Shown: piece after piece, positions 1 to 64,000 of the stretch | How positions within the stretch are numbered: position 1 is the first letter of the stretch | How the letters are laid out: the number at the start of each line of letters is the position of its first letter | DNA from: Rubripirellula amarantea | GTDB taxonomy: Bacteria; Planctomycetota; Planctomycetia; Pirellulales; Pirellulaceae | Direction of reading: 5' to 3' | Assembly: GCF_007859865.1 (NCBI RefSeq) | Contig: NZ_SJPI01000001.1 | Coordinates: 2,356,001-2,420,000, forward strand | Length of the DNA: 64,000 nt | Translations under genes and position numbers: made by a program | The notes under the pieces: generated by a model | Seen by the model: the letters and a program-made list of their open reading frames with translations, nothing else | The model's database searches: none | Told to the model about the DNA's origin: nothing

Positions 1-110
1 ATGGCCAGCGACAATACCATTTTACTGCGAATCGAATTGTTGATAGCGCAGCAGTCACCGTTGAGATTCTCGGAGGACTCGGACGACGAAAGCTGTGAAT
101 CGGGAACCAT
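1..110 (-). CDS. Possible N-terminus of a protein running off the left edge
   Basis: On the minus strand an ATG at 110-108 opens a frame that stays open to the window edge (36 codons). The peptide begins MVPDSQLSSSESSENL and becomes hydrophobic near the edge (SKMVLSLA), which would fit a short polar N-terminus before a membrane or signal segment. It lies downstream of the kinase gene on the same strand, about 185 bases away. No family can be recognised from so little sequence, and a chance open frame is quite possible. Confidence 0.25.
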   Translation of the reverse strand, partial: MVPDSQLSSSESSENLNGDCCAINNSIRSKMVLSLA

Positions 111-295
111 GAAGGCTCTTTCTCGATGTTAGGGCAGACAATCAGTTGTCAAACCCTAGGTTTGCCGGTAATCGGCGGCTGCAATCGTCGTGATATGTGT
201 ACCGGTCTGCACTGATCTCATGCCGCGTTTGCGGGTTAAACCGGTTGAAGCGGTTCTTGCGAAGTCAGAAGTCGTCGTTTGACGAGACGGCGTCA

Positions 296-2575
296 CTACT
301 TGGCAACACTTTGGTAGTAGCGACGTGCGGCTGGATGAAAGGCGAGTCCCTGCCACTCAGCCGCCCTTCGGCGAGGAATTAGGTCGCTGCGGGGTGGTGG
401 ATCAGCGTACAAAGCTTCCAGCATCGCAGTCACGAGATCCGCGGGGGCATCGTCACGGACGGTCAAGAATGCGGTGGTCCCAACGGTTGCAATCGTGTCG
501 ACGCCGCCCGGTAACGTCAACGCGGAATAGTCACCCGAGGGAATGGACATTGGTCGAAGTGTGGGGTGTTGCAACGCGATTTCAACACCACTTTCGATTG
601 GCAGCAATCGCCATTTGCCGCTGGCAAGCAAACGCGCAACCAAAGAACTTTGCCGCCCCATACAGATCATCGCGGCATCCGGGGGATCGTCAGCAAAGAG
701 TTGTTCCCAGTCCATCGTTTGGCATTGCACTTGGGACTCGTTCAGGTTCAACGAATCAAGTACCAATTCGGCTGTTGCTCGCGAACCACTGCCCGCCGGT
801 CCGACCGCAACACGATGACCTCGAAAGTCGTCAATCGTTTGGATCGATGCATCAACTTGCACCAATACATGCAGCACTTCATAGAACAGTGGCGCAACGA
901 CCATCAAATGGTCACCACTAATAGCGGTCGCTTGCAACGGCGCGAGGTCAATTTGCCCTGAAAGCAATTGTTGGTGGTTGTCGAGCGAACCTTCGGAAAC
1001 CGTCACGCTTGTTTTGACGGAATGTTTTTCTGATAACCGTCTGGCCAACTCATTAGACAGCTCGGTGTAGATCCCTCCTTCGAGACCTCCTGCAAGTCGC
1101 ACCAAGGCTGGCATTCGATCGTGATAGCTGCGAATCGTTGTCATCGCAGCGATGGTGAAGATCGGAACCAGCAGCATGATTAACAGCATTGCTGCCTGAA
1201 ATCGTCGATGAGACTGCGACGAATGCAAGACTCGTCTGCCTGTTAACGCACCCACCAAGGGCACGCCTTCGATCCAATGCCAAGTCTTCATCGCTACCGA
1301 TCGAGGACGAGCTTCAATCGGTCGGTCTTCAAGGAAAGCGTCCAGTTCGTCAGCAAGTTTGGCGGCGGATAGGTAACGTTTGTTTGGTTTCTTTTCAAGG
1401 CATTTTGCAACGATCGTTTCCAAGTCCACAGGTGTATCGCTACGGATCGAACGCAGACCCGGAGCGGGTTCGTGGGCGACTTTGGTAAGCGTCTGCATTA
1501 CCGTTTCGCCAACCAACGGAGGGCGGCCCGCCAAGGCTGCGAACAAAACGGCACCGAGCGAATACACGTCGGTTTGGCAGGTCGCTCGATCACTTTGGCC
1601 AATGGCCTGTTCGGGGGCCATGTAGTGTGGCGTCCCCACAGCATCACCGCTGGCGGTCACACTGCTGTCGCAGTCCAGGTGTTTGGCCAATCCAAAATCC
1701 GTGACATGAATTTGGTCGTCGTTGTCAATCAAGACATTGGCGGGTTTCAAGTCGCGATGCAGCACGCCTTTCTCGTGAGCATGATGAATCGCCCGAGCGA
1801 CATCGCGAACATAGGTTGCCGCTTGAATCGGATCGAGTTGCTGAGCGTTGATCTTGCGTTGCAAATCCGTTCCACGAACGTATTCCATGGAAAAGAAGTG
1901 ATGTCCGGCTCGCTGCCCAAATTGAAAGACCGATACAATTCCCGGATGATGCAATCTCGCGGCCGCCTGTGCTTCGGTATAGAACCGCTTGACTTCCGCT
2001 TCGCTTGCCAACATACCACTGCGAATCATCTTGACCGCGACCTCGCGGTCAAGTTCGTTTTGGAACGCTCGGTAAACTACGCCCATCCCGCCTCGGCCGA
2101 TCACGTCTAAAAGCAGGTAGTCACCGAGGTCGTAGGGAAGCGTTGGGCCGGGGTCTCCTTTGGCACGGTTGGCCATCGGTAGAGTGACGGCGGGATCCTC
2201 GTTTTGTTCTTCGTGTGCACCGGGAACGTTCAGCCCAATGGTTTCAGCGCTGGGGTCGTGCGACCTAGGTGCATCGTGCGATAGAACGTTGCTGCTTTGC
2301 GAGATAAAGAAGGGAGCGTCCGATGGTGAAAAGCTAACGGGGACATCGTTGACGTCGATGTTCAGCGACACGCTTTTCGCGCGGCCGAACATATCCGCGG
2401 CATCCATCAATTCTTTCAGCTCGGACGCGATTTCTGGAAATTGAGCGAGGAACTCCTCGCGGGTGCTGAACTCCCCACTATCGCACGACTTTAGATAGGC
2501 AGCGAATGCACGATCGACGGCTTGATCGTCTTTCAAACCGTCGTCATTAACATTTGGGTTTGCATCGTCTGCCAT
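296..2575 (-). CDS. Membrane serine/threonine protein kinase with C-terminal TAXI/NMT1-type solute-binding domain
   Basis: 759 residues. A poorly conserved N-terminus (about 1-150) precedes a PknB-type kinase domain: glycine loop GRGGMG at 160-165, VAVK lysine at 182, HRDLKPAN at 273-280, DFG at 293-295, APE at 320-322. One transmembrane helix lies at about 461-480. The remaining ~270 residues resemble the TAXI family of TRAP-transporter solute receptors (GGIYTELSNELARR at 500-513; GPAGSGSRATAE at 592-603) and would lie outside the cytoplasmic membrane. The likely role is a receptor kinase whose sensor is a periplasmic-binding-protein fold; the ligand is unknown. It sits 17 bases downstream of an ECF sigma factor, so the two are probably co-transcribed. 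All catalytic kinase residues are present. Confidence 0.9.
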   Translation of the reverse strand: MADDANPNVNDDGLKDDQAVDRAFAAYLKSCDSGEFSTREEFLAQFPEIASELKELMDAADMFGRAKSVSLNIDVNDVPVSFSPSDAPFFISQSSNVLSHDAPRSHDPSAETIGLNVPGAHEEQNEDPAVTLPMANRAKGDPGPTLPYDLGDYLLLDVIGRGGMGVVYRAFQNELDREVAVKMIRSGMLASEAEVKRFYTEAQAAARLHHPGIVSVFQFGQRAGHHFFSMEYVRGTDLQRKINAQQLDPIQAATYVRDVARAIHHAHEKGVLHRDLKPANVLIDNDDQIHVTDFGLAKHLDCDSSVTASGDAVGTPHYMAPEQAIGQSDRATCQTDVYSLGAVLFAALAGRPPLVGETVMQTLTKVAHEPAPGLRSIRSDTPVDLETIVAKCLEKKPNKRYLSAAKLADELDAFLEDRPIEARPRSVAMKTWHWIEGVPLVGALTGRRVLHSSQSHRRFQAAMLLIMLLVPIFTIAAMTTIRSYHDRMPALVRLAGGLEGGIYTELSNELARRLSEKHSVKTSVTVSEGSLDNHQQLLSGQIDLAPLQATAISGDHLMVVAPLFYEVLHVLVQVDASIQTIDDFRGHRVAVGPAGSGSRATAELVLDSLNLNESQVQCQTMDWEQLFADDPPDAAMICMGRQSSLVARLLASGKWRLLPIESGVEIALQHPTLRPMSIPSGDYSALTLPGGVDTIATVGTTAFLTVRDDAPADLVTAMLEALYADPPPRSDLIPRRRAAEWQGLAFHPAARRYYQSVAK

Positions 2576-2592
2576 GAAAATCTATCCCTCGC

Positions 2593-3222
2593 TTACGCCC
2601 AAGGGCTATTGTCAACGTCCATAATCGTACGCAGTTTTTGCAAGCCTCGCTTCAGCAAACCGGCAACTGCGGTATCGCTTTTACCCATCCGTTCGACAAT
2701 TTCCGATAGCGGCAGGCCTTCCATGTAGCGAAGCCGAATCGCTTCGGCTTGGTTTTCGGGCAATTGGTGAAGTGCTTCCACCAAAGCGAGTGTCGCTTCG
2801 TCACGAATTGCCACACCGCTGGGACTGGTCGTGCTGCCAGGCAATTGAGCAATCCAAAGGTTTCCCGAAGCATCGCCTGCTGGAGCCTGAGCAACACTAA
2901 CTTCGCGATTGAGCGATCGTTTCTTGGTAGAAATGTGACGAGTAACGGCGGTAGCTACGTTATTTTTGAGCATTCCTCGCAGCCAACCGGCAAACTCAGC
3001 CGGGGAATTCCCTCGAAAAGCCGGCAAATCTCGCTTAGCCTCTAAGTACGTTAGTTGAACAATGTCCGCTGGGTCGACTCGCTGGCGTAATCGCTCTGAT
3101 AAATAGCGATGAGCGAGCATCAGCAAGTACCCACGATATTGTTCGAGTAACTCACCAAACGCATCGTTGTCGCCCTCTTTCGAGGCTAACAGCAAACGGG
3201 TTGTGGACATGTCTCCACTCAC
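2593..3222 (-). CDS. ECF RNA polymerase sigma factor, Planctomycetaceae type
   Basis: 209 residues. Region 2 is visible as YRGYLLMLAHRYL followed by DPADIVQLTYLEA, and region 4 as LPENQAEAIRLRYMEGLPLSEIVERMG with a helix-turn-helix. It has no anti-sigma partner in view. The next gene on the strand is a serine/threonine kinase, an arrangement common for planctomycete sigma factors and suggesting control by phosphorylation (inference). The GTG start at 3222 is preferred because GAGGA lies 6 bases upstream; an in-frame ATG follows four codons later. It would redirect RNA polymerase to an unknown regulon. Confidence 0.88.
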   Translation of the reverse strand: MSGDMSTTRLLLASKEGDNDAFGELLEQYRGYLLMLAHRYLSERLRQRVDPADIVQLTYLEAKRDLPAFRGNSPAEFAGWLRGMLKNNVATAVTRHISTKKRSLNREVSVAQAPAGDASGNLWIAQLPGSTTSPSGVAIRDEATLALVEALHQLPENQAEAIRLRYMEGLPLSEIVERMGKSDTAVAGLLKRGLQKLRTIMDVDNSPWA

Positions 3223-3419
3223 GAAAAGTCCTCAATCCTGATTATCACTGGGCGTAGGATTTGTATTGAAACGTTGGTCGTTCAATTCCGAAGGATACGA
3301 CTTGCCTCACGATAGGCGAATCACCAAGAATACAATTTAGTCAATTGGCGGACGCTCGGACTGTTAAACTCGTTCTGGATAGCCGCAGATTCCCATTTAC
3401 TGACACGAGAACACAATCC

Positions 3420-4205
3420 GTGGACAAACATCCTCCTCATGCCACTCGGAAATTAGCTTCGTGGGACGTTCCTACCGTGCCGGTGCTGATGACCGCGTTT
3501 TTGTCAGCGTTTTTGTCAATCGGGTGCGGAAGCTCTAGCAAAGACGATGCCAGCGTCGTTCCGCCGCCTAGTTCCCGCACCAACAGTGGTTCGGTCGATG
3601 GAAATCCAGAAGCGACGTTGGTTCCGCCGGGCAGTATGGAATTGCCACCTGATTTTGATCCCAGCGACGTCGACCACGAGCCGCAGAAGCAGCCCGCGTT
3701 CGAATTGCCCGATTCTCCCGACGACACAACTCAGTCCAATAACGAAGCGATTCGCGTAGAGTTTGCAACTTGGAATGACATCATGTCGGTTCCTAGGCAA
3801 ACCGGCAAAATTACGGTCGTGGATTTATGGTCGCTTTCCTGCGAACCCTGCATGAGGGAGTTTCCCGGGCTTGTCAAAGTGCACCGCGAATTCGGCGAAA
3901 AGGTCGCATGCGTTTCAGCAAACGTGGACTTCGATGGCCGCAAACGTCGACCGCCGGAATACTACGAATCGAAAGTGGAAGCGTTCCTAGAACAAGTCAA
4001 TGCGTTTGGGATGTCCGCATTCATTTGCAGTACGCCAAGCGAAGACGTTTACACGGATGCCAACATCGCATCCATTCCCGCAGTGTTGATTTATGACCGC
4101 GAGGGAACACCGGTGCGAGTGTTTGTGGACGCAGGTGAAACGCAAGGTTTCACTTATGAGGAAGATGTCATACCTCTGGTCGAGCAACTAGCGATGGTGG
4201 ATTAG
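3420..4205 (+). CDS. TlpA/ResA-like thioredoxin-fold protein, probable exported lipoprotein
   Basis: The C-terminal half is a thioredoxin fold: VDLWSLSCEPCMREFPGL carries the CxxC redox pair (CEPC), and SIPAVLIYD carries the cis-proline. The N-terminus has a basic stretch, a hydrophobic run (PVLMTAFLSAFLSIGC) and a possible lipobox cysteine, followed by a Ser/Pro-rich linker; the -3 residue is Ser, so the lipobox is imperfect. The frame is open from a TTG at 3345, but the GTG at 3420 gives the most normal signal peptide. The expected role is reduction or isomerisation of cysteine pairs in exported proteins. It converges with the glycosyltransferase gene and their stop regions overlap by four bases. 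Confidence 0.8.
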   Translation: MDKHPPHATRKLASWDVPTVPVLMTAFLSAFLSIGCGSSSKDDASVVPPPSSRTNSGSVDGNPEATLVPPGSMELPPDFDPSDVDHEPQKQPAFELPDSPDDTTQSNNEAIRVEFATWNDIMSVPRQTGKITVVDLWSLSCEPCMREFPGLVKVHREFGEKVACVSANVDFDGRKRRPPEYYESKVEAFLEQVNAFGMSAFICSTPSEDVYTDANIASIPAVLIYDREGTPVRVFVDAGETQGFTYEEDVIPLVEQLAMVD

Positions 4206-5398
4206 GTTCGTCGCAGATTCGCCGCATCCTTCATGATGGTCTCAATTCGATTGACGTTCTTTGAAATATTGTGGTGCTCGTCGATGAGCCGTTTTGCTGC
4301 GTCGACGTGTTGCTCAATAAGTTCCGGGTTATCGCAGTACGTTCTGATAGCGGCGGCAATTGACGTCGGATTCCCAGGTTCGGCCATGAACATCGTTGGT
4401 TCATCGCGTTGAAGTTCCACCGTTCCGCCCGCACGTGTCGCGATCACTGGCTTGCCGATCGCCATCGCTTCCAACACCACGTTCGGCATGCCTTCAAAAA
4501 GCGATGGCAGTATTAAAGCGTCGGCCGAAGCAATCCACGCGGGGGCGTTGTCTTGATGTCCAAGAAAGCGAACTTGATGCCGAGATAGCGTTCTGCGGGC
4601 CAAATTTTCCACGTCAACTCGCAACGGGCCGTCTCCGACAAACCAGACTTCGAGAGAGGGAACGTTCGTATCGGATTCAAGCAGCGACAAAGCTTCGATC
4701 AGATTGCGTTGCCCTTTCTCGGCTGTCATACGACCGACGCATATGAACGTGATTGCATTAGCCGATCTGGAAACTGAAACCGACGCGGCACTTTGTGACG
4801 TCACTTCGTCAACGTCGACGGGATTGGCAACAACGACAACGTCTTCCGGTGAAAGACCGTAGTAGTGGACCGCCGAGGCTGCGGCTTGTTGGCTAACTGC
4901 GATAACGGAAGTCGATTGGCGATACGCTTTGGCAAGCCTGCGTTTTTTGATTTGTACAAAACGTTTCTCCACCATCGGTACCGCTCGTTCCGGAGGGCTG
5001 ACAATGGTTGATACGCGTGGGATGGAACGCGAAGTTGCCGCGGATCCTGCCAGCATGGTCATGTGAAACGTGCGATCGTAGATCACGTCGATTCGAGCGG
5101 CATCAAGAACGCTAAGCAAGTGTCGTGTTTGGTCTCGCAGGATGCGTCCAGGAAAGTAGAAGCCGCTTGCGGCGTCACTTGGCTGATAGGAATGTATCAC
5201 CACGTCCTGCGGGACTTCAGCAAGCAGACAACCCTCGGCTTCGGTCATGTACAGGTGGGGTTCGAATACTTGACGATCCAAGTGCTTAAGCAATAGCAGA
5301 GTTTGCCGCTCGCTGCCGCCACCACGCATCGAGCTGATCATTAGCAGGACACGAATGCGTTGGCTAGAAGACGGCGAACCTGAGGGTGCATGGGTCAA
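4202..5398 (-). CDS. Glycosyltransferase family 4 (GT-B)
   Basis: About 398 residues. N-terminal GT-B motif VLLMISSMRGGGSERQ, central linker ICVGRMTAEKGQ, and the C-terminal nucleotide-sugar site SLFEGMPNVVLEAMAIGKPV with the EX7E arrangement. It should transfer a sugar from an activated donor to a glycan or lipid acceptor in the cytoplasm; donor and acceptor cannot be read from sequence. The start is chosen as TTG at 5398 because it overlaps the stop of the upstream gene as TTGA with AGAGG about 10 bases before, suggesting translational coupling. Another TTG start lies at 5419 and the first ATG is at 5341. Confidence 0.85.
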   Translation of the reverse strand: MTHAPSGSPSSSQRIRVLLMISSMRGGGSERQTLLLLKHLDRQVFEPHLYMTEAEGCLLAEVPQDVVIHSYQPSDAASGFYFPGRILRDQTRHLLSVLDAARIDVIYDRTFHMTMLAGSAATSRSIPRVSTIVSPPERAVPMVEKRFVQIKKRRLAKAYRQSTSVIAVSQQAAASAVHYYGLSPEDVVVVANPVDVDEVTSQSAASVSVSRSANAITFICVGRMTAEKGQRNLIEALSLLESDTNVPSLEVWFVGDGPLRVDVENLARRTLSRHQVRFLGHQDNAPAWIASADALILPSLFEGMPNVVLEAMAIGKPVIATRAGGTVELQRDEPTMFMAEPGNPTSIAAAIRTYCDNPELIEQHVDAAKRLIDEHHNISKNVNRIETIMKDAANLRRT

Positions 5399-6570
5399 GG
5401 AATCGCGACCTCTACCCAAACCAAACGGTGATCAGTGGCGTCAACCAATCGATTGTCCGGGGAAAACTGTTTTGGCCAAAAAACACCGCTTTCGACAACG
5501 CGAAACTGAGAGGAAGGTATCACGTAATCAATTCGCATCATGCGATCACGACCGAACAATGCGGTTTGGGTTTTAGCGGGATCCTTTTGGCCTAGCCAAC
5601 GAGGCTTGCAGTCTTGCACAAGAGAATGAGCAAGCAATTTTTGCATCGCATCTTTCTGACTATCGCCCTCAATGGGATCGCTGTTCAGGTCGCCCGCAAT
5701 CACAAAGTAAGCGTCCTTTTCGAGTCCGCCCGACTTGCCCTGGTCATCGACTATCCAGTCCGCGTCGGTAGCCGATAGGTAGTGTTCCCAGAACTTTATT
5801 TCATCGTGGTTGCGGCATCCATTGTGATCTTCTGGACCATCAAACACGGGCGGTGTGGGATGCGAAGCGAGTAGATGAATACGTTCGTCACCGACTTCAA
5901 TCGGAACATCCACATGGTTCTTGCTGGACAATCGCAATTGTTCCCAAATGTCATCAGGAAAGTAAGGTTCGCCCGTCGTGGGATGCACGGGGCGTTTTGC
6001 GTTTGGGAAATCCCGCCAGAGGAATTTTTGAAACGTTCGCACTTCATCCGTCACGATTGGGTAACGGCTTAGCACCGCAAGAGCGTATTGGCCTTCGTAC
6101 ATTCCAAAGCCCCAGGCATCAACGGGATCCGTCAACTTTCCATTGCCATCTAAATCCAATCCCGATCGCAAGCCCGTGTTGGTGGGGACGGAATAAACAT
6201 AGGGATAGTCCAAAGGTTGGCGATCGCCCTGGGGCACAGCCAGGAACTTTTCCGCAAACGCGTTGGCAACCGTGCCCGCTTGGTCATAGTCGACCTCGTT
6301 GAGCAAGAGAATGTCCGGGCGAACGGTTTGGATGACAGCGGCTAATTTCTCGGCCTGTTTATCTTTCCCGTCCGCCATCCGCTGGGCGACCTCACCAGCT
6401 TTGCTGCCGTAGAGCGAGACGTTGTAGGTCGCGACGCGAATGTTGGAATTGTCGAGTTGATCAATCGAAAGCTCTTCAACAGGATCTTGCGCGATGCACG
6501 CTTGAGTATGGACAATCGCAATCGCCCCTATGAAGAACGCAATAACGAGAGTGCTGAATGTTTGAAACAT
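5395..6570 (-). CDS. Secreted endonuclease/exonuclease/phosphatase family protein
   Basis: 391 residues with a signal peptide (hydrophobic FSTLVIAFFIGAIAIVHTQA, cleavage near CIAQ). The EEP fold is shown by VATYNVSLYG, ILLLNEVDYD (metal-binding Glu), LLASHPTPP, VIAGDLNSDP (catalytic Asp and Asn) and TDHRLVWVEV (catalytic His). Family members cleave phosphodiester bonds in nucleic acids, phosphoinositides or sphingomyelin. The substrate is unknown, but export points to nutrient scavenging or extracellular DNA/phospholipid turnover. The stop overlaps the start of the downstream glycosyltransferase, although no functional link is obvious. Confidence 0.87.
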   Translation of the reverse strand: MFQTFSTLVIAFFIGAIAIVHTQACIAQDPVEELSIDQLDNSNIRVATYNVSLYGSKAGEVAQRMADGKDKQAEKLAAVIQTVRPDILLLNEVDYDQAGTVANAFAEKFLAVPQGDRQPLDYPYVYSVPTNTGLRSGLDLDGNGKLTDPVDAWGFGMYEGQYALAVLSRYPIVTDEVRTFQKFLWRDFPNAKRPVHPTTGEPYFPDDIWEQLRLSSKNHVDVPIEVGDERIHLLASHPTPPVFDGPEDHNGCRNHDEIKFWEHYLSATDADWIVDDQGKSGGLEKDAYFVIAGDLNSDPIEGDSQKDAMQKLLAHSLVQDCKPRWLGQKDPAKTQTALFGRDRMMRIDYVIPSSQFRVVESGVFWPKQFSPDNRLVDATDHRLVWVEVAIP

Positions 6571-6652
6571 TTCGGGGGTTGCCTATAAGAAGGAAGACGT
6601 CAGATTGGCAGGCGTCAGTTTAACCTCTTTCCCGCAATTCATATCACCCCGC

Positions 6653-8467
6653 ATGTCAGTTCCCTCGAAAGCCCCCATCACTGAGTTGCACCGACATCTT
6701 GGCGGACAATTTGTCCGCGGGGGGGCTGCACGCTTTTGTGTGTGGTCGCCCACTAGCAGTCAAGTTAATGTCGTGATCGTCAACCTAGACGGGCAAGTTC
6801 AGCAAACGCATGTGATGACTCCGGTCGATGGATACCACTACCTTGAACAGTCAGGGCTCGGGGTGGGCGCAAGATATTTTTACCAGTTCGATGGTGGACC
6901 GCTGCGACCCGATCCCGCGTCACGCTTTCAGCCCGACGGTGTCCATGGACCGAGCATGGTGTGCAGCGGTGACGAATCCGAATCGGCGTTCTCGTGGACG
7001 GACCAGTCGTGGTCAGGTATGCAACGGTCGGATCTAGTTATCTATGAGATGCATGTTGGAACGTTCACCGACGAAGGGACGTATGATTCGGCAATTGCGA
7101 GGCTAGATGAACTCGTCGAACTCGGTGTTACAGCTATCGAATTGCTTCCACTTGCGGATGCAGCAGGCAAATGGAATTGGGGGTACGACGGCGTGTGCTT
7201 GTTCGCACCCAACCGGAACTACGGTCACCCGGATCGACTCAAGTCCTTTGTCGATGCGGCTCATTCGAGAGGTTTGGCGGTAATTCTAGACGTTGTCTAC
7301 AACCACCTTGGCCCCGAAGGCAACTACCTCGGCGAATCAGGCCCGTATTTGTCGTCGCGACATCATACCGTTTGGGGCAGCGCACCGAACTTCGACGATC
7401 CGCAGTACGGCGAGCAGGCTAGGCGTTTCTTCATTGCCAATGCCATCTACTGGCTTGACGAATTTCACTTTGACGGTCTTCGTGTTGATGCGATCCACTG
7501 CATGCTCGATGATCAAAAACCACATGTCGTTGTCGAGATGGCGCAAGCCGTCCGCGATTGGTCCGTGGAAAGTGGCCGGTTGGCAATCTTGATTGCAGAA
7601 TCCAACGTCTATGATCCCGGAATGACTCAGCCCATTCATGCCGATGGTTGTGGATTTGATGCCCAGTGGGGCGATTGTTTTCTTCACAGCATGTTCGCTG
7701 TGGTGCGTCCAGGTGAACAACTTTGTCAGCGGATCTATCAGCCCGGGGACGATTTGGATCAAGTACTGCGAATGGGATATGTGTATTCCGGCACAATTCG
7801 AGAACCACGCAAACGCCATGACCTGGGCGAACGTGTAGACACGATGCCCTTGGTCTATTCCATTCAAAATCACGATTTCATAGGCAACCATCCGCTAGGA
7901 AAGCGTCTGCACCAACTGACAAGCTTAGAAACTCAACGGGCTGCCGCCGCTTTGTTGATTCTTTCACCTGCGATACCGATGTTGTTTATGGGGGAAGAGT
8001 TCGCATGCGAAAAGCCGTTCCAGTTCTTTGTTGATTTTGGTGATGAACATTTGCGACAAGCGGTTGTCGAAGGACGGCGTCGCGAGTATCCCCAGCACCA
8101 ATGGAACGACGGCAATTCACCTATTGATCCTGCTGCCTTTTTTGACTCGAAGATTGGACCCGCTAGCAACGGCAACGCATCGATGCGGGCTTGGTACCAA
8201 GATCTAATTCAAATGAGGAAGCAGTTGATTTCCGATGGATTACTTTCGAGCGTGAACGTACGCATCGAAACGGATCTCGATGAAGGTCTGTTTCGACTTC
8301 GCTATGAGTCGTCGAGTCGGTGGGCCGAAGTGATCGTTCGCCTGAACGAAAAAAGCCAGATGAAAGAACCGCTAACGATTCCCGCATCTGGCCAAATTGT
8401 TTTAGATTCGCTCAACAGTGATTCTGAACGACTGGAGCCAAATCACGCGCGTGTCGTGACTTCTTAG
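6653..8467 (+). CDS. treZ: Malto-oligosyltrehalose trehalohydrolase (TreZ), GH13
   Basis: 604 residues from the ATG at 6653 (an in-frame TTG exists at 6605). An N-terminal carbohydrate-binding fold (GAARFCVWSPTSSQVNVV) precedes a GH13 barrel. TreZ-type landmarks are DVVYNHLGPEGNYLGESGPY and FDGLRVDAIH. Catalytic residues by position are Asp279 (nucleophile), Glu316 (acid, LIAESNV) and Asp408 (NHD). TreZ releases trehalose from maltooligosyl-trehalose made by TreY. No treY or treX lies in this window, so its partner must be elsewhere. A GlgB-like branching enzyme is the main alternative, but the loop after DVVYNH favours TreZ. Confidence 0.85.
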   Translation: MSVPSKAPITELHRHLGGQFVRGGAARFCVWSPTSSQVNVVIVNLDGQVQQTHVMTPVDGYHYLEQSGLGVGARYFYQFDGGPLRPDPASRFQPDGVHGPSMVCSGDESESAFSWTDQSWSGMQRSDLVIYEMHVGTFTDEGTYDSAIARLDELVELGVTAIELLPLADAAGKWNWGYDGVCLFAPNRNYGHPDRLKSFVDAAHSRGLAVILDVVYNHLGPEGNYLGESGPYLSSRHHTVWGSAPNFDDPQYGEQARRFFIANAIYWLDEFHFDGLRVDAIHCMLDDQKPHVVVEMAQAVRDWSVESGRLAILIAESNVYDPGMTQPIHADGCGFDAQWGDCFLHSMFAVVRPGEQLCQRIYQPGDDLDQVLRMGYVYSGTIREPRKRHDLGERVDTMPLVYSIQNHDFIGNHPLGKRLHQLTSLETQRAAAALLILSPAIPMLFMGEEFACEKPFQFFVDFGDEHLRQAVVEGRRREYPQHQWNDGNSPIDPAAFFDSKIGPASNGNASMRAWYQDLIQMRKQLISDGLLSSVNVRIETDLDEGLFRLRYESSSRWAEVIVRLNEKSQMKEPLTIPASGQIVLDSLNSDSERLEPNHARVVTS

Positions 8468-8922
8468 TGCTTGTGTTCGAATTCTGGTTTTTTGCCTTCG
8501 TAGGCTTCGTAAAAGTCAAAGATGGATTTTTCGAGTGCCTTTGCGGTCTCAGGATCAGAAGACTGCTTTGCCTTCATCGCCATCACCATCACTTTGTGAG
8601 CCGCCATTAGCTTCTTTCCGTAAGCAGGGTCATCCGACTTGATTCGTTGTGCCATGAAGTACGACGCGATGATCTCTTGCACGTTCGAAGCGTGATCTTC
8701 TTTGGTGACAACCCAGCGAGTGGCTTGGTTAACCGACTGGGCATCACCTTTGCCGGCAAGCGCCGTGATTTCAATCTGGGATTTGGAAATGGTGTGCTCG
8801 TCTTCCAACATCTCTTCGAAGCGACGTTGATCTGCATAAATTCCGCATGGAACTTGGCAGTGAGCTGAGGCAATGGATGCGAATGCGAGAGCAAAAACCG
8901 TGGAAGCAAAAAATCGGTGCAT
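8464..8922 (-). CDS. sodN: Nickel superoxide dismutase with N-terminal Sec signal peptide
   Basis: 152 residues. After a 20-residue signal peptide ending IASA comes HCQVPCGIY, the Ni-hook of NiSOD (known form HCDLPCGVY). In this family His1, Cys2 and Cys6 bind nickel and the free N-terminal amine must be exposed; cleavage after ASA would expose exactly His1. The remaining ~123 residues are helical, as expected, and the mature length (132) is close to the usual ~117. The enzyme disproportionates superoxide, here presumably outside the cytoplasmic membrane. The ATG at 8922 is chosen because it gives a clean signal peptide; the frame stays open to 8991. The stop overlaps the treZ stop region by four bases. 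Confidence 0.85.
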   Translation of the reverse strand: MHRFFASTVFALAFASIASAHCQVPCGIYADQRRFEEMLEDEHTISKSQIEITALAGKGDAQSVNQATRWVVTKEDHASNVQEIIASYFMAQRIKSDDPAYGKKLMAAHKVMVMAMKAKQSSDPETAKALEKSIFDFYEAYEGKKPEFEHKH

Positions 8923-9072
8923 GGGGAGGGGTCCTGGTTGGAAGGTGTGAAAATGGGCATCGCAGTTTCGCGAAGTCTGGATTGTAACCACTAAGCCAAG
9001 TGTTCGTGAATTCAGTGTGTTTGCGAATTTGCGGCGATTGCAAAACGTCCTAGGGGCGCCGTTTTTCCGACC

Positions 9073-10308
9073 CTAATGATTTAGCTGCTCTTCAATTCTT
9101 TCGTCGCTTTGTTTGGTCGCCAGTGCGCCCCACAGGCCATAGGGGCTTTTGCTGCCAGGCGCTCGAGCACCTTGTCCGCCCAGCATCACCGGCAATTCCG
9201 ATGGGTCACCGGCATCTATCGAATCGGTGATGAAGACAACGGCACCATCGGCCAACAACACATGGGCTCCGCCCTGATGGCGACTCGATACCGTTAACGA
9301 TCCGATGCCCGAATCGCCACCGGCCATGCAGACCTCGCGATTGGGTGGCAGTACCATGTTCACGCTTGTGTACAGCCCTGCCCCATCGGCCCAACGAAAC
9401 CCTCGTTGCTGGTCACCTTGGCCGAGTCCAGGCGGTCCACCGGAAGTTAGTTTCCAATACCCGGGGCGTTTGGGATCGATAAATTCTTTGCAAAGCAGAC
9501 TTTGATCGTGTATCCGTGACCAGGATTGCTGCATCAGTCCTTGCGATCGAACGTCACCGTCGCTTCGTCCTGACACAATCTCACCACACATGATCGTGTT
9601 CGTTAGACCATCAGTAAGTTGTCGAAAGAGAGTCGATTGACGAGGCACAAAAACTCCTCGTCCTGATGCTTCGATTTGCTTGTCCCGGTCAGTCACCCAT
9701 TCCCTTTTGTTCACATCAAAACGCGTTGCGCCGGTGTTCATCCAGTGCAATGCATCTCCGATGCAAGCGGCATAGTTCGTACGTCCATGCGCGGGTAGAC
9801 CAACGCCGGGATCCGAGGGGCAGCGATACACGGGGATCTCGGATTGCCATGGTTCGTACTGACGGGTCCATGGCGCGGGGCCCATTGATGCGTAGGAGGC
9901 ATCACCATCACGGCCTGAATCTCCATTGCGGATCTGTTCCCACAATCGTTGCTGTTCGACGAACGGTAGAACCTCGACTAGGAAGCTAAGTCGATAACGA
10001 TTGTTGCCCGGTCGTTCCCATCCACCGCTATCAGAATCCAATTCGTAGGTGCCTCCCATTTGCATGGGCAGCGATTTGAACGCCGCATGAAAGTTGTGAA
10101 GTCCGAGTCCTAGCTGTTTAAAGTTGTTCGAGCACGACATTCGACGAGCGGCTTCCCGCGCGCCTCGAGTAGCCGGTAGCAACAACCCGAGCAATATCGC
10201 AATGATGGCGGTGACGACCAGAACTTCCATGATCGTAAATCCCGACGGTTGATTTTCGTAATCCGGCCGTTTTCGATCAGTGCCACATTGAATGATTTTC
10301 GCATTCAT
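9073..10308 (-). CDS. DUF1559 domain protein with type IV pilin-like N-terminus
   Basis: 411 residues. The prepilin signature is GFTIMEVLVVTAIIAILLGLLLP, with cleavage expected after Gly and Glu at +5. The DUF1559 body includes the conserved MSCSNNFKQLGLGLHNFHAA block and the C-terminal H-x9-DG motif (HVLLADGAVVFI). These proteins are strongly amplified in planctomycetes and are thought to be pseudopilins or surface structural proteins. Its start overlaps the stop of the small lipoprotein gene by four bases, so the pair is translationally coupled. Confidence 0.92.
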   Translation of the reverse strand: MNAKIIQCGTDRKRPDYENQPSGFTIMEVLVVTAIIAILLGLLLPATRGAREAARRMSCSNNFKQLGLGLHNFHAAFKSLPMQMGGTYELDSDSGGWERPGNNRYRLSFLVEVLPFVEQQRLWEQIRNGDSGRDGDASYASMGPAPWTRQYEPWQSEIPVYRCPSDPGVGLPAHGRTNYAACIGDALHWMNTGATRFDVNKREWVTDRDKQIEASGRGVFVPRQSTLFRQLTDGLTNTIMCGEIVSGRSDGDVRSQGLMQQSWSRIHDQSLLCKEFIDPKRPGYWKLTSGGPPGLGQGDQQRGFRWADGAGLYTSVNMVLPPNREVCMAGGDSGIGSLTVSSRHQGGAHVLLADGAVVFITDSIDAGDPSELPVMLGGQGARAPGSKSPYGLWGALATKQSDERIEEQLNH

Positions 10309-10493
10309 TCGCTTTGGCCCTCTGACAAAAGTCGCAATTGTTCATCGTACTGGCGGTATTCGTCGGGCGACGAATTCGGGGCCGTGGCACTATCGATGAC
10401 CTGGATGCCGGGTCTCGACGAGCAGCCCGAAATGAAGGCAAGGCTCACCAAGCAAAAGAAAATGTCGTGTAGGGCGACTCGATTCCCGCTCAT
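10305..10493 (-). CDS. Small lipoprotein coupled to the DUF1559 protein
   Basis: 62 residues. A short basic N-terminus and a hydrophobic run (IFFCLVSLAF) end in the lipobox ISGC, followed by a polar tail of about 40 residues. The stop overlaps the start of the DUF1559 gene by four bases, which supports it being real. Small lipoproteins next to DUF1559 genes are frequent in planctomycetes; a role as partner or anchor of the pilin-like protein is inference only. Confidence 0.72.
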   Translation of the reverse strand: MSGNRVALHDIFFCLVSLAFISGCSSRPGIQVIDSATAPNSSPDEYRQYDEQLRLLSEGQSE

Positions 10494-10679
10494 CTACCAC
10501 CTCGATGACATGCGATTTCTTCCCATATTGGGAACCAGGAATTCCACCTCACACGTCGTCAAAGTGGAACGTTTCGATTAACCTGCCACGCTTGCGAAGT
10601 CGGATCGGTACGCACTTCCCGTCTTCGCTCACCTGCATTCTACGGATTTTCACGACTCGTAACCCCCTTTTTTGATCCC

Positions 10680-11678
10680 ATGAGAAGTTTAGATGTATTC
10701 GGCGTCGGCAACGCACTAGTGGACGTTCAGGCCCGTGTCGATGACGCGTTCCTAGATCGCTTGAAACTCGACAAAGGCATCATGACGCTGGTCGATGACG
10801 AAGCTCAGGCCAAAGTGCTGGGGGAACTATCGGGACGACCGCTTAATCGTTGTGCCGGTGGTTCGGCCGCCAACACAATTGTGGCCGTTGCCGAGTTTGG
10901 TGGTACCGCGGCATTTGTGGGCAAGGTTGGCAGCGACGACATCGGAAAGTTCTTCGTTCGTGACATGAGTGATCTTGGAATCGCAGTTGATGTCGAGCCC
11001 GCCGACGCGCCGACGGGAACTTGCGCAGTGTTGATCACCGAAGATGCCCAGCGAACAATGCTAACCAACTTGGCCGCTTCGGTGACCTTGACCGAAGCTG
11101 ATATTGACGAAGAGCTCATCAAGAAGTCCAAGTACGTTTACATCGAAGGCTACTTGTTGACTGGCGAAAATACCAAGGCCGCGGCCTACCGCGCGATGGA
11201 CCTTGCGAAAAAGAACAACACCAAAGTCGCGTTCACGGCTTCGGACCCCTTTTTGGTAAACATGATCCGAGATGAAATTTGGGACCTTATTAAAGGTCCG
11301 GTTGACTTGTTTTTCTGCAATGAAGAAGAAGCAAAAAGTTTGACTGGTGAGTCCGACCCAGTCATGTGCGCCAGCAAGATTCACCAGCATGCGGAAAACG
11401 TGGCTTTAACGCTTGGGAACAAGGGTTCGCTTGTTATGCACGGTGGCGAATCGTTCCCAATCGAGGGCGTCAACGTCAAAGCGATCGATACCACGGGAGC
11501 GGGCGACATGTACGCCGGCGGACTCTTATACGGAATCACCAACGGCCTGAGTTGGCGACAGGCTGGCCATCTGGCATCACACGCCGCTGGACGAATCGTG
11601 TCGCAAATGGGCGCTCGCATGGAACGCAAATTTACGGACGATGAGATCAAAGCGTTTGGCGAACTTGACGCGGTCTAA
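10680..11678 (+). CDS. PfkB-family sugar/nucleoside kinase, adenosine-kinase-like
   Basis: 332 residues, full length for the family. The N-terminal substrate motif is [11 protein letters not shown] and the C-terminal PfkB signature is [12 protein letters not shown], with the catalytic Asp in GAGD. The order of blocks fits the adenosine kinase/ribokinase branch. It should transfer phosphate from ATP to a nucleoside or sugar, most likely adenosine salvage, but substrate assignment within PfkB is unsafe from sequence alone. It is probably monocistronic, ending in a hairpin-rich spacer shared with the convergent phosphomutase gene. Confidence 0.85.
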
Positions 11679-11681
11679 CAG

Positions 11682-11787
11682 AACCACGGTATCACGAAGC
11701 GTGGTCTGGTTGACCGCATGATTGATTCGATGGGCGGCCAGTGGAAACTGGCCGCATGAAGTTTGATTGGCCGGTCGAAAACCGGCC
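11682..11787. terminator. Three hairpins between convergent genes (bidirectional terminator region)
   Basis: Between two convergent stop codons lie three inverted repeats: ACCACG/CGTGGT (about 11684-11706); a perfect 9-bp stem GCGGCCAGT/ACTGGCCGC with loop GGAA (11734-11755); and GGCCGGT/ACCGGCC with loop CGAAA (11769-11787), followed by a C-run. None has a long T-tract on the plus strand. Confidence 0.55.
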
Positions 11788-11801
11788 CCCCACGACGCGA
11801 A

Positions 11802-13628
11802 TTAACTGTTGGCTTTCGCGTACGCACGGACGTCGGTTTCAAGAGCGGCCAAACGCGCTTTCAACGTTTCAGAGGCTTGATCCAGGTCTTGCGATTGGTC
11901 CGCGGGCAATCTTGTGAATACATAGAGCTTGATCTTGGGTTCAGTGCCGCTGGGGCGACACGCAACGTAATTGCCCTCTTCGGCCAAGTCCAAAATAATC
12001 AAATCACCCTCGGGTCCCACAAGTTTGGAAGACTCGCCCGTCGCGGTATCGGTGATGGTACCAGCGGCATAGTCGCGCACCTTAGCGATGTTGATTCCGG
12101 CGACAGCCTTCGGTGGCGATGTACGAAAGGCTTTCATTAATCGCTGCATGGCGGCCATTCCTTCGCTGCCTTCCATTACCAAATTGATCAGGAATTCACG
12201 ATGGTAGCCATGCTTGCGATGTAAGTCGCACAAATAGTCGTGCATTGATTGGCCTTTGGCTTTTAGTTCCGCCGCCAATTCGCACATCAACATGCTGGCA
12301 ACCGCACCGTCTTTGTCACGGCAATATTGTCCGACAAGGTAGCCGTGCGATTCTTCGGTGCCGTAGACAAAATCGTCCGGTCCTTCTTGGTCCATCACCG
12401 CCGCGATGTGCTTGAAGCCAACGAGCAGATCACCGACGCAACGAACGTTGTAGCTCTCGGCAATCCGCCGAGTCAGTTCAGTTGTCACGAGGGTTTTGAT
12501 GATGTACGAAGACGGCGTCAATGTTCCTGCTGCCGCACGCTTGCTGAGGACGTACTCGCCAAGGATCGCACCGATTTCGTTGCCATTGAATGTTCGCCAT
12601 TCACCCGCGGTATCCGTCGTGATAGGAGCAGCAACACCAATGCGGTCGCAATCGGGGTCAGTAGCTAGAATCATATTCGCCCCAGTCTTTCGAGCATGCT
12701 CAATCGGGGCTTCGAAAATTACCTTGTTTTCTGGGTTGGACACATGCCCGGGGACATTGGGGAAGTCGCCGTTGGGTTCCGCGTGCGGGCCGTACACTTC
12801 GATGTCGGTGAAGCCATCTTTTTCTGCTAGCGGAACAACGGCCGCGGCACCAACACCGTGCAAAGGTGTGTAAAGAATCTTGGCATCGCGTGGGCCTTCG
12901 AATGCGCAGGCGATGGCGGCTTCGAAGTAAGCCTTGTCCACTTCGTCGGTCACAATTTCGACGCGGCCATCGGCGACAGCCTCGGCGAACGGTGTGACTT
13001 TGATTTGTTGGCAATTCATGACTCGCTCGATGATCGCCTTGTCATGAGGAGGCAGTACTTGAGCACCGCTGGACCAGTAAACCTTCACCGCGTTGTCGCT
13101 CGGTGGATTGTGGCTGGCAGTCACCATGATGCCGCAATCGCAGTTCTTGTAGCGAACCGCAAACGACAACTGGGGCGTAGCGCGGTAATCGTCTAGCAAG
13201 TACACCTTGATTCCAGCGGCGACCATGATTCCGGCGCACAGTTCAGTGAAGTGTCGTGACTTGTGGCGAGTGTCATAAGCAATCGCGCACGAGAGTTCTT
13301 TTTTTCCGCCGTGATATTGCACCACATAGTCGGCGAGTCCCTGAGCACTTTCGCCGATGGTGCGGTCGTTGATCGCATTGGATCCGATCGAATACATTCG
13401 TCCGCGGCGTCCGCCGGTTCCGAACGGAATGATCGTCCAAAAAACGTCGTCAAGTTTTTGCCATTTGCCGTCGTTGATATGAGCGATCACTTCATCGCGA
13501 TACTCGGCATACCGATCCTCGGTAAGCCAAACTTGAATATTCTTGGACGCCGCTTCGCTGATCGATCCATTGGTGGCGGCCTGCTTGACCAAGGCGATTG
13601 ATTTTTCGGTGGTATCGGTAGTGCTCAT
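11802..13628 (-). CDS. Phospho-sugar mutase (phosphoglucomutase/phosphomannomutase family)
   Basis: 608 residues, the long PGM2/PMM-type form. The active-site phosphoserine loop is GIMVTASHNPPSDNAVKVYW, the metal loop ATDPDCDRIG, the sugar-binding loop GTEESHGYLVG, and the phosphate-binding loop RPSGTEPKIKLYVF. It interconverts hexose 1- and 6-phosphates, connecting glycolysis with glycogen, trehalose and cell-envelope sugar synthesis. The preferred sugar cannot be set from sequence. It is divergent from the second, shorter phosphohexomutase gene across a 185-base spacer. Confidence 0.9.
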   Translation of the reverse strand: MSTTDTTEKSIALVKQAATNGSISEAASKNIQVWLTEDRYAEYRDEVIAHINDGKWQKLDDVFWTIIPFGTGGRRGRMYSIGSNAINDRTIGESAQGLADYVVQYHGGKKELSCAIAYDTRHKSRHFTELCAGIMVAAGIKVYLLDDYRATPQLSFAVRYKNCDCGIMVTASHNPPSDNAVKVYWSSGAQVLPPHDKAIIERVMNCQQIKVTPFAEAVADGRVEIVTDEVDKAYFEAAIACAFEGPRDAKILYTPLHGVGAAAVVPLAEKDGFTDIEVYGPHAEPNGDFPNVPGHVSNPENKVIFEAPIEHARKTGANMILATDPDCDRIGVAAPITTDTAGEWRTFNGNEIGAILGEYVLSKRAAAGTLTPSSYIIKTLVTTELTRRIAESYNVRCVGDLLVGFKHIAAVMDQEGPDDFVYGTEESHGYLVGQYCRDKDGAVASMLMCELAAELKAKGQSMHDYLCDLHRKHGYHREFLINLVMEGSEGMAAMQRLMKAFRTSPPKAVAGINIAKVRDYAAGTITDTATGESSKLVGPEGDLIILDLAEEGNYVACRPSGTEPKIKLYVFTRLPADQSQDLDQASETLKARLAALETDVRAYAKANS

Positions 13629-13813
13629 GTCGTTGTTCAGCGAATAAGGTGGGGGCCAAGAAGAGATATGCTTTGATTCTATTGGTTTGATCCGACCCGT
13701 GGGAGCGGGCGGGGCCCTGAGAATGGGCCGTCACACCCGACTGGCATATCTGACGCCATAATATTCGCATCTAACCCCATTCATCCCACACACCCTTCAG
13801 CTCGATTTTTTTC

Positions 13814-15154
13814 ATGAGTGAATTGATTATCAGCGTCAGCGGCCTTCGCGGAATCGTTGGCGAAACACTGACGCCCGAAATAGCCGCTCGCTTTGTCGCG
13901 GCATTCGCATCGAAGTTGCCAGAGGGACCCATCATCATCGGTCGCGACGGACGCAGCAGTGGTCCCATGCTTAGCCGAGCCATCATCGCGTCTTTGATGG
14001 CTTGCGGTCGAACATGTGTCGATGTTGATGTTGCGGCCACGCCCACGATCGGCGTGCTCGTTCGTCAGCGCGGTGCCGCTGGGGCGGTCATGGTATCGGC
14101 CAGTCATAATCCACCGCCTTATAACGGCATCAAGTTGTTTGGAGCTAGCGGTCGCGTGCTTGATGCGAAGACAGGATCCGAAGTTCGGGACGCTTACCTT
14201 GCCGGCGAGAACGCCTATTGTCCGTTCGATCAAATCGGCCTTGTTGATCATGATTCGGACCCCCATGAACCGCACCTCGAGAAAGTGTTGGCCACCGTAG
14301 ATCAGCTTGCGATTCGAGCGGCTGGCTTTCGTGTTTTGATCGATAGCAATCACGGTGCGGGAAGTCTCTTGGGCAAGCGGTTGCTGGACTCGCTAGGTTG
14401 CGAAGTCGTCGCGGTCGGTGATACGCCAGACGGAAATTTCGCTCACGTACCCGAGCCGACCGCCGAGAACCTGCAAGGCATTGCATCGCAAGTGAGGGAA
14501 GGAAAATGTGCCGTCGGTTTCTGCCAAGATCCCGATGCCGATCGTTTGGCGTTGGTCGATGAAAAAGGCGACTACGTGGGCGAGGAGTACACGTTGGCGT
14601 TGTGTGTTAAGCATGCACTCACGCAAGAAGAAACGTTTGGCCCGATAGTGATCAACGGTGCCACCAGTGGAATGAGCGAGCGACTGGCACAAGCGGCCAA
14701 AGTTGGCTGCCATCGAAGTGCCGTGGGCGAAGCGAACGTCGCTGACATGATGATCGAGGTTGGTGCAACCTACGGTGGCGAAGGCAACGGAGGTCCAATT
14801 GATCCTCGCGTTGGCTATGTCCGCGACAGTTTCGTGGGGATGGCTCAGGTTCTCGACCTGATGGCGGCGACTGGCAAACCGCTTTCGCAACTTGCCGCTG
14901 AAATTCCCAAACTGCACATTCACAAGTCCAAGGCCACGGTTACCGCTGAACGTTTGCCAGCATTGTTTGAGGCTTTAATCGCGAAGTATCCCGAGGCAGA
15001 AGCTCAAACGGGCGACGGTCTGCGGTTGTCATGGCAAGACAAATGGCTGCTCGTCCGAGGCAGCAATACCGAGCCCATTGTGCGGCTAATCGCCGAGGCT
15101 GAATCGGAATCCGAAGCCGTGTCGATGTGCGAAGCGGCTGCTGCGTTACTGTAA
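13814..15154 (+). CDS. glmM: Phosphoglucosamine mutase-like phosphohexomutase
   Basis: 446 residues, the usual GlmM/ManB length. The loops are VMVSASHNPPPYNGIKLFG (phosphoserine), CQDPDADRLALVD (metal), YGGEGNGGPIDP (sugar) and VRGSNTEPIVRLIAEA (phosphate). The start SGLRGIVGE and the GEGNGG loop resemble the GlmM and archaeal-type branch, so conversion of glucosamine-6-P to glucosamine-1-P for UDP-GlcNAc synthesis is most likely; phosphomannomutase is the alternative. It is followed by a likely terminator and two glycosyltransferase genes. Confidence 0.75.
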   Translation: MSELIISVSGLRGIVGETLTPEIAARFVAAFASKLPEGPIIIGRDGRSSGPMLSRAIIASLMACGRTCVDVDVAATPTIGVLVRQRGAAGAVMVSASHNPPPYNGIKLFGASGRVLDAKTGSEVRDAYLAGENAYCPFDQIGLVDHDSDPHEPHLEKVLATVDQLAIRAAGFRVLIDSNHGAGSLLGKRLLDSLGCEVVAVGDTPDGNFAHVPEPTAENLQGIASQVREGKCAVGFCQDPDADRLALVDEKGDYVGEEYTLALCVKHALTQEETFGPIVINGATSGMSERLAQAAKVGCHRSAVGEANVADMMIEVGATYGGEGNGGPIDPRVGYVRDSFVGMAQVLDLMAATGKPLSQLAAEIPKLHIHKSKATVTAERLPALFEALIAKYPEAEAQTGDGLRLSWQDKWLLVRGSNTEPIVRLIAEAESESEAVSMCEAAAALL

Positions 15155-15171
15155 TGTGATGAGGCGGCGGG

Positions 15172-15204
15172 CTTGGGATGATCCAAGGCTTGCCTATCTT
15201 TTCT
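15172..15204 (+). terminator. Probable terminator after the glmM-like gene
   Basis: Stem CTTGG (15172-15176) and CCAAG (15183-15187), partly extended on both sides, is followed by a pyrimidine-rich stretch with TCTTTTCTT. A second hairpin GTGGGC/GCCCAC lies at 15244-15260 ahead of a T-rich stretch. Confidence 0.4.
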
Positions 15205-15295
15205 TGACGCCGTGAACTGCCATCGGGTAATTCCCTAGATTCAGTGGGCTCAATGCCCACACGTTCTTTGTTTCTGGGTAATTTTCGGTGTATTC

Positions 15296-16399
15296 GTGAC
15301 GTTCAAGAATTGGCTTCGGTATCCCATCGATATTCGTCGAGCAAGAAAAATGCTCGACGCTCGTGATGCCGACTCAACAGAGTCGCTCACGAGCCGACCG
15401 GTGGTTCTGGACTTACAGACACGCGATTTCGTGGTCGACGGAGCTCGACACTTGGCCGCGATCGCAATGAATGCCAACTTGCTCGGTTCGCCTTGTTGGT
15501 TGCGATGTTCCGACGGGATTCTCGCAACGATCAGCCGAAAGACCCACGGCCGCGAAATGTTGATGCTTCGCGGAGTAACGCATCTGCGACCGTCGCAGCG
15601 AATTCCAGACACGAGTTTGGTTTTGAGTGACGTAGAGCCCGGTGACGCCCACGCCATCTGGATGCGTTTAGGCTGCGATATCGAACTCGACTACCCCGTG
15701 ATGCCCTATCCGATGCTTCCGGCAACGATCGGTCAGTATCCGCCGTCCAACCTTGCTGGACTGCGGGCCAATCGCGATCGAATTAGACTTCTATTCGCAG
15801 GGAACCAGAAGCCTTCTTACGGACAAGGAAAGATCGGTCGGCAATTCAACATCTGCGATCGCATCGAGGTGCTCGCAGCGATTCGTGAGTCATTTGAAAG
15901 TCGGATCGTCAGTTCACTCGCCGGTGCCGACCAAAACTCGATTGCTTTGTTGGATTCGAGAGAGTCATGCATCGAGGCATCGGATTGGTTGCCAACGCTT
16001 TCAACCGCAAACTTTTTCTTGTGTTGTCCCGGTTCATCTCAACCGACGTGTCATCACTTGGTCGAAGCCATGAGTGTAGGGACGATTCCCCTGCTCGAGT
16101 ACGGCGATCGAGTCACGCCGCAACTTGTGGACGGTGAAACGGCGATTACGTTTCGAGGTGCCAAAGGGTTGGTCGAGGCGGTTGAGCGAATCACAGAAAT
16201 GTCAGCGGACGATATTGCGACGATGAGCCAAAACGTAACTCGCTTCTTTGATCATCACTTGTGCCAACGAAGATTCTTGAAGGGCCTGCGTGATGGGGTC
16301 ATCGCTGCGACTGAGCAAAGAATTAGCCTGCCGTTTCATCACGAAAACTTATACGCCTCCTCTCAACTAGCACCGCTCGCTGCAAGGCAAGCGGCTTGA
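15296..16399 (+). CDS. Exostosin-like/GT-B glycosyltransferase-like protein
   Basis: 367 residues from a GTG. I cannot place it firmly. The C-terminal third (STANFFLCCPGSSQPTCHHLVEAMSVGTIPLLEYG) has the layout of the exostosin/GT-B nucleotide-sugar site, with an E-x-M-x-x-G-T-I-P segment. The N-terminal half has no clear motif. There is no signal peptide or membrane segment, so it acts in the cytoplasm. Only seven bases separate it from the family 2 glycosyltransferase downstream, so the two probably work on the same surface glycan. The start is not well supported by a ribosome site. Confidence 0.65.
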   Translation: MTFKNWLRYPIDIRRARKMLDARDADSTESLTSRPVVLDLQTRDFVVDGARHLAAIAMNANLLGSPCWLRCSDGILATISRKTHGREMLMLRGVTHLRPSQRIPDTSLVLSDVEPGDAHAIWMRLGCDIELDYPVMPYPMLPATIGQYPPSNLAGLRANRDRIRLLFAGNQKPSYGQGKIGRQFNICDRIEVLAAIRESFESRIVSSLAGADQNSIALLDSRESCIEASDWLPTLSTANFFLCCPGSSQPTCHHLVEAMSVGTIPLLEYGDRVTPQLVDGETAITFRGAKGLVEAVERITEMSADDIATMSQNVTRFFDHHLCQRRFLKGLRDGVIAATEQRISLPFHHENLYASSQLAPLAARQAA

Positions 16400-16406
16400 A
16401 CCAGCC

Positions 16407-17276
16407 ATGTCGACAAACGCCCCTGTGAATGCCGCAATGAACGCCACCCTGAACGCTCCCAAATTGATTAGCGTGGTGCTTTCGACGTACAACCAACCTG
16501 TATGGCTGGCGAAAGTGCTGCGGGGGTATCAATCACAAACATTTCGCAATTTCGAAATCGTCATTGCAGACGACGGTTCGGGGACTCAAACACGCGAAGT
16601 GGTGAAAAGGTTTCAATCAGAAACGGACCTGACGATTCGGCACATTTGGCACGAAGACGATGGTTTCCGCAAATGCACGATTCTCAATCGTGGAATCCAG
16701 GCCTCCGAGGGCGACTATGTTTTGTTCTCGGACGGTGACTGTGTTCCGCGTGCTGACTTTGTGGGAAACCACCATGCGGCAGCCAAACGTGGTCATTTCC
16801 TATCGGGCGGCTACTACAAATTGTCCATGCCGCTAAGCGAAAAGATCAGCGAGCAAGACATCGAGTCGGGGGAAGCATTTGAGCTCGCTTGGCTAAGAAG
16901 GCAGGGCTTGCCGTTCTCCCATCGTTGGCTGCGAATCGCTGCTGGAAAGTACACGGCCCCGTTTCTCAATTCGCTAACCACGACCCGGCCTACTTGGAAC
17001 GGCAACAACTCATCGGGGTGGAAGTCTGATATCGTCTCTGCGGGCGGTTTTGACGAGCGGATGCGGTACGGCGGAGAGGATCGTGAATTAGGCGAACGAC
17101 TCGAAAACGCCGGGATTCATGGAATTCATATCCGTTTCGATACGCTGTTGCTGCATTTGGATCATGGTCGTGGTTACGCCAACGACGAAGATTTGAATCG
17201 GAACCTCGCGATTCGCCGGGAAACGAGGGATTCCGGGCGCACCCGGACCGATCATGGGATCGCACGAGCCGCCTAG
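16407..17276 (+). CDS. Glycosyltransferase family 2 with galactosyltransferase-type C-terminus
   Basis: 289 residues. The GT-A fold is shown by ISVVLSTYNQPVWLAKVL, IVIADDGSG and the metal-binding YVLFSDGDCVPRADF. The C-terminal part, WNGNNSSGWKSDIVSAGGFDE followed by GGEDRELGERL, is typical of GT2 enzymes with a galactosyltransferase-like C-terminal domain (ED catalytic pair). No membrane segment is visible. Together with the gene seven bases upstream it forms a small glycan-assembly unit, probably for lipopolysaccharide or exopolysaccharide. Confidence 0.88.
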   Translation: MSTNAPVNAAMNATLNAPKLISVVLSTYNQPVWLAKVLRGYQSQTFRNFEIVIADDGSGTQTREVVKRFQSETDLTIRHIWHEDDGFRKCTILNRGIQASEGDYVLFSDGDCVPRADFVGNHHAAAKRGHFLSGGYYKLSMPLSEKISEQDIESGEAFELAWLRRQGLPFSHRWLRIAAGKYTAPFLNSLTTTRPTWNGNNSSGWKSDIVSAGGFDERMRYGGEDRELGERLENAGIHGIHIRFDTLLLHLDHGRGYANDEDLNRNLAIRRETRDSGRTRTDHGIARAA

Positions 17277-17553
17277 TGATTGCACCGGCGGCAACGTCCA
17301 CCATTTCCTGAACGCGTGTCGCGCGTGGCTATAATGGCTGACCGCCCCATTTTTTCGCGAGTTGGACCCAAAGTAGGTTTTCTGCAGCCCGTGAAGTTGT
17401 TTGAAGCATGATTGATGTTAAGGCGTGATCTGGGGACTCATCAGCCTCGCTCATTGAGTCATTTCCCAGTTCGCTTAGAATTATTAGGTGACAGATCAGT
17501 CGCCAGCCGAGTCTCTCTTTTTTCCTGTTCTCTAGCGTTTAGCTCTACCTCGT

Positions 17554-18762
17554 ATGTCCCACAAAAACGGATCGGCCGCGCCAGCCCCTACTCAACTTGG
17601 TGCAGACACTTCGCCGGAAGCCATTGCAGCTCGGCTTCGCGAAAACCTTTTGCAAGAGAAAGGCGAGCTTGAGGTCGACAAGATTTTCAAGGCCTTGGTC
17701 AAGTTAGAGGGATCTGACCTTCACATGAAGGTCGGCCAGCCGCCGATGGTGCGTGTTCGAGGGGAACTGAAGCCTCTAAACCGTCCGCCGATTGAAGCTG
17801 AAGAAATGGTTCGGTTGTTGATTCCAATGATGGATCACCGAAACTTGATGATCTTCGAAGCGGAAGGTGGAGCTGACTTTTCGCACACCATGCATGTCGA
17901 CGGAGTCCGGTGGCGTTTCCGTATCAATATGCTCAAGTCGCTTGGCAACATTGGTTTGGTCGCTCGGCGGATTAGCAATTTCATCCCTGACTTCAGGGGA
18001 CTTTTCTTGCCCGCTTCGATTGAAGAGCTTTGTCACTATGATCAGGGAATGGTGCTGCTGGCGGGTGTGACTGGCTCGGGTAAAAGTACAACCATTGGAT
18101 CGATGCTGAACTACATCAACAGCATTTATCGTAAGCACATTCTGACGTTGGAAGATCCAATCGAGTTTATCTTCACCGAAGACAAGTCGTTGATCAATCA
18201 ACGTGAAATTGGCCAAGACGTCAAAGACTTTGAAATCGGAATGAAGCATGCCGTGCGGGAAGACCCCGACATCATTCTGGTGGGTGAGCTTCGTGACGAA
18301 GAAACGTTCATGACGGCGATTCACGCCGCCGAGACTGGGCACTTGGTGTTCGGAACGATTCACGCGTCGAGCGCATCGACAACGATTGGACGGATTTTGG
18401 ATTTGTTCCCCGAGGAAATGCACGGGGCAATTCGGTCGGCGATCGCGTTTAATATGAAGGGCATCGTGGCTCAAAAACTTCTCAAGAGTATCCGCCCTGG
18501 CGTGCCTCGAGTGCCAACGTGCGAAGTGATGACCTTTAATCCGATTGTTCGAAAGTTGGTGCTCGAAGGTCAGGACCAAAAACTGCCCGATGCAATCCGC
18601 ATGGGGGCTGATGACGGAATGCAAGACTTCACAATGAGCTTGAAGCAGTTGATTGACGATGAATTGATCGATCGACCGACTGCGTTTGCCGTCGCGCCCA
18701 ACAAGGACGCGTTGAAGATGGCACTCAAGGGCATTGATGTCAGTGCGCCGGGTATTTTGTAG
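17554..18762 (+). CDS. pilT: Type IV pilus retraction ATPase PilT
   Basis: 402 residues, slightly longer than typical PilT because of a ~50-residue N-terminal extension. Walker A is GVTGSGKSTT, the Asp box LTLEDPIEFIF, Walker B IILVGELRDEETF, and the His box TGHLVFGTIHASSA. The AIRS-like PilT segment appears as GAIRSAIAFNMKGIVAQKLL. PilT hexamers depolymerise type IV pili and drive twitching; they act at the inner membrane. The next gene is a degenerate relative of the same ATPase family, suggesting a shared assembly. No other pilus gene is in view. Confidence 0.92.
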   Translation: MSHKNGSAAPAPTQLGADTSPEAIAARLRENLLQEKGELEVDKIFKALVKLEGSDLHMKVGQPPMVRVRGELKPLNRPPIEAEEMVRLLIPMMDHRNLMIFEAEGGADFSHTMHVDGVRWRFRINMLKSLGNIGLVARRISNFIPDFRGLFLPASIEELCHYDQGMVLLAGVTGSGKSTTIGSMLNYINSIYRKHILTLEDPIEFIFTEDKSLINQREIGQDVKDFEIGMKHAVREDPDIILVGELRDEETFMTAIHAAETGHLVFGTIHASSASTTIGRILDLFPEEMHGAIRSAIAFNMKGIVAQKLLKSIRPGVPRVPTCEVMTFNPIVRKLVLEGQDQKLPDAIRMGADDGMQDFTMSLKQLIDDELIDRPTAFAVAPNKDALKMALKGIDVSAPGIL

Positions 18763-19082
18763 CACTCGCTATCGGTAGCGCCGAGTAATTTGTGCACCGG
18801 ATTCTTCGGAGCACCGAGGGATTCAAGGCTTTGGAAAACTCGGGATGCTGGGCGATTTGCATCCCTGAGCGTCTGGCCGTGTCAGGTGCCGGGGGTTTTC
18901 AGGAGGGCATGGGCGGGTATTTTGCAGCATTCCTAGCCGAGTATCCTGTCGCATTTTCCCACCTCAACGGTGTCTCAGCCTCCGACCTATCGTCTTGACC
19001 TGCACCGCGTTTTCCGTTCGCAAAGTCGCGGAATGTCGCCTTTCTTCCCCTCCCCCATCCCCTTTCACAGAAACTGCCGAGC
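18763..19082. other. Intergenic spacer between pilT and the GspE-like gene
   Basis: 320 bases without a convincing gene. A small hairpin CGCTA/TAGCG lies just after the pilT stop (about 18766-18779). The pilT end region (18749-18767) has a near copy at 18914-18932 with 17 of 19 bases identical. A 68-codon open frame on the plus strand has no recognisable features and is not called. Confidence 0.5.
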
Positions 19083-20414
19083 ATGGCTGAACAAGAAGAA
19101 ATCCAACTTTGGCAAACCGTCACCCCTGTAGAGTTCGAACCGAAGCTGCCTCGAACCGAAGCTCAGGCCCTGCTGATTTCAGCTCGCCAGGGAGCCGGCT
19201 ACGCCATCGCCGCGGGCCAAACGGCGCACGCCGTGAAATCGCGGGCAACCCATATGCTGCTGGATTTCTCGCAAACCGGGTGTGCAATCCGTTACCAAAT
19301 CGATGGTGCCTGGGAGCAACTACCGCCGATGGATCGCGAGACCGGCGACGCGATGCTGTATGCCTTGAAGCAGATTTGTCAGATGAATCCTGCCGACCGT
19401 CGTAGCGCTCAGTCGGGTAAATGCGGAATCAAGTTTGTCAAAGATAAGTTTGACTTGATCCTGCAATCCCAGGGTGTGCCCACTGGGGAACGAGTGTTGG
19501 TTCGCATTGACGCATTGAAGATCCCATTCGAACGAATGAGTGATTTGGGAATGCGTGACAAGATGTTCGAGAAGCTGAAAGAACGCTTGGACTCTGAATC
19601 GAACATCATCTTAATCACGTGTCCCAAAGGCGAAGGGCTAACCACAACTTGGACCGTTGCGTTGAACGCGGCGGATCGTTTGGTGCGTGACTTCCAGTCG
19701 TTTGAAGATCAGGGCAGCCCTGAACCCGAGATCATCAATATTAGCGCTAACTTTTATGGCGGCGATACCGGACACACCGAGTTGTCGATGCTAAAGAAGA
19801 TGATTTTGAAGGAACCCGACGTATTGATGTTCCCGGAACTACCGGAGGCTGAAACGCTTGAGCTTGCGATTGAACAAGTCGAAAAGATCGAAAAACAGAT
19901 CTACACTCGAATGGTTGCACCAGGAGCGATCGAAGGCCTGGTTGCCTTTGCAGCGAAGTATCCTGGTCTGCGAAATCGAATCGCTGATCGTATCGGAGCA
20001 GTACTCGGCCAGAAGTTGATTCGCCGATTATGCGACAACTGTAAGGTCGGGTTCGAGCCTCCGCCGCAATTGCTTCAGCAGTTGGGCATTCCGGCTGGTC
20101 GAGTCGGTGTTCTGTATCAGCCGTTCATTCCGCCACCGATTGAACAGCAGGTCGACGAACAGGGCCGACCGGCACCGATCACTCCCTGTCCCGTTTGCAA
20201 TGGTCGTGGCTACTATGGACGCATCGCGATTTTTGAACTGCTTGTGCCGGGGGAAAAGTTCAAAGCCGCTTTGAAGAAGACTCAAGATGTGGCCCAGTTG
20301 ACCGCAATTGCTAAATCCGAGGGGCACCGCGGTTTGCAGTCCGAGGCGGTGATGACGGTAGCTCGAGGATTAACCGGACTTGATGAGGTCAAGCGTGCGT
20401 TTGCGAAACGATAG
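19083..20414 (+). CDS. GspE/PilB-like protein with degenerate ATPase motifs
   Basis: 443 residues. Overall order is that of a T2SS/T4P assembly ATPase: an N-terminal domain, a RecA-like core, and a CxxC...CxxC zinc site (CDNCKVGF and CPVCNGRGYYGR) followed by the usual C-terminal ARG-like region. The Walker A position reads CPKGEGLTTTW where active enzymes have GPTGSGKTTT, so the lysine is replaced by Leu. The Walker B region reads KEPDVLMFPELPEAETL, and the TGHLV His box is absent. It is therefore probably not an active ATPase but could cap or regulate PilT/PilB-type hexamers. The reading frame is intact. Confidence 0.82.
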   Translation: MAEQEEIQLWQTVTPVEFEPKLPRTEAQALLISARQGAGYAIAAGQTAHAVKSRATHMLLDFSQTGCAIRYQIDGAWEQLPPMDRETGDAMLYALKQICQMNPADRRSAQSGKCGIKFVKDKFDLILQSQGVPTGERVLVRIDALKIPFERMSDLGMRDKMFEKLKERLDSESNIILITCPKGEGLTTTWTVALNAADRLVRDFQSFEDQGSPEPEIINISANFYGGDTGHTELSMLKKMILKEPDVLMFPELPEAETLELAIEQVEKIEKQIYTRMVAPGAIEGLVAFAAKYPGLRNRIADRIGAVLGQKLIRRLCDNCKVGFEPPPQLLQQLGIPAGRVGVLYQPFIPPPIEQQVDEQGRPAPITPCPVCNGRGYYGRIAIFELLVPGEKFKAALKKTQDVAQLTAIAKSEGHRGLQSEAVMTVARGLTGLDEVKRAFAKR

Positions 20415-20453
20415 TGTCTTGCGATATCGCTCTCTCTCTGCTGGCCCAATTTG

Positions 20454-21191
20454 ATGTCTGAAGCTCAAGCCCCCTCGATGAACGTTGGATCGCCGGACGC
20501 CCCATCGGTAGCCGTGATTATACCGGCGGCGGGCAGCGGACAACGTTTCGGTGCGACCACGAACAAGCTGTTCGCTTTGCTCGACGGTCAACCGCTTTGG
20601 CTGCACTCGGTGAGGCGGTTAAGGCAGAACCCGATGGTCGGGTCGATTGTGATGGCGGTTTCCGATCAAGATCGCGTGCACTTCGAGAACGATCACGCTG
20701 CGGATCTTCGTACCTATGAAGTGCAGCTTGTCCGAGGCGGCACCGAACGCAGTGATAGTGTGCAATCGGCACTGGGTTATCTTGCCGATGCCAAAGAGCG
20801 GCTCGTTGCCGTTCATGATGCAGCTCGACCGTTGATTCGCCAGCGAGATTTGGATGCTGTTTTCACTGCGGCAAACCAGACTGGGGCTGCAATTTTGACC
20901 GTTCCTGTTTCGGGCACCGTGCGCCGCGATTTGGGTGAGCGAACCGAGACGGTGGATCGGCGTCACTTACATATCGCGCTGACTCCGCAGGTCTTTGAAG
21001 CTGGGTTGTTGCGAAGTGCCTATGCAAAGCACAATGGACGCCCAGCCACCGATGACGCCGAATTGGTTGAACGATGCGGTCACCCGGTCACGCTTGTTTG
21101 CGGTGGCACTGACAACCTGAAGATTACCTACCCTGAAGACCTGATCGTTGCCGAAGCGATTCTGCGTTCGCAACTGGCTCAAGACGCCTGA
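20454..21191 (+). CDS. ispD: 2-C-methyl-D-erythritol 4-phosphate cytidylyltransferase
   Basis: 245 residues from the ATG at 20454 (a TTG precedes it directly). The CTP-binding glycine loop is IIPAAGSGQRFG with the following lysine (TTNKLF), and VHDAARPLI is the IspD signature. The C-terminal block ATDDAELVE is present. It makes CDP-ME in the non-mevalonate isoprenoid pathway in the cytoplasm. It lies 39 bases after the GspE-like gene and 35 bases before tyrS, probably in one transcript, without an evident functional link. Confidence 0.92.
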   Translation: MSEAQAPSMNVGSPDAPSVAVIIPAAGSGQRFGATTNKLFALLDGQPLWLHSVRRLRQNPMVGSIVMAVSDQDRVHFENDHAADLRTYEVQLVRGGTERSDSVQSALGYLADAKERLVAVHDAARPLIRQRDLDAVFTAANQTGAAILTVPVSGTVRRDLGERTETVDRRHLHIALTPQVFEAGLLRSAYAKHNGRPATDDAELVERCGHPVTLVCGGTDNLKITYPEDLIVAEAILRSQLAQDA

Positions 21192-21226
21192 TTCAAACCT
21201 CTCGATTCGAAACCACGACTGACGAA

Positions 21227-22528
21227 ATGCCCGATTCAAGCTTGACCACCACCGATCTCCTCGAAGAACTGCGTTGGCGCGGACTGATCCATCAATGCAC
21301 CGATGAGGACGGCCTCGCAAAGTTACTGGCTTCAGGACCGCAAACGGTCTACATCGGATTTGATCCAACGGCATCAAGCCTACATGTGGGTTCGTTGATG
21401 CAATTAATGATGCTTCGGCGATTTCAACAGGCCGGACATCACCCTATCGCACTCGTTGGTGGTGCGACCGGCATGATTGGCGACCCGAGCGGTAAGAGCG
21501 AAGAACGCAATCTATTGTCCGCCGATCAACTTCAAGAGAACGTTGACGGGGTGGCGACGCAGATGCGATCGACGCTCGACTTTGAAGGTAAGAATGCTGC
21601 CAAGCTGCTAAACAATTTCGATTGGATGAAGGGTTACTCTTACCTTGAGTTCTTGCGTGATGTCGGGAAGAATTTTCCAGTTGGCGCCATGATGGGCAAA
21701 GAATCAGTCCGATCGCGGCTCGAAAGTGAAGTCGGACTTAGCTACACCGAGTTCAGCTACATGCTGCTGCAGGCCTACGACTTTGTTTACTTGGCCAAGA
21801 ACCATGGTTGCCGAATCCAAGCCGGTGGTAGTGATCAGTGGGGTAACGTGACTGCCGGAATCGACCTTGGTCGTCGCATGTTGGGGCAACAACTCTTCGG
21901 TGTTACCGCACCATTGCTAACGACCAGCGATGGCAAAAAGATGGGGAAGACCGAAAAGGGCGCGATTTGGCTTGATCCTAATCGCACGAGTCCTTACGAA
22001 TTCTACCAGTACTGGCGAAACGTCGACGATGCCGACGTGATGCGCTGCATTGCCTACCTCACCGAAATCAAGCGAGACGAATACGACTCACTTGCCGAAG
22101 CTACGGCAAACGATCCTGGAAAGCGAACCGCGCAAAACCGCTTGGCCGAATGGATGACTTCGTTCATTCACGGCGATGCCGGGCTCAAAGCTGCCACGAG
22201 TGCCTCGGACATTTTGTTCGGTGGTGAGATCGGTGACGCGACGGATGCAATGCTCGACGGAATCTTTGCTGACGTGCCGAGCAGTGAGGTTGCTCGCGGT
22301 GTGCTCGATGGCGATGGCTACTGGATTGTGGAAGCCCTGCAAGCGACCGGCTTGGTCAAGTCGGGCGGCGAAGCTCGTCGAGCGATTAAAGAGGGCGGCG
22401 TGTACCTAAACAACACTCGCGTCGAAGATGAAAAAATGCGTTTAACGACGAAAGACTTAGCCAGTGAAACGGTGATGGTCTTTCGGCGGGGCAAGCGGAA
22501 ATACTCGCTGTTGAAGTTTGTCGAGTAG
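21227..22528 (+). CDS. tyrS: Tyrosyl-tRNA synthetase
   Basis: 433 residues, full length. A class I catalytic core carries a HIGH-equivalent in FDPTASSLHVGSL and the KMSKS-equivalent KMGKT in DGKKMGKTEKGAIWLD. A C-terminal S4-type RNA-binding domain (SGGEARRAIKEGGVYLNN) identifies the bacterial TyrRS group. It charges tRNA-Tyr. The gene converges with the DUF58 gene, with only 11 bases between stops. Confidence 0.96.
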   Translation: MPDSSLTTTDLLEELRWRGLIHQCTDEDGLAKLLASGPQTVYIGFDPTASSLHVGSLMQLMMLRRFQQAGHHPIALVGGATGMIGDPSGKSEERNLLSADQLQENVDGVATQMRSTLDFEGKNAAKLLNNFDWMKGYSYLEFLRDVGKNFPVGAMMGKESVRSRLESEVGLSYTEFSYMLLQAYDFVYLAKNHGCRIQAGGSDQWGNVTAGIDLGRRMLGQQLFGVTAPLLTTSDGKKMGKTEKGAIWLDPNRTSPYEFYQYWRNVDDADVMRCIAYLTEIKRDEYDSLAEATANDPGKRTAQNRLAEWMTSFIHGDAGLKAATSASDILFGGEIGDATDAMLDGIFADVPSSEVARGVLDGDGYWIVEALQATGLVKSGGEARRAIKEGGVYLNNTRVEDEKMRLTTKDLASETVMVFRRGKRKYSLLKFVE

Positions 22529-22539
22529 TTGGTCCCGGG

Positions 22540-23949
22540 CTAGGCTCGCAGTAGCATTTCGCGGCATACGTCTGCGATTGCGTCGCGTGACGCTAGGTGG
22601 AACGTTGGAATACGAGACGCGATCAGCGGCCCGGCGATCGAAGTGTAGTCGTTGATGTCAGCGGTGTTGATAATGACCGCGACGGCACGTCCTCGGTTGG
22701 ACAACCCGACCAAGGATGCAATTGATTCGGGCGTCGCCTGCTGAAGAATTACCAGCAGCGTGGTGTCGGTGGATAGTTGCGATTCGCTTTCGACCAGCAT
22801 CTCTGCCAACGTCAGTCCGTCGGTCCGTTCAAGTCTTGCCAAAGTGCGATGCACCTCTTTGAACTGAACCGGCCCGCGCGACGGTTTGATGATTATCGGG
22901 CGTAGTCGGTCGTTCGATTCGTTCATCGAACCGGCCTTGGCTGCCGCATCGCGAACGCGGTGATCGCCCATCCAACCCTCGGTCCGAATACGATCGGCGG
23001 CGTCTCGACCATTCGTTGCTATACCAAACGGTTCGTTAGATTCGTGAAGCGACGAAGCGATCGATGCAGCGGCCGTAACCGCCAAGTCGCTTCGGACGGG
23101 TTCATGATGTTTGGGATTCGTCGTGACGTGCAGGTCAAGGATAATGGTTGCACCGACGATGGATGACGGTTCGTAGATCTTGCTGTGTAAAGTTCCCGTT
23201 CGTGCTGTCGCCGCCCAGTGAACGCTACGCATGGGGTCACCAATTTGCCATTGCCGAATGCCTCGCAATCGCGTGGGATCGTCCATCACGTTCTCGCGCA
23301 TACGGATCTCACCGATCGGTCGCCTTGAACCGATCTCATACGAAGTTAACGCGACAACTTCGGGCAGAACAGTGACGAACTGAGGCTGCGTACCGACGCG
23401 GAAACGACGAAACAAGCCCATCATGTCGCCGGTTTCCAACACGGTGGGCCCGATTTGAACGTAGCCACGGCGATGGCATCGAACTTTGTAACTTAGTTCT
23501 TTTGTTTCCCCCGGCCAAAGCATCATCACGGCTAATCGCTCGCCTTCGATTTGCAGGGCCGGCGCATCAGCATCAAGCACTTGTCGAGCCAGTAGATCCT
23601 CGACTAACACCCACACCGTGGGCAATCGACTGGTGTTGGTGACCGTCACTGTTGCAGCAACCAACGAACCAATTTTCAGTTCTTCATCATCGGTGATTCG
23701 CTCGGCAATCGTCGATGTGGACCACAAGTTCGCTAATGCGTAGTTGGTCGCGATCAACAAACCCGCCGCGACTCCGGCAAGCACCCACAGCGAGGCTCCG
23801 AACACCATGCCCACTAGCAGTAATCCAGCGATCGCGGCGATGACGCCAAACTTCGGCACGCCCGCTGACGTCGAATTTGCTGACGTCGAACTTGCTGACG
23901 TCGGATTTGCTGAGGTCGCATTGGCTTGGGACGTCACCGCAGTCTTCAT
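22540..23949 (-). CDS. DUF58 domain membrane protein
   Basis: 469 residues. A Ser/Thr/Ala/Asn-rich N-terminus encoded by a 15-bp tandem repeat precedes two adjacent hydrophobic segments (about 34-70). The DUF58 motif appears as GDPMRSVHWAATARTGTLHSKIYE; a vWA-like fold follows (ATIILDLHVTT). DUF58 proteins work with MoxR AAA+ ATPases, often in envelope or stress functions. The start overlaps the stop of the moxR-like gene by one base (TGATG), so translation is coupled. Confidence 0.88.
   Translation of the reverse strand: MKTAVTSQANATSANPTSASSTSANSTSAGVPKFGVIAAIAGLLLVGMVFGASLWVLAGVAAGLLIATNYALANLWSTSTIAERITDDEELKIGSLVAATVTVTNTSRLPTVWVLVEDLLARQVLDADAPALQIEGERLAVMMLWPGETKELSYKVRCHRRGYVQIGPTVLETGDMMGLFRRFRVGTQPQFVTVLPEVVALTSYEIGSRRPIGEIRMRENVMDDPTRLRGIRQWQIGDPMRSVHWAATARTGTLHSKIYEPSSIVGATIILDLHVTTNPKHHEPVRSDLAVTAAASIASSLHESNEPFGIATNGRDAADRIRTEGWMGDHRVRDAAAKAGSMNESNDRLRPIIIKPSRGPVQFKEVHRTLARLERTDGLTLAEMLVESESQLSTDTTLLVILQQATPESIASLVGLSNRGRAVAVIINTADINDYTSIAGPLIASRIPTFHLASRDAIADVCREMLLRA
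23864..23923. repeat. Four tandem 15-bp units in the 5' end of the DUF58 gene
   Basis: Units of GCTGACGTCGAATTT type occupy 23864-23878, 23879-23893, 23894-23908 and 23909-23923 with 1-4 changes each. The period is a multiple of three, so the frame is kept and the minus-strand product reads as a Ser/Thr/Ala/Asn repeat. Confidence 0.9.
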
Positions 23950-25085
23950 CAGGATGCGTCGATTGTGGGGACAGCGATCTCGTTCACGATCTGGTCAAGG
24001 ACCCGCTCGGTTGTCACTTTGCGAAGTCGGCTCTCGGGCCTCAGGATCACTCGATGGTTCATCACTGGGGCAATGATCTTTTTCAAATCGTCTGGCAAGA
24101 CATAACTACGACCGCGAATGGCCGCCATTGCTTGCGAACAACGAAACAACGCGATGCTGGCGCGCGGGCTACCGCCGAGCGCTAGGTCTTCGTGCGTCCG
24201 AGTTTGAGCCACGATCTGCAGCAGGTACTGACGCAAACGCGGATCGACGTGAACTCGTTTGATCGCAATTTGAGCGGCTGCAATTTCCGATGCTTTGGCG
24301 ACCGGTTTGATCGTATCGACCGGATGAACGTGCTGCAGCATTTCCAGCATGCGAAGTTCTTCTTCCATCGTTGGATAGCCGAGCGTGAACCGCATCATGA
24401 ACCGGTCTAGCTGAGCTTCCGGCAACGGGAACGTGCCTTCATGGTCCACCGGGTTTTGGGTTGCGATAACAATAAACGGTGGTTCGAGCTTATGGGTGGT
24501 ACCGTCGACGGTGACGCGAGCTTCCGCCATCGCTTCGAGCAACGATGCTTGGGTTCGAGGCGTTGCACGATTGATTTCGTCAGCGAGCAGGATTTGCGTG
24601 AAGACCGGTCCGGGACGAAATTCAAACTCCGAAGTCTTTTGGTTGAAGATCGATGTGCCTGTAACATCCGTGGGCAACAAATCCGGCGTGCATTGAACGC
24701 GTTTGAACTTGCAGCCAACACTTCGAGCTAAGGCCCGAGCCAGCATGGTCTTGGCGACTCCCGGGACATCTTCGAGCAGGACATGGCCGCCCGATAACCA
24801 AGTCACCAGCGAAAGCACAAGTTGTTTGCGTTTGCCGACGATTGCGGTTTCGACGTTGGCGATGATTCGCTTGGCGAGATCGCTAACCATCGCTGCATCT
24901 TCAGCAACGGATCGGGCTGCCAAATGGGGGTCGGCGGAAGCGGCTGGCGGCGAAGGTTTGGCTGGGCTGGTCAAAGTGAGAAGTCTTTGGAACAGGCGAA
25001 GAGACGGTTTTTGCGAATCCGATATCCCAAAATCCGTTGACCCGAGATCGCAATTGGGCTCGGGCAAGGGTGAACGGCACTCCAA
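23949..25085 (-). CDS. MoxR family AAA+ ATPase
   Basis: Up to 378 residues. The AAA+ core carries Walker A EDVPGVAKTMLARALA, Walker B ILLADEINRATPRTQASLLEAMAE, the sensor region IATQNPVDHEGTFPLPEAQLDRF, and arginine-rich C-terminal lid segments. MoxR ATPases act as chaperone-like remodelers with vWA or DUF58 partners, here the coupled downstream gene. The start is uncertain: 25085 is a TTG, and the first ATG is at 24890, just before the conserved core; the intervening ~65 residues are Pro/Ala-rich. Confidence 0.9.
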   Translation of the reverse strand: MECRSPLPEPNCDLGSTDFGISDSQKPSLRLFQRLLTLTSPAKPSPPAASADPHLAARSVAEDAAMVSDLAKRIIANVETAIVGKRKQLVLSLVTWLSGGHVLLEDVPGVAKTMLARALARSVGCKFKRVQCTPDLLPTDVTGTSIFNQKTSEFEFRPGPVFTQILLADEINRATPRTQASLLEAMAEARVTVDGTTHKLEPPFIVIATQNPVDHEGTFPLPEAQLDRFMMRFTLGYPTMEEELRMLEMLQHVHPVDTIKPVAKASEIAAAQIAIKRVHVDPRLRQYLLQIVAQTRTHEDLALGGSPRASIALFRCSQAMAAIRGRSYVLPDDLKKIIAPVMNHRVILRPESRLRKVTTERVLDQIVNEIAVPTIDAS

Positions 25086-25157
25086 TTGCAGCTATCATAG
25101 ATTAACCGGATTTAGTCTGCCGTGTTGGCAGCCATTGTCCCGGCATTGGCGGCGAAA

Positions 25158-25541
25158 ATGCTTATCCCCCATCTGCTCATAACGGACGACGACTCTGCTC
25201 TTCGCAGTATTTTGCGAGAGGGGCTATGCCGTCGTGGATTCAATGTTACCGAAGCCAGCGACGGGCTTGAGGCAATCGAAGTGCTTGAGCATTCCGATGT
25301 TCATATCTGTCTCGTCGATTTTCACATGCCGCGGCTCAACGGTTTAGAGGTGATTCGCCACGTTCAGACGCGACTGCAACCCACCCCATGCGTCCTGATG
25401 AGCGCCGATCTGAACGAACAGATTCGCGCCGAAGCCAGCGCCATGCGAGCGTATGGAGTACTCGCCAAACCACTGCGGTTGTCGCAGGTTAGCGATTTGG
25501 TCTGCGGAGCTTTAGCGGATGTCTATAACTGGCGACCGTAG
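25158..25541 (+). CDS. Stand-alone response regulator receiver protein
   Basis: 127 residues from the ATG at 25158 (a GTG at 25122 is possible). It is a CheY-like receiver only: acidic pocket LLITDDDSALR, phospho-acceptor Asp in CLVDFHMPRLNG, the Ser/Thr position LMSADL, and the conserved Lys in LAKPL. No output domain follows. It lies between divergent moxR and convergent Mur-ligase-like genes with no histidine kinase nearby, so its partner is unknown. Confidence 0.9.
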   Translation: MLIPHLLITDDDSALRSILREGLCRRGFNVTEASDGLEAIEVLEHSDVHICLVDFHMPRLNGLEVIRHVQTRLQPTPCVLMSADLNEQIRAEASAMRAYGVLAKPLRLSQVSDLVCGALADVYNWRP

Positions 25542-25545
25542 TTCG

Positions 25546-25587
25546 GTTCAGCCAGAAACGTTCAGCCAGAAACGTTTAGCCAAAGAC
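25546..25587. repeat. Three tandem 14-bp units between convergent genes
   Basis: GTTCAGCCAGAAAC occurs at 25546-25559 and 25560-25573, with a third degenerate copy GTTTAGCCAAAGAC at 25574-25587 that runs into the last codons of the Mur-ligase-like gene. Confidence 0.9.
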
Positions 25588-27135
25588 TTTTAGCTTTGGA
25601 CGAGGGTCGCTGGCTTCTTTCTCGTCCCAGGCCGTTTCGACCATCTTTTTAATCGCCTCGATTTTCGTGCGAGCTTGATGAGCCGTCAGGGATGGTTCGT
25701 TGAGCATGACCAGGATAGTGTCCGCCGGCTTGGCCTCGGCCATCGCCCACTGCAACGCACGCGTGGAATCGGCGACCAATCGCATCGCCGCGCATTCCTT
25801 GACCCCGTCAAGAACAGCGTGTGATGCCGTCAAGAACGACTTCTTTTGGTCCGGCATCGAAGTCACGATTGCATGATCGGCGAAGCGTTCAAGTAGCCCA
25901 CCCAACCGAGCAAGTGAGAGTGAGTCCTGAGTGGCGTCGATTGCCGTGATGCACCACAATCGTCCGCCCGCCTTCATCGCTCGCGCCGTACGCATCGCTG
26001 CCGAGCAACGATCGGAATTACCAGCCAAGTCAATGGTCACACTTGCATGGCCGTATCGTGAAATGCGGTCTTGGCGTCCCGGCACGACTCGCAATTTGCC
26101 GAGCAATTCGCAAATTTCATAGAGTGGCCAATCGACAAGGAGTCCGACTGCAATCGCTGCTGCGTGGTTGGCAGCCATCGCACCGCCACAGAGTGAAGTC
26201 TCCATCACCGCGGACTCGTCTTCGTGAGACACCAACAAGGTCGACATTCCATCGGCCTGTTCAATCATCTTTGCGGTGATGTCAGCCGACTTTCGCACGC
26301 CGTAGGTGAAGCTGCGAACGCCCGCATCACCAATCACTCGCATGGCTCGAGTGTCATCCACGGGTGCCACCACGATACCTTCGGGTGTGAGTCGATCGAG
26401 CACGCACGAAAGTGATGATGGGCCGAAGTCGTCGTTGTTCAATGTCGAACCGGTCACGATGATCATGTCGAACTGCACGCAGTCATAGCGACCATGCCGA
26501 GCGTCATCGTCGCGGAGTTCGACAACGGCGACTTGGCTTTCGCAATCCACCGCGTCGCTCATCCAGTCGACCAATTCTCGAGCTGAGGGAAGGTTTGAAT
26601 CTTCTGTTGATTGAAGCACACCATCGGACGAACCGAGATCCGTTTGGAAAGCGGTGCGAATTTTTTGGGATCGAAACAGGTTCGCAATCAGCAACGAGGT
26701 GGTGGTTTTGCCTGCTGAACCAACCACGCCAATCGTCAATAGCTTTTGATCGGGTCGGTCTCGCAAACTCGAGAAGACCGACGCCATTGCCAAGTCCAGT
26801 TCGCCGACAATGCACTGGGGCAAAGGACAAGGCAGAACTTGTTCGGTTAGGATGCCGGCGGCGCCGCGAGCGAGTGCGTCGGCGACAAGTCGCGCCGGAT
26901 CAACTTCACCGATTCGATAGACAACCAATTCGCCGGGACTGACTTCGCTCGGCTTCTCGCAAACGCCATGAAAGCGAACGTCGTCGCCGGCATGGAATCG
27001 CGAGTTGGGCAAAATTTGCCGCAAAGACATTGCCCCCGAACGATCCGATGTTTGGGGTTGGGAATCGAAGTTGGATTCCGAATTGGTGGTCGCGTGACCG
27101 TGAACAGATAGCTTGCCTGAGATTGGCTGACGCAT
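25576..27135 (-). CDS. MurE-like Mur ligase family protein lacking ligase motifs
   Basis: 519 residues from the ATG at 27135, chosen because GGAGG lies 5 bases upstream (the frame is open to 27201). An N-terminal MurE-type domain precedes a Mur central domain with an intact ATP loop (VVGSAGKTTTSLL). The alignment by eye to MurE continues to the end (VPGRQDRI matches VPGRME), but DYAHTP reads DLAGNSDR, GGDRDKGKRP reads AIDATQDSLS, DNPR reads SMPDQK, and GKGHE reads MLNEPS. It probably does not add diaminopimelate; a regulatory or different ligase role is open. The Mur-like fold is confident, the activity is not. Confidence 0.75.
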   Translation of the reverse strand: MRQPISGKLSVHGHATTNSESNFDSQPQTSDRSGAMSLRQILPNSRFHAGDDVRFHGVCEKPSEVSPGELVVYRIGEVDPARLVADALARGAAGILTEQVLPCPLPQCIVGELDLAMASVFSSLRDRPDQKLLTIGVVGSAGKTTTSLLIANLFRSQKIRTAFQTDLGSSDGVLQSTEDSNLPSARELVDWMSDAVDCESQVAVVELRDDDARHGRYDCVQFDMIIVTGSTLNNDDFGPSSLSCVLDRLTPEGIVVAPVDDTRAMRVIGDAGVRSFTYGVRKSADITAKMIEQADGMSTLLVSHEDESAVMETSLCGGAMAANHAAAIAVGLLVDWPLYEICELLGKLRVVPGRQDRISRYGHASVTIDLAGNSDRCSAAMRTARAMKAGGRLWCITAIDATQDSLSLARLGGLLERFADHAIVTSMPDQKKSFLTASHAVLDGVKECAAMRLVADSTRALQWAMAEAKPADTILVMLNEPSLTAHQARTKIEAIKKMVETAWDEKEASDPRPKLKVFG

Positions 27136-27357
27136 GATGGCCTCCCTGCACATCGACGTGATCAACGTTCTTAACCGAAGGGTTTCGGTCAAAAGTTTCA
27201 CGTTTAAGTTCCGTGTTGCGTTGCAAATAGATGCGGCGAACTCGTTGGCTTAAACGTTCGATAGAAGCATCCTCGCTTCACCGATGCGGCAATTGTTCCC
27301 ATCGAGCTAAGACGGTCAATAGGAAAAAATGGGCACGATTTGCTAGCAATTAGCGAG

Positions 27358-27380
27358 TTTGGGCGAGGCCCTTCGCCAAA
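27358..27380 (-). terminator. Hairpin directly after the uracil-DNA glycosylase stop
   Basis: TTTG(g)GCGA at 27358-27366 pairs with TCGCCAAA at 27373-27380, immediately downstream (minus strand) of the TAA stop. There is no clear T-run, so it is a weak terminator candidate. Confidence 0.4.
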
Positions 27381-28316
27381 TTAGACGCTGATTCCTGCAT
27401 CGGAGAGCATCAATCGCAGGTCATCCCAAGCGGCTTTTTTGGCTGCCGGATTTCTCAATAAATAGGCGGGGTGATAGGTCACCAGAACTTTGCTGGTGTG
27501 ATATTGATGGATCTTTCCTCGCAGCCTTCCGACGGACAGTTTGGATTTCAAGAGTTCCTGAGCCGCGATCGCGCCGAGGCAAACGATGTACTCAGGCCGG
27601 ATAATAGAGAGTTGTTGTTGGTAGTAGCTTCGACAGTTGGCGATCTCGTCGAGTTCAGGATTGCGGTTTCCGGGTGGTCGACATTTGACGGTGTTAAGGA
27701 TGTAGGTTTCTTCCCGGGATAGCGTGCACGCACTGATCATCTTCGTGAGCAACTGTCCGGCCTTACCGACGAACGGCCGACCGGTGCGATCCTCGTCGGC
27801 TCCGGGACCTTCACCAAAAAAGACAAAACGCGCGTTGGGGTTGCCCTCGCCAAATACCGTTTGATTTCGACAACTCGAAAGAATCGGACACTTGGTGCAA
27901 CCACTGACTTCGGCTTGAAGTGTCGCGAGGATCGACCCCCGCTCGGCCGGTTCAAGACGGGGGCCCACATAGTCACCCTCGGCAACGGTGACAGCGGTTA
28001 CACTTCGCGAGGGTGCCTGAACCGAGGATGAAGCGGGCGAGACGGGCCCTGGGGTTGGGCCAGAAGATGCGGGCTTCGTTGGAGCCGACTTCGCATCATT
28101 CGGCTTCACAGTCGACGTCGCCGGTGAAACGGATGATGCCGCCTGAGCATCAACGCCGTCCTCGATGCTCGCGAAGTGCGACATCAGCTCTCCGACGCGG
28201 TCGGGATTTTCCGCTGGCAGAAACTGCACACCCATTCGCTGCAGATGTGCCGCAAGGGCTGATGCTTGTGCCAAAACGAGGTCCGGATCGAGCGTTTGAG
28301 TCGGATCGGAAGTCAT
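27381..28316 (-). CDS. Family 4 (Fe-S) uracil-DNA glycosylase
   Basis: About 311 residues. The N-terminal ~120 residues are a Ser/Pro/Ala-rich stretch unlike the compact family members. The catalytic domain carries CTKCPILSSC (two of the iron-sulfur cysteines), FFGEGPGADEDRTGRPFVGKAG, the later cluster cysteines in NTVKCRPPGNRNPELDEIANC, and VTYHPAYLLRNP. It removes uracil from DNA in base-excision repair. ATG at 28316 is taken as start; the frame extends to an upstream start at 28379. Confidence 0.9.
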   Translation of the reverse strand: MTSDPTQTLDPDLVLAQASALAAHLQRMGVQFLPAENPDRVGELMSHFASIEDGVDAQAASSVSPATSTVKPNDAKSAPTKPASSGPTPGPVSPASSSVQAPSRSVTAVTVAEGDYVGPRLEPAERGSILATLQAEVSGCTKCPILSSCRNQTVFGEGNPNARFVFFGEGPGADEDRTGRPFVGKAGQLLTKMISACTLSREETYILNTVKCRPPGNRNPELDEIANCRSYYQQQLSIIRPEYIVCLGAIAAQELLKSKLSVGRLRGKIHQYHTSKVLVTYHPAYLLRNPAAKKAAWDDLRLMLSDAGISV

Positions 28317-28503
28317 AGGAAGCAGGTTCGTTGCGAATTTTCGGGGGCGGTCGCCATCAGTATATCGCTTGATCGCCATCGGGCGACCGCCGCGAAAAGA
28401 CGCCGTTTAGCTGCTAGGCCTGTCTGAAAACCGTTTGCCCGACTAGGATACCCGATCGTTTTTCCCGCATCGTACCTGTCAAAAAATACTCCTGTTTCTC
28501 GTC

Positions 28504-29850
28504 ATGCCTGTTCCTCAAGTCGCCATCATCGGCCGTCCCAATGTCGGCAAAAGCAGCCTGTTCAATTGGCTTGCTCGCCGTCGGTTGGCGATCGTCGACG
28601 ATTATTCGGGCGTGACCCGCGATCGCATGACCACACTGATCGAGAGCAATGAGCGTTTCTTTGAGCTTATTGATACCGGTGGGATGGGAGTGGTTGACGA
28701 TGATGACCTTACCGACGACGTGGTTCGCCAAATTGAACATGCGATCAATTCGGCGGATGTGATTGTGTTTGTGGTCGATGTGCAAACGGGGTTGATGCCC
28801 CTAGATGAGGAGGTCGTCGAACGTCTACGTGGTGTCGAACGACCGGTGATTTTGGTTGCCAATAAAGCCGATCAAACTCACCAAGACATCGGGGCAGAAG
28901 AGTTTCATAAGCTCGGCCGGGGACACATGATCTGTGTTAGCACAACGCAGAATCGGAACCGCGACGAGTTGTTAGAGCTGATTGTCGATCGACTTCCTGA
29001 AGCCGGCGCTGAAACGATCGAAGAGGCTTTGATGAAGGTCACGATCGTTGGCCGTCGCAACGTGGGTAAGAGTACGTTCGTCAACACGCTCGCCGAATCG
29101 GATCGAATGATCGTCAGCGAAGTACCCGGAACAACGCGTGACAGCGTCGACGTTCACTTTGAAATGGACGGGCAAACGTTCATCGCTATCGACACGCCTG
29201 GTCTGCGTAAACGCAAGAGCCAGCGAACCGACTTAGAATGGTACGGCACTCACCGTGCGCAGCGCAGCGTCCGACGTGCCGATGTGGTCTTGATGTTCTT
29301 TGATGCCAGTGAGACGGTCAGCAAGGTCGACAAGCAACTGCTCGGTTATGTAATGGAGCACCACAAGCCTTGCATCTTTGTGATCAACAAATGGGACAAA
29401 CTGCACGGTACGGTCCCCACCGATCGTTGGGTGCGTTACCTGCGGGGGCAATTTCCCACGCTCTCTTACGCACCGATCGCGTTCATCACCGGCCAGACGG
29501 GCAAGAACGTCAAGACGTTGGTCAATCACTGCACGATGTTGTTTAAGCAAGCTCGTGAACGAGTATCAACGGGAGTTCTGAACCGAGTCCTACGGGCCGC
29601 TTTGGAAGCGCACGAACCGCCGCTTTATCAAAACCGGCGACCCAAGATCTATTACGCTACTCAAGTTGCAACTGAACCGCCGACGATTGTGTTGGTGTGC
29701 AATGATCCCAATGCTTTCGGCAAAGACTACCGACGTTACTTGTTGGGCGTCTTGCGGGATCACCTGTCCTTTGGTGAAGTTCCGATCAAGTTGTACTTGC
29801 ACAAACGACATCGCAACGATGAAGGTCCGGGTGAAGACCAAGCGGTCTAG
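28504..29850 (+). CDS. der: Ribosome biogenesis GTPase Der
   Basis: 448 residues with two consecutive GTPase domains, unique to Der/EngA: first P-loop GRPNVGKSS with DTGG and NKAD, second P-loop GRRNVGKST with DTPGLR and NKWD. A C-terminal KH-like domain ends in PIKLYLHKR. It matures the 50S ribosomal subunit. A small ACTGA/TCAGT hairpin lies just after the stop (about 29863-29875). Confidence 0.96.
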   Translation: MPVPQVAIIGRPNVGKSSLFNWLARRRLAIVDDYSGVTRDRMTTLIESNERFFELIDTGGMGVVDDDDLTDDVVRQIEHAINSADVIVFVVDVQTGLMPLDEEVVERLRGVERPVILVANKADQTHQDIGAEEFHKLGRGHMICVSTTQNRNRDELLELIVDRLPEAGAETIEEALMKVTIVGRRNVGKSTFVNTLAESDRMIVSEVPGTTRDSVDVHFEMDGQTFIAIDTPGLRKRKSQRTDLEWYGTHRAQRSVRRADVVLMFFDASETVSKVDKQLLGYVMEHHKPCIFVINKWDKLHGTVPTDRWVRYLRGQFPTLSYAPIAFITGQTGKNVKTLVNHCTMLFKQARERVSTGVLNRVLRAALEAHEPPLYQNRRPKIYYATQVATEPPTIVLVCNDPNAFGKDYRRYLLGVLRDHLSFGEVPIKLYLHKRHRNDEGPGEDQAV

Positions 29851-29915
29851 CTTCCCGAGGCACTGAAAATCAGTAAGGTCGGCCGGTCATGATGACGTGG
29901 CCAGACTTCGCTTGG

Positions 29916-31127
29916 CTAGGCTTCGCTTGACTGGTTTCGCCCCAGAACAATGGGCATTCCTTCGGACAAATCGCGATAGAGGTTCGGTTCGGAGGACGCG
30001 GTGGTGGGGACCCCGATCAAGCCGGGACGAGTCCCCGGCGCGATCCTGCCAAGGTCTGGTCGCCCCAACGCATCCGCACCATTCGCGGTCGCCATCTTTA
30101 GGACCTCAGCGGGCTGAAGGTCCATCCGATGCCGCAGTAGAAATCGCACCTCGTTCCAAAGATGGAGGTCCGGATTGCTGGCACGAGAATCGGTACCCAA
30201 CGCCACGTTCACGCCAGCAGCCAACAGTTTTTCGACCGGATGACGTGCGAACTGAAAGAAGTCATGCGTTCTTGGGCAAAACACAACGCTGATATGAGAG
30301 TGCGTGGAGATTAGGTCAATCTCGTGTTCTCGCAGATCATTTCCGTGAATCAGCAGGACGGACGAAGCCTTGGAAAGTTGATCAATCAGTTCGATGAACG
30401 GCTGGTCGCATCGTGGAAATAAAGCATCGTTGAAGACTCCCATCGCCTTGAGCGCATCAGCAATGGGGCCTGTGCCAGACACCAAGAGTTCTCGTTCGCC
30501 AGGTGATTCTGCAACGTGCATCGCGAGCGGTCGTGCGAACCGGGATGACCAATTCACGCAGCGCTGGATTGTCTTGGGCAAAGTCGAATAGGGTGCGTGC
30601 GGGCTGACGCCGGGATAAGTCACTCGGGATGCCAGGTCGTTCATCGCGGCGAAGCGTTCCGAGGCCCGTTCGACGTTAAGTCCTAGCACTTCCGCGAAGG
30701 TCACCATGTCCAAACCATCGACCGGTGGTGGGTAAACGACTGGTGGTGGGTTAACGGTGGACGGTGTGGCGATTTCACCGATCAACCGCACGCCGCTGTC
30801 TAACGATTCACGAATCCCTTGCGAGATCGCAGTCGCAACGTCCCCTTGTTGTCCTCGCGATTGCACGACCTTGGCGATCCACTGATCAAATGCGATGCCG
30901 CGATGGCCAACGGGTTGCTTGAAGTCCGAGAATTCGAGGTGAGTGTGTGCGTTGACGAGGCCGGGTAAGATCGCCACATCCCCCAGGTCATCGACCTTTC
31001 CAGGTGGATTGTTCTTGCCTAGGGCGACAATATCTTGACCCCGACACTCGATCCATCCGCCTCGGATCGGCTTGCCGTTAACCGGTAAAATCCAGCGAGC
31101 CGCGATCAATCTTGATGCTTCATTCAT
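29916..31127 (-). CDS. Amidohydrolase superfamily deaminase-like protein
   Basis: 403 residues. Metal-site motifs are LPGLVNAHTHLEF (HxH), SPHAPYS, LAMHVAESPGE, LIHGNDL and ALGTDSRASN. It belongs to the ATZ/TRZ and guanine/aminofutalosine deaminase group; the NAHTHLEFS motif followed by a short D-x-W segment makes aminodeoxyfutalosine deaminase (menaquinone synthesis) a reasonable candidate, not proven. An 18-bp tandem duplication (30724-30759) encodes NPPPVVYPPPV near residue 130. Its ATG overlaps that of the divergent glycosylase gene. Confidence 0.82.
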   Translation of the reverse strand: MNEASRLIAARWILPVNGKPIRGGWIECRGQDIVALGKNNPPGKVDDLGDVAILPGLVNAHTHLEFSDFKQPVGHRGIAFDQWIAKVVQSRGQQGDVATAISQGIRESLDSGVRLIGEIATPSTVNPPPVVYPPPVDGLDMVTFAEVLGLNVERASERFAAMNDLASRVTYPGVSPHAPYSTLPKTIQRCVNWSSRFARPLAMHVAESPGERELLVSGTGPIADALKAMGVFNDALFPRCDQPFIELIDQLSKASSVLLIHGNDLREHEIDLISTHSHISVVFCPRTHDFFQFARHPVEKLLAAGVNVALGTDSRASNPDLHLWNEVRFLLRHRMDLQPAEVLKMATANGADALGRPDLGRIAPGTRPGLIGVPTTASSEPNLYRDLSEGMPIVLGRNQSSEA

Positions 31128-31734
31128 GACGAACCTGTTCGAATCTAGCGAGCGTCTTTCTCGCGACTTCTATAACCGCCCCACAGAAATCGTTGCCCAA
31201 GACTTGATTGGCAAAGCTCTCGTTCGTTGGATCGACGGAGCCATGTTGGGTGGAATCATTGTAGAGACGGAGGCCTATTTGCCAGAGGGCGATCTGGCGA
31301 GCCATAGTTCTCGAGGTAAAACTCGCAGCAACGCGGCGATGTTCGGACCACCGGGCTTGCTGTATGTGTATCCGATCCACGCAAAGTATTGTCTCAACGC
31401 AGTCACCCAGGCGACTGGCGAAGGGGCGGCCGTCCTGATACGCGCGATCAAGCCTGTTTGGGGAATTGACCAAATGAAGTCGCATCGCCGTCAATCGGAA
31501 CTCAATAAACTCACTCGAGGTCCGGCTATGTTGTGCCAAGCTCTCGACGTTACTCGCTCGCTTGATGGTATCGATTTGACTCAGGATCAACGCATTGGGA
31601 TTTTTCATCACCTCTCGGACTCATCGACACGAATCGTCTCGGACCGTCGGGTGGGAATCTCAAAGTCCGAGCATTTGTCGCTACGGTTTTTGGACGGTGA
31701 TTCACGGTATGTCAGTCGCCGGTGCAGAACATAG
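31126..31734 (+). CDS. DNA-3-methyladenine glycosylase (AAG/Mpg type)
   Basis: 202 residues from the ATG at 31126, the normal length of bacterial AAG proteins (a TTG at 31072 would add 18 residues). Conserved blocks are QDLIGKALVRW, GIIVETEAYLPEGDLASHSSRGKT with the catalytic Glu, RSNAAMFGPPGLLYVYPIH, and GPAMLCQALDVT. It excises alkylated purines. The start codon shares two bases with the ATG of the divergent amidohydrolase (CATG), leaving no intergenic promoter. Confidence 0.92.
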   Translation: MTNLFESSERLSRDFYNRPTEIVAQDLIGKALVRWIDGAMLGGIIVETEAYLPEGDLASHSSRGKTRSNAAMFGPPGLLYVYPIHAKYCLNAVTQATGEGAAVLIRAIKPVWGIDQMKSHRRQSELNKLTRGPAMLCQALDVTRSLDGIDLTQDQRIGIFHHLSDSSTRIVSDRRVGISKSEHLSLRFLDGDSRYVSRRCRT

Positions 31735-31767
31735 CCATGGTCTAACACGCGTTCCGCAGTTGCCCGT

Positions 31768-32775
31768 TCAGGGCTGGATTACGACCTTGGGGGTTAGCAC
31801 GACCATGGTGTGTTGATCGACCGAGGTTTCTTCCAAGCTGGTAAAGGCTTTTCCCAGCAGCGGCACCCGGCCGATAACAGGCATCGCTTTTTCTCGTTGA
31901 ATACGAATGGGAAGATTGACAAGAGGATCAATCAAAATGGATTGACCGGAGTCTACAACCGAGGAAACGACGACGGACTTGGTCGTTTGCTTAGGTGCCG
32001 CTATCTCTACGAATGTGTCTTTATCGATCAATACATTTTCGGTGTCTGAGGAATCGAGACGACTGAATTGCAGTTCGGCGACCACTCGTAAAGGAGACGA
32101 TTCGCTTTGTCCGACAGAAGTCGGTTGGCGGTGAGCGAAAATACGTAGCTGAGTTCCCTCAACGAGAAATTCGACCTGTTGCTGTTGTGATTCGTCCACA
32201 CCGATCGCAAACGGTCGCTCAGTAAGGTTATTCATTTCGGCTTGGTTGCCTTCGATTAATATCACCGCTGGTGAACGTTCCACTCGCGAGTGTTCGTCGA
32301 CCTGCACCTGGTCGAAGAGGTCCGGCAGCAGGCTGCTGGCGAAAACGACACGCGAGCATCGTTGGACCGATCTTACCGCCGAATGCGACTCGATTTGGCC
32401 AGCAAACTTCGACAGGTCCGTAACGGGCGGTTTCGGTGTGGTTGAGGTTTGGGTCAGGTGCGGTTGATCGCCCAGTTGCTCATAGAGCATCCGACGCTGT
32501 TCCCCCGTCAAGACGAGATAGTGCACCTTGATGTGGATCTGCGTTTCGACGGGCCGGGGAGCGGTGGAATAGGGTTGGCTGGCGGACGCCAAAGCGATTG
32601 GCCAGGGATTGCTGTCGACCGACCCCATGGGACTTTCGGCAGAATCGTGGCCCAAATCGTCTAGCGGCCCTGAGATACTTAGTTGGCCCTGGGCTGGTCC
32701 AGCCGCAAAAACGCAGGCGAGCAGGAACACCCGAGCCACGATCCATCGGTAATTGCGAGGTTGCGGGTTGGGCAT
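31768..32775 (-). CDS. Secretin-like protein with signal peptide
   Basis: 335 residues from the ATG at 32775, which starts a clean signal peptide (hydrophobic VARVFLLACVFAAG, cleavage near AQGQ); the frame extends upstream to 33015. The C-terminal region resembles the end of type II/III secretins: DSGQSILIDPLV, then RVPLLGKAF and MVVLTPKVV. There are no recognisable N0/N1/KH repeats, and the length is about half that of a GspD/PilQ. It may be a periplasmic homolog or accessory, not a complete outer-membrane pore. The neighbours give no secretion context. Confidence 0.65.
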   Translation of the reverse strand: MPNPQPRNYRWIVARVFLLACVFAAGPAQGQLSISGPLDDLGHDSAESPMGSVDSNPWPIALASASQPYSTAPRPVETQIHIKVHYLVLTGEQRRMLYEQLGDQPHLTQTSTTPKPPVTDLSKFAGQIESHSAVRSVQRCSRVVFASSLLPDLFDQVQVDEHSRVERSPAVILIEGNQAEMNNLTERPFAIGVDESQQQQVEFLVEGTQLRIFAHRQPTSVGQSESSPLRVVAELQFSRLDSSDTENVLIDKDTFVEIAAPKQTTKSVVVSSVVDSGQSILIDPLVNLPIRIQREKAMPVIGRVPLLGKAFTSLEETSVDQHTMVVLTPKVVIQP

Positions 32776-33047
32776 GATGAGACAACTACGGGAAAGGGCA
32801 ACTTGCATGATCCGATCGAAAAACGGGGCAGCAACCAGCGTTGGAGCTACCAAAGGGGGATGTACGGCGTCAATTGAGCCTGGGAAAGGCAAGATTTTGG
32901 CAAAATCTTCGACTCCGGACCGGTGCAACGAAACTTGGTTGCTCGAATGTGGTTTGATGAATAGGTCTAGAAGATGATTTGGTGAGCGAACAAATCCTCC
33001 CTTTTCAATCAGCACTACTCATCCCGAATCTATTTGGAAACACTTTG

Positions 33048-33902
33048 ATGAAGTTCACGCACAAGTTCGTTATGGCAGCCCTGGTTGCCGTCGTCTCGAT
33101 CAGTTTGGCAAGTTTCTCCGTTGCTCAGGAAGGTCGTCAGGGGCGTGGAGGTAGACCGGGCGGTGGCGGCCCGGGCGGCCCTGGTGGTTGGGGCGGTGGA
33201 CGCGGCGGACCTGGTGCACAGGCGGGCGATCCAGTTATCGGCCTGCTTCGTGTCGAGGAAGTCCGAGAGGAACTAAAGATCACGCCGAAGCAAGTCGAAG
33301 CCATCACCAAGATGTCCGAGGCCAACCGCGGTGAGCGGCCCGACTTCGCAGCGTTTGGACAAATGTCCGATGAAGAACGCAAGGAAGCATTTGCGAAAAT
33401 GCAAAAGGAACAAGCCGCTCGTGCTGCCGAGATGAAGGAACAACTTTACGAAGTTCTGCTGCCGCAACAAATGGAGCGTCTTGAGCAAATCGCGTTGCAA
33501 CAACAAGGCACCCGAGCGTTAATGAATCCCGAGTACGCCAAAGAGCTTGGTTTGAGTGACGAGCAAAACAAAAAGCTTGTTGAAGTTCAAGAGTCGCTAA
33601 TGGAAGAAATGCGAGGCAAGATGCGAGAGATGTTCGCGGGCGGCGGAGCAGGCGGTGGCGATCCTCGCGAAAAGATGAAAGAAATGCGCAAGGAAATGGA
33701 TGACAAGGTCCTTGCAGTGCTTACCAGCGAGCAAAAGCAGAAGTTTGAAGATATGAAAGGTGTTGCCTTCGAAATGCCCGAGCAAGAAGGCTGGGGCGGC
33801 CGCGGTGGTGCTCGCGGAGGCCGCGGTGGTGATCGTGGTGGACGAGGTGGCGACCGTGGTGGTCGCGCTCGTGGCGAAGGACGTCCTCAAATCGAAGAGT
33901 AG
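33048..33902 (+). CDS. Gly/Arg-rich exported protein with LTxxQ (Spy/CpxP-like) repeats
   Basis: 284 residues from the ATG at 33048. A signal peptide ends near SVAQ, followed by a Gly/Pro/Arg-rich run, a long charged helical middle rich in Lys/Glu/Met/Gln, and a C-terminal Gly-Gly-Arg/Asp repeat. Within the helical part LSDEQNKKL and LTSEQKQKF resemble the LTxxQ motif of Spy/CpxP periplasmic chaperones. A role in envelope stress is plausible; the RGG-like ends are not part of Spy and could bind nucleic acid or polysaccharide (inference). It ends at a hairpin shared with convergent waaA. Confidence 0.72.
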   Translation: MKFTHKFVMAALVAVVSISLASFSVAQEGRQGRGGRPGGGGPGGPGGWGGGRGGPGAQAGDPVIGLLRVEEVREELKITPKQVEAITKMSEANRGERPDFAAFGQMSDEERKEAFAKMQKEQAARAAEMKEQLYEVLLPQQMERLEQIALQQQGTRALMNPEYAKELGLSDEQNKKLVEVQESLMEEMRGKMREMFAGGGAGGGDPREKMKEMRKEMDDKVLAVLTSEQKQKFEDMKGVAFEMPEQEGWGGRGGARGGRGGDRGGRGGDRGGRARGEGRPQIEE

Positions 33903-33915
33903 TCCTGGCCTTGGG

Positions 33916-33984
33916 GTTCGATCGCTGGGCTATGCGTCGTTTCGCCTACTGACGACGCCGCATAGTAATCACAGGCAATCGAAC
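33916..33984. terminator. Extended hairpin between convergent genes
   Basis: GTTCGAT (33916-33922) pairs with ATCGAAC (33978-33984), and inside it CTATGC/GCATAG (33930-33935 with 33960-33965) and GTCG/CGAC. It lies between two convergent stop codons and could terminate both transcripts. Confidence 0.5.
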
Positions 33985-34003
33985 GCGAAGATCTGATAGA
34001 CCG

Positions 34004-35329
34004 TTAAGCCGCTCGCAGGATTTCATCGGAATCTTGTTGAGCGGTTTTTTCGTGCAGAAGGTGGTCGACGGTTTGTTTGATTGCACCGCGATGCTTTGCA
34101 ACTACCGCTTTCGCATTCTCGCCAAGCGAGTCGGCGGCCGGGATATCAGACAAGCAACGTCTCACAAATCGCTCGAGTGATTGCTCGTCGACGACGCGGA
34201 CGGCGGCGTCGGCTTCAATCAGGCTATCCGCTATCGTCGCAAAGTTCTTCGTGTTGGGACCGAACGAAACGGGGACGCCGTATCCAGCCGGTTCAAGCAT
34301 GTTCTGGCCGCCACGGCTACCAAAGCTACCGCCGACGGTGGCGATATTGGCGACTCCCCACCAATTTCGAAGTTCGCCTATCGTGTCGACCAAAACGACA
34401 GTATCCACGTCCCAAGAACGACTAAAGAGCGATCCATCGCACGAACGACGATGGACGTTCAAGCCAGACTTTTTTAACAGTGACGCCACGGTGTCAAATC
34501 GTTCGGCGTGGCGTGGAACCAAAATCAGACGAAGTTCAGGATTTAGGACGCGAAGGCGTTGGTAGATCTCAATCGCCATTGACTCTTCGCCGTCTTGCGT
34601 GCTGCCAACGACCCAAACGCGATGCCAAGGATCGACGCCCGACCATTGAACAAGTTCCTGGACTTCGGGTGTGTCCTTTTCCATTGGAGCGTTATCGAAC
34701 TTGATCGAACCGGTAACGGAAAGTCGGCTCGGGGCAACGCCGCACGCTTCAAATCTCGCTAACGCAGCTTCGTCCTGGCAACCGACCCAGTGTAAACGTT
34801 CAAAGGATGGTCGCGTGAGAAACCCAAATTGTTGGTAGCGTTCCGAACTCCGGCTGCTCAATCGCCCATTGATCACCTTCACTCGATGGCCAGCTTTCGA
34901 GGCCAGCCGAATCAAGTTGGGCCAAAGTTCCAGTTCGGTCAGGATCACCTGCTTGGGCTTCAAGTGGCGAAGCGTCCGCGAAACGGCCCAGGTGAAATCC
35001 AATGGGCAAAAGAACACTCGCTCTGCACCGAACCGTTGTACAGCCAGGTCATATCCGGTGTCGGTGGAACTGCTGATCACGATCGATGCATCGGGGACGA
35101 GCGATTCGATCTGCTTCACCACCGAAGGCAGCAAATTGACTTCGCCAACGCTGACCGCATGGATCCATAGGCACTCTTTGCCGGCTCGAAGCTGCTTCGC
35201 CCGCGTTTTGGACAAGCCCAGCAGCTTTTCGCCGAGTCCGCGGCGGTAACGGCCGTGCCGAACCATGCGATATGCGACGATCGGCGAGACGGCGGCCAAT
35301 AGGGCCGCGTATAGCAGGTTAAATAACAT
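34004..35329 (-). CDS. waaA: 3-deoxy-D-manno-octulosonic acid transferase
   Basis: 441 residues from the ATG at 35329, supported by GGAAGG a few bases upstream and by the N-terminal membrane anchor LLYAALLAAVSPIVAY; the longer frame to 35581 would overlap secA. WaaA blocks are GLGEKLLG, WIHAVSVGEV with the catalytic Glu, SSSTDTGYD, LTELELWPN, and GSIKFDN; the C-terminal GT-B half has VPRHAERF and GGSFGSRGGQNMLEP. It adds Kdo to lipid A precursors at the inner membrane, evidence for LPS in this organism. It begins 31 bases after the secA stop. Confidence 0.92.
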   Translation of the reverse strand: MLFNLLYAALLAAVSPIVAYRMVRHGRYRRGLGEKLLGLSKTRAKQLRAGKECLWIHAVSVGEVNLLPSVVKQIESLVPDASIVISSSTDTGYDLAVQRFGAERVFFCPLDFTWAVSRTLRHLKPKQVILTELELWPNLIRLASKAGHRVKVINGRLSSRSSERYQQFGFLTRPSFERLHWVGCQDEAALARFEACGVAPSRLSVTGSIKFDNAPMEKDTPEVQELVQWSGVDPWHRVWVVGSTQDGEESMAIEIYQRLRVLNPELRLILVPRHAERFDTVASLLKKSGLNVHRRSCDGSLFSRSWDVDTVVLVDTIGELRNWWGVANIATVGGSFGSRGGQNMLEPAGYGVPVSFGPNTKNFATIADSLIEADAAVRVVDEQSLERFVRRCLSDIPAADSLGENAKAVVAKHRGAIKQTVDHLLHEKTAQQDSDEILRAA

Positions 35330-35360
35330 CGGAATCCTTCCCGAGTTTTCAGTGCAGGAA

Positions 35361-38300
35361 CTAGACGACGTTCTTACGCATGTGACACTGTTTAAACTTC
35401 TTGCCACTTCCACATGGGCAAGGATCATTTCGTCCAACGCGAGGGGCCTCGTGTCGAACGGGCTCACGACGACTTTCTTCGTCCGAGCTGCTGTTGGCTG
35501 AACTGCGGGCTGCGGCCTGGGCCGGTGACTCTTCGGCTTCGGCCATCCCGTGAGCTTCATCGTGACGTTCTTCGCCGCCAATGTAAGTGCTGCGAATGAA
35601 CTCTTCGTTGAGTGATTCCATTCGGAAAATCAGATCGGTTACTCGGTCACCAATGTTTTCCCACATGGAGTCGAACAATCGCATGCCTTCGCGTTTGTAT
35701 TCGACCTTGGGGTCCATCTGGGCATAGCCCTTTAACCCAACGCTACTTCGCAGGTGGTCCATGGTGAGCAAGTGATTCTTCCAAGCGTCATCAACGATAT
35801 TGAGCAACACTTGACGTTCCATACGACGCATTTCAGGGTGGAAACGATCGTCCACGGCACCATCGAGTGCTAATGCGAGTTGGTCACGGTTCATCCGCGA
35901 GATGTCTTCTTTGGCACCGCGGAAGTTCAATTCGTTGTGAAGCCAATCGGCAAAACTATCAAGTGAGCCATTGCCACCACTTGCGACTGCCGCAGTGGTT
36001 TCAGAATCGGCGTCGCCAAACAGTTCGCGAAGCTTCAATTCAGCCGCAGCTTGTTTTTCCTCTGCTGCGTCGCCAGTGTCGCGGCTGTATTCGAGAATTT
36101 GGCTCTTCAATTCGTCACGGTTCAAGCGGACGTCTTCAACATCAAGCACCACACCAAAGCGTCGGTTGATCCATTGAACGAGCCCTTCGCGATCGAGTGA
36201 AACTTGGGCACCTTGTTTGTCGGTGAACTTGGAAAGTCCAGTGAGCACCGGGTATTCGGCTTCCTTCAGCGTGTAAGCGTCTTCGGCGCGAGCGAACAAC
36301 GAGTCGACAACCTGATCAAGGTCTTCGACGTCGCGGAATTCGTCTGGAGTAGTCTCGATACCGAACCGATGCTTCATCCACGCTGAAAGTGTGCGAAGGC
36401 CGAAGTCAGCGTCGAGAGTAGCTTCGCCTTCGGATAAATCCACTGTTGCAATTCGTCGATGGGCGCTCTTCACGAGCTCTTCCATCATCTCATTGCGTTC
36501 CATGTTCTGAAGCTGGTGTTCCTGGTAATTCGTTCCCAACCGTGTGTTGGCCCAGTTAACAAGTGCCTTCCAGTTCCATTCGTCTTCCATGCCGCTTGGC
36601 AGGTTCTCTTCGACGATTTCAGCGACCGTTACTTCGGCTGCGCGTTCGGCTTGATCCTTGGCGTAAGAATCCGCCATCTCGAAGTCCATGTTGACGAAGT
36701 CACGTGGTTCAAGTTGGCAATCCAAGTGCGAACCAGCAAACCCTGCGAATGATTCAACGCCATAGTTGGGTTCCAGGAATGTTTGCACATACTTTTCGAT
36801 TTGGCCTCGGATGAGTTCCAGGACCATCGCGCGGCTGCTGTGTCCGTCCAAGAGAGCTTGGCGATATCGGTAAACGCGTTTGCGTTGTTCGTCCATGACT
36901 TCGTCATAGTCGAGCAAGCTTTTGCGAATTTCGTAGTTGCGTTCTTCGACCTTCTTTTGTGCCGCAGCGATACGACGGCTAACCATGTTCGACTCGATTG
37001 CGTCGCCTTCTTTCATGCCCAGACGTTCCATCATGCTCTTGACGAAATCGCCAGCGAAAATTCGCATCAGATCGTCTTCAAGCGACAAAAAGAATCGGCT
37101 CGAACCCGGGTCACCCTGTCGTCCACAACGACCGCGAAGTTGAAGGTCAATACGGCGGGATTCGTGGCGTTCGGTACCTAGGACATACAATCCGCCGATA
37201 TCGCGAACGATGTGCCCCTCTTCGCTCATCTTTTCTCGTTCGTCGATTTCCTCGACCAACTTGTTCCAAACCTCGTCTGGGACTTCCAAACGCGTCGGGT
37301 ACTCGTGTTGCAGTTGAGCCCACGCCATCGTTTCGGGATTACCACCCAAGATAATGTCGGTACCGCGACCTGCCATGTTCGTTGCGATTGTGACCGCGCC
37401 AAGTCGACCGGCCTGAGCAACAATGTCGGCTTCGCGACCGTGCTGTTTCGCGTTGAGGACGTCATGCTTGATACCACGACGTTCGAGCAATTCGGAAAGG
37501 CGTTCACTCTTCTCGATGCTGACCGTACCGATCAGCACGGGACGATCCTTTCGCTCGATCGAATCAACCTTTTCCAAGGCGACTGTTTCAGCAGTTTTTT
37601 CGCCCTTGGGGATGATCGTGACGGTCGATTCGTCTTCTTTTTGAATCAGACCCCAAACTTCGTCGCCGTCCTTTAGGTTCAACACATCCCATTTGTGAGT
37701 GCGTTCGACTTCGTTAGCCAGGGCGTTGAACTTGTCTTTTTCAGTCAGGTAGATTTGGTCGGGGAATTCAATCCGCTTCATCACTCGGTGAGTCGGAATG
37801 GCAACCACGTCGAGTCCGTAAATCTTCATGAACTCGGTGGCTTCGGTCATGGCCGTACCGGTCATCCCCGACAATTTCTTATACATCTTGAAGATGTTCT
37901 GCAGAGACGCAGTCGCAAAGGTTTGCGTTTCCGCCTTGATTTTAACGCCCTCTTTGGCCTCCACAGCTTGGTGCAGTCCATCGCTCCATTGACGACCTTC
38001 CATCAACCGTCCGGTGAACTCGTCGACGATAATGATCTCGCCTTCCTTGACAACGTAGTTCACGTCAACTCGATACAAGTAGCGAGCCTTCAACGCGTTG
38101 TCGATCAAGTGCGGCCATTCCATATTGCCGGCTGTGTAGAAACTCTCAACGCCAGCAAGACGTTCCGCTTCGCGTACGCCTTCGTCCGTCAGGGTGACGT
38201 TGTGTTGTTTCTCATCGACCGTGAAGTGAATTTCTTTGGTCAACTGCTTGGCTACGCGATCCGCTTCTTGATAACGACCCAAATCAAGGTCGGCCGGGCC

Positions 38301-39065
38301 ACTGATGATCAGAGGCGTACGAGCTTCGTCGATCAGAATGTTATCAACTTCGTCAATGATGGCGTAATTAAGCGGACCCTGGCACTGCTGCATTTCAGCC
38401 GGGAACCGATCATCACCCTTCGCGGCGGGACGCATGTTATCGCGAAGGTAATCAAAGCCAAATTCGTTGTTGGTTCCATACGTGATGTCGCACGCGTAGG
38501 CGGCTTGCTTTTCCGCTGTCGACATACCGGACTGGATCGCATTCACGGTCAAACCGAGGTTCATGTAAAGCGGAGCCATCCATTCCATGTCGCGACGGGC
38601 CAGGTAATCATTCACAGTAATAACGTGAACGCCCTTACCTTCGATCGCATTTAAGTATGCCGGCAGCGTCGCGACGAGTGTTTTGCCTTCTCCGGTCACC
38701 ATTTCGGCGATGTTGCCATTGTGCAGAACCATGCCCCCGACCAATTGGACATCGTAGTGACGCATGCCCATGAACCGCTTGCCACCTTCGCGGCAAATCG
38801 CGAAGGCATCTTCTAAGATGTCATCGAGCGTTTCACCGTCGCGGATTCGTTTGCGTAGAATCTCGGTTTGTTGTTTCAGTTCCTCGTCGCTCATCGCCGC
38901 GTACTTGGGCTCAAGCGAAGTGATCAACTCTGCTCGGGCTTGCAGTTTGGCAACGTGGCGTGCGTTCGCGGATCCGAAGACGGCGGTGACGGCACGTTCA
39001 AATGAACCAAAGGCACCGCCGAAAACGACGCCCAAGGTATCCCAGATTTGTTCAAGCACTGGCAT
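35361..39065 (-). CDS. secA: Preprotein translocase subunit SecA, extra-long form
   Basis: 1234 residues, about 330 more than E. coli SecA. Motor motifs are present: Walker A TGEGKT (124-129), DEVD (238-241), TNMAGRGTD (562-570), and [13 protein letters not shown] (644-656). The SEC-C zinc site is complete (Cys1216, Cys1218, Cys1227, His1228). Two additions stand out: an insert at about 456-506 between conserved motor segments, and four copies of a ~40-residue module at about 831-871, 890-931, 958-1000 and 1035-1075, where E. coli has one. The helical scaffold resumes at 1080 ([18 protein letters not shown]). SecA drives preproteins through SecYEG. waaA follows on the same strand. Confidence 0.97.
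35841..36575 (-). repeat. Fourfold divergent protein repeat inside secA
   Basis: Four related segments share the pattern hydrophobic-x-x-W-hydrophobic-x-x-R/E-hydrophobic-G/N, then an acidic stretch and an amphipathic helix: [40 protein letters not shown]. The copies have diverged at DNA level but are clear in protein. The last copy lies where E. coli SecA has its single equivalent. Confidence 0.8.
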
Positions 39066-39876
39066 GGTTTATCGAAAATATCTTGTGATGAAGTTCGCTG
39101 GAGAACCGAACTTGTGAAGGGTTAAATGATCAAGTGAATTTGCGCGAACCATTCAGCACAACCGGGGTGTTGCTGCAAGGTTGCAAAGGGTGTGTAACAT
39201 GACCGACTTCGGGATGGCTAATTCGCCAACCCGTAAGTTTAGGGCAATAGGACACATTATTTTATGGGGAGAGTCGCTGAGGCATCAGCGTCCGTGACAA
39301 TTCTGGCGACGGCGTTTGCATGAGCGAGAAAGATGGCGAGTCCTCCTGACCGCAGACAAGTGGCGCAACCACCCTAAATCGTTTTCAGAGCTAAAGTTAC
39401 GGGTTTAGGAAAAATGGGTCAACTGCGATTGAACTGGGGTTTCTCATTCGACCCCCCTTCAAACTCACTCTAAGATGGGGAAATGCGGCCGATTTGGGAA
39501 GTGAGCAACCCATCATTGGCGTATCCGCACAACCCGATAAACGCCGCTCAGCTAACGACTTGGGGCCTCAAGGATGGTTCGATGGGCGCTCACAGTAAAC
39601 TTTTCTTCATCTGCGGTTCGGTTCCTCTTCTTCTAATTTCTTCTCTTTTTGCGTTTGGCCTCTGAAATGCGATTCCATCGGAGTTCTATCGAGAATTCGT
39701 CGTCCGCGGTGAAAACTTGGTATGTGTTTCTTCAATCCCTGCCACGCGATAAGGCGCATCGAGTTACCTCGGTTTCGCCGCCGATCAGTAACTTGGCTGA
39801 CATCCAGGCTAGCAAGCTGGTTAACAATCTGGCCAATAAGCTGGTTAACAACTTGGCCAATAATCGGTGCAACACC
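39066..39876. other. Divergent intergenic region between secA and the CHAT-like gene
   Basis: About 810 bases. It must hold the secA promoter and that of the CHAT-like gene, but I see no convincing -35/-10 pair. A 60-codon frame at 39483-39665 ends in a hydrophobic stretch but has no good ribosome site spacing. The 3' part is open in frame with the CHAT-like gene from a TTG at 39649 and includes a 24-bp tandem repeat. No tRNA or other RNA gene was recognised. Confidence 0.5.
39814..39861. repeat. Two tandem 24-bp units before the CHAT-like gene
   Basis: AAGCTGGTTAACAATCTGGCCAAT type units at 39814-39837 and 39838-39861 differ at two positions. If the longer start of the downstream gene is used they encode NKLVNNLA twice. 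Confidence 0.9.
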
Positions 39877-42858
39877 ATGGCTGGCACTCTGACTCATGTC
39901 CTCGCCAGCACGCTATTTCTAGTGGTGGGCTTTTTTACAGTCCTGCCTGCGGCAAATGCCCAGACCGGCACCCCAACGACTAATCAGGGTGCAGTGAATT
40001 TGGGAACGGGGCTGATGGGTGGGGTAGAGCCGTCAGGGCAATATCCTTCTCAACAATACTACTTGGGACTGCAAACCTACCGCAGCGGCGATCTTGATCA
40101 GGCGGTCGATGTGCTTGAATCAGCCCTGCGTAGTTCTCGTCGAGACATCAACGGACGATGGATTGATGCCATCCCCTCATTGGCCATGCTGGGCGAATGC
40201 TACTGGCACTTGGGAGATCTCGAAACATCGAAGCAGTATGTTGACCAAGTCGGTCAGATCGCAATCCGCTACGAAGGCTGGCTCAGCAGCACCGATTTTC
40301 AATCCGCCTTGCAGCAAAACACGTTGCGGACGAAGCCGCGTTGGTTGTGGGCAGATGCCACAGCCGTCAGCGTCTTATCGACCGCCAGCAAACTGAGTCT
40401 GCGATCCGGACAGCAGGTCACGGAAAACTCGCTGCGTGCTGGCGGCATCATTGAAGAACCTTCGTTGCGCTCGATGGACATCATCGAGATCATGCGAACC
40501 CTTGCCGTGGCGTCGCACCGTCGCCGCGTGATCTTAGGCCCCTTGTCCAAGAACGAACCGATGGCCGAAGGGGTTCTACAGGCGACGAAGTTTCCGGCCA
40601 ACCTGCAGATTCCGATTGCTAGATCTTTGATCGGTTCAATGAGAACGGCGGGCTACTTCGCGTCGCTCAACGATAAGCGTGTCGTCGAGGAAGCCAATCG
40701 TTCGGCTTCCCTACCCGGCGGCGTCCACCCAATCACACCGATTGCGATGCACTGCAAAGCTTGGACGTTGGCAAGTCAGGACAAGCCCGAAGAGGCATTC
40801 GTGGTCTCTGGACAAATGGCCAACATTGCGGCGGCATTGGAACAACCCGAGTGGGTCGGCGAAGCAATGCAACTTGCCGCGGGGTGCGCCGTCGACGCAA
40901 AGTCCGCCTCGATGGTGGCTCAGCTTTCAGGAATGGCGGCCAATGCGATGATGCGAGAATCACGGTTGGGGGCGTTGCATTGTTTAATCGCCGCGGCAGA
41001 CGCCTCTTTAACCGCTGGGGATTCGGGTTCGGCGAGGCAGTTTCTTTCCCAAGCAAGTACGCTGTCTTCGCGGCGAGATGTCTTGCTGCCACGTTTAGAC
41101 GCTTACGGAGCTTACGTAGCGGCAAGGTTAGCATCGAGCTCCGGTGCATCGGTAGGGTCGGGTAACGCAACGGATGCGGATAAAGCCATTCAAAGTATTC
41201 GCGACTTTGCCTTCCAACATCGTAATCGCAAGCGTTCACTCGTTTCGATGCCGCGATTGTTTCAGTTAAGCGTGATTCGCTTGGCCTTAGGTTCCTCTTT
41301 GGGCGGACGCACTGGCGGCGAGTTCTTGCGGTCTTATTGCGATGATCCACCGGTGTCGTTGTGGCGTCAGGATCCGGTAGATGCCATCAGTATTACGCTG
41401 GCGGATAAGTCATCGGCGCACACCGCCCAAGTTGCCATGTTGGCGGAGTCCGGATATGCCGAAGAACTGCTGGTTGCAGCGGATTCGATGTTGGCGAGCC
41501 GGTTTCTGCAACGCATGCCGCTCGGTGGACGACTGGTCAACTTGCGAGCGCTGGTGTCGATGGATGCGAATCTGTTGCCTGCTGATGCGGCCCAAATGCG
41601 ACTCAAGGGCGGTCCAATGATGAACGATCTGGCGGTAGGAGCGGGGGCTGCCAACGCCGGTATGTCCGCCGATGCGATCGAATCGCTAGAAGCCAAAGCC
41701 ACCACGATCGCTTTGCAACGACTACAAATTCCTAATGTGGCGATGCCCCGTTTGGATACGGAAAAACCCATCGCTATGCTGCCTTCACGGACCGCAATGT
41801 TGATGTTCGTTGCCGTTGGTAATAAGGTCAACGCGGTCCTTGCAGCCGATGGGAAAGTGATCGCGTGGGAAGTGAAAGGGGCGAATCGTTTGCCTGGTGA
41901 AATCGGCGCGGTCCTTAGAGGAATGGGGGTCGGTAAGCCTCGTGGCAAACGCATCGACCCTGATGATCGCTGGCGACAAGCTGCGGTGTCATTGCGGCAA
42001 CGACTTTTGCCGGACGACAATGCCATCTCGGAAGATCGGTTTGACCACTTGATCATCATTCCCGACGGACCGTTGTGGTATCTGCCATTTGAAGCGTTGC
42101 CCCTCACTGAGAAAGATTCGTCACTGCTGGGCGAAAAGATCTTCGTGAGTTACGCGCCGACTCCTGGAATGGGGCTGCATCACAACGTTGCGCCCGCCAC
42201 CAACACTGCGATTGGTTTGGCGACTCAGAAGTTCTTTTCGCCGCGCGATCCTGTTGCCGAGCAAACGGCAGTCGATTCGATCGTTGGTGCAATTGAAAAT
42301 GTAATTCGATTACCTGAAGACAAGAATTTGCCCACGTCGTTGCTGGGCGATGATATGGGGTCTCTTGTGGTAGCGTCGGCGCAAGGTGCCAACATCAAGA
42401 GTCCATTGCTGACGCAAGTTGCTTCTTACGATCAAGGATCACCGGCAGGCACGCTTGCGGCATGGTTGCGATTTCCAACGGTGTCGCCACGCAACGTGGT
42501 AGCCATGGGAATGCGAACTGCGATCGACTACGGGCAAATGGGCGATGGCAGTGAAATTTTCACGACCTTGTGTGCGTTACATGTATCCGGTGTTCGCAAC
42601 ATCTTGATGGCTCGATGGGCGGTTGGTGGCGAGTCCTCGGCGATCTTACTTCGAGAACTGGTGCAAGAGATTCCTTACATTGGACTCGATGATTCTTGGT
42701 CGCGGGCAATTGCGGTATTGCGTGATTCAACGCTTGATCCGACCGCCGAGCCGCTACTGACAAAGGCTGAGCAAGATCTCGTTGAACTGAAAGGTTCTGA
42801 GCCGCTGTTCTGGGCGGGTTATTTACTTTCGTCGCCGTTGAAGCACGATCTCCCCTGA
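39877..42858 (+). CDS. Exported CHAT domain-like protein, probably catalytically inactive
   Basis: 993 residues from the ATG at 39877, which gives a signal peptide (VLASTLFLVVGFFTVLPAANAQ); the frame is open from 39649. The N-terminal half is helical with a TPR-like segment (YYLGLQTYRSGDLDQAVDVL). The C-terminal ~330 residues match the CHAT (caspase-like) layout: HLIIIPDGPLWYLPFEALP, VSYAPTP, later GVRNILMARWAVGGESS. The Cys position reads VVAMGMRTAIDYG rather than the usual LSACETG, and no AxHG histidine is visible. It may be a scaffold or sensor rather than a protease. Located outside the cytoplasm, unlike most CHAT proteins. Confidence 0.8.
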   Translation: MAGTLTHVLASTLFLVVGFFTVLPAANAQTGTPTTNQGAVNLGTGLMGGVEPSGQYPSQQYYLGLQTYRSGDLDQAVDVLESALRSSRRDINGRWIDAIPSLAMLGECYWHLGDLETSKQYVDQVGQIAIRYEGWLSSTDFQSALQQNTLRTKPRWLWADATAVSVLSTASKLSLRSGQQVTENSLRAGGIIEEPSLRSMDIIEIMRTLAVASHRRRVILGPLSKNEPMAEGVLQATKFPANLQIPIARSLIGSMRTAGYFASLNDKRVVEEANRSASLPGGVHPITPIAMHCKAWTLASQDKPEEAFVVSGQMANIAAALEQPEWVGEAMQLAAGCAVDAKSASMVAQLSGMAANAMMRESRLGALHCLIAAADASLTAGDSGSARQFLSQASTLSSRRDVLLPRLDAYGAYVAARLASSSGASVGSGNATDADKAIQSIRDFAFQHRNRKRSLVSMPRLFQLSVIRLALGSSLGGRTGGEFLRSYCDDPPVSLWRQDPVDAISITLADKSSAHTAQVAMLAESGYAEELLVAADSMLASRFLQRMPLGGRLVNLRALVSMDANLLPADAAQMRLKGGPMMNDLAVGAGAANAGMSADAIESLEAKATTIALQRLQIPNVAMPRLDTEKPIAMLPSRTAMLMFVAVGNKVNAVLAADGKVIAWEVKGANRLPGEIGAVLRGMGVGKPRGKRIDPDDRWRQAAVSLRQRLLPDDNAISEDRFDHLIIIPDGPLWYLPFEALPLTEKDSSLLGEKIFVSYAPTPGMGLHHNVAPATNTAIGLATQKFFSPRDPVAEQTAVDSIVGAIENVIRLPEDKNLPTSLLGDDMGSLVVASAQGANIKSPLLTQVASYDQGSPAGTLAAWLRFPTVSPRNVVAMGMRTAIDYGQMGDGSEIFTTLCALHVSGVRNILMARWAVGGESSAILLRELVQEIPYIGLDDSWSRAIAVLRDSTLDPTAEPLLTKAEQDLVELKGSEPLFWAGYLLSSPLKHDLP

Positions 42859-43328
42859 CGAGTCGGTAAGTGAGTGGAATGAAGCTGCGCTTTGACGCGC
42901 GGCTTCACTGGCTTGAACGATGTTGCGTTTCCGCCATTTCAGTTGCATCCATTTCAGTTGCATCCAGTTCAGTTGCATCCAGTTCAGTTGCTGGAACTTG
43001 ACGATCTCGTTCGCGAATTCTGCTCGTTCAATCGGATCGCTCTTTTCGGTTGACGGAGGGTTTCTCCGCCACTATTCTTGTTCTGTGCCGATGGATGTTC
43101 CTGTAATGTCTGTTGTGCATCCCGCCTGCCCCCTCTGGGCTACCGCATTGGTTTGAACTCATCACCGGTGCTGGATTGGCGTTGTCAGACCACCTGTTAC
43201 TTGAACGTTCAAGAGATCAATTGGTGTTGAATGCAACGTTACAGCCGTTCACCGAGCCAACCTCACCGAGGTCGGCCTGGTCGGCTACTAGACGCCCTTT
43301 CTTTGCCGCTGTGTTGAGGAATTCGTTC
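42859..43328. other. Intergenic region with 15-bp tandem repeat before the PSCyt/PSD1 gene
   Basis: 470 bases. The only clear structure is four tandem 15-bp units at 42935-42994. A frame open from 43113 continues into the downstream gene but has no ribosome site; GAGGA at 43316-43320 instead supports the GTG at 43329. No RNA gene seen. Confidence 0.6.
42935..42994. repeat. Four tandem 15-bp units
   Basis: CATTTCAGTTGCATC at 42935-42949 and 42950-42964, CAGTTCAGTTGCATC at 42965-42979, CAGTTCAGTTGCTGG at 42980-42994. Confidence 0.95.
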
Positions 43329-46300
43329 GTGAAAACTCTTGCCGCTCACACTTGGGCAATCGTCGCCGTTTTGGCAATCGCATTCGATACGTCTGCAACT
43401 CTGGCTAGTGAGGGGGCAACGCTCGATCAACGATCGGTGAGTTACCACCAAGATATAGAACCGATTTTCCGGCAGCATTGTTTTGGCTGTCACCAGGGTG
43501 CCAAGCAAATGGGCACCTATCTGATGACTGATTTTGCTCGCATGATCACGGGCGGCGAATCTGAAAACCTGGCGATTGTTCCAGGCAATCCCAGTGAAAG
43601 CTATTTGATTGACCAGATCCGCATCGTCGACGGTCATGCCGAGATGCCCAAGCCGCCAGCGAAGCCATTGAGCGAAGTTGAGGTTGAACTGATCAGCCGA
43701 TGGATTGCCGAAGGTGCCAAGAATGATTCGCCCGCGGGAAAAGGGCCGCGGTTTTCTCGTGATGCACCGCCGGTCTACACGGGGCCACCATCATTGCCAT
43801 CCATCGATGTTTCGACTGACGGAAGACTTATCGCCGTCGCGGGTTTCCACGAAGTCGTTTTGCTAAACGTCGACGACGGAAAAATTCTATCACGGTTAGT
43901 TGGCATGAGCCCAAGGATCAACACCGTTCGCTTTTCACCTGACGGAAAACAACTTGTTGCGGTCGGCGGCACGCCGGCTGTGAGCGGAGAGCTGCAAATA
44001 TGGGACGTCGAATCGGCTGACTTGATCCTTTCGCTGCCGATGACCTACGACACGCTTAGTGGTGCGAGTTGGTCACCCGACGGAACAAAGATCGCCTTTG
44101 GGGCCGCCGACAATACGCTTCGCGCCGTCGATTCCAAGACCGGTGAACAGGTTCTGTTTCAAGGCGCCCATGATGATTGGGTGCGTGACACGGCGTTCAC
44201 ACCCGATAGCACGCATGTGGTTTCGGTGGCGCGTGATATGACCACCAAGTTGACCGAAGTCGCAACGGAACGGTTTATCGACAACATCACATCGATCACA
44301 CCGGGAGCGCTTTCGGGCGGCCTTAGCAGCGTGGTTTCGCATCCATCACGCAACGAAATACTTGTCGGTGGCGCTGACGGAGTGCCCAAGCTCTACCGCG
44401 TCTTTCGGGAAACGGAACGCAAGATTGGCGACGACGCGAATCTAATCCGTTCGATGCCAAAGATGCCCGGCCGTATCGGTAGCGTTGATATCAGCCCGGA
44501 TGGTTCTCGGATCGCAGCGGCTGCAACGATCGACGGAAGGAGCGAGGTTCGCGTTTGGGAGTACGATTTCGATGGTGAACTTTCGGACGATCTAAAGAAG
44601 ATTTTGGCGAAACGCGTTGCCGATCGCGATGCCGAAGAGAAGAAGCGAGTCGATCAATACCGCAGCCAACCTACCGATGAAGTGTTTAAAGTTTCGGTGG
44701 ATGAGGCGGCCGTCTACGCTGTTTGCTTTGCCGCAGACAACTCTGTCTGCTTTGCTGGCAACGACGGATTGATTCGACACTTAGATGCCGATGGAACCGA
44801 GCTTAGGCGATTCGCGGCGGCCAATTTTAACGACGAGGCTAAGTCGGCGAAGCTTGCGTTTGACGCCAAAGCTTGGACTCAACGCGTCGCTTCGCAGCAA
44901 CCTACCGCTGGTGAACCCGAGCCAGTTGATCTGGGAACGATTGAGGAAATTGTTGTCCAGCCTCGTTCGATTCTGCTTAATTCGCCTTATTCCTATGCTC
45001 AGTTAGTGGTCACCGCCGTTGCCCCTGATGGCCAAACAAGCGATGTGACCAGGCGAGTCACTTTGGATGTCCCCGCCTGCGGTACCGCTTCACCTCATGG
45101 ATTGATACGCCCGACGCAAGATGGCAAAGGCATCATCAAGGTATCACTTGGAAAGCATTCCGCGAACATTGATTTCGAAGTCGTCGATGTCAGCGGTGAT
45201 GATGAATCGATCGGAGCGGTCGACTTTATTCGAGATGTCAATCCCGTGCTTAGTCGGCTGGGATGTAATCAGGGGACCTGTCACGGTGCCCAGAAAGGCA
45301 AGAACGGATTCCGACTGTCGTTGCGCGGATACGATCCTGTGTTTGATTTGCGTGCCCTGACTGATGACCTTGCTGCTCGGCGAATCAACCCCGCAGCACC
45401 AAATGAATCAATCATGCTTCGCAAACCGCTTGGTCTAAGTCCACATCAAGGCGGCACACTGATGACGTCAGGCGATCCCAACCATGTCATTCTTCATCGC
45501 TGGATTGCCGATGGCAGTCACTTGAATTTGAAGACGGCAAAGGTCAAACGTTTGGAAGTCTTTCCTGTGAACCCGATTGTAGAATCCACAAAGGCTCAGC
45601 AGCAGGTTCGCGTCGTGGCGTATTACCCCGACGGGGCTAGTCGCGATGTCACTCAGGACGCATTCATCGAAAGCGGCAACACTGAAGTGGCCACGGCGGC
45701 CGATGGCGGAATGTTGTCCGCACTACGTCGTGGCGAGGCTCCGATTCTAGCAAGGTACGAAGGAACCTATGCAGCAACGACGTTGACCGTCATGGGTGAC
45801 CGATCCGACTACCAAGAGGTCGCCACTGAATCTTGGGGAAAGGTCGATGAATTGGTTGCCAAGAAATGGCAACGCGTGAAAGTCGTACCCAGTGAACTAT
45901 GTGACGACGCTACCTTCCTGCGCCGTGTGCACCTGGACTTAACCGGATTGCCGCCATCGAGTGACGACGTTCGTGAGTTCTTGGCGGACGAGACATCGAA
46001 TCGTGACAAGCGGGCACGTGTGATCGACTCGCTCCTAGGGAGCGAAGCCTATGTGGATTTTTGGACCAACAAGTGGGCTGATTTGCTTCAAGTGAACCGG
46101 AAGTTCTTGGGCGTCGAGGGAAGCACCAAGTTTCGTGATTGGATTCGCAGTGCGGTTGCAGAAAACCGTCCTTACGACAAATTTGCGAAGCAGATTTTGA
46201 CCGCAAGCGGATCGAATCATGACAACCCAGCAGCGTCTTACTTCAAAGTGTTGCGAGATCCCGACGCGACAATGGAAAACACGACCCACTTGTTCTTGGG

Positions 46301-48470
46301 AATTCGATTCAATTGCAACAAGTGCCACGACCATCCCTTTGAACGTTGGACGCAGGACCAATACTACGAGATGTCCGCATTCTTCGCTCAGGTCAAGCTG
46401 GAGAACGATCCTGTTTCAGGCGAACGCAAAGTGGGAGGAACCGCCGTCGAAGGAGCCAAACCGTTGTTTGAAAAGGTTGTCGACGGAACAGGCGAAATTC
46501 AACACCCTTCGACCAACCAGGACGTCGTCCCGGAATTTCCATTTCCGGTCCCGCATGATGAACCCGACGAACCAACCCGACGGCAAAGATTGGCTCACTG
46601 GATGACGGCTGCTGATAATCCCTACTTTGCCAAGAGCTATGTCAATCGTTTGTGGGGCTATTTGATGGGAGTCGGTCTCATTGAGCCGATCGATGACATC
46701 CGTGCTGGCAATCCAGCGACGAATCCGGAACTGCTCGATCATCTCACCAGATCATTTGTGCAATCGGGATTCGACATTCAAGACATGCTGCGACGAATCT
46801 GCAATAGCCGAACGTATCAACTAGATGTTCAGACCAACGCTTTGAATGAAGACGACTTGATCAATTATTCGCATGCACTACCTCGTCGGTTGCCGGCCGA
46901 AGTCATTTACGATTGTGTCCACGCCGTCACGGGGGCCGTCAGCGATATTCCCGGCATGCCACGCGGAACGCGAGCTGCTGCCTTAACCGATTCGGGCGTC
47001 CAATTGGCCGATGGTTTTCTTCAGAACCTTGGTCGTCCAGCACGCGAAAGTGCGTGCGAATGTGAACGCAGTTCCGATTTGCAATTAGGTCCAGTCATGG
47101 CGCTAATCAGCGGGCCTACCATCGGGACGGCAATCTCAGATCCAAAGAACGAACTACAAAGCCTCGTAAGCGAACTACCGGATGACGAAGATTTGGCCGA
47201 AGAGATTTTCTTGCGAGCCCTAGGGCGGTTACCGAGCGAAAGTGAATTGAGCGCGTGCGGGCAGATGTCCGAACTGATTAAGCAGGATCACGTCGCCATC
47301 GTCGAGCAATTGCGGGTATCGGAAGAAGCGTGGAAAACAAAGCGGTTGCAGTTGGAAACGCAGCGTGAAGCAAAGCTGGCTACGGTCAAACAACAAATCG
47401 TTGACCGAACGTTGGCGATCAAAGACGAACGCGAAAGATTATTAGCCGAACGAGAAGAGCGAATTCGTATTGCCAACGCTGCACTCGAAAACGCTCAAGG
47501 GCAGATCGGTGAGCAAGTAGATAGGATGACGGAAGAATACGCGAAGAACTCCGCCGCCAAAGACACTGTTGAATGGGTGCCGCTACGTCCCTTGACTGCG
47601 ACATCCACCAACAAAGCAGTTCTTAAGACGCTTGCAGATCGTTCGATACTCGTCAGCGGTAGTAAGGACAAAGGCGTGTACCATTTGCAGTTCAAGACAG
47701 GCCTGCAAAACATCACCGGCGTTCGCATTGAAGCATTAACTGATCCAAGTTTGCCCAACCAAGGTCCCGGGCTTCCATCCAATGGGAACTTTGTTGTGAC
47801 CGAATTGGAAATCAAGGTAGGTTCCTCTTCAAACCCGAAGGAATCAACACCCGTAAAGATCGCAAGTGCTCATGCGGACTACTTGCAAAACGGCTTCGCT
47901 ATCGAGCAGACTTTCGATGGCAATGCTAAGAACCAAAAGGGTTGGGCGGTTTCACCCGAGACTGGGAAAGAACACTGGGCAACATTCAAGTTTGAAAAGC
48001 CCATTGTTAATCGTGACGATGATGTAATTCACCTTGCATTGCATCAATTTCACAATGCGAACGAACACCGGTTGGGGCGGTTCCGGATTAGTGTCACCAA
48101 TGCCGGCGGCGACATTCCGCTGGGCTATTCCGAATCCGTTGCTTCGGCGCTTTCCATTCCGCGATCACAACGCAGCGATATCGAATCAAAAGTGCTGATG
48201 GATTTCGTCAGTGCAAACGATGAAGCCGTCATCAAAGCGAAAGCGAACCTAGCGGTAGCCAACCAAGCTGTTCCGCCCGATGAGACTCTTGTCGCGTTGC
48301 AAAATCGCCAACAATTTCTAGAGACGCCCACCCCCGACGATCCGGAACTGGTTCAATTGCGTGATGATGCCAAGCAAAGCATTGAGCAGGTCGCGAAGTT
48401 GCGACTGACGGCGGCCGAGGACTTAACTTGGGCTCTGATTAATAGCCCAGCATTCTTGTTCAACCACTAA
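43329..48470 (+). CDS. Large PSCyt1/WD40/PSCyt2 (DUF1549)/PSD1 (DUF1553) protein
   Basis: 1713 residues from GTG at 43329 (GAGGA 8 bases upstream). In order: signal peptide; PSCyt1 c-type heme-like motif Cys51-x-x-Cys54-His55; WD40-like propeller (about 150-480); Ig-like segments; a second heme-like motif C-x4-CH at 646-652; another Ig-like segment; DUF1549 with CNKCH at 996-1000; DUF1553 from about 1085. The last part of DUF1553 is split: after LGRLPSESELSACGQM comes a coiled coil and a beta-rich domain before the final AEDLTWALINSPAFLFNH. These proteins are periplasmic, planctomycete-specific, and poorly understood, and are paired with DUF1501 proteins, as here. Confidence 0.9.
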   Translation: MKTLAAHTWAIVAVLAIAFDTSATLASEGATLDQRSVSYHQDIEPIFRQHCFGCHQGAKQMGTYLMTDFARMITGGESENLAIVPGNPSESYLIDQIRIVDGHAEMPKPPAKPLSEVEVELISRWIAEGAKNDSPAGKGPRFSRDAPPVYTGPPSLPSIDVSTDGRLIAVAGFHEVVLLNVDDGKILSRLVGMSPRINTVRFSPDGKQLVAVGGTPAVSGELQIWDVESADLILSLPMTYDTLSGASWSPDGTKIAFGAADNTLRAVDSKTGEQVLFQGAHDDWVRDTAFTPDSTHVVSVARDMTTKLTEVATERFIDNITSITPGALSGGLSSVVSHPSRNEILVGGADGVPKLYRVFRETERKIGDDANLIRSMPKMPGRIGSVDISPDGSRIAAAATIDGRSEVRVWEYDFDGELSDDLKKILAKRVADRDAEEKKRVDQYRSQPTDEVFKVSVDEAAVYAVCFAADNSVCFAGNDGLIRHLDADGTELRRFAAANFNDEAKSAKLAFDAKAWTQRVASQQPTAGEPEPVDLGTIEEIVVQPRSILLNSPYSYAQLVVTAVAPDGQTSDVTRRVTLDVPACGTASPHGLIRPTQDGKGIIKVSLGKHSANIDFEVVDVSGDDESIGAVDFIRDVNPVLSRLGCNQGTCHGAQKGKNGFRLSLRGYDPVFDLRALTDDLAARRINPAAPNESIMLRKPLGLSPHQGGTLMTSGDPNHVILHRWIADGSHLNLKTAKVKRLEVFPVNPIVESTKAQQQVRVVAYYPDGASRDVTQDAFIESGNTEVATAADGGMLSALRRGEAPILARYEGTYAATTLTVMGDRSDYQEVATESWGKVDELVAKKWQRVKVVPSELCDDATFLRRVHLDLTGLPPSSDDVREFLADETSNRDKRARVIDSLLGSEAYVDFWTNKWADLLQVNRKFLGVEGSTKFRDWIRSAVAENRPYDKFAKQILTASGSNHDNPAASYFKVLRDPDATMENTTHLFLGIRFNCNKCHDHPFERWTQDQYYEMSAFFAQVKLENDPVSGERKVGGTAVEGAKPLFEKVVDGTGEIQHPSTNQDVVPEFPFPVPHDEPDEPTRRQRLAHWMTAADNPYFAKSYVNRLWGYLMGVGLIEPIDDIRAGNPATNPELLDHLTRSFVQSGFDIQDMLRRICNSRTYQLDVQTNALNEDDLINYSHALPRRLPAEVIYDCVHAVTGAVSDIPGMPRGTRAAALTDSGVQLADGFLQNLGRPARESACECERSSDLQLGPVMALISGPTIGTAISDPKNELQSLVSELPDDEDLAEEIFLRALGRLPSESELSACGQMSELIKQDHVAIVEQLRVSEEAWKTKRLQLETQREAKLATVKQQIVDRTLAIKDERERLLAEREERIRIANAALENAQGQIGEQVDRMTEEYAKNSAAKDTVEWVPLRPLTATSTNKAVLKTLADRSILVSGSKDKGVYHLQFKTGLQNITGVRIEALTDPSLPNQGPGLPSNGNFVVTELEIKVGSSSNPKESTPVKIASAHADYLQNGFAIEQTFDGNAKNQKGWAVSPETGKEHWATFKFEKPIVNRDDDVIHLALHQFHNANEHRLGRFRISVTNAGGDIPLGYSESVASALSIPRSQRSDIESKVLMDFVSANDEAVIKAKANLAVANQAVPPDETLVALQNRQQFLETPTPDDPELVQLRDDAKQSIEQVAKLRLTAAEDLTWALINSPAFLFNH

Positions 48471-48571
48471 CGCTTGCCCTCACCCTTGCTGTCGCAAACC
48501 ACTGGTGCACCCTTTGGTTTGTGCTTTGACTTTAAGCGACGTTCACTTTTCACTCTTTGGGAAACCCAGCC

Positions 48572-50041
48572 ATGCTGTCCATTAAAGGCTACAAAGCTAA
48601 AGATCTTTGCGATCCCCACTTGGCACCATCGCGGCGTTCTTTTTTGCGAGTGGGCAGTGCTGGCATGTTGGGATTGTCACTGCCCAATTTGCTGCAACTG
48701 CAGTCGGCCAACGCAACGGCGAAGTCCGGCGGTGGTCCTGGCTGGGGCAAAGCCAAAAGCATCATTCTGGTTTACCTGCAAGGCGGGCCCAGCCATTTGG
48801 ACCTTTGGGATCCCAAAGAGAATGTGCCCGACAACGTAAAAAGCATCTTCAAACCGATCAGCACCAAGTTGCCCGGGATCAAGTTTACAGAGAATTTGCC
48901 GAAACTAAGTCAAATCAATGATCGGTTCACGACCATTCGATCGATGTCGTACACGCCCAATGGTTTGTTCAACCACACCGCGGCGATTTATCAAATGATG
49001 ACCGGCTACACGACCGATAAGGTCAGTCCGTCGGGACAATTGGAACCACCTTCACCGAAGGACTTTCCAAACTTTGGCAGCAATATCATCAATTTGCTAC
49101 CCGTGGATGAACCGATGCTTCCCTTCGTCATGTTGCCACGGCCGTTGCAAGAATCCAACGTAGTCGGCAAGGGTGGAACGGCTGGTTTCTTGGGTAAGTC
49201 GTTCGATCCTTACACACTGTACCCTTCCGGCGATGACCTGGACATGGGAAAGATGGATCGCATCAAGATTGACGATCTGAAACTACGGCCTGAAGTTTTC
49301 AGCGTACGATTGCAACGCCGTGCGTCATTGCGAACGCTGTTGAACGAACAAATGCCAGCCATCAACAAGGCGGTTGAGTCTTACGAACTAGATGAATATT
49401 ACGACCGGGCATTGTCGCTGATCGTTTCGGGACGAGCTCGCGACGCGTTCAACCTGGGGGCTGAGTCCAACGACACTCGCGACAAGTACGGTCGCAACAC
49501 GTTTGGGCAAAGCTGCTTGTTGGCGAGGCGACTTGTTGAGGCAGGAACGCGAGTTGTCGAAGTTATCTGGCCGAAAGTTGCCAACAGCGACAATCATTCA
49601 TGGGATCATCACGCGGGTCTTAGCAAACGGATGAAGGAGCAGTCGGCACCCATGCTAGATAACGGTTTGTCGGCGCTAATCGAAGACTTGGACGATCGCG
49701 GAATGCTGGACGAAACGCTTGTGGTTGCCGTTGGCGAGTTCGGTCGTAGTCCACAGCGTGGGGTTAGCACCAGCGGGAACAACAATTCCGATGACGGACG
49801 TGATCATTGGCCGTACTGCTATACCGCCGTCATGGCGGGTGCAGGAACAAAACGCGGGTATGTGCATGGCAAGAGTGATAAGACAGCGTCTGCACCGCTT
49901 GAAGATCCCGTGCATCCCGCCGAGTTGTTAGCGACGATCTATCACAGTTTTGGCATCGCTCCCGAAACGATCGTCTACAACCACCTCAAACAGCCACGTG
50001 AATTGGTCAAAGCCGAAGCCCTAACGCAGTTGTTGACGTAG
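48572..50041 (+). CDS. DUF1501 protein with Tat signal
   Basis: 489 residues from the ATG at 48572 (a TTG lies five codons upstream). The Tat motif [19 protein letters not shown] is followed by the DUF1501 body, related to the alkaline phosphatase/sulfatase fold: [19 protein letters not shown], and [12 protein letters not shown] near the C-terminus, [22 protein letters not shown]. It is the usual partner of PSCyt/PSD1 proteins, about 100 bases downstream. Likely an exported metal-dependent hydrolase or binding protein; substrate unknown. Confidence 0.92.
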
Positions 50042-50151
50042 AGAAGACGAAGGTGCGATCGTCGACGGGCTGCGGTAGCAGACAAAAAGCTCGGGATCAG
50101 GATTGTCCCTGCGCGGTCCCGAAGTTCGTCCGCGTCTTGATCCGTCTTCTC
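50041..50151. terminator. Inverted repeat between convergent genes
   Basis: GAGAAGACG (50041-50049) pairs with CGTCTTCTC (50143-50151), and CGGGA/TCCCG lies between. The arms flank the convergent gap of the DUF1501 gene and a sigma factor gene. Stem spacing is long, so a role in termination is tentative. Confidence 0.35.
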
Positions 50152-50168
50152 GTTTCAACTTGCGATGG

Positions 50169-50816
50169 TTAGTTGTTGGCAAGTTCGGGGAACACGCCTT
50201 CATCAAGTTCCATTCGATCAATGATTGAACGCAACCGAATTTGAAAATCGCTTTTGTAGTTGGCGACTTGCTGCTCACTGAGTTGAGTTTTCTCGGCGAC
50301 TTCTTTGTTGCCCATTCCGCGAACGAACAGTAACTCGATAGCTTTAAGTTTGGCGAATGCGTTGCTTGATTTCCATCGCTCGATCTGTTCCGAAATGGCT
50401 TCGGTGATGGCAGATTCTTCGATTCGTTTTCGTTCGACACTTCGCGCGATAGAACTGGCAACTCGATCGACGCCCACCGGTTCGAGCATCCCACCGCCAC
50501 CGTCGCTGCTGCGGTGGTGCATTTGGACTGACGGACGCCTTCCTTCGCGACGGAGATGGTCCGTTAGCTTGTACGCACAAATCGAAAACAGGTAGCTCTC
50601 CAACGGTCGCGATCCATCGTAGTTGGGTAGGCTGATCAAGAACCCGACAAACGCTTCTTGGACGATATCTTCACTGGTGGCTCGATTTCGGATGCGGCTG
50701 TCCGTGTACGCAAGCAGTCGACCTTCATAGCGATCGATCAATGATTGCCACGCATCGGAGTCTCCTTGGCGAATTCGCTCTACGAGCTCAATGTCGACTT
50801 TGCTGTGTTCTTTCAT
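50169..50816 (-). CDS. ECF-type RNA polymerase sigma factor
   Basis: 215 residues. Region 2 includes LIDRYEGRLLAYTDSRI and SEDIVQEAFVGFLISLPNYD; region 4 is ELLFVRGMGNKEVAEKTQLSEQQVANYKSD, a helix-turn-helix. Between them a Gly/Arg-rich linker (RRPSVQMHHRSSDGGGG) is longer than usual. No anti-sigma gene is adjacent. The divergent neighbour is a multi-pass membrane protein; regulation of it by this sigma factor is only a possibility. Confidence 0.87.
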   Translation of the reverse strand: MKEHSKVDIELVERIRQGDSDAWQSLIDRYEGRLLAYTDSRIRNRATSEDIVQEAFVGFLISLPNYDGSRPLESYLFSICAYKLTDHLRREGRRPSVQMHHRSSDGGGGMLEPVGVDRVASSIARSVERKRIEESAITEAISEQIERWKSSNAFAKLKAIELLFVRGMGNKEVAEKTQLSEQQVANYKSDFQIRLRSIIDRMELDEGVFPELANN

Positions 50817-51059
50817 GCGTGCGGTTCAGGGAACGAGGTAGCGGGGCGGCAGAGGGCAACCTAACAAGGAACTGGGTGAAAAGCAGTGTGTTGAGATAGT
50901 TGGACAGCGATGATTTCGCCGCACTTGGCTGCAGAAACTTCACAGGCTAGGCTTCAACGCGACGCGTTCTAGGCGCTACATTGTTGCAAATTAACTACGT
51001 TTCACCCATCTTACACGTTCCGACCTCAAGAAATTGAGGTCCGGTCACCCTGGGAACCG

Positions 51060-52193
51060 ATGACAGTGGACTCTTCCCATCTAGCCGACGAAAATCGCAG
51101 CGAGATGCAAGGCGAAATACATCAAGGCCACGATTTTGAATCTGGCATGCTGATGCGCGTCAGGGCGTGGACAGATGTGATGGGGTGGTTGCGTTTGGTA
51201 CGCATCCTGAGATTGTCGGCTTCACCACCCGCGATCGGTTTGGTGGCGGCGGTTTATTCCGTCTGGAATTTCGCTGTGGTTCGTTTCGCACCACCAGGTG
51301 TGATTGTCATGAAGTCGCAGTATGGCGACGTTTCCAGCTTGCCTCGCGACCTGGAAGCATTGTTGTTGACCGTGAATCCGGGATCATGGTGGATCATGCC
51401 CGGTCAGCAAACCGGCGGATTATGGCTGCTGGTGATCAGTTGGTCGTTGCTGATATGGACACCCGTCATTCTGATTTTGTCGCGTCAAGGCGCGCTGCTC
51501 GCAGCGGACCGTAGTTTGGAAAGTTTGCCGACGGTGGGATCGCGCTCGCTTCGAAGAACACCTTCAGCGTGGATCGCGTCAATCGTCCCTTCCGTGTGCG
51601 TGCTGGGATTCTGTTTTGTGATACTAGTGTCGGGCTGGATCTCGCGATTGGATTGGCTAGCGATACCGATGAGTGTCGTGATTTGTTTGGCAACGATTCC
51701 CGCCGGCATTTTGCTTTTCGGCGGTTGCTTCGCCGTCCCGCTTAGTTTTGCGGCCATCGCCAACGAATCGCAGCCTGATCCTCTTGATTCACTTAGTCGC
51801 GGGTACGAAGCCATTTATCGACGGCCGCTTCACTTGTTGATTTATCTATTTGTCGCTTTCGTACTTGTGACGGTTGCATGGGCGATAGCGATGGGAGTCG
51901 CTGAGTTTTCGGCCGCCGTGATGGAAGGAACTCTTTCGCTCGCGGGAGTTCACCCCGAATCCATCGGCCGCCCCTATCGTTTGATCTTTCACCTACCGAT
52001 CATTGTCGCCATCACAACCTTGTGGGGAATGATCGGCGGAGTCTACCTGTTGTCTCGTGAGTCTACAGGTGAGCAACAAGTCGAAGACCTCTGGTCTCCA
52101 CTGACACACGCCGATCCGCCGTTGCCCGTGCCGGAATCCGTGCCGGACTCCGTTGCAGCACCGTCGGTTGAAACAACCTCTGCAGAAGCCTAG
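51060..52193 (+). CDS. Six-helix membrane protein of unknown function
   Basis: 377 residues. Six hydrophobic segments lie at about 55-75, 120-142, 170-193, 200-233, 258-288 and 310-334, with a polar N-terminus of ~45 residues and a Pro/Glu-rich acidic C-terminal tail. I see no catalytic motif or family signature. It is divergent from an ECF sigma factor gene (243-base spacer), so an anti-sigma or stress-related membrane role is conceivable but unsupported. Confidence 0.75.
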   Translation: MTVDSSHLADENRSEMQGEIHQGHDFESGMLMRVRAWTDVMGWLRLVRILRLSASPPAIGLVAAVYSVWNFAVVRFAPPGVIVMKSQYGDVSSLPRDLEALLLTVNPGSWWIMPGQQTGGLWLLVISWSLLIWTPVILILSRQGALLAADRSLESLPTVGSRSLRRTPSAWIASIVPSVCVLGFCFVILVSGWISRLDWLAIPMSVVICLATIPAGILLFGGCFAVPLSFAAIANESQPDPLDSLSRGYEAIYRRPLHLLIYLFVAFVLVTVAWAIAMGVAEFSAAVMEGTLSLAGVHPESIGRPYRLIFHLPIIVAITTLWGMIGGVYLLSRESTGEQQVEDLWSPLTHADPPLPVPESVPDSVAAPSVETTSAEA

Positions 52194-52238
52194 TGCTGCC
52201 TCAACGAGGCTCGTCTTAGGTCGCCGGTCGTTTGTGTC

Positions 52239-54950
52239 CTAATCTTGGGACGCCGAAACTTCGTACCACTGAGTTTCGTAGCTGGAGTGAATTTGGAACT
52301 TAGCGATACCGTCGGCGATTTGCGTCGGAACTTCGTCGGTTCGGTTGCCTCTACCGTCCAACGCATAGACTTTGACGTCCTGCGTGGTGGTAAGTTCGAT
52401 GGCCGCTTCGATACCGACAACTGTGGTGGGGCCATTACCCCAGTTCCTTCCAACGCTGGTGCGATCTTCGTTCCAACTCATGTCCTGGTTTTCAGTATGC
52501 GTGGTGGCTAGCAGCAGGATCTTCTGTGACTGCTCGAGTGGTCGGTTGTCCTGCGAGGTCGCGATCAGTGTGCCGTAATCCAACGCAAGTTCGGAAACGT
52601 CGGCGGTGAGTCCGTCCGTTTCATAGCGTCCGCCACCGATCGTACCCCAAACGCCTTGTGTCTTGGGAGTGTTGATTTTTAGGTGCCCTTCACGTTCGCC
52701 GTCGGACTTCCACGTTAGGCTTCCCGTTGGTGTGGATAAGTTCCTTGGATCAACTTCGGAAAGTGACGGCGATTCGTCTACGCTATGCGACGTTGCCAGC
52801 CGATATTGAAAGGCTTGAGTGCCGTCGATTGGCTTGTCGGTCGGTGCAAGCTTGAGTTGCTCGAGCGGTGCCAAGTCGCCGCGTGCGAACACGTTTGCGA
52901 ATGCCATGAAGTTCGCAAGCTTGACAGGTTGGCCGTTAAAGCTGAAGAAATTCTTCGTGTAGTCGCGTGTCCATGCCTCGGTATCTTTAGCGTCCGCTTC
53001 GTAGTCGAAAAAGAACACGGCATCCCAGTCCTGCAAAGCTCCCAGTACAGCAGCCATGGGGATACAGCCTGACGAATAGGGGCTTGGTTCAGGGTAGTTC
53101 CATTCGCTCAACGTGAACGGTTTGTTCGCGATCCGCCAGCTCGTTCGCATCAACAACGAATTTGCTGGCCAAGACGATCGCGTGGGGTCCGCTTCCATCG
53201 GATCATTGCCAACTGTCCATCGTTCCGGATTCCAGTCACCGCCTGAGGGAAACATCGGATGGTGCCAATAGTTGTGCAGGTCGATAAAATCGTTCAGTCG
53301 GTTATTGACTTCCGGTGTGTGGTAGTTGATTTGACTGGCCGTGATGGGAACTTTGACGCCAAGGTCCTCTTGCAGGAAACGCTTGAGCTCTTCGACCCAC
53401 GCGATTTCGGTTTCGACCATGAACTGTTTCATATCCTCATGAGCGGCCACCGGGGATTCCGCTACAGGGATTGCGACAGTGCCGGCTTCGATTTTTTGCG
53501 AATCAGGTAATGGTTCGCCCTTGCCACCTCGTTGCAGCGTCACGCCAGCAAACTCAATGGGAATGGCAGAACTTCCAAAGCTGAACTGAAAACCAACTTC
53601 GTTTTCAATCGTTTCCTTCGGCAGAATGATCCGCGTCACCTTCGTCCATTCTGGGCCGGCCTCAAGCATTTCAAATAGTCCGACGTCTCTCCATTCACCG
53701 CCCAGCGAACTGCTTAGTTCCACTTGATACGAACGAGGCTCGTCGGCGCGAACCCAATAAGTAAGCGTAAGCGGTTGGCCAGCTTGAGTGGATAGTTCCT
53801 TAAACCTAAGTTGCAGATGATGGTTCTGTTCAGTTGCTTGCAGCGGTTCAAAGCGAATGCCACGATCTTTTCCATCGAGTTCACTTGGCCCTGCAACCGA
53901 AAGACTTCGTGGCAATTCGTCGGGATTCTTGGAGACCTGCCAATCGCCCAGGTCTTCGTTCCAACTGTTCATTGCGATCACATGCTCACCCATCTCTGGC
54001 GTTCGCTGCTGCCAAGATTTCGTCATGGATTCGGTGTCGCCGTATCGTCCGACCAGCCATTGATTCCACGCTGCGGTAAAGGAGTCCTGGAACCGTTCGG
54101 GCAACCGCCGATAGAGCGAGTAACCTTGTTGGCTGAAATAGTTCTCGTTAAGCATTTCGACCAAAGCGATTCCGGGATCATCGACCCTCGCTAAGCCATC
54201 GCGGTAGGGGTTTTGGTGAGTTAGCATTGCTTCGCAGTACTCTTTTACCTTGGCCTGTACCGATGCGTCGTAATACATCACCCATTTGTTGGAACTCGCC
54301 CACCAAGGCGCGCCCGGTCCGAGTTGAGGAAAGCCCTCCTCTGAGGTCAATTGACGGCTGACATGCAAGTTGATGTCGGCATAGATGCCGTTCTCGTGCA
54401 ACCGAGCCAAGAGATAATCGAGCCGGTCGACCATCTCGGGGTCGAGTTGGCGTTTGCCATCTTTGAATTCGGCGGACCAGATTCCACTGGGGGCACTCTG
54501 GCTGTCCATATGATGAAATCGGACCGCGTTGACGCCCAGTTTCGCGAGGTGCGGTGCAAGCACGTCGGCATTCTTATGGTCAGGAAAGTTTCCCGAAAAG
54601 CAAAGGTTCACACCCCAAAACTTGATTCGTTTGTCACCGACAACGAATTGCCCATCTTGGACGCGAACAAAACCTTCCTTTCCGGCGGGGGCGTCAAGCA
54701 AATTTGCGCGACTGGTGACGTTTTCAACAACGTCATCTCCGGGGACAACAAAGTCAAATCGTTGGGCAGTCAAGACGGTCGGTGCGACCACAAGACACGC
54801 CAATGCAAACAGGTGTCGAAAGGCGGAAAGACTGAATGAGGTCATCACGACGTAAATGGGTATGAGGAAAGCAAAGCGTCGATTGAGAAGCATCAATTGA
54901 ATTGCATCAGAGAAAAGGCCCCAGCAAGAATGAATAGCATTTAAAAACAT
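52239..54950 (-). CDS. Secreted clan-A (GH5-like) glycoside hydrolase with internal CBM-like domain
   Basis: Up to 903 residues. A hydrophobic export signal lies at about 40-62; shorter starts at 54893 or 54845 would place it nearer the N-terminus. The barrel starts FWGVNLCFSGNF and carries NAVRFHHMD; the acid/base candidate is Glu269 (LVEMLNENYF) and the nucleophile candidate Glu616 (TLSEWNYPEP). Between them sits a beta-rich carbohydrate-binding-like domain (LTLTYWVRADEPRSYQVEL). It should hydrolyse a beta-linked polysaccharide outside the cell, fitting marine polysaccharide use. It follows the TIGR03032 gene with five bases between. Confidence 0.8.
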   Translation of the reverse strand: MFLNAIHSCWGLFSDAIQLMLLNRRFAFLIPIYVVMTSFSLSAFRHLFALACLVVAPTVLTAQRFDFVVPGDDVVENVTSRANLLDAPAGKEGFVRVQDGQFVVGDKRIKFWGVNLCFSGNFPDHKNADVLAPHLAKLGVNAVRFHHMDSQSAPSGIWSAEFKDGKRQLDPEMVDRLDYLLARLHENGIYADINLHVSRQLTSEEGFPQLGPGAPWWASSNKWVMYYDASVQAKVKEYCEAMLTHQNPYRDGLARVDDPGIALVEMLNENYFSQQGYSLYRRLPERFQDSFTAAWNQWLVGRYGDTESMTKSWQQRTPEMGEHVIAMNSWNEDLGDWQVSKNPDELPRSLSVAGPSELDGKDRGIRFEPLQATEQNHHLQLRFKELSTQAGQPLTLTYWVRADEPRSYQVELSSSLGGEWRDVGLFEMLEAGPEWTKVTRIILPKETIENEVGFQFSFGSSAIPIEFAGVTLQRGGKGEPLPDSQKIEAGTVAIPVAESPVAAHEDMKQFMVETEIAWVEELKRFLQEDLGVKVPITASQINYHTPEVNNRLNDFIDLHNYWHHPMFPSGGDWNPERWTVGNDPMEADPTRSSWPANSLLMRTSWRIANKPFTLSEWNYPEPSPYSSGCIPMAAVLGALQDWDAVFFFDYEADAKDTEAWTRDYTKNFFSFNGQPVKLANFMAFANVFARGDLAPLEQLKLAPTDKPIDGTQAFQYRLATSHSVDESPSLSEVDPRNLSTPTGSLTWKSDGEREGHLKINTPKTQGVWGTIGGGRYETDGLTADVSELALDYGTLIATSQDNRPLEQSQKILLLATTHTENQDMSWNEDRTSVGRNWGNGPTTVVGIEAAIELTTTQDVKVYALDGRGNRTDEVPTQIADGIAKFQIHSSYETQWYEVSASQD

Positions 54951-54955
54951 GGGGG

Positions 54956-56032
54956 CTAAACCGAACGGTGATCTGCTGGAACATCTTGCAACGCGTGATC
55001 AGGAAGTTCGAATGAACCAGCCAATAACTCACGGTCTTCGTTGACGAGTTCGGGAAATCTTGCGGGTAGTACTTCGACGGCGAAGATTTCCTGAACCGCA
55101 TCTTCGAATTTAACAAAACCAATCGTTTGGCCCGTTTCAATGTTAATCACCCAAACGCCACAGTCACGCTCTTCAATGGCGCGTTCTGCGATTGGAATGC
55201 CTCCGAATACCGCGGATTCACGAACTTGCGACAATCCGACAAACGCTAGTGGGCCTGCAAAGGAAAGTCCGCGAGTGAAGCCGCCTAGCGTCGCGATGCT
55301 CTCAAACTTTCCGGTGTCCAAATTGACATAGCCAAAACTGCCGGTTCCCGATTCGAGCAACCACAATTTCCCGCGATACCAACGAGGGCTGTGCGGCATC
55401 GATAAACCCCGAGCAACAATTTCGTTGCTTGCGATATCGATCAGGATTCCGCCATCGCGTTTGTTGTCCCTCCATCCGCCAGCAGTGTTAGTCTCGCCGA
55501 GTGCCGTGACATGGGAGACTCGACCGTCAAGCGTAGCCAACCCGTTGACGTGACAGACATCCGTCGGCACGTAACTGGATACGAACGAAGGACGCCAAAC
55601 GGGATCAAAGCAATACGTGTCGCTGCGGCGACAAAGGCACGAGAACCTCGTGTTGACGAACCACAGTTCAGATTGAGTGGGATTGGTCGAGTCACCCACC
55701 CATGCCATTTCGTGGATCTGAATGTCACCGGTCCAATGCGTAGTGCGAGGCAAGAAGCATGCATCATGCTGGTTAGCACCACTCTCTTCCTTTTGATTGA
55801 CCTTAGCGCAAACGGCCGGCAGATTGTGGAACTCCCAAATGCTAGTGCCCGCACCGACGGCGATGCGATTGGGCTGCACCGCCACGCCCATCGGTTTATC
55901 GAACAGCCGAAAGTGGGTATTCAGTACGTCGCCCTGCCCTCGCAGCATCACCAACCGACCGGCTTGGTAGGTGCTGACCAAGACCGAAATTCCCAAGGAT
56001 GCAAAAATGTCCGGCAAGTTTGACGTGTGCAC
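54956..56032 (-). CDS. TIGR03032 family protein
   Basis: 358 residues from a GTG at 56032. Motifs HTSNLPDIFASLG, LLVSTYQAGRLVML-type start, MPHSPRWYRGKLWLLESGTG and the repeat-rich beta-propeller-like rest match TIGR03032/DUF4915. The function is unknown; a beta-propeller is likely. The frame continues upstream for about 20 residues (PDPPPLRSV directly before), resembling the family N-terminus, but no ATG, GTG or TTG is present there, so the true start may be a rare codon (ATT at 56074). There is no signal peptide. Confidence 0.85.
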   Translation of the reverse strand: MHTSNLPDIFASLGISVLVSTYQAGRLVMLRGQGDVLNTHFRLFDKPMGVAVQPNRIAVGAGTSIWEFHNLPAVCAKVNQKEESGANQHDACFLPRTTHWTGDIQIHEMAWVGDSTNPTQSELWFVNTRFSCLCRRSDTYCFDPVWRPSFVSSYVPTDVCHVNGLATLDGRVSHVTALGETNTAGGWRDNKRDGGILIDIASNEIVARGLSMPHSPRWYRGKLWLLESGTGSFGYVNLDTGKFESIATLGGFTRGLSFAGPLAFVGLSQVRESAVFGGIPIAERAIEERDCGVWVINIETGQTIGFVKFEDAVQEIFAVEVLPARFPELVNEDRELLAGSFELPDHALQDVPADHRSV

Positions 56033-56196
56033 GCTGCGCAGCGGTGGTGGATCAGGAGAAACGTCGATGGGAATACTCGCCTTGAATGTGGATTAGAATT
56101 CTGGGGTAGAATACCGAGTCTTTAGTCTAGCGGACGTCGTTCGCCGCTGCCTTCCCTCCCCTGCCCTTCTTTTTCGCTATTCCCTCACGCACCATC

Positions 56197-57144
56197 ATGA
56201 AAAACATGCTTAACCGCCGCACGATGATCGCCGCGTCCGTTGCTACCTCGATCGCCATGACCCGCATTGCGAGCGCTGAAAATTCGCAACGGCGTAAGTT
56301 CACGCTTGACTTGCGATGTGGGTCTATCGGAGTTCAGGCGAATCAGAAGGAAGCGATTGAGTTAGCCGGAAAATACGGTTTTGAATCAGTCACTCCTGAT
56401 GCCATCTCCCTGGCTGGTATGTCAGTTGATCAGCAAGAGGAAGTGTTGGACCTGATGAAGGAAAAGAATGTTGTTTGGGGATCGGCCGGGTTGCCGGTTG
56501 AGTTCCGCAAAGATCAGGCAAAGTTCGAAGACGATTTGGCTCAGCTGCCGGAACGAGCTGCCGCTTTGCAAAAACTTGGGGGCAAGCGCATGGGGACCTA
56601 CATCATGCCTTGTCATGACGAACTAACGTATGTGCAAAATTTTCGGCTGCACGCTGATCGTCTACGCAAGTGCACCAAGGTCTTGAATGATCACGGCCTG
56701 CGGTTTGGGATGGAGTACGTGGGGCCAAAAACCCTTTGGACATCCAAGCGATATAGCTTCTTGCATTCACTGGCAGGGCTTCGTGATCTCATCGACGAAA
56801 TCAATGTCGACAACGTCGGTGTGATTCTTGACAGCTGGCACTGGTACACCGCAGGTGAATCAATCGACGACATCAAGTCGCTATCCAATCAAGACGTCGT
56901 GGGTTGCGACTTAAACGATGCACCCAAGGGAATCGCCGTTGATCAACAACTCGATAACCAACGTGAACTGCCGATGGCAACGGGCGTGATCAACGTCAAG
57001 AGTTTTTTAGAAGGCTTAATCGCGATTGGCTACGATGGTCCAGTCCGCGCCGAACCATTCAACGCGGCACTGAACTCAATGGACAATGACGCGGCCACCA
57101 AGGCGACCGCTGAAGCCATGAAGTCGGCGTTCGCGTTGATCTAG
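56197..57144 (+). CDS. Exported sugar phosphate isomerase/epimerase-like TIM barrel
   Basis: 315 residues. A twin-arginine-like signal (LNRRTMIAASVATSIAM) ends near RIASAEN. The rest is a xylose-isomerase-like TIM barrel: FGMEYVGPKTL, NVGVILDSWHWY, and VGCDLNDAPKG and VRAEPFN supply the metal-binding acidic and His residues. It probably isomerises or epimerises a sugar in the periplasm. It faces the ThuA and heme-protein genes, which belong to the same kind of planctomycete sugar-oxidation gene sets. Confidence 0.85.
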   Translation: MKNMLNRRTMIAASVATSIAMTRIASAENSQRRKFTLDLRCGSIGVQANQKEAIELAGKYGFESVTPDAISLAGMSVDQQEEVLDLMKEKNVVWGSAGLPVEFRKDQAKFEDDLAQLPERAAALQKLGGKRMGTYIMPCHDELTYVQNFRLHADRLRKCTKVLNDHGLRFGMEYVGPKTLWTSKRYSFLHSLAGLRDLIDEINVDNVGVILDSWHWYTAGESIDDIKSLSNQDVVGCDLNDAPKGIAVDQQLDNQRELPMATGVINVKSFLEGLIAIGYDGPVRAEPFNAALNSMDNDAATKATAEAMKSAFALI

Positions 57145-57196
57145 TACTCAAGTAAGCGGTAACTGCGTTGATGCAACTACGCTTGCCTAGTTGCCA

Positions 57197-58204
57197 CTAC
57201 TTCGTGGTGGCTTCTTCGTGCAAGTCGTAGTCCGCAGGTTTGCGGCCGGGGACATAGGTGTTAAAGCCAAACTTCGTTGGTTCGTACTCGCCCACGATCG
57301 ACACGTCACTGTCTCCGTCGATTTTGTCTTCCATGCCCATGCACCAGTACGCCGCGTTGACCAACATTCGCCGCACGCCTTCGTTGGGCAGGTCGTCGGC
57401 GGAGCCCATGGTCGTCGTGAACACTCGTCCGCCTTTGTAGGTACGGGTCCAAGCGATTGGCATCATCGGATCGTTGCGGTCATCCGTGATTGGTTCGTCG
57501 TTCTCGTTCATGCCCGTCAAAATCTGGCCTTTGACCACTGCATGTCCGTCGCCCGAAAGGGGCAACGTCACTCGATAGACATCCGTCGGCCCCCATATTT
57601 CGCCATCTTCAATTCCTCGAACGATCGGGTGATCTGTATCGGCAATGATGCCGCGAGTCGATTCAAAGGCATGTTTGCCGTGGTGAGCGACCCAGGTTTC
57701 ACCGAACACACGTCGTCCAAATCCGCCCGCGTTCGCTTCGTCTTTGTTATTCCAGCTTTCTGCGGAATACTTGCGGTCGGCCGGGATATCGAACGGATGA
57801 GTCGATGTTCTTAGTCCCATCAACGGACGACCGGCTTCGACATAGTCCATGATCATTTTCATTTGATCATCCACCAAATTGCGAAAGCGAAGACCCATGA
57901 TGACAAGGTCAGCGGACTCAAGTGCTTCGAGTCCCGGAATGTTCTCGACGTTCTTTGGGTTGATGATTCCGGTGTCCTCGTCGATCGCGAAAAGCACGGT
58001 GCATTTAAATCCGTGATGAACTGATAAGATTTTTCCAAGCTGAGGGAACGCCTCTTCGCTTCGGTATTCGTGATCGCCGGAAACAAGGACAATGTGTTTG
58101 CCAGCCCCCGGGCCATCACCGCCCGGAAACTCGAGCCAACGATCGTCGGCATGAGTGACGGCAACGAGGGAACAGAATGCGAAGCACGCAAAGAAACGAT
58201 ACAT
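57197..58204 (-). CDS. Exported ThuA-domain protein
   Basis: 335 residues from the ATG at 58204, giving a signal peptide (MYRFFACFAFCSLVAVTHA). The ThuA fold, related to class I glutamine amidotransferases, is shown by HIVLVSGDHEYRSEEAFPQL and LVIMGLRFRNL, with PMMPIAWTRTYKGGRVFTTTMG at the end. ThuA proteins are associated with trehalose/disaccharide use in rhizobia; in planctomycetes they occur with heme-binding dehydrogenase-like proteins, as here. The gene starts just after the stop of the heme-binding protein gene. Confidence 0.9.
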   Translation of the reverse strand: MYRFFACFAFCSLVAVTHADDRWLEFPGGDGPGAGKHIVLVSGDHEYRSEEAFPQLGKILSVHHGFKCTVLFAIDEDTGIINPKNVENIPGLEALESADLVIMGLRFRNLVDDQMKMIMDYVEAGRPLMGLRTSTHPFDIPADRKYSAESWNNKDEANAGGFGRRVFGETWVAHHGKHAFESTRGIIADTDHPIVRGIEDGEIWGPTDVYRVTLPLSGDGHAVVKGQILTGMNENDEPITDDRNDPMMPIAWTRTYKGGRVFTTTMGSADDLPNEGVRRMLVNAAYWCMGMEDKIDGDSDVSIVGEYEPTKFGFNTYVPGRKPADYDLHEEATTK

Positions 58205-58252
58205 AGAGGTTCTACCTAAAGTGTGAATGTTGGAAGTGAGGTGGAGTGTCAA

Positions 58253-60772
58253 TCAGTTGCCGTTGGATGCAGCAACGGCATCTTTGTAAATTGGGTGCTC
58301 TCGGCGCCCACCGGCACGCAGGTAGGCAATAAGGTCCGCGATTTCAGCGGCTGTGAATGTATCGACAAGGTTAGACGGCATCATGCTAACTTTCGATTCG
58401 CGGGTTTCTTCGATGGAATCGCGATTGATCACCGCTAGAGATGATGGGTCAAGCATGTTTGTCAGCACGTTAATGTTCTTCTCGTTCATGTTGATCACAC
58501 GGCCCTGAACGACCTCGCCGTCGTCGGTCAAGAACATCGTCGCACCATATTGATCGCTAATCACCTGACTGGGATTGATGATCGAGGTCAGCAAGTCCTT
58601 CACACCGAAACGTCCACCGGCGGACGTTAAATCTGGACCGAGGATACCGCCCTCGATGCCCATCCGGTGACACTTGTAACACGTTGCTGCTGCAAAGACG
58701 GACTTTCCACGATCAAAGTCGGGCTTATCGGAGTGCTCGGAAACCAAAGTGGCCAACTCGTCGACTGTCCATTGTTTGACCAATGGACGCGATGGTGCTG
58801 GTTCAGCGGAGGCTTTTTCGGATTCCGCAATGATCGCTTCGATCTCAGCCTTGATGTCCCCGGGAACATTCGCGAGAGCTTCGTTCTTGATATTCTCGAT
58901 GAAGCCACCAAACGACATGCCGCCACGCGACTTTTGCAGTTCTGCAAACCAGCTGAAGTAAGTCTTGCGATCTTTGTCGTTCCATCCTGCCGACGCTGAA
59001 CGCAATGTCATCGCGTAGTGCATTTGGCTTTCTTGGCTCGGCGAAGACTTCATTAGCGAAACGATCTTGCCGGTCGCTGTTTGTGATTCTAGATACACAA
59101 GCACTTGAGCCAATTCGCGGTCGACCGAATCATCGCCGGTCGGAAATTGGTTATCGAGTTGCGCGAGGATAGTTTTGCGTTGATCAGTGTTGAATTGTCC
59201 AAGACGCATGGCCACTAACCCATAGGCACGCAACAACGCGATTCGCTGATCGGAATCAAGCTCGTTCCAATCGATCGACGTTAACGCTTTCGTTGCGGTA
59301 GCTTGGTCCGCCGCTTCCCCGTGGCGTGCCAGAGCGATGACGGCATGAATTCGTGCTGTCGCGGAATCAATTGACGATACTCGTTGACGCCACTGATCAA
59401 CGTCGACGTGTTCCAACGCAATGCGGGCGGCAAAGCGAATCGCACGGTCTTCGTGGGAAAGCGAATCTAAAATGAAATCCAAGTTGTTGGCGGGCGCATC
59501 AGCGACGTGCAAAGCTTCCAGTTTCTGGCGGAGTTCGCGAAGTGCCTGGCCTTGATCCGTCGCTCCCGTCGCTTCTTCTTCGTTGATGTCGCCGGTGTAG
59601 GTGATTCGGTACAAACCGCTTTGGGTGCGTCGACCACCAATGGTGAAGTACATCGCACCGTCGTTTGGCCGGATGACGATGTCGGTTACTGGCAACGGCG
59701 CCGCAGTGGCGAACGTTTCGTAAGTGCCGCCATAAGTCGATCCGTCTTCGGTCAGGTGAACAGCATGAATGTTTCCGTAGCTCCAATCACAGATGAACAG
59801 AGCGTCTTGGTACTTCTTGGGAAACTTGGCATCGTAGCCAAAGCAGATGCCCGTTGGTGAACCGGGACCAATGTTGACGGCTGCGCCAAACGAATCGGGA
59901 TAGTGAGCAGGCCATTTTCCAGTGCCGTTTCGCCAGCCAAACTCGGCACCGCTGATGACGTGGTTGATTCGCGTGGGGCGATACCAAGGCGTGCCGACAT
60001 CCCATTCCATATCAGCATCGTAAGCAAATAGTTCGCCATCTTTGTTCAGTGCAATGTCGTACTCGTTGCGAAAGCCGGTCGCGATCAATTCTACGTTATT
60101 TCCGTCGGGATCAAACGAAGCGATGAAGCCACCCGGTGCGAGTCGGTTCGCATTGTGTCCTCTCGCGTCGGGCATACGGCCAAGCAAGTGATCTTCATCC
60201 CAAACCCGAGGCACGCGACTGGTGTCGATCTGCTTTGGCAGATGTGTGTTGTTTCCGGCACACATGACAATGCGTTTTCCATCAGGCGATACGATGAGCG
60301 CGTGCGGTCCGTGTTCGCCGGCAGCGTTGAGTTCGATTAAGTGTTCTTGCTTGTCGTATTGATCATCGCCGTCGGTGTCGGTCAAACGCCAAACACCGGC
60401 GGGGATTTGGTCGGAGTTGACGTTGGCATAGAGCGAACCGAACGCACATAGCAAACCTTGAGCTCCTTGAATCTGGCTTTCAAGTTTCTCGACGTTGGCG
60501 TTTCCTGCATCGTCGATGGCAATGCGAAAGAGACCGCCGTATTGATCGCACGCAATCAAACGACCTTGGGGGTCCGTCGTGAGGCTCACCCAAGATCCTT
60601 CGCTAACTTCGTGGATCAGGTCGACTTCAAAGCCATCAGCAAGTTTGAATTGATTGGGGGTGGGGACGCCAAGGCCATCGGCGTTAGCAGGGTGGCAAGG
60701 CAGGCAAAGTGTGAATGACAAAAGCATCACTGCGAATGTGGTGTGAATCCATTCGAGACATCGATACGGCAT
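58253..60772 (-). CDS. PVC-type heme-binding dehydrogenase-like protein (TIGR02604/TIGR02603)
   Basis: 839 residues with signal peptide. An N-terminal beta-propeller (PNQFKLADGFEVDLI; APGGFIASFDPDGNNVELIATGF; PGSPTGICFGYDAKFP) is followed by a HEAT-like helical region (about 420-640) and a TIGR02603 cytochrome c-like domain with Cys698-Tyr-Lys-Cys701-His702. The tail DGEVVQGRVINMNEKNINVL is the small beta-barrel that usually closes this domain. It probably oxidises a sugar or sugar derivative and passes electrons to heme. It is upstream of the ThuA gene on the same strand. Confidence 0.93.
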   Translation of the reverse strand: MPYRCLEWIHTTFAVMLLSFTLCLPCHPANADGLGVPTPNQFKLADGFEVDLIHEVSEGSWVSLTTDPQGRLIACDQYGGLFRIAIDDAGNANVEKLESQIQGAQGLLCAFGSLYANVNSDQIPAGVWRLTDTDGDDQYDKQEHLIELNAAGEHGPHALIVSPDGKRIVMCAGNNTHLPKQIDTSRVPRVWDEDHLLGRMPDARGHNANRLAPGGFIASFDPDGNNVELIATGFRNEYDIALNKDGELFAYDADMEWDVGTPWYRPTRINHVISGAEFGWRNGTGKWPAHYPDSFGAAVNIGPGSPTGICFGYDAKFPKKYQDALFICDWSYGNIHAVHLTEDGSTYGGTYETFATAAPLPVTDIVIRPNDGAMYFTIGGRRTQSGLYRITYTGDINEEEATGATDQGQALRELRQKLEALHVADAPANNLDFILDSLSHEDRAIRFAARIALEHVDVDQWRQRVSSIDSATARIHAVIALARHGEAADQATATKALTSIDWNELDSDQRIALLRAYGLVAMRLGQFNTDQRKTILAQLDNQFPTGDDSVDRELAQVLVYLESQTATGKIVSLMKSSPSQESQMHYAMTLRSASAGWNDKDRKTYFSWFAELQKSRGGMSFGGFIENIKNEALANVPGDIKAEIEAIIAESEKASAEPAPSRPLVKQWTVDELATLVSEHSDKPDFDRGKSVFAAATCYKCHRMGIEGGILGPDLTSAGGRFGVKDLLTSIINPSQVISDQYGATMFLTDDGEVVQGRVINMNEKNINVLTNMLDPSSLAVINRDSIEETRESKVSMMPSNLVDTFTAAEIADLIAYLRAGGRREHPIYKDAVAASNGN

Positions 60773-61121
60773 TGAGAAATTTCCTGAGGGGGGGCGTCAC
60801 CTCGGGCTAAATTCGAAGGTTAACAGCCGAGGTTCGCTATTGGCGAGATAACGACCAATGATAGTCCGATAGAGGTCGCTACTTCAACGCACCGCAGGCA
60901 TTTGAGGGATGAAGTTGAGGCGAGCTGGGCAGTTCATGCCGACGATCACGCAAATTGCGGTGAATTAGCAATTAAGAATCGTGGCTCACATCAACGCAAT
61001 CTGAGGCGGGTTTGTTATCTTGTCGGTTCGGTGACTTACCGGGAGATCAAAACGACAGGCGTAAATTTGTCCATGGTCTCTGATGTTTTCGCGTTCTCGC
61101 TTTCTTGGAGTAACTGATCTC
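60773..61121. other. Divergent intergenic region before the right-edge gene
   Basis: 349 bases between divergent genes. No open frame, hairpin or RNA gene stands out. GGAG at 61107-61110 is the probable ribosome site of the gene starting at 61122. Promoters for both neighbours must lie here but no clear motif is visible. Confidence 0.5.
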
Positions 61122-64000
61122 ATGCCTTTGACGACACAACCCTCGGCGAATTTGCAACGTTTGGTGGGCTGGGACCGGGACGCGGCCAGTGACCCAGCCG
61201 AGCAGCAACGGCTCAGAAGCTATATCGCTTTTCAACTTGCCGCTGCCGGATTGTCGCCACCGGACACCGAAGCCGAAAACGACCTGATGACGGCTTTTTC
61301 AACCGGCATTTTTGAAAGTCTCAAGGAAAAGAATCGTTTGCTTTCGGAGCACCGCGCGCCGATCGACCAACGCATTGAAAACTTTTTGAATCGTTATCTC
61401 GAAAACCAGCTCAACGGCGATCAATTGCGATTGCCGGGGGAATCATTGACTCTTGATCGCCACGGCATGGCGCGAGAATTGAGTCTTCCCGCTGGTGGCC
61501 ACAAGTACGAAACCGACTTGGTCCGCTCGTACCGATGCCGTAACGGCGTGCTTAACAATCCAAGAGCCGATCGTCGCACAACAGCAGGCACGTTCCATGT
61601 CGTGCAAGGTGGATTGCCGATCCCAGGTGACAAACGCGCCGTTCCCGAAAATGTGTTCGTCAATCTGTTCCGGGCCGCGATGAATCCGCCAAGTGAACTT
61701 ACCGAGCTGCCCTACTTGTCTCAGTCCACTGGCAACGCCAACACATGGGTATCGCTGTTGCTGCGTCCTTTGGTGTGTCCAGAAGTACCTGGTTTTTGTG
61801 AATCGAAGTCACTTGAGGTTCGCTTCTTCGCACCTGGCGGTTTGGTGAGCAACTTGGACTTTGTGGAGTCCATTTTTGGCAACGCTGGCGACCCGCTAAT
61901 CGCGGCCAACGACGCATCGTTGGACGTTCACCACTGGAGCGGACATACGGGCTGCGTGATTCTGGCTACGCACCTGACCAATTGCACCAAGAAGGAACTC
62001 GGGCTGCCGCACTACGATGATGCCACCGACCGCCAGCGGCATGATTCGATGTGTTGGAAAGATGAAAACGAGAAGTACAACGATGGGGGCGCTTTCAAAA
62101 TCACATGTCGCGATGCCAGTGGTGTGATGGTCACGTTGATCGCGGACAACTACTACGGATATTGCAAGAAAGAAGTGAAAACCCAAATTAGCTATGCAGC
62201 TAACTTGATGGGCAATGTCGAAGAGGAGCATGCCGGCGGCGCGTTGGCGTTTGCATCTTATTCCCTAGGCGACGACTTTCAGGTCAATAGCCGCCGATAC
62301 AATGGTCAGTCTTTTGAGAAAGTGGCCGAGCGATGCGCTTCCTTTATTGATGTAAAACCCGAGGGATACGGAATCGATAAAAACGATCCGACGGTGATCT
62401 ACATCCCAGAATCGGCTCGTGCGACGCTTTCCGACCGCTGCGTGAAATGGACCAAGGATGGAAAGGAACACCGGATTCCACTTTCACCGAAGAACGTTTA
62501 CATCGCGCCGAGCGGTTACAAAATCGAACTCGAAAAGCATCCGAATGCTCCTTCATGGCGATTGATTGGAACGGTTGGTGAGGGCATCTTCTGTCATAAA
62601 CCATGCACGGTTAGCGGTGGTGGCAAAAGCGAAATCAGTAAGAGCCTTCGCGACTATATGTTGTATGGGCCCATCTTCGTGGCCGACCATGAAGAGGATT
62701 TTGCGAAGCTGGATGAAATTTTCAGCCGCGATTACCACGATCGTTGGCGATCTGACACTGACGATAAACCTTCCTACGACGAACGCCCCAGTCGCAGTGT
62801 GCTCGATCCAACGCGTAGCCTCGGTAGCGTGATTCAGTTGCTCACACCGCAACCGAACTTTAGCGACGAGTATGTCCAATGGCTCAAGACGATTCCCGAT
62901 CACGTCTACGCTCTCGTCCTGATCATCAAACGCTTCATTGGACCAGGGATGGAAAAGGATTGGCGACGACACTTTGGTGTCGATATCGTTAACGGTTCGC
63001 CGGGCCACGAATTGAAGATGGGAGACCGATCGTTGGTTGGTACCTATTTGCGAGTAGGTTTGGACGACAATCGTTGGCGGACATTCAAGTTGCGCCAAGA
63101 TTTCATCGCGGCTGCGAAGGTACAACGCGAAGACGACATCAGTTGCAGTGTGGTCGCGCCAGCGAATCAATTAATTGAAGTCGGTCCATCGTTGATCGAA
63201 GCGGGCAGCTACAAGTTTGTTGAGAACTGCGAATTCCGGTTGTTCCAGCGACCTGACGATGCGATTCACCGTGGTCTCGATAAGCAAACCGAGTGGGACT
63301 TATCACGACCTGGTAATTTCCTAAGCAACTTCGAGCCGCTTACGGTCGAAGACGCAAAGGAGATTGTTGACGATGCCATCGACTTCGACAAATTTACGGA
63401 ACCAATGGCGAAATTGCTTCGTGGTGCCGCCAAGCAGAGCGAAGGTTATGTCGTTAGCTCTGCTCATCCGCGAATCAACGACGATGGCAAACGAACCACG
63501 AATCCTCGCTATCTGCAGGATCGTCCTGACATGGTTTACGCCCGCGACACCTATGTCGCGATGCGTGGAATGCAATTGCATCGCGGATTAGGTGCGGACG
63601 ATCCCGTCAATGCTCCCGTAGGTTCGGTGCTTAGTGGTCGGCGAAACAACGCACCTGATCGCAAAGCAGGAATCCGATCCTTGGCAGTGTATTCACCGCT
63701 GCACTACCAGGAACTTCCTGAGTTGGTGATGGACTACGTTTGTTCGTTAACTGGCAAGAGTCCTAGTACCACGGGCGCGGGTAGCGAAGGGGCGCTGACC
63801 AAAGGCCCGTTCAATGCCTTGATGCCGTCGATCGATCTGAACTCGATGGTGGTCTCGATGATCTTGACTGAGCTTGCAGGATTCAGCACTCCAGCCGGTA
63901 GCATTGGTCCAAAATTTGAAGTCGGTCATGATATCTCGATCTTGATTCCGGAAGTCTGGTGCCGAATGGGACCTGAAGAACGAAATCCCAAGAACTTGAT
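61122..64000 (+). CDS. Partial gene: PPi-type phosphoenolpyruvate carboxykinase-like protein
   Basis: An ATG at 61122 with GGAG 11 bases upstream opens a frame that runs to the window edge (959 codons, no stop). Features include [60 protein letters not shown], and a P-loop-like [14 protein letters not shown]. From memory these resemble the large (~1100-residue) pyrophosphate-dependent PEP carboxykinases, which interconvert PEP plus CO2 and oxaloacetate with phosphate/PPi instead of nucleotides. There is no signal peptide. The assignment is from recall of the family and not from a search; the C-terminus is missing. Existence of the gene is certain, the function less so. Confidence 0.7.

Follow-up and report, generated by a model that had tools for sequence, protein, structure and literature searches.

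To our knowledge, SecA is close to universal in bacteria and is usually regarded as one conserved machine. Among the planctomycetes, the anammox bacterium Kuenenia possesses a true internal compartment. A close precedent comes from a 2015 survey of 99 genomes, which reported "rearrangements" of the SecA_SW domain in every planctomycete that it covered, Kuenenia excepted, and in none of the other bacteria (PMC4452313). The accessible text of that paper describes an irregularity of domain hits, and contains no description of repeats, copy number, an ancestral copy or a ten-unit wing. The rearrangement affects the same domain in the same phylum as the five-copy wing that we describe here, and very probably is the same feature. 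An earlier note on the locus studied here had suggested that its enlarged SecA might be relevant to planctomycete internal membranes. That link is not supported by the accessible parts of the 2015 paper, in which the rearrangement is absent from Verrucomicrobia and Lentisphaerae with internal membranes and the authors argue against the association although phi was 0.76 (PMC4452313). A likewise lineage-specific enlargement of SecA has been reported for thermophiles; the inserts, according to the accessible text, are single ones of 50 aa (in NBD1) and 76 aa (PMC7023208), whereas the enlargement considered here consists of repeats in the wing. In searches of open-access papers we recognised no account of SecA wing repeats. 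The SecA described here is a housekeeping SecA with an amplified wing; the description of the repeats appears to be new, and the rearrangement has been on record since 2015.

The protein is encoded in a 64,000-nucleotide stretch of the genome of Rubripirellula amarantea (the window) by one uninterrupted open reading frame of 1234 aa on the minus strand (39065..35361), which was the sole full-length match in a search of this genome; all features located below are on the same strand. It shares with the housekeeping SecA1 of E. coli the motor, preprotein-binding domain, scaffold, finger and SEC-C motif, and differs in having five wing modules rather than one. The full SecA domain set is present, with SecA_DEAD (residues 28–412, 37830..38984; Pfam PF07517, 1.1e-119), the preprotein cross-linking domain inside it (residues 264–369; PF01043, 5.7e-40) and the P-loop_SecA or NBD2 domain (residues 489–687, 37005..37601; PF21090, 1.6e-83) all above the Pfam cut-offs. 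SecA_SW, comprising wing and scaffold, was matched in three stretches (PF07516, 1.6e-51), and the two-helix finger region (residues ~1080–1135, 35661..35828) is ordinary, based on its alignment with the E. coli finger region and the helices of an AlphaFold2 model. The C-terminus carries a SEC-C metal-binding motif (residues 1212–1230, 35376..35432; PF02810, 1.5e-10).

The protein scored 1067 bits with the NCBIfam SecA equivalog PRK12904 (NF009538, cut-off 814) and 998 bits with TIGR00963 (cut-off 800), and fell below the cut-offs of NF009536 (PRK12901) and of the subfamily model NF006630. The compact one-module wing is absent, there being five modules; a single module is usual and is not demanded by the equivalog models. 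Identity as SecA2 or as a secondary SecA_DEAD protein was rejected because the four listed SecA2 models scored below cut-off and the wing-scaffold is present. These matches indicate that the protein is the housekeeping SecA, for which an essential role in ATP-driven preprotein translocation is predicted. The nearest named relative found was the SecA of Rubripirellula obstinata (84% identity).

Outside the wing there is an insert of about 47 aa in NBD2 (residues 458–503, 37557..37694), which is absent from E. coli SecA, as seen from an alignment gap, and is beta-rich in the AlphaFold2 model, where it forms strands. The distance between the anchors that flank it is 112, against 65; among class loci other than L033–L061 of the order, the value of 112 was found in L001, L091, L093, L094 and L099 and that of 65 in the others with a value. 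Class identity of the insert is low (0.25). Secondary SecA_DEAD proteins are on record for PVC bacteria (PMC4452313, in its accessible parts), and the genome has three such ORFs (G000:C1:3638280, C2:179092 and C3:6658; open frames of 762, 655 and 670 aa), which align over the motor part only. Module hits were absent from the two secondary ORFs that were scanned, L002 and L003. Directly after secA there is a minus-strand ORF (34004-35581), whose product, we presume, resembles 3-deoxy-manno-octulosonic-acid transferase. The two genes may share an operon, since an internal ATG of this ORF at ~35329 (hand count) sits ~30 bases past the secA stop.

Within the wing, the earlier note had recognised four copies of a module in positions 35841-36575, which correspond to residues 831–1075. 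All four are present; a count of four only was ruled out by a fifth copy upstream, and the class alignment together with profile comparison reveals five tandem copies of a ~45-residue module in residues 768–1078. Copy 1 spans residues 768–812 (36630..36764), copy 2 residues 829–872 (36450..36581), copy 3 residues 887–933 (36267..36407), copy 4 residues 957–1003 (36057..36197) and copy 5 residues 1033–1078 (35832..35969). In the class alignment each has a helix-like hydrophobic-x-x-W pattern with hydrophobic spacing, a short polar stretch and a second helix. HHalign profile–profile comparisons showed the self-similarity that the note had called for in all ten pairs of copies, with scores of 31.7–50.8 and probabilities of 94.3–97.8%, against a maximum of 16.7 with windows of the remaining SecA (155 comparisons) and of 18.2 with column-shuffled copies (600 comparisons); the class alignment used for scoring had also served for setting the copy borders visually, but the real pairs stand far above the controls. 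We are highly confident that the array is an amplified wing unit.

The span between the conserved anchors is 343 aa in the window SecA and 95 in that of E. coli. Of the 333 residues that the protein has beyond E. coli SecA, 248 are therefore contributed by the array. The expectation that duplication explains most of the ~330 extra residues was correct in this respect, with four extra copies and not the three proposed. Copies 2–5 of the window are only 16–18% identical to copy 1 and the array region contains no DNA direct repeats of at least 18 bases, which suggests that the wing duplications are old.

With a limit of E up to 10, Pfam listed ten families for the protein, none of them a solenoid repeat family (HEAT, TPR etc.); the weak hits touching the array were to DUF4771, Phage_lambda_P and HTH_33. 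When compared with PDB sequences, the module profile found two designed repeat proteins (E 4.8e-4 and 2.8e-3), with all others above 0.3, and recovered no SecA, so the link to the E. coli protein rests on the profile–profile scores given below. Searches for modules outside SecA in 13 near genomes gave stray hits only (E 0.03–1). Among the matches listed in the phylum search, a few short ones with E below 0.01 fell in ORFs other than secA, the strongest of these being G012:C31:5498-5581 (E 1.0e-4, 28 positions, in a 172-aa frame).

An AlphaFold2 model of residues 24–1165, run with 57 aligned sequences, had a mean pLDDT of 83.1 and a pTM of 0.73. Its overall fold is that of SecA: Foldseek ranks 1–36 were all SecA or SecA2 chains, and the match to 6itc, a substrate-engaged SecA-SecY complex, had a target-normalised TM of 0.85. 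In each copy the model has a helix of 11–14 residues, a short helix of 3–5 residues and a longer helix of 16–34 residues (copy 1: 768–781, 787–790, 795–821; copy 2: 832–842, 849–853, 857–874; copy 3: 888–901, 907–909, 916–946; copy 4: 959–970, 976–978, 983–1016; copy 5: 1034–1046, 1052–1056, 1060–1075). The five copies thus share the same predicted order of secondary structure. Two further elements are predicted between copies: a short helix at residues 878–884, which separates copies 2 and 3, and a pair of strands at residues 948–957 (36195..36224), which separates copies 3 and 4.

The profile comparisons support the earlier claim that a similar segment is found once in E. coli SecA before the scaffold. 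In sliding profile windows this segment matched best with copy 3 (24.9; shuffled-window maximum 12.9, n = 20), and a plain module HMM missed it at E below 0.05. The module is the unit of the helical wing domain, single in E. coli SecA, that precedes the two-helix finger. Copy 3 is also the closest to the single module of other SecAs. With copy-specific HMMs it was best for 12 of the 13 sequences with one detectable wing unit (L009, L010, L011, L016, L020, L165, L204, L023, L170, which is E. coli, and L141, L142 and L218 of family f47), the exception being L153, for which copy 2 was best. Sliding profile windows also favoured copy 3 for families f43 (61.8), f15 (49.4) and f47 (53.5) and, weakly, for Chloroflexota (22.1; shuffled maximum 15.9). 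Since single units resemble copy 3, the array appears to have grown on both sides: most likely it started from copy 3 and gained two copies before it and two after. The picture is not uniform, as judged from these windows: the single unit of f9 is nearest to copy 5 (23.5) and f11 had no window above the print limit of 16. The last copy was considered as the ancestral one and rejected, because single units mostly match copy 3, that of f9 matching copy 5.

A SecA match was obtained in all 148 class genomes searched. Wing anchors were located by HMM in one ORF at 213 of 251 loci, the other 38 being cut or broken loci, paralogues, SEC-C-only hits and one filler. The wing is 333–367 aa in all 56 class genomes measured, which represent 13 families (loci L001, L004–L007, L033–L061, L110–L129, L161 and L162), and each of these genomes, all with a complete SecA, gave five module HMM hits. 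The standard deviation of wing length was 5.4 aa over 86 loci, which were preselected at 333–367 aa and thus exclude four-copy wings. Four copies were found in Planctomicrobium (L092) and in the partial L101; L008, L077 and L088 also show four, at loci that are cut. When the class was searched with the module profile at E up to 0.01, 135 of 148 genomes had at least four hits, 12 had two or three and one had none. Low counts are at least partly a matter of sensitivity, because four such genomes (G152, G121, G171 and G250) had five copies on closer scan (L055, L110, L127 and L126, respectively). A few class genomes had six module hits, one of which, in G048 and G069, sits in another short ORF.

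Outside the class, 99 genomes were measured, from 113 of the phylum draw and three that were added. The wing is of one-copy length (up to 120 aa) in 78 of them (47 families), 121–200 aa in eight (f24, f47), 236 aa in one (f8), 326–334 aa in six (f4, f48, f57, f64) and 750–809 aa in six (f12, f65, f84). The assignment of one copy here is largely by length: of 36 phylum loci of one-copy length, with repeat entries of one genome counted once, the module HMM hit 21 at E below 0.05 and missed the remaining 15. In family f24 two units are supported, with scores of 31.0 and 26.9 against a shuffled maximum of 14.2. For f8, represented by one sequence, candidate units scored 19.5, 28.0 and 16.5, against a shuffled maximum of 12.5 (n = 20), and we tentatively assign it three. 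Wing length alone was rejected as a copy count since it fails for f47 (154–181 aa), whose extra residues have no second match; in L141, L142 and L218 these residues follow the single wing unit and give no module match.

The wings of 326–334 aa form a second five-copy group, whose six SecAs align with those of the class across five segments and linkers. Its profile windows match copies 1, 2, 3 and 4 in order (49.8, 61.1, 73.1 and 55.1), and the fifth segment matches at 28.0, best with copy 3. Per sequence, copies 1–4 were likewise found in order, the exception being the second unit of L144, for which copy 3 was one bit above copy 2; a fifth hit was obtained only in L143 (best with copy 4) and L144 (best with copy 5). 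This correspondence points to one origin, shared between the class and the second group, for at least four of the five copies. L144, L146, L147 and L148 are without the C-terminal SEC-C motif, which L143 keeps, and L145 has other sequence there.

The wings of 750–809 aa belong to SecAs of ~1650 aa (L138:12-4958, L139, L177, L201, L202 and L205). Ten units were marked by eye in this long wing, at a spacing of 61–81 residues, and profiles were built from five of the sequences, L202 being omitted as it has no anchor. Nine of the ten units match a class copy above the control maximum of 15.3 (360 comparisons), unit 2 barely so (15.6), and 25 of 45 unit-to-unit pairs exceed the same maximum. In an AlphaFold2 model of one ten-unit SecA (six sequences, pLDDT 79.8, pTM 0.62) the helix pattern repeats along the wing, ten repeats being counted by eye; Foldseek placed SecA chains first for this model, with weak matches (best E 6.0e-4, query TM 0.13). 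Two observations argue for a separate origin of the ten-unit wing: f50, of the same class as the ten-unit families, has a wing of one-copy length, and no one-to-one match of the ten units with copies 1–5 was seen.

A FastTree phylogeny of 136 SecA parts before the wing needed four changes between one and many copies, with f47 set to one, and the free tree placed the six second-group SecAs among one-copy families. AU tests allowed each of three groupings to form one clade: the two five-copy groups together (p 0.52), the ten-, five- and two-unit SecAs (p 0.478), and f8 with the five- and two-unit SecAs (p 0.245). From these trees it is likely, but not proven, that wing amplification was repeated. 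The earlier note had proposed to date the duplications by alignment across Planctomycetes: they appear to be old and are present in nearly all class members examined, and the AU tests leave both one and several origins standing. Its broader claim, of serial duplication inside a housekeeping SecA in a lineage-specific pattern, is borne out by the profile pairs, module counts, wing lengths and tree.

Compared with R. obstinata, the copies have a dN of 0.166 at a dS of 1.87, which is near saturation, and the core has a dN of 0.060; this comparison, with its dS near saturation, indicates that the copies are under purifying selection. In five species pairs, several of which have a dS that is undefined or close to saturation, copy dN was 2.7–3.9 times that of the motor core. 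Across 16 class representatives, identity is 0.28–0.38 for the copies, 0.29 for the linkers and 0.65–0.78 for motor, scaffold and finger; among the copies, conservation is highest in copies 1 and 2 (0.36 and 0.38).

On balance we favour as the best explanation, and consider probable, that a duplicated wing unit has given rise to a long helical arm next to the preprotein clamp. The wing unit of a housekeeping SecA has been tandemly duplicated to five, most likely with two copies before and two after copy 3, and the outcome is a ~310-residue, almost all-helical repeat arm that replaces the compact wing, while the motor, preprotein-binding domain, scaffold, finger and C-terminal motif remain ordinary. 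The arm is expected to project from where the wing sits, close to both the clamp and the surface of the membrane. According to the accessible parts of two studies, the preprotein-binding domain of E. coli SecA shifts toward the wing in the ATP-bound state (PMC6123708), and in the SecA-SecY complex two residues of the wing contact the lipid surface (PMC6599042). Either effect proposed in the earlier note, a change in preprotein clamping or an additional partner site, is therefore possible. The arm may work passively, by offering a larger surface to the preprotein-binding domain, the incoming chain or the membrane, and we favour this over a catalytic domain or one that binds with high specificity; we regard this functional part as quite possible, at somewhat below even confidence. 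A unit number that is fixed while the sequence is loosely conserved would suit a spacer, a shield or a surface of low specificity, and would be less expected of a precise binding site.

The weak conservation of the copies leaves room for no new function at all. The wing might tolerate unit duplication such that extra copies were fixed and became structurally entrenched as a neutral ratchet, and the fast, linker-like evolution of the copies would fit this, as would the one-copy length with which most measured relatives outside the class manage and the existence of several array sizes, including the four copies of Planctomicrobium and the partial L101. We consider this rather unlikely, as five copies and the narrow range of wing lengths are constant throughout the 56 class genomes and 13 families measured, and the copies are under apparent purifying selection.

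That the added copies instead bind a defined factor, such as a ribosome, a chaperone or a planctomycete membrane protein, we regard as unlikely. Copies 1 and 2 are, as noted, the best conserved, and SecB, the usual export chaperone, had no match in any of 59 class genomes, both of which count in favour of a partner platform. However, SecB was also without a match in 115 of 118 genomes of the phylum draw, most measured ones of which have one-copy wings, and conservation is low for a specific interface: the copies evolve fast and are hardly better conserved than the linkers, a pattern that makes a precisely delimited site for a partner less likely. SecY is of ordinary length, no matching enlargement being seen when open frames were compared by eye. 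Loss of SecB as the specific cause of the array was rejected, since its absence is not restricted to many-copy lineages. One of the three phylum genomes with a SecB match, G010, has a ten-unit wing.

It is very improbable that the copies are unrelated helical hairpins alike by composition; their low identity to copy 1 could be read in this way, but all ten profile pairs exceeded every control, whose scores never reached those of real pairs, and the second family group has five in-register segments, with wing lengths that are stepwise across the phylum. An assembly or frame artefact, in favour of which nothing was found for the window, is negligible given the single 1234-aa open frame, the SecA match in every class genome searched and the five copies in the 56 closely read class genomes and in named isolates.

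The preferred reading of a long helical arm gives anatomical meaning to the planctomycete SecA "rearrangement" known since 2015. With some hesitation, we extend it to the phylum: the SecA wing in Planctomycetota may be an evolvable repeat arm of 1, 2, perhaps 3, 4, 5 and ~10 units, amplified more than once, of which the long forms would alter the handling of the preprotein or the membrane surface at the clamp entry. The wings of one-copy length, of five units and of about ten units are a natural series for testing the role of the wing.
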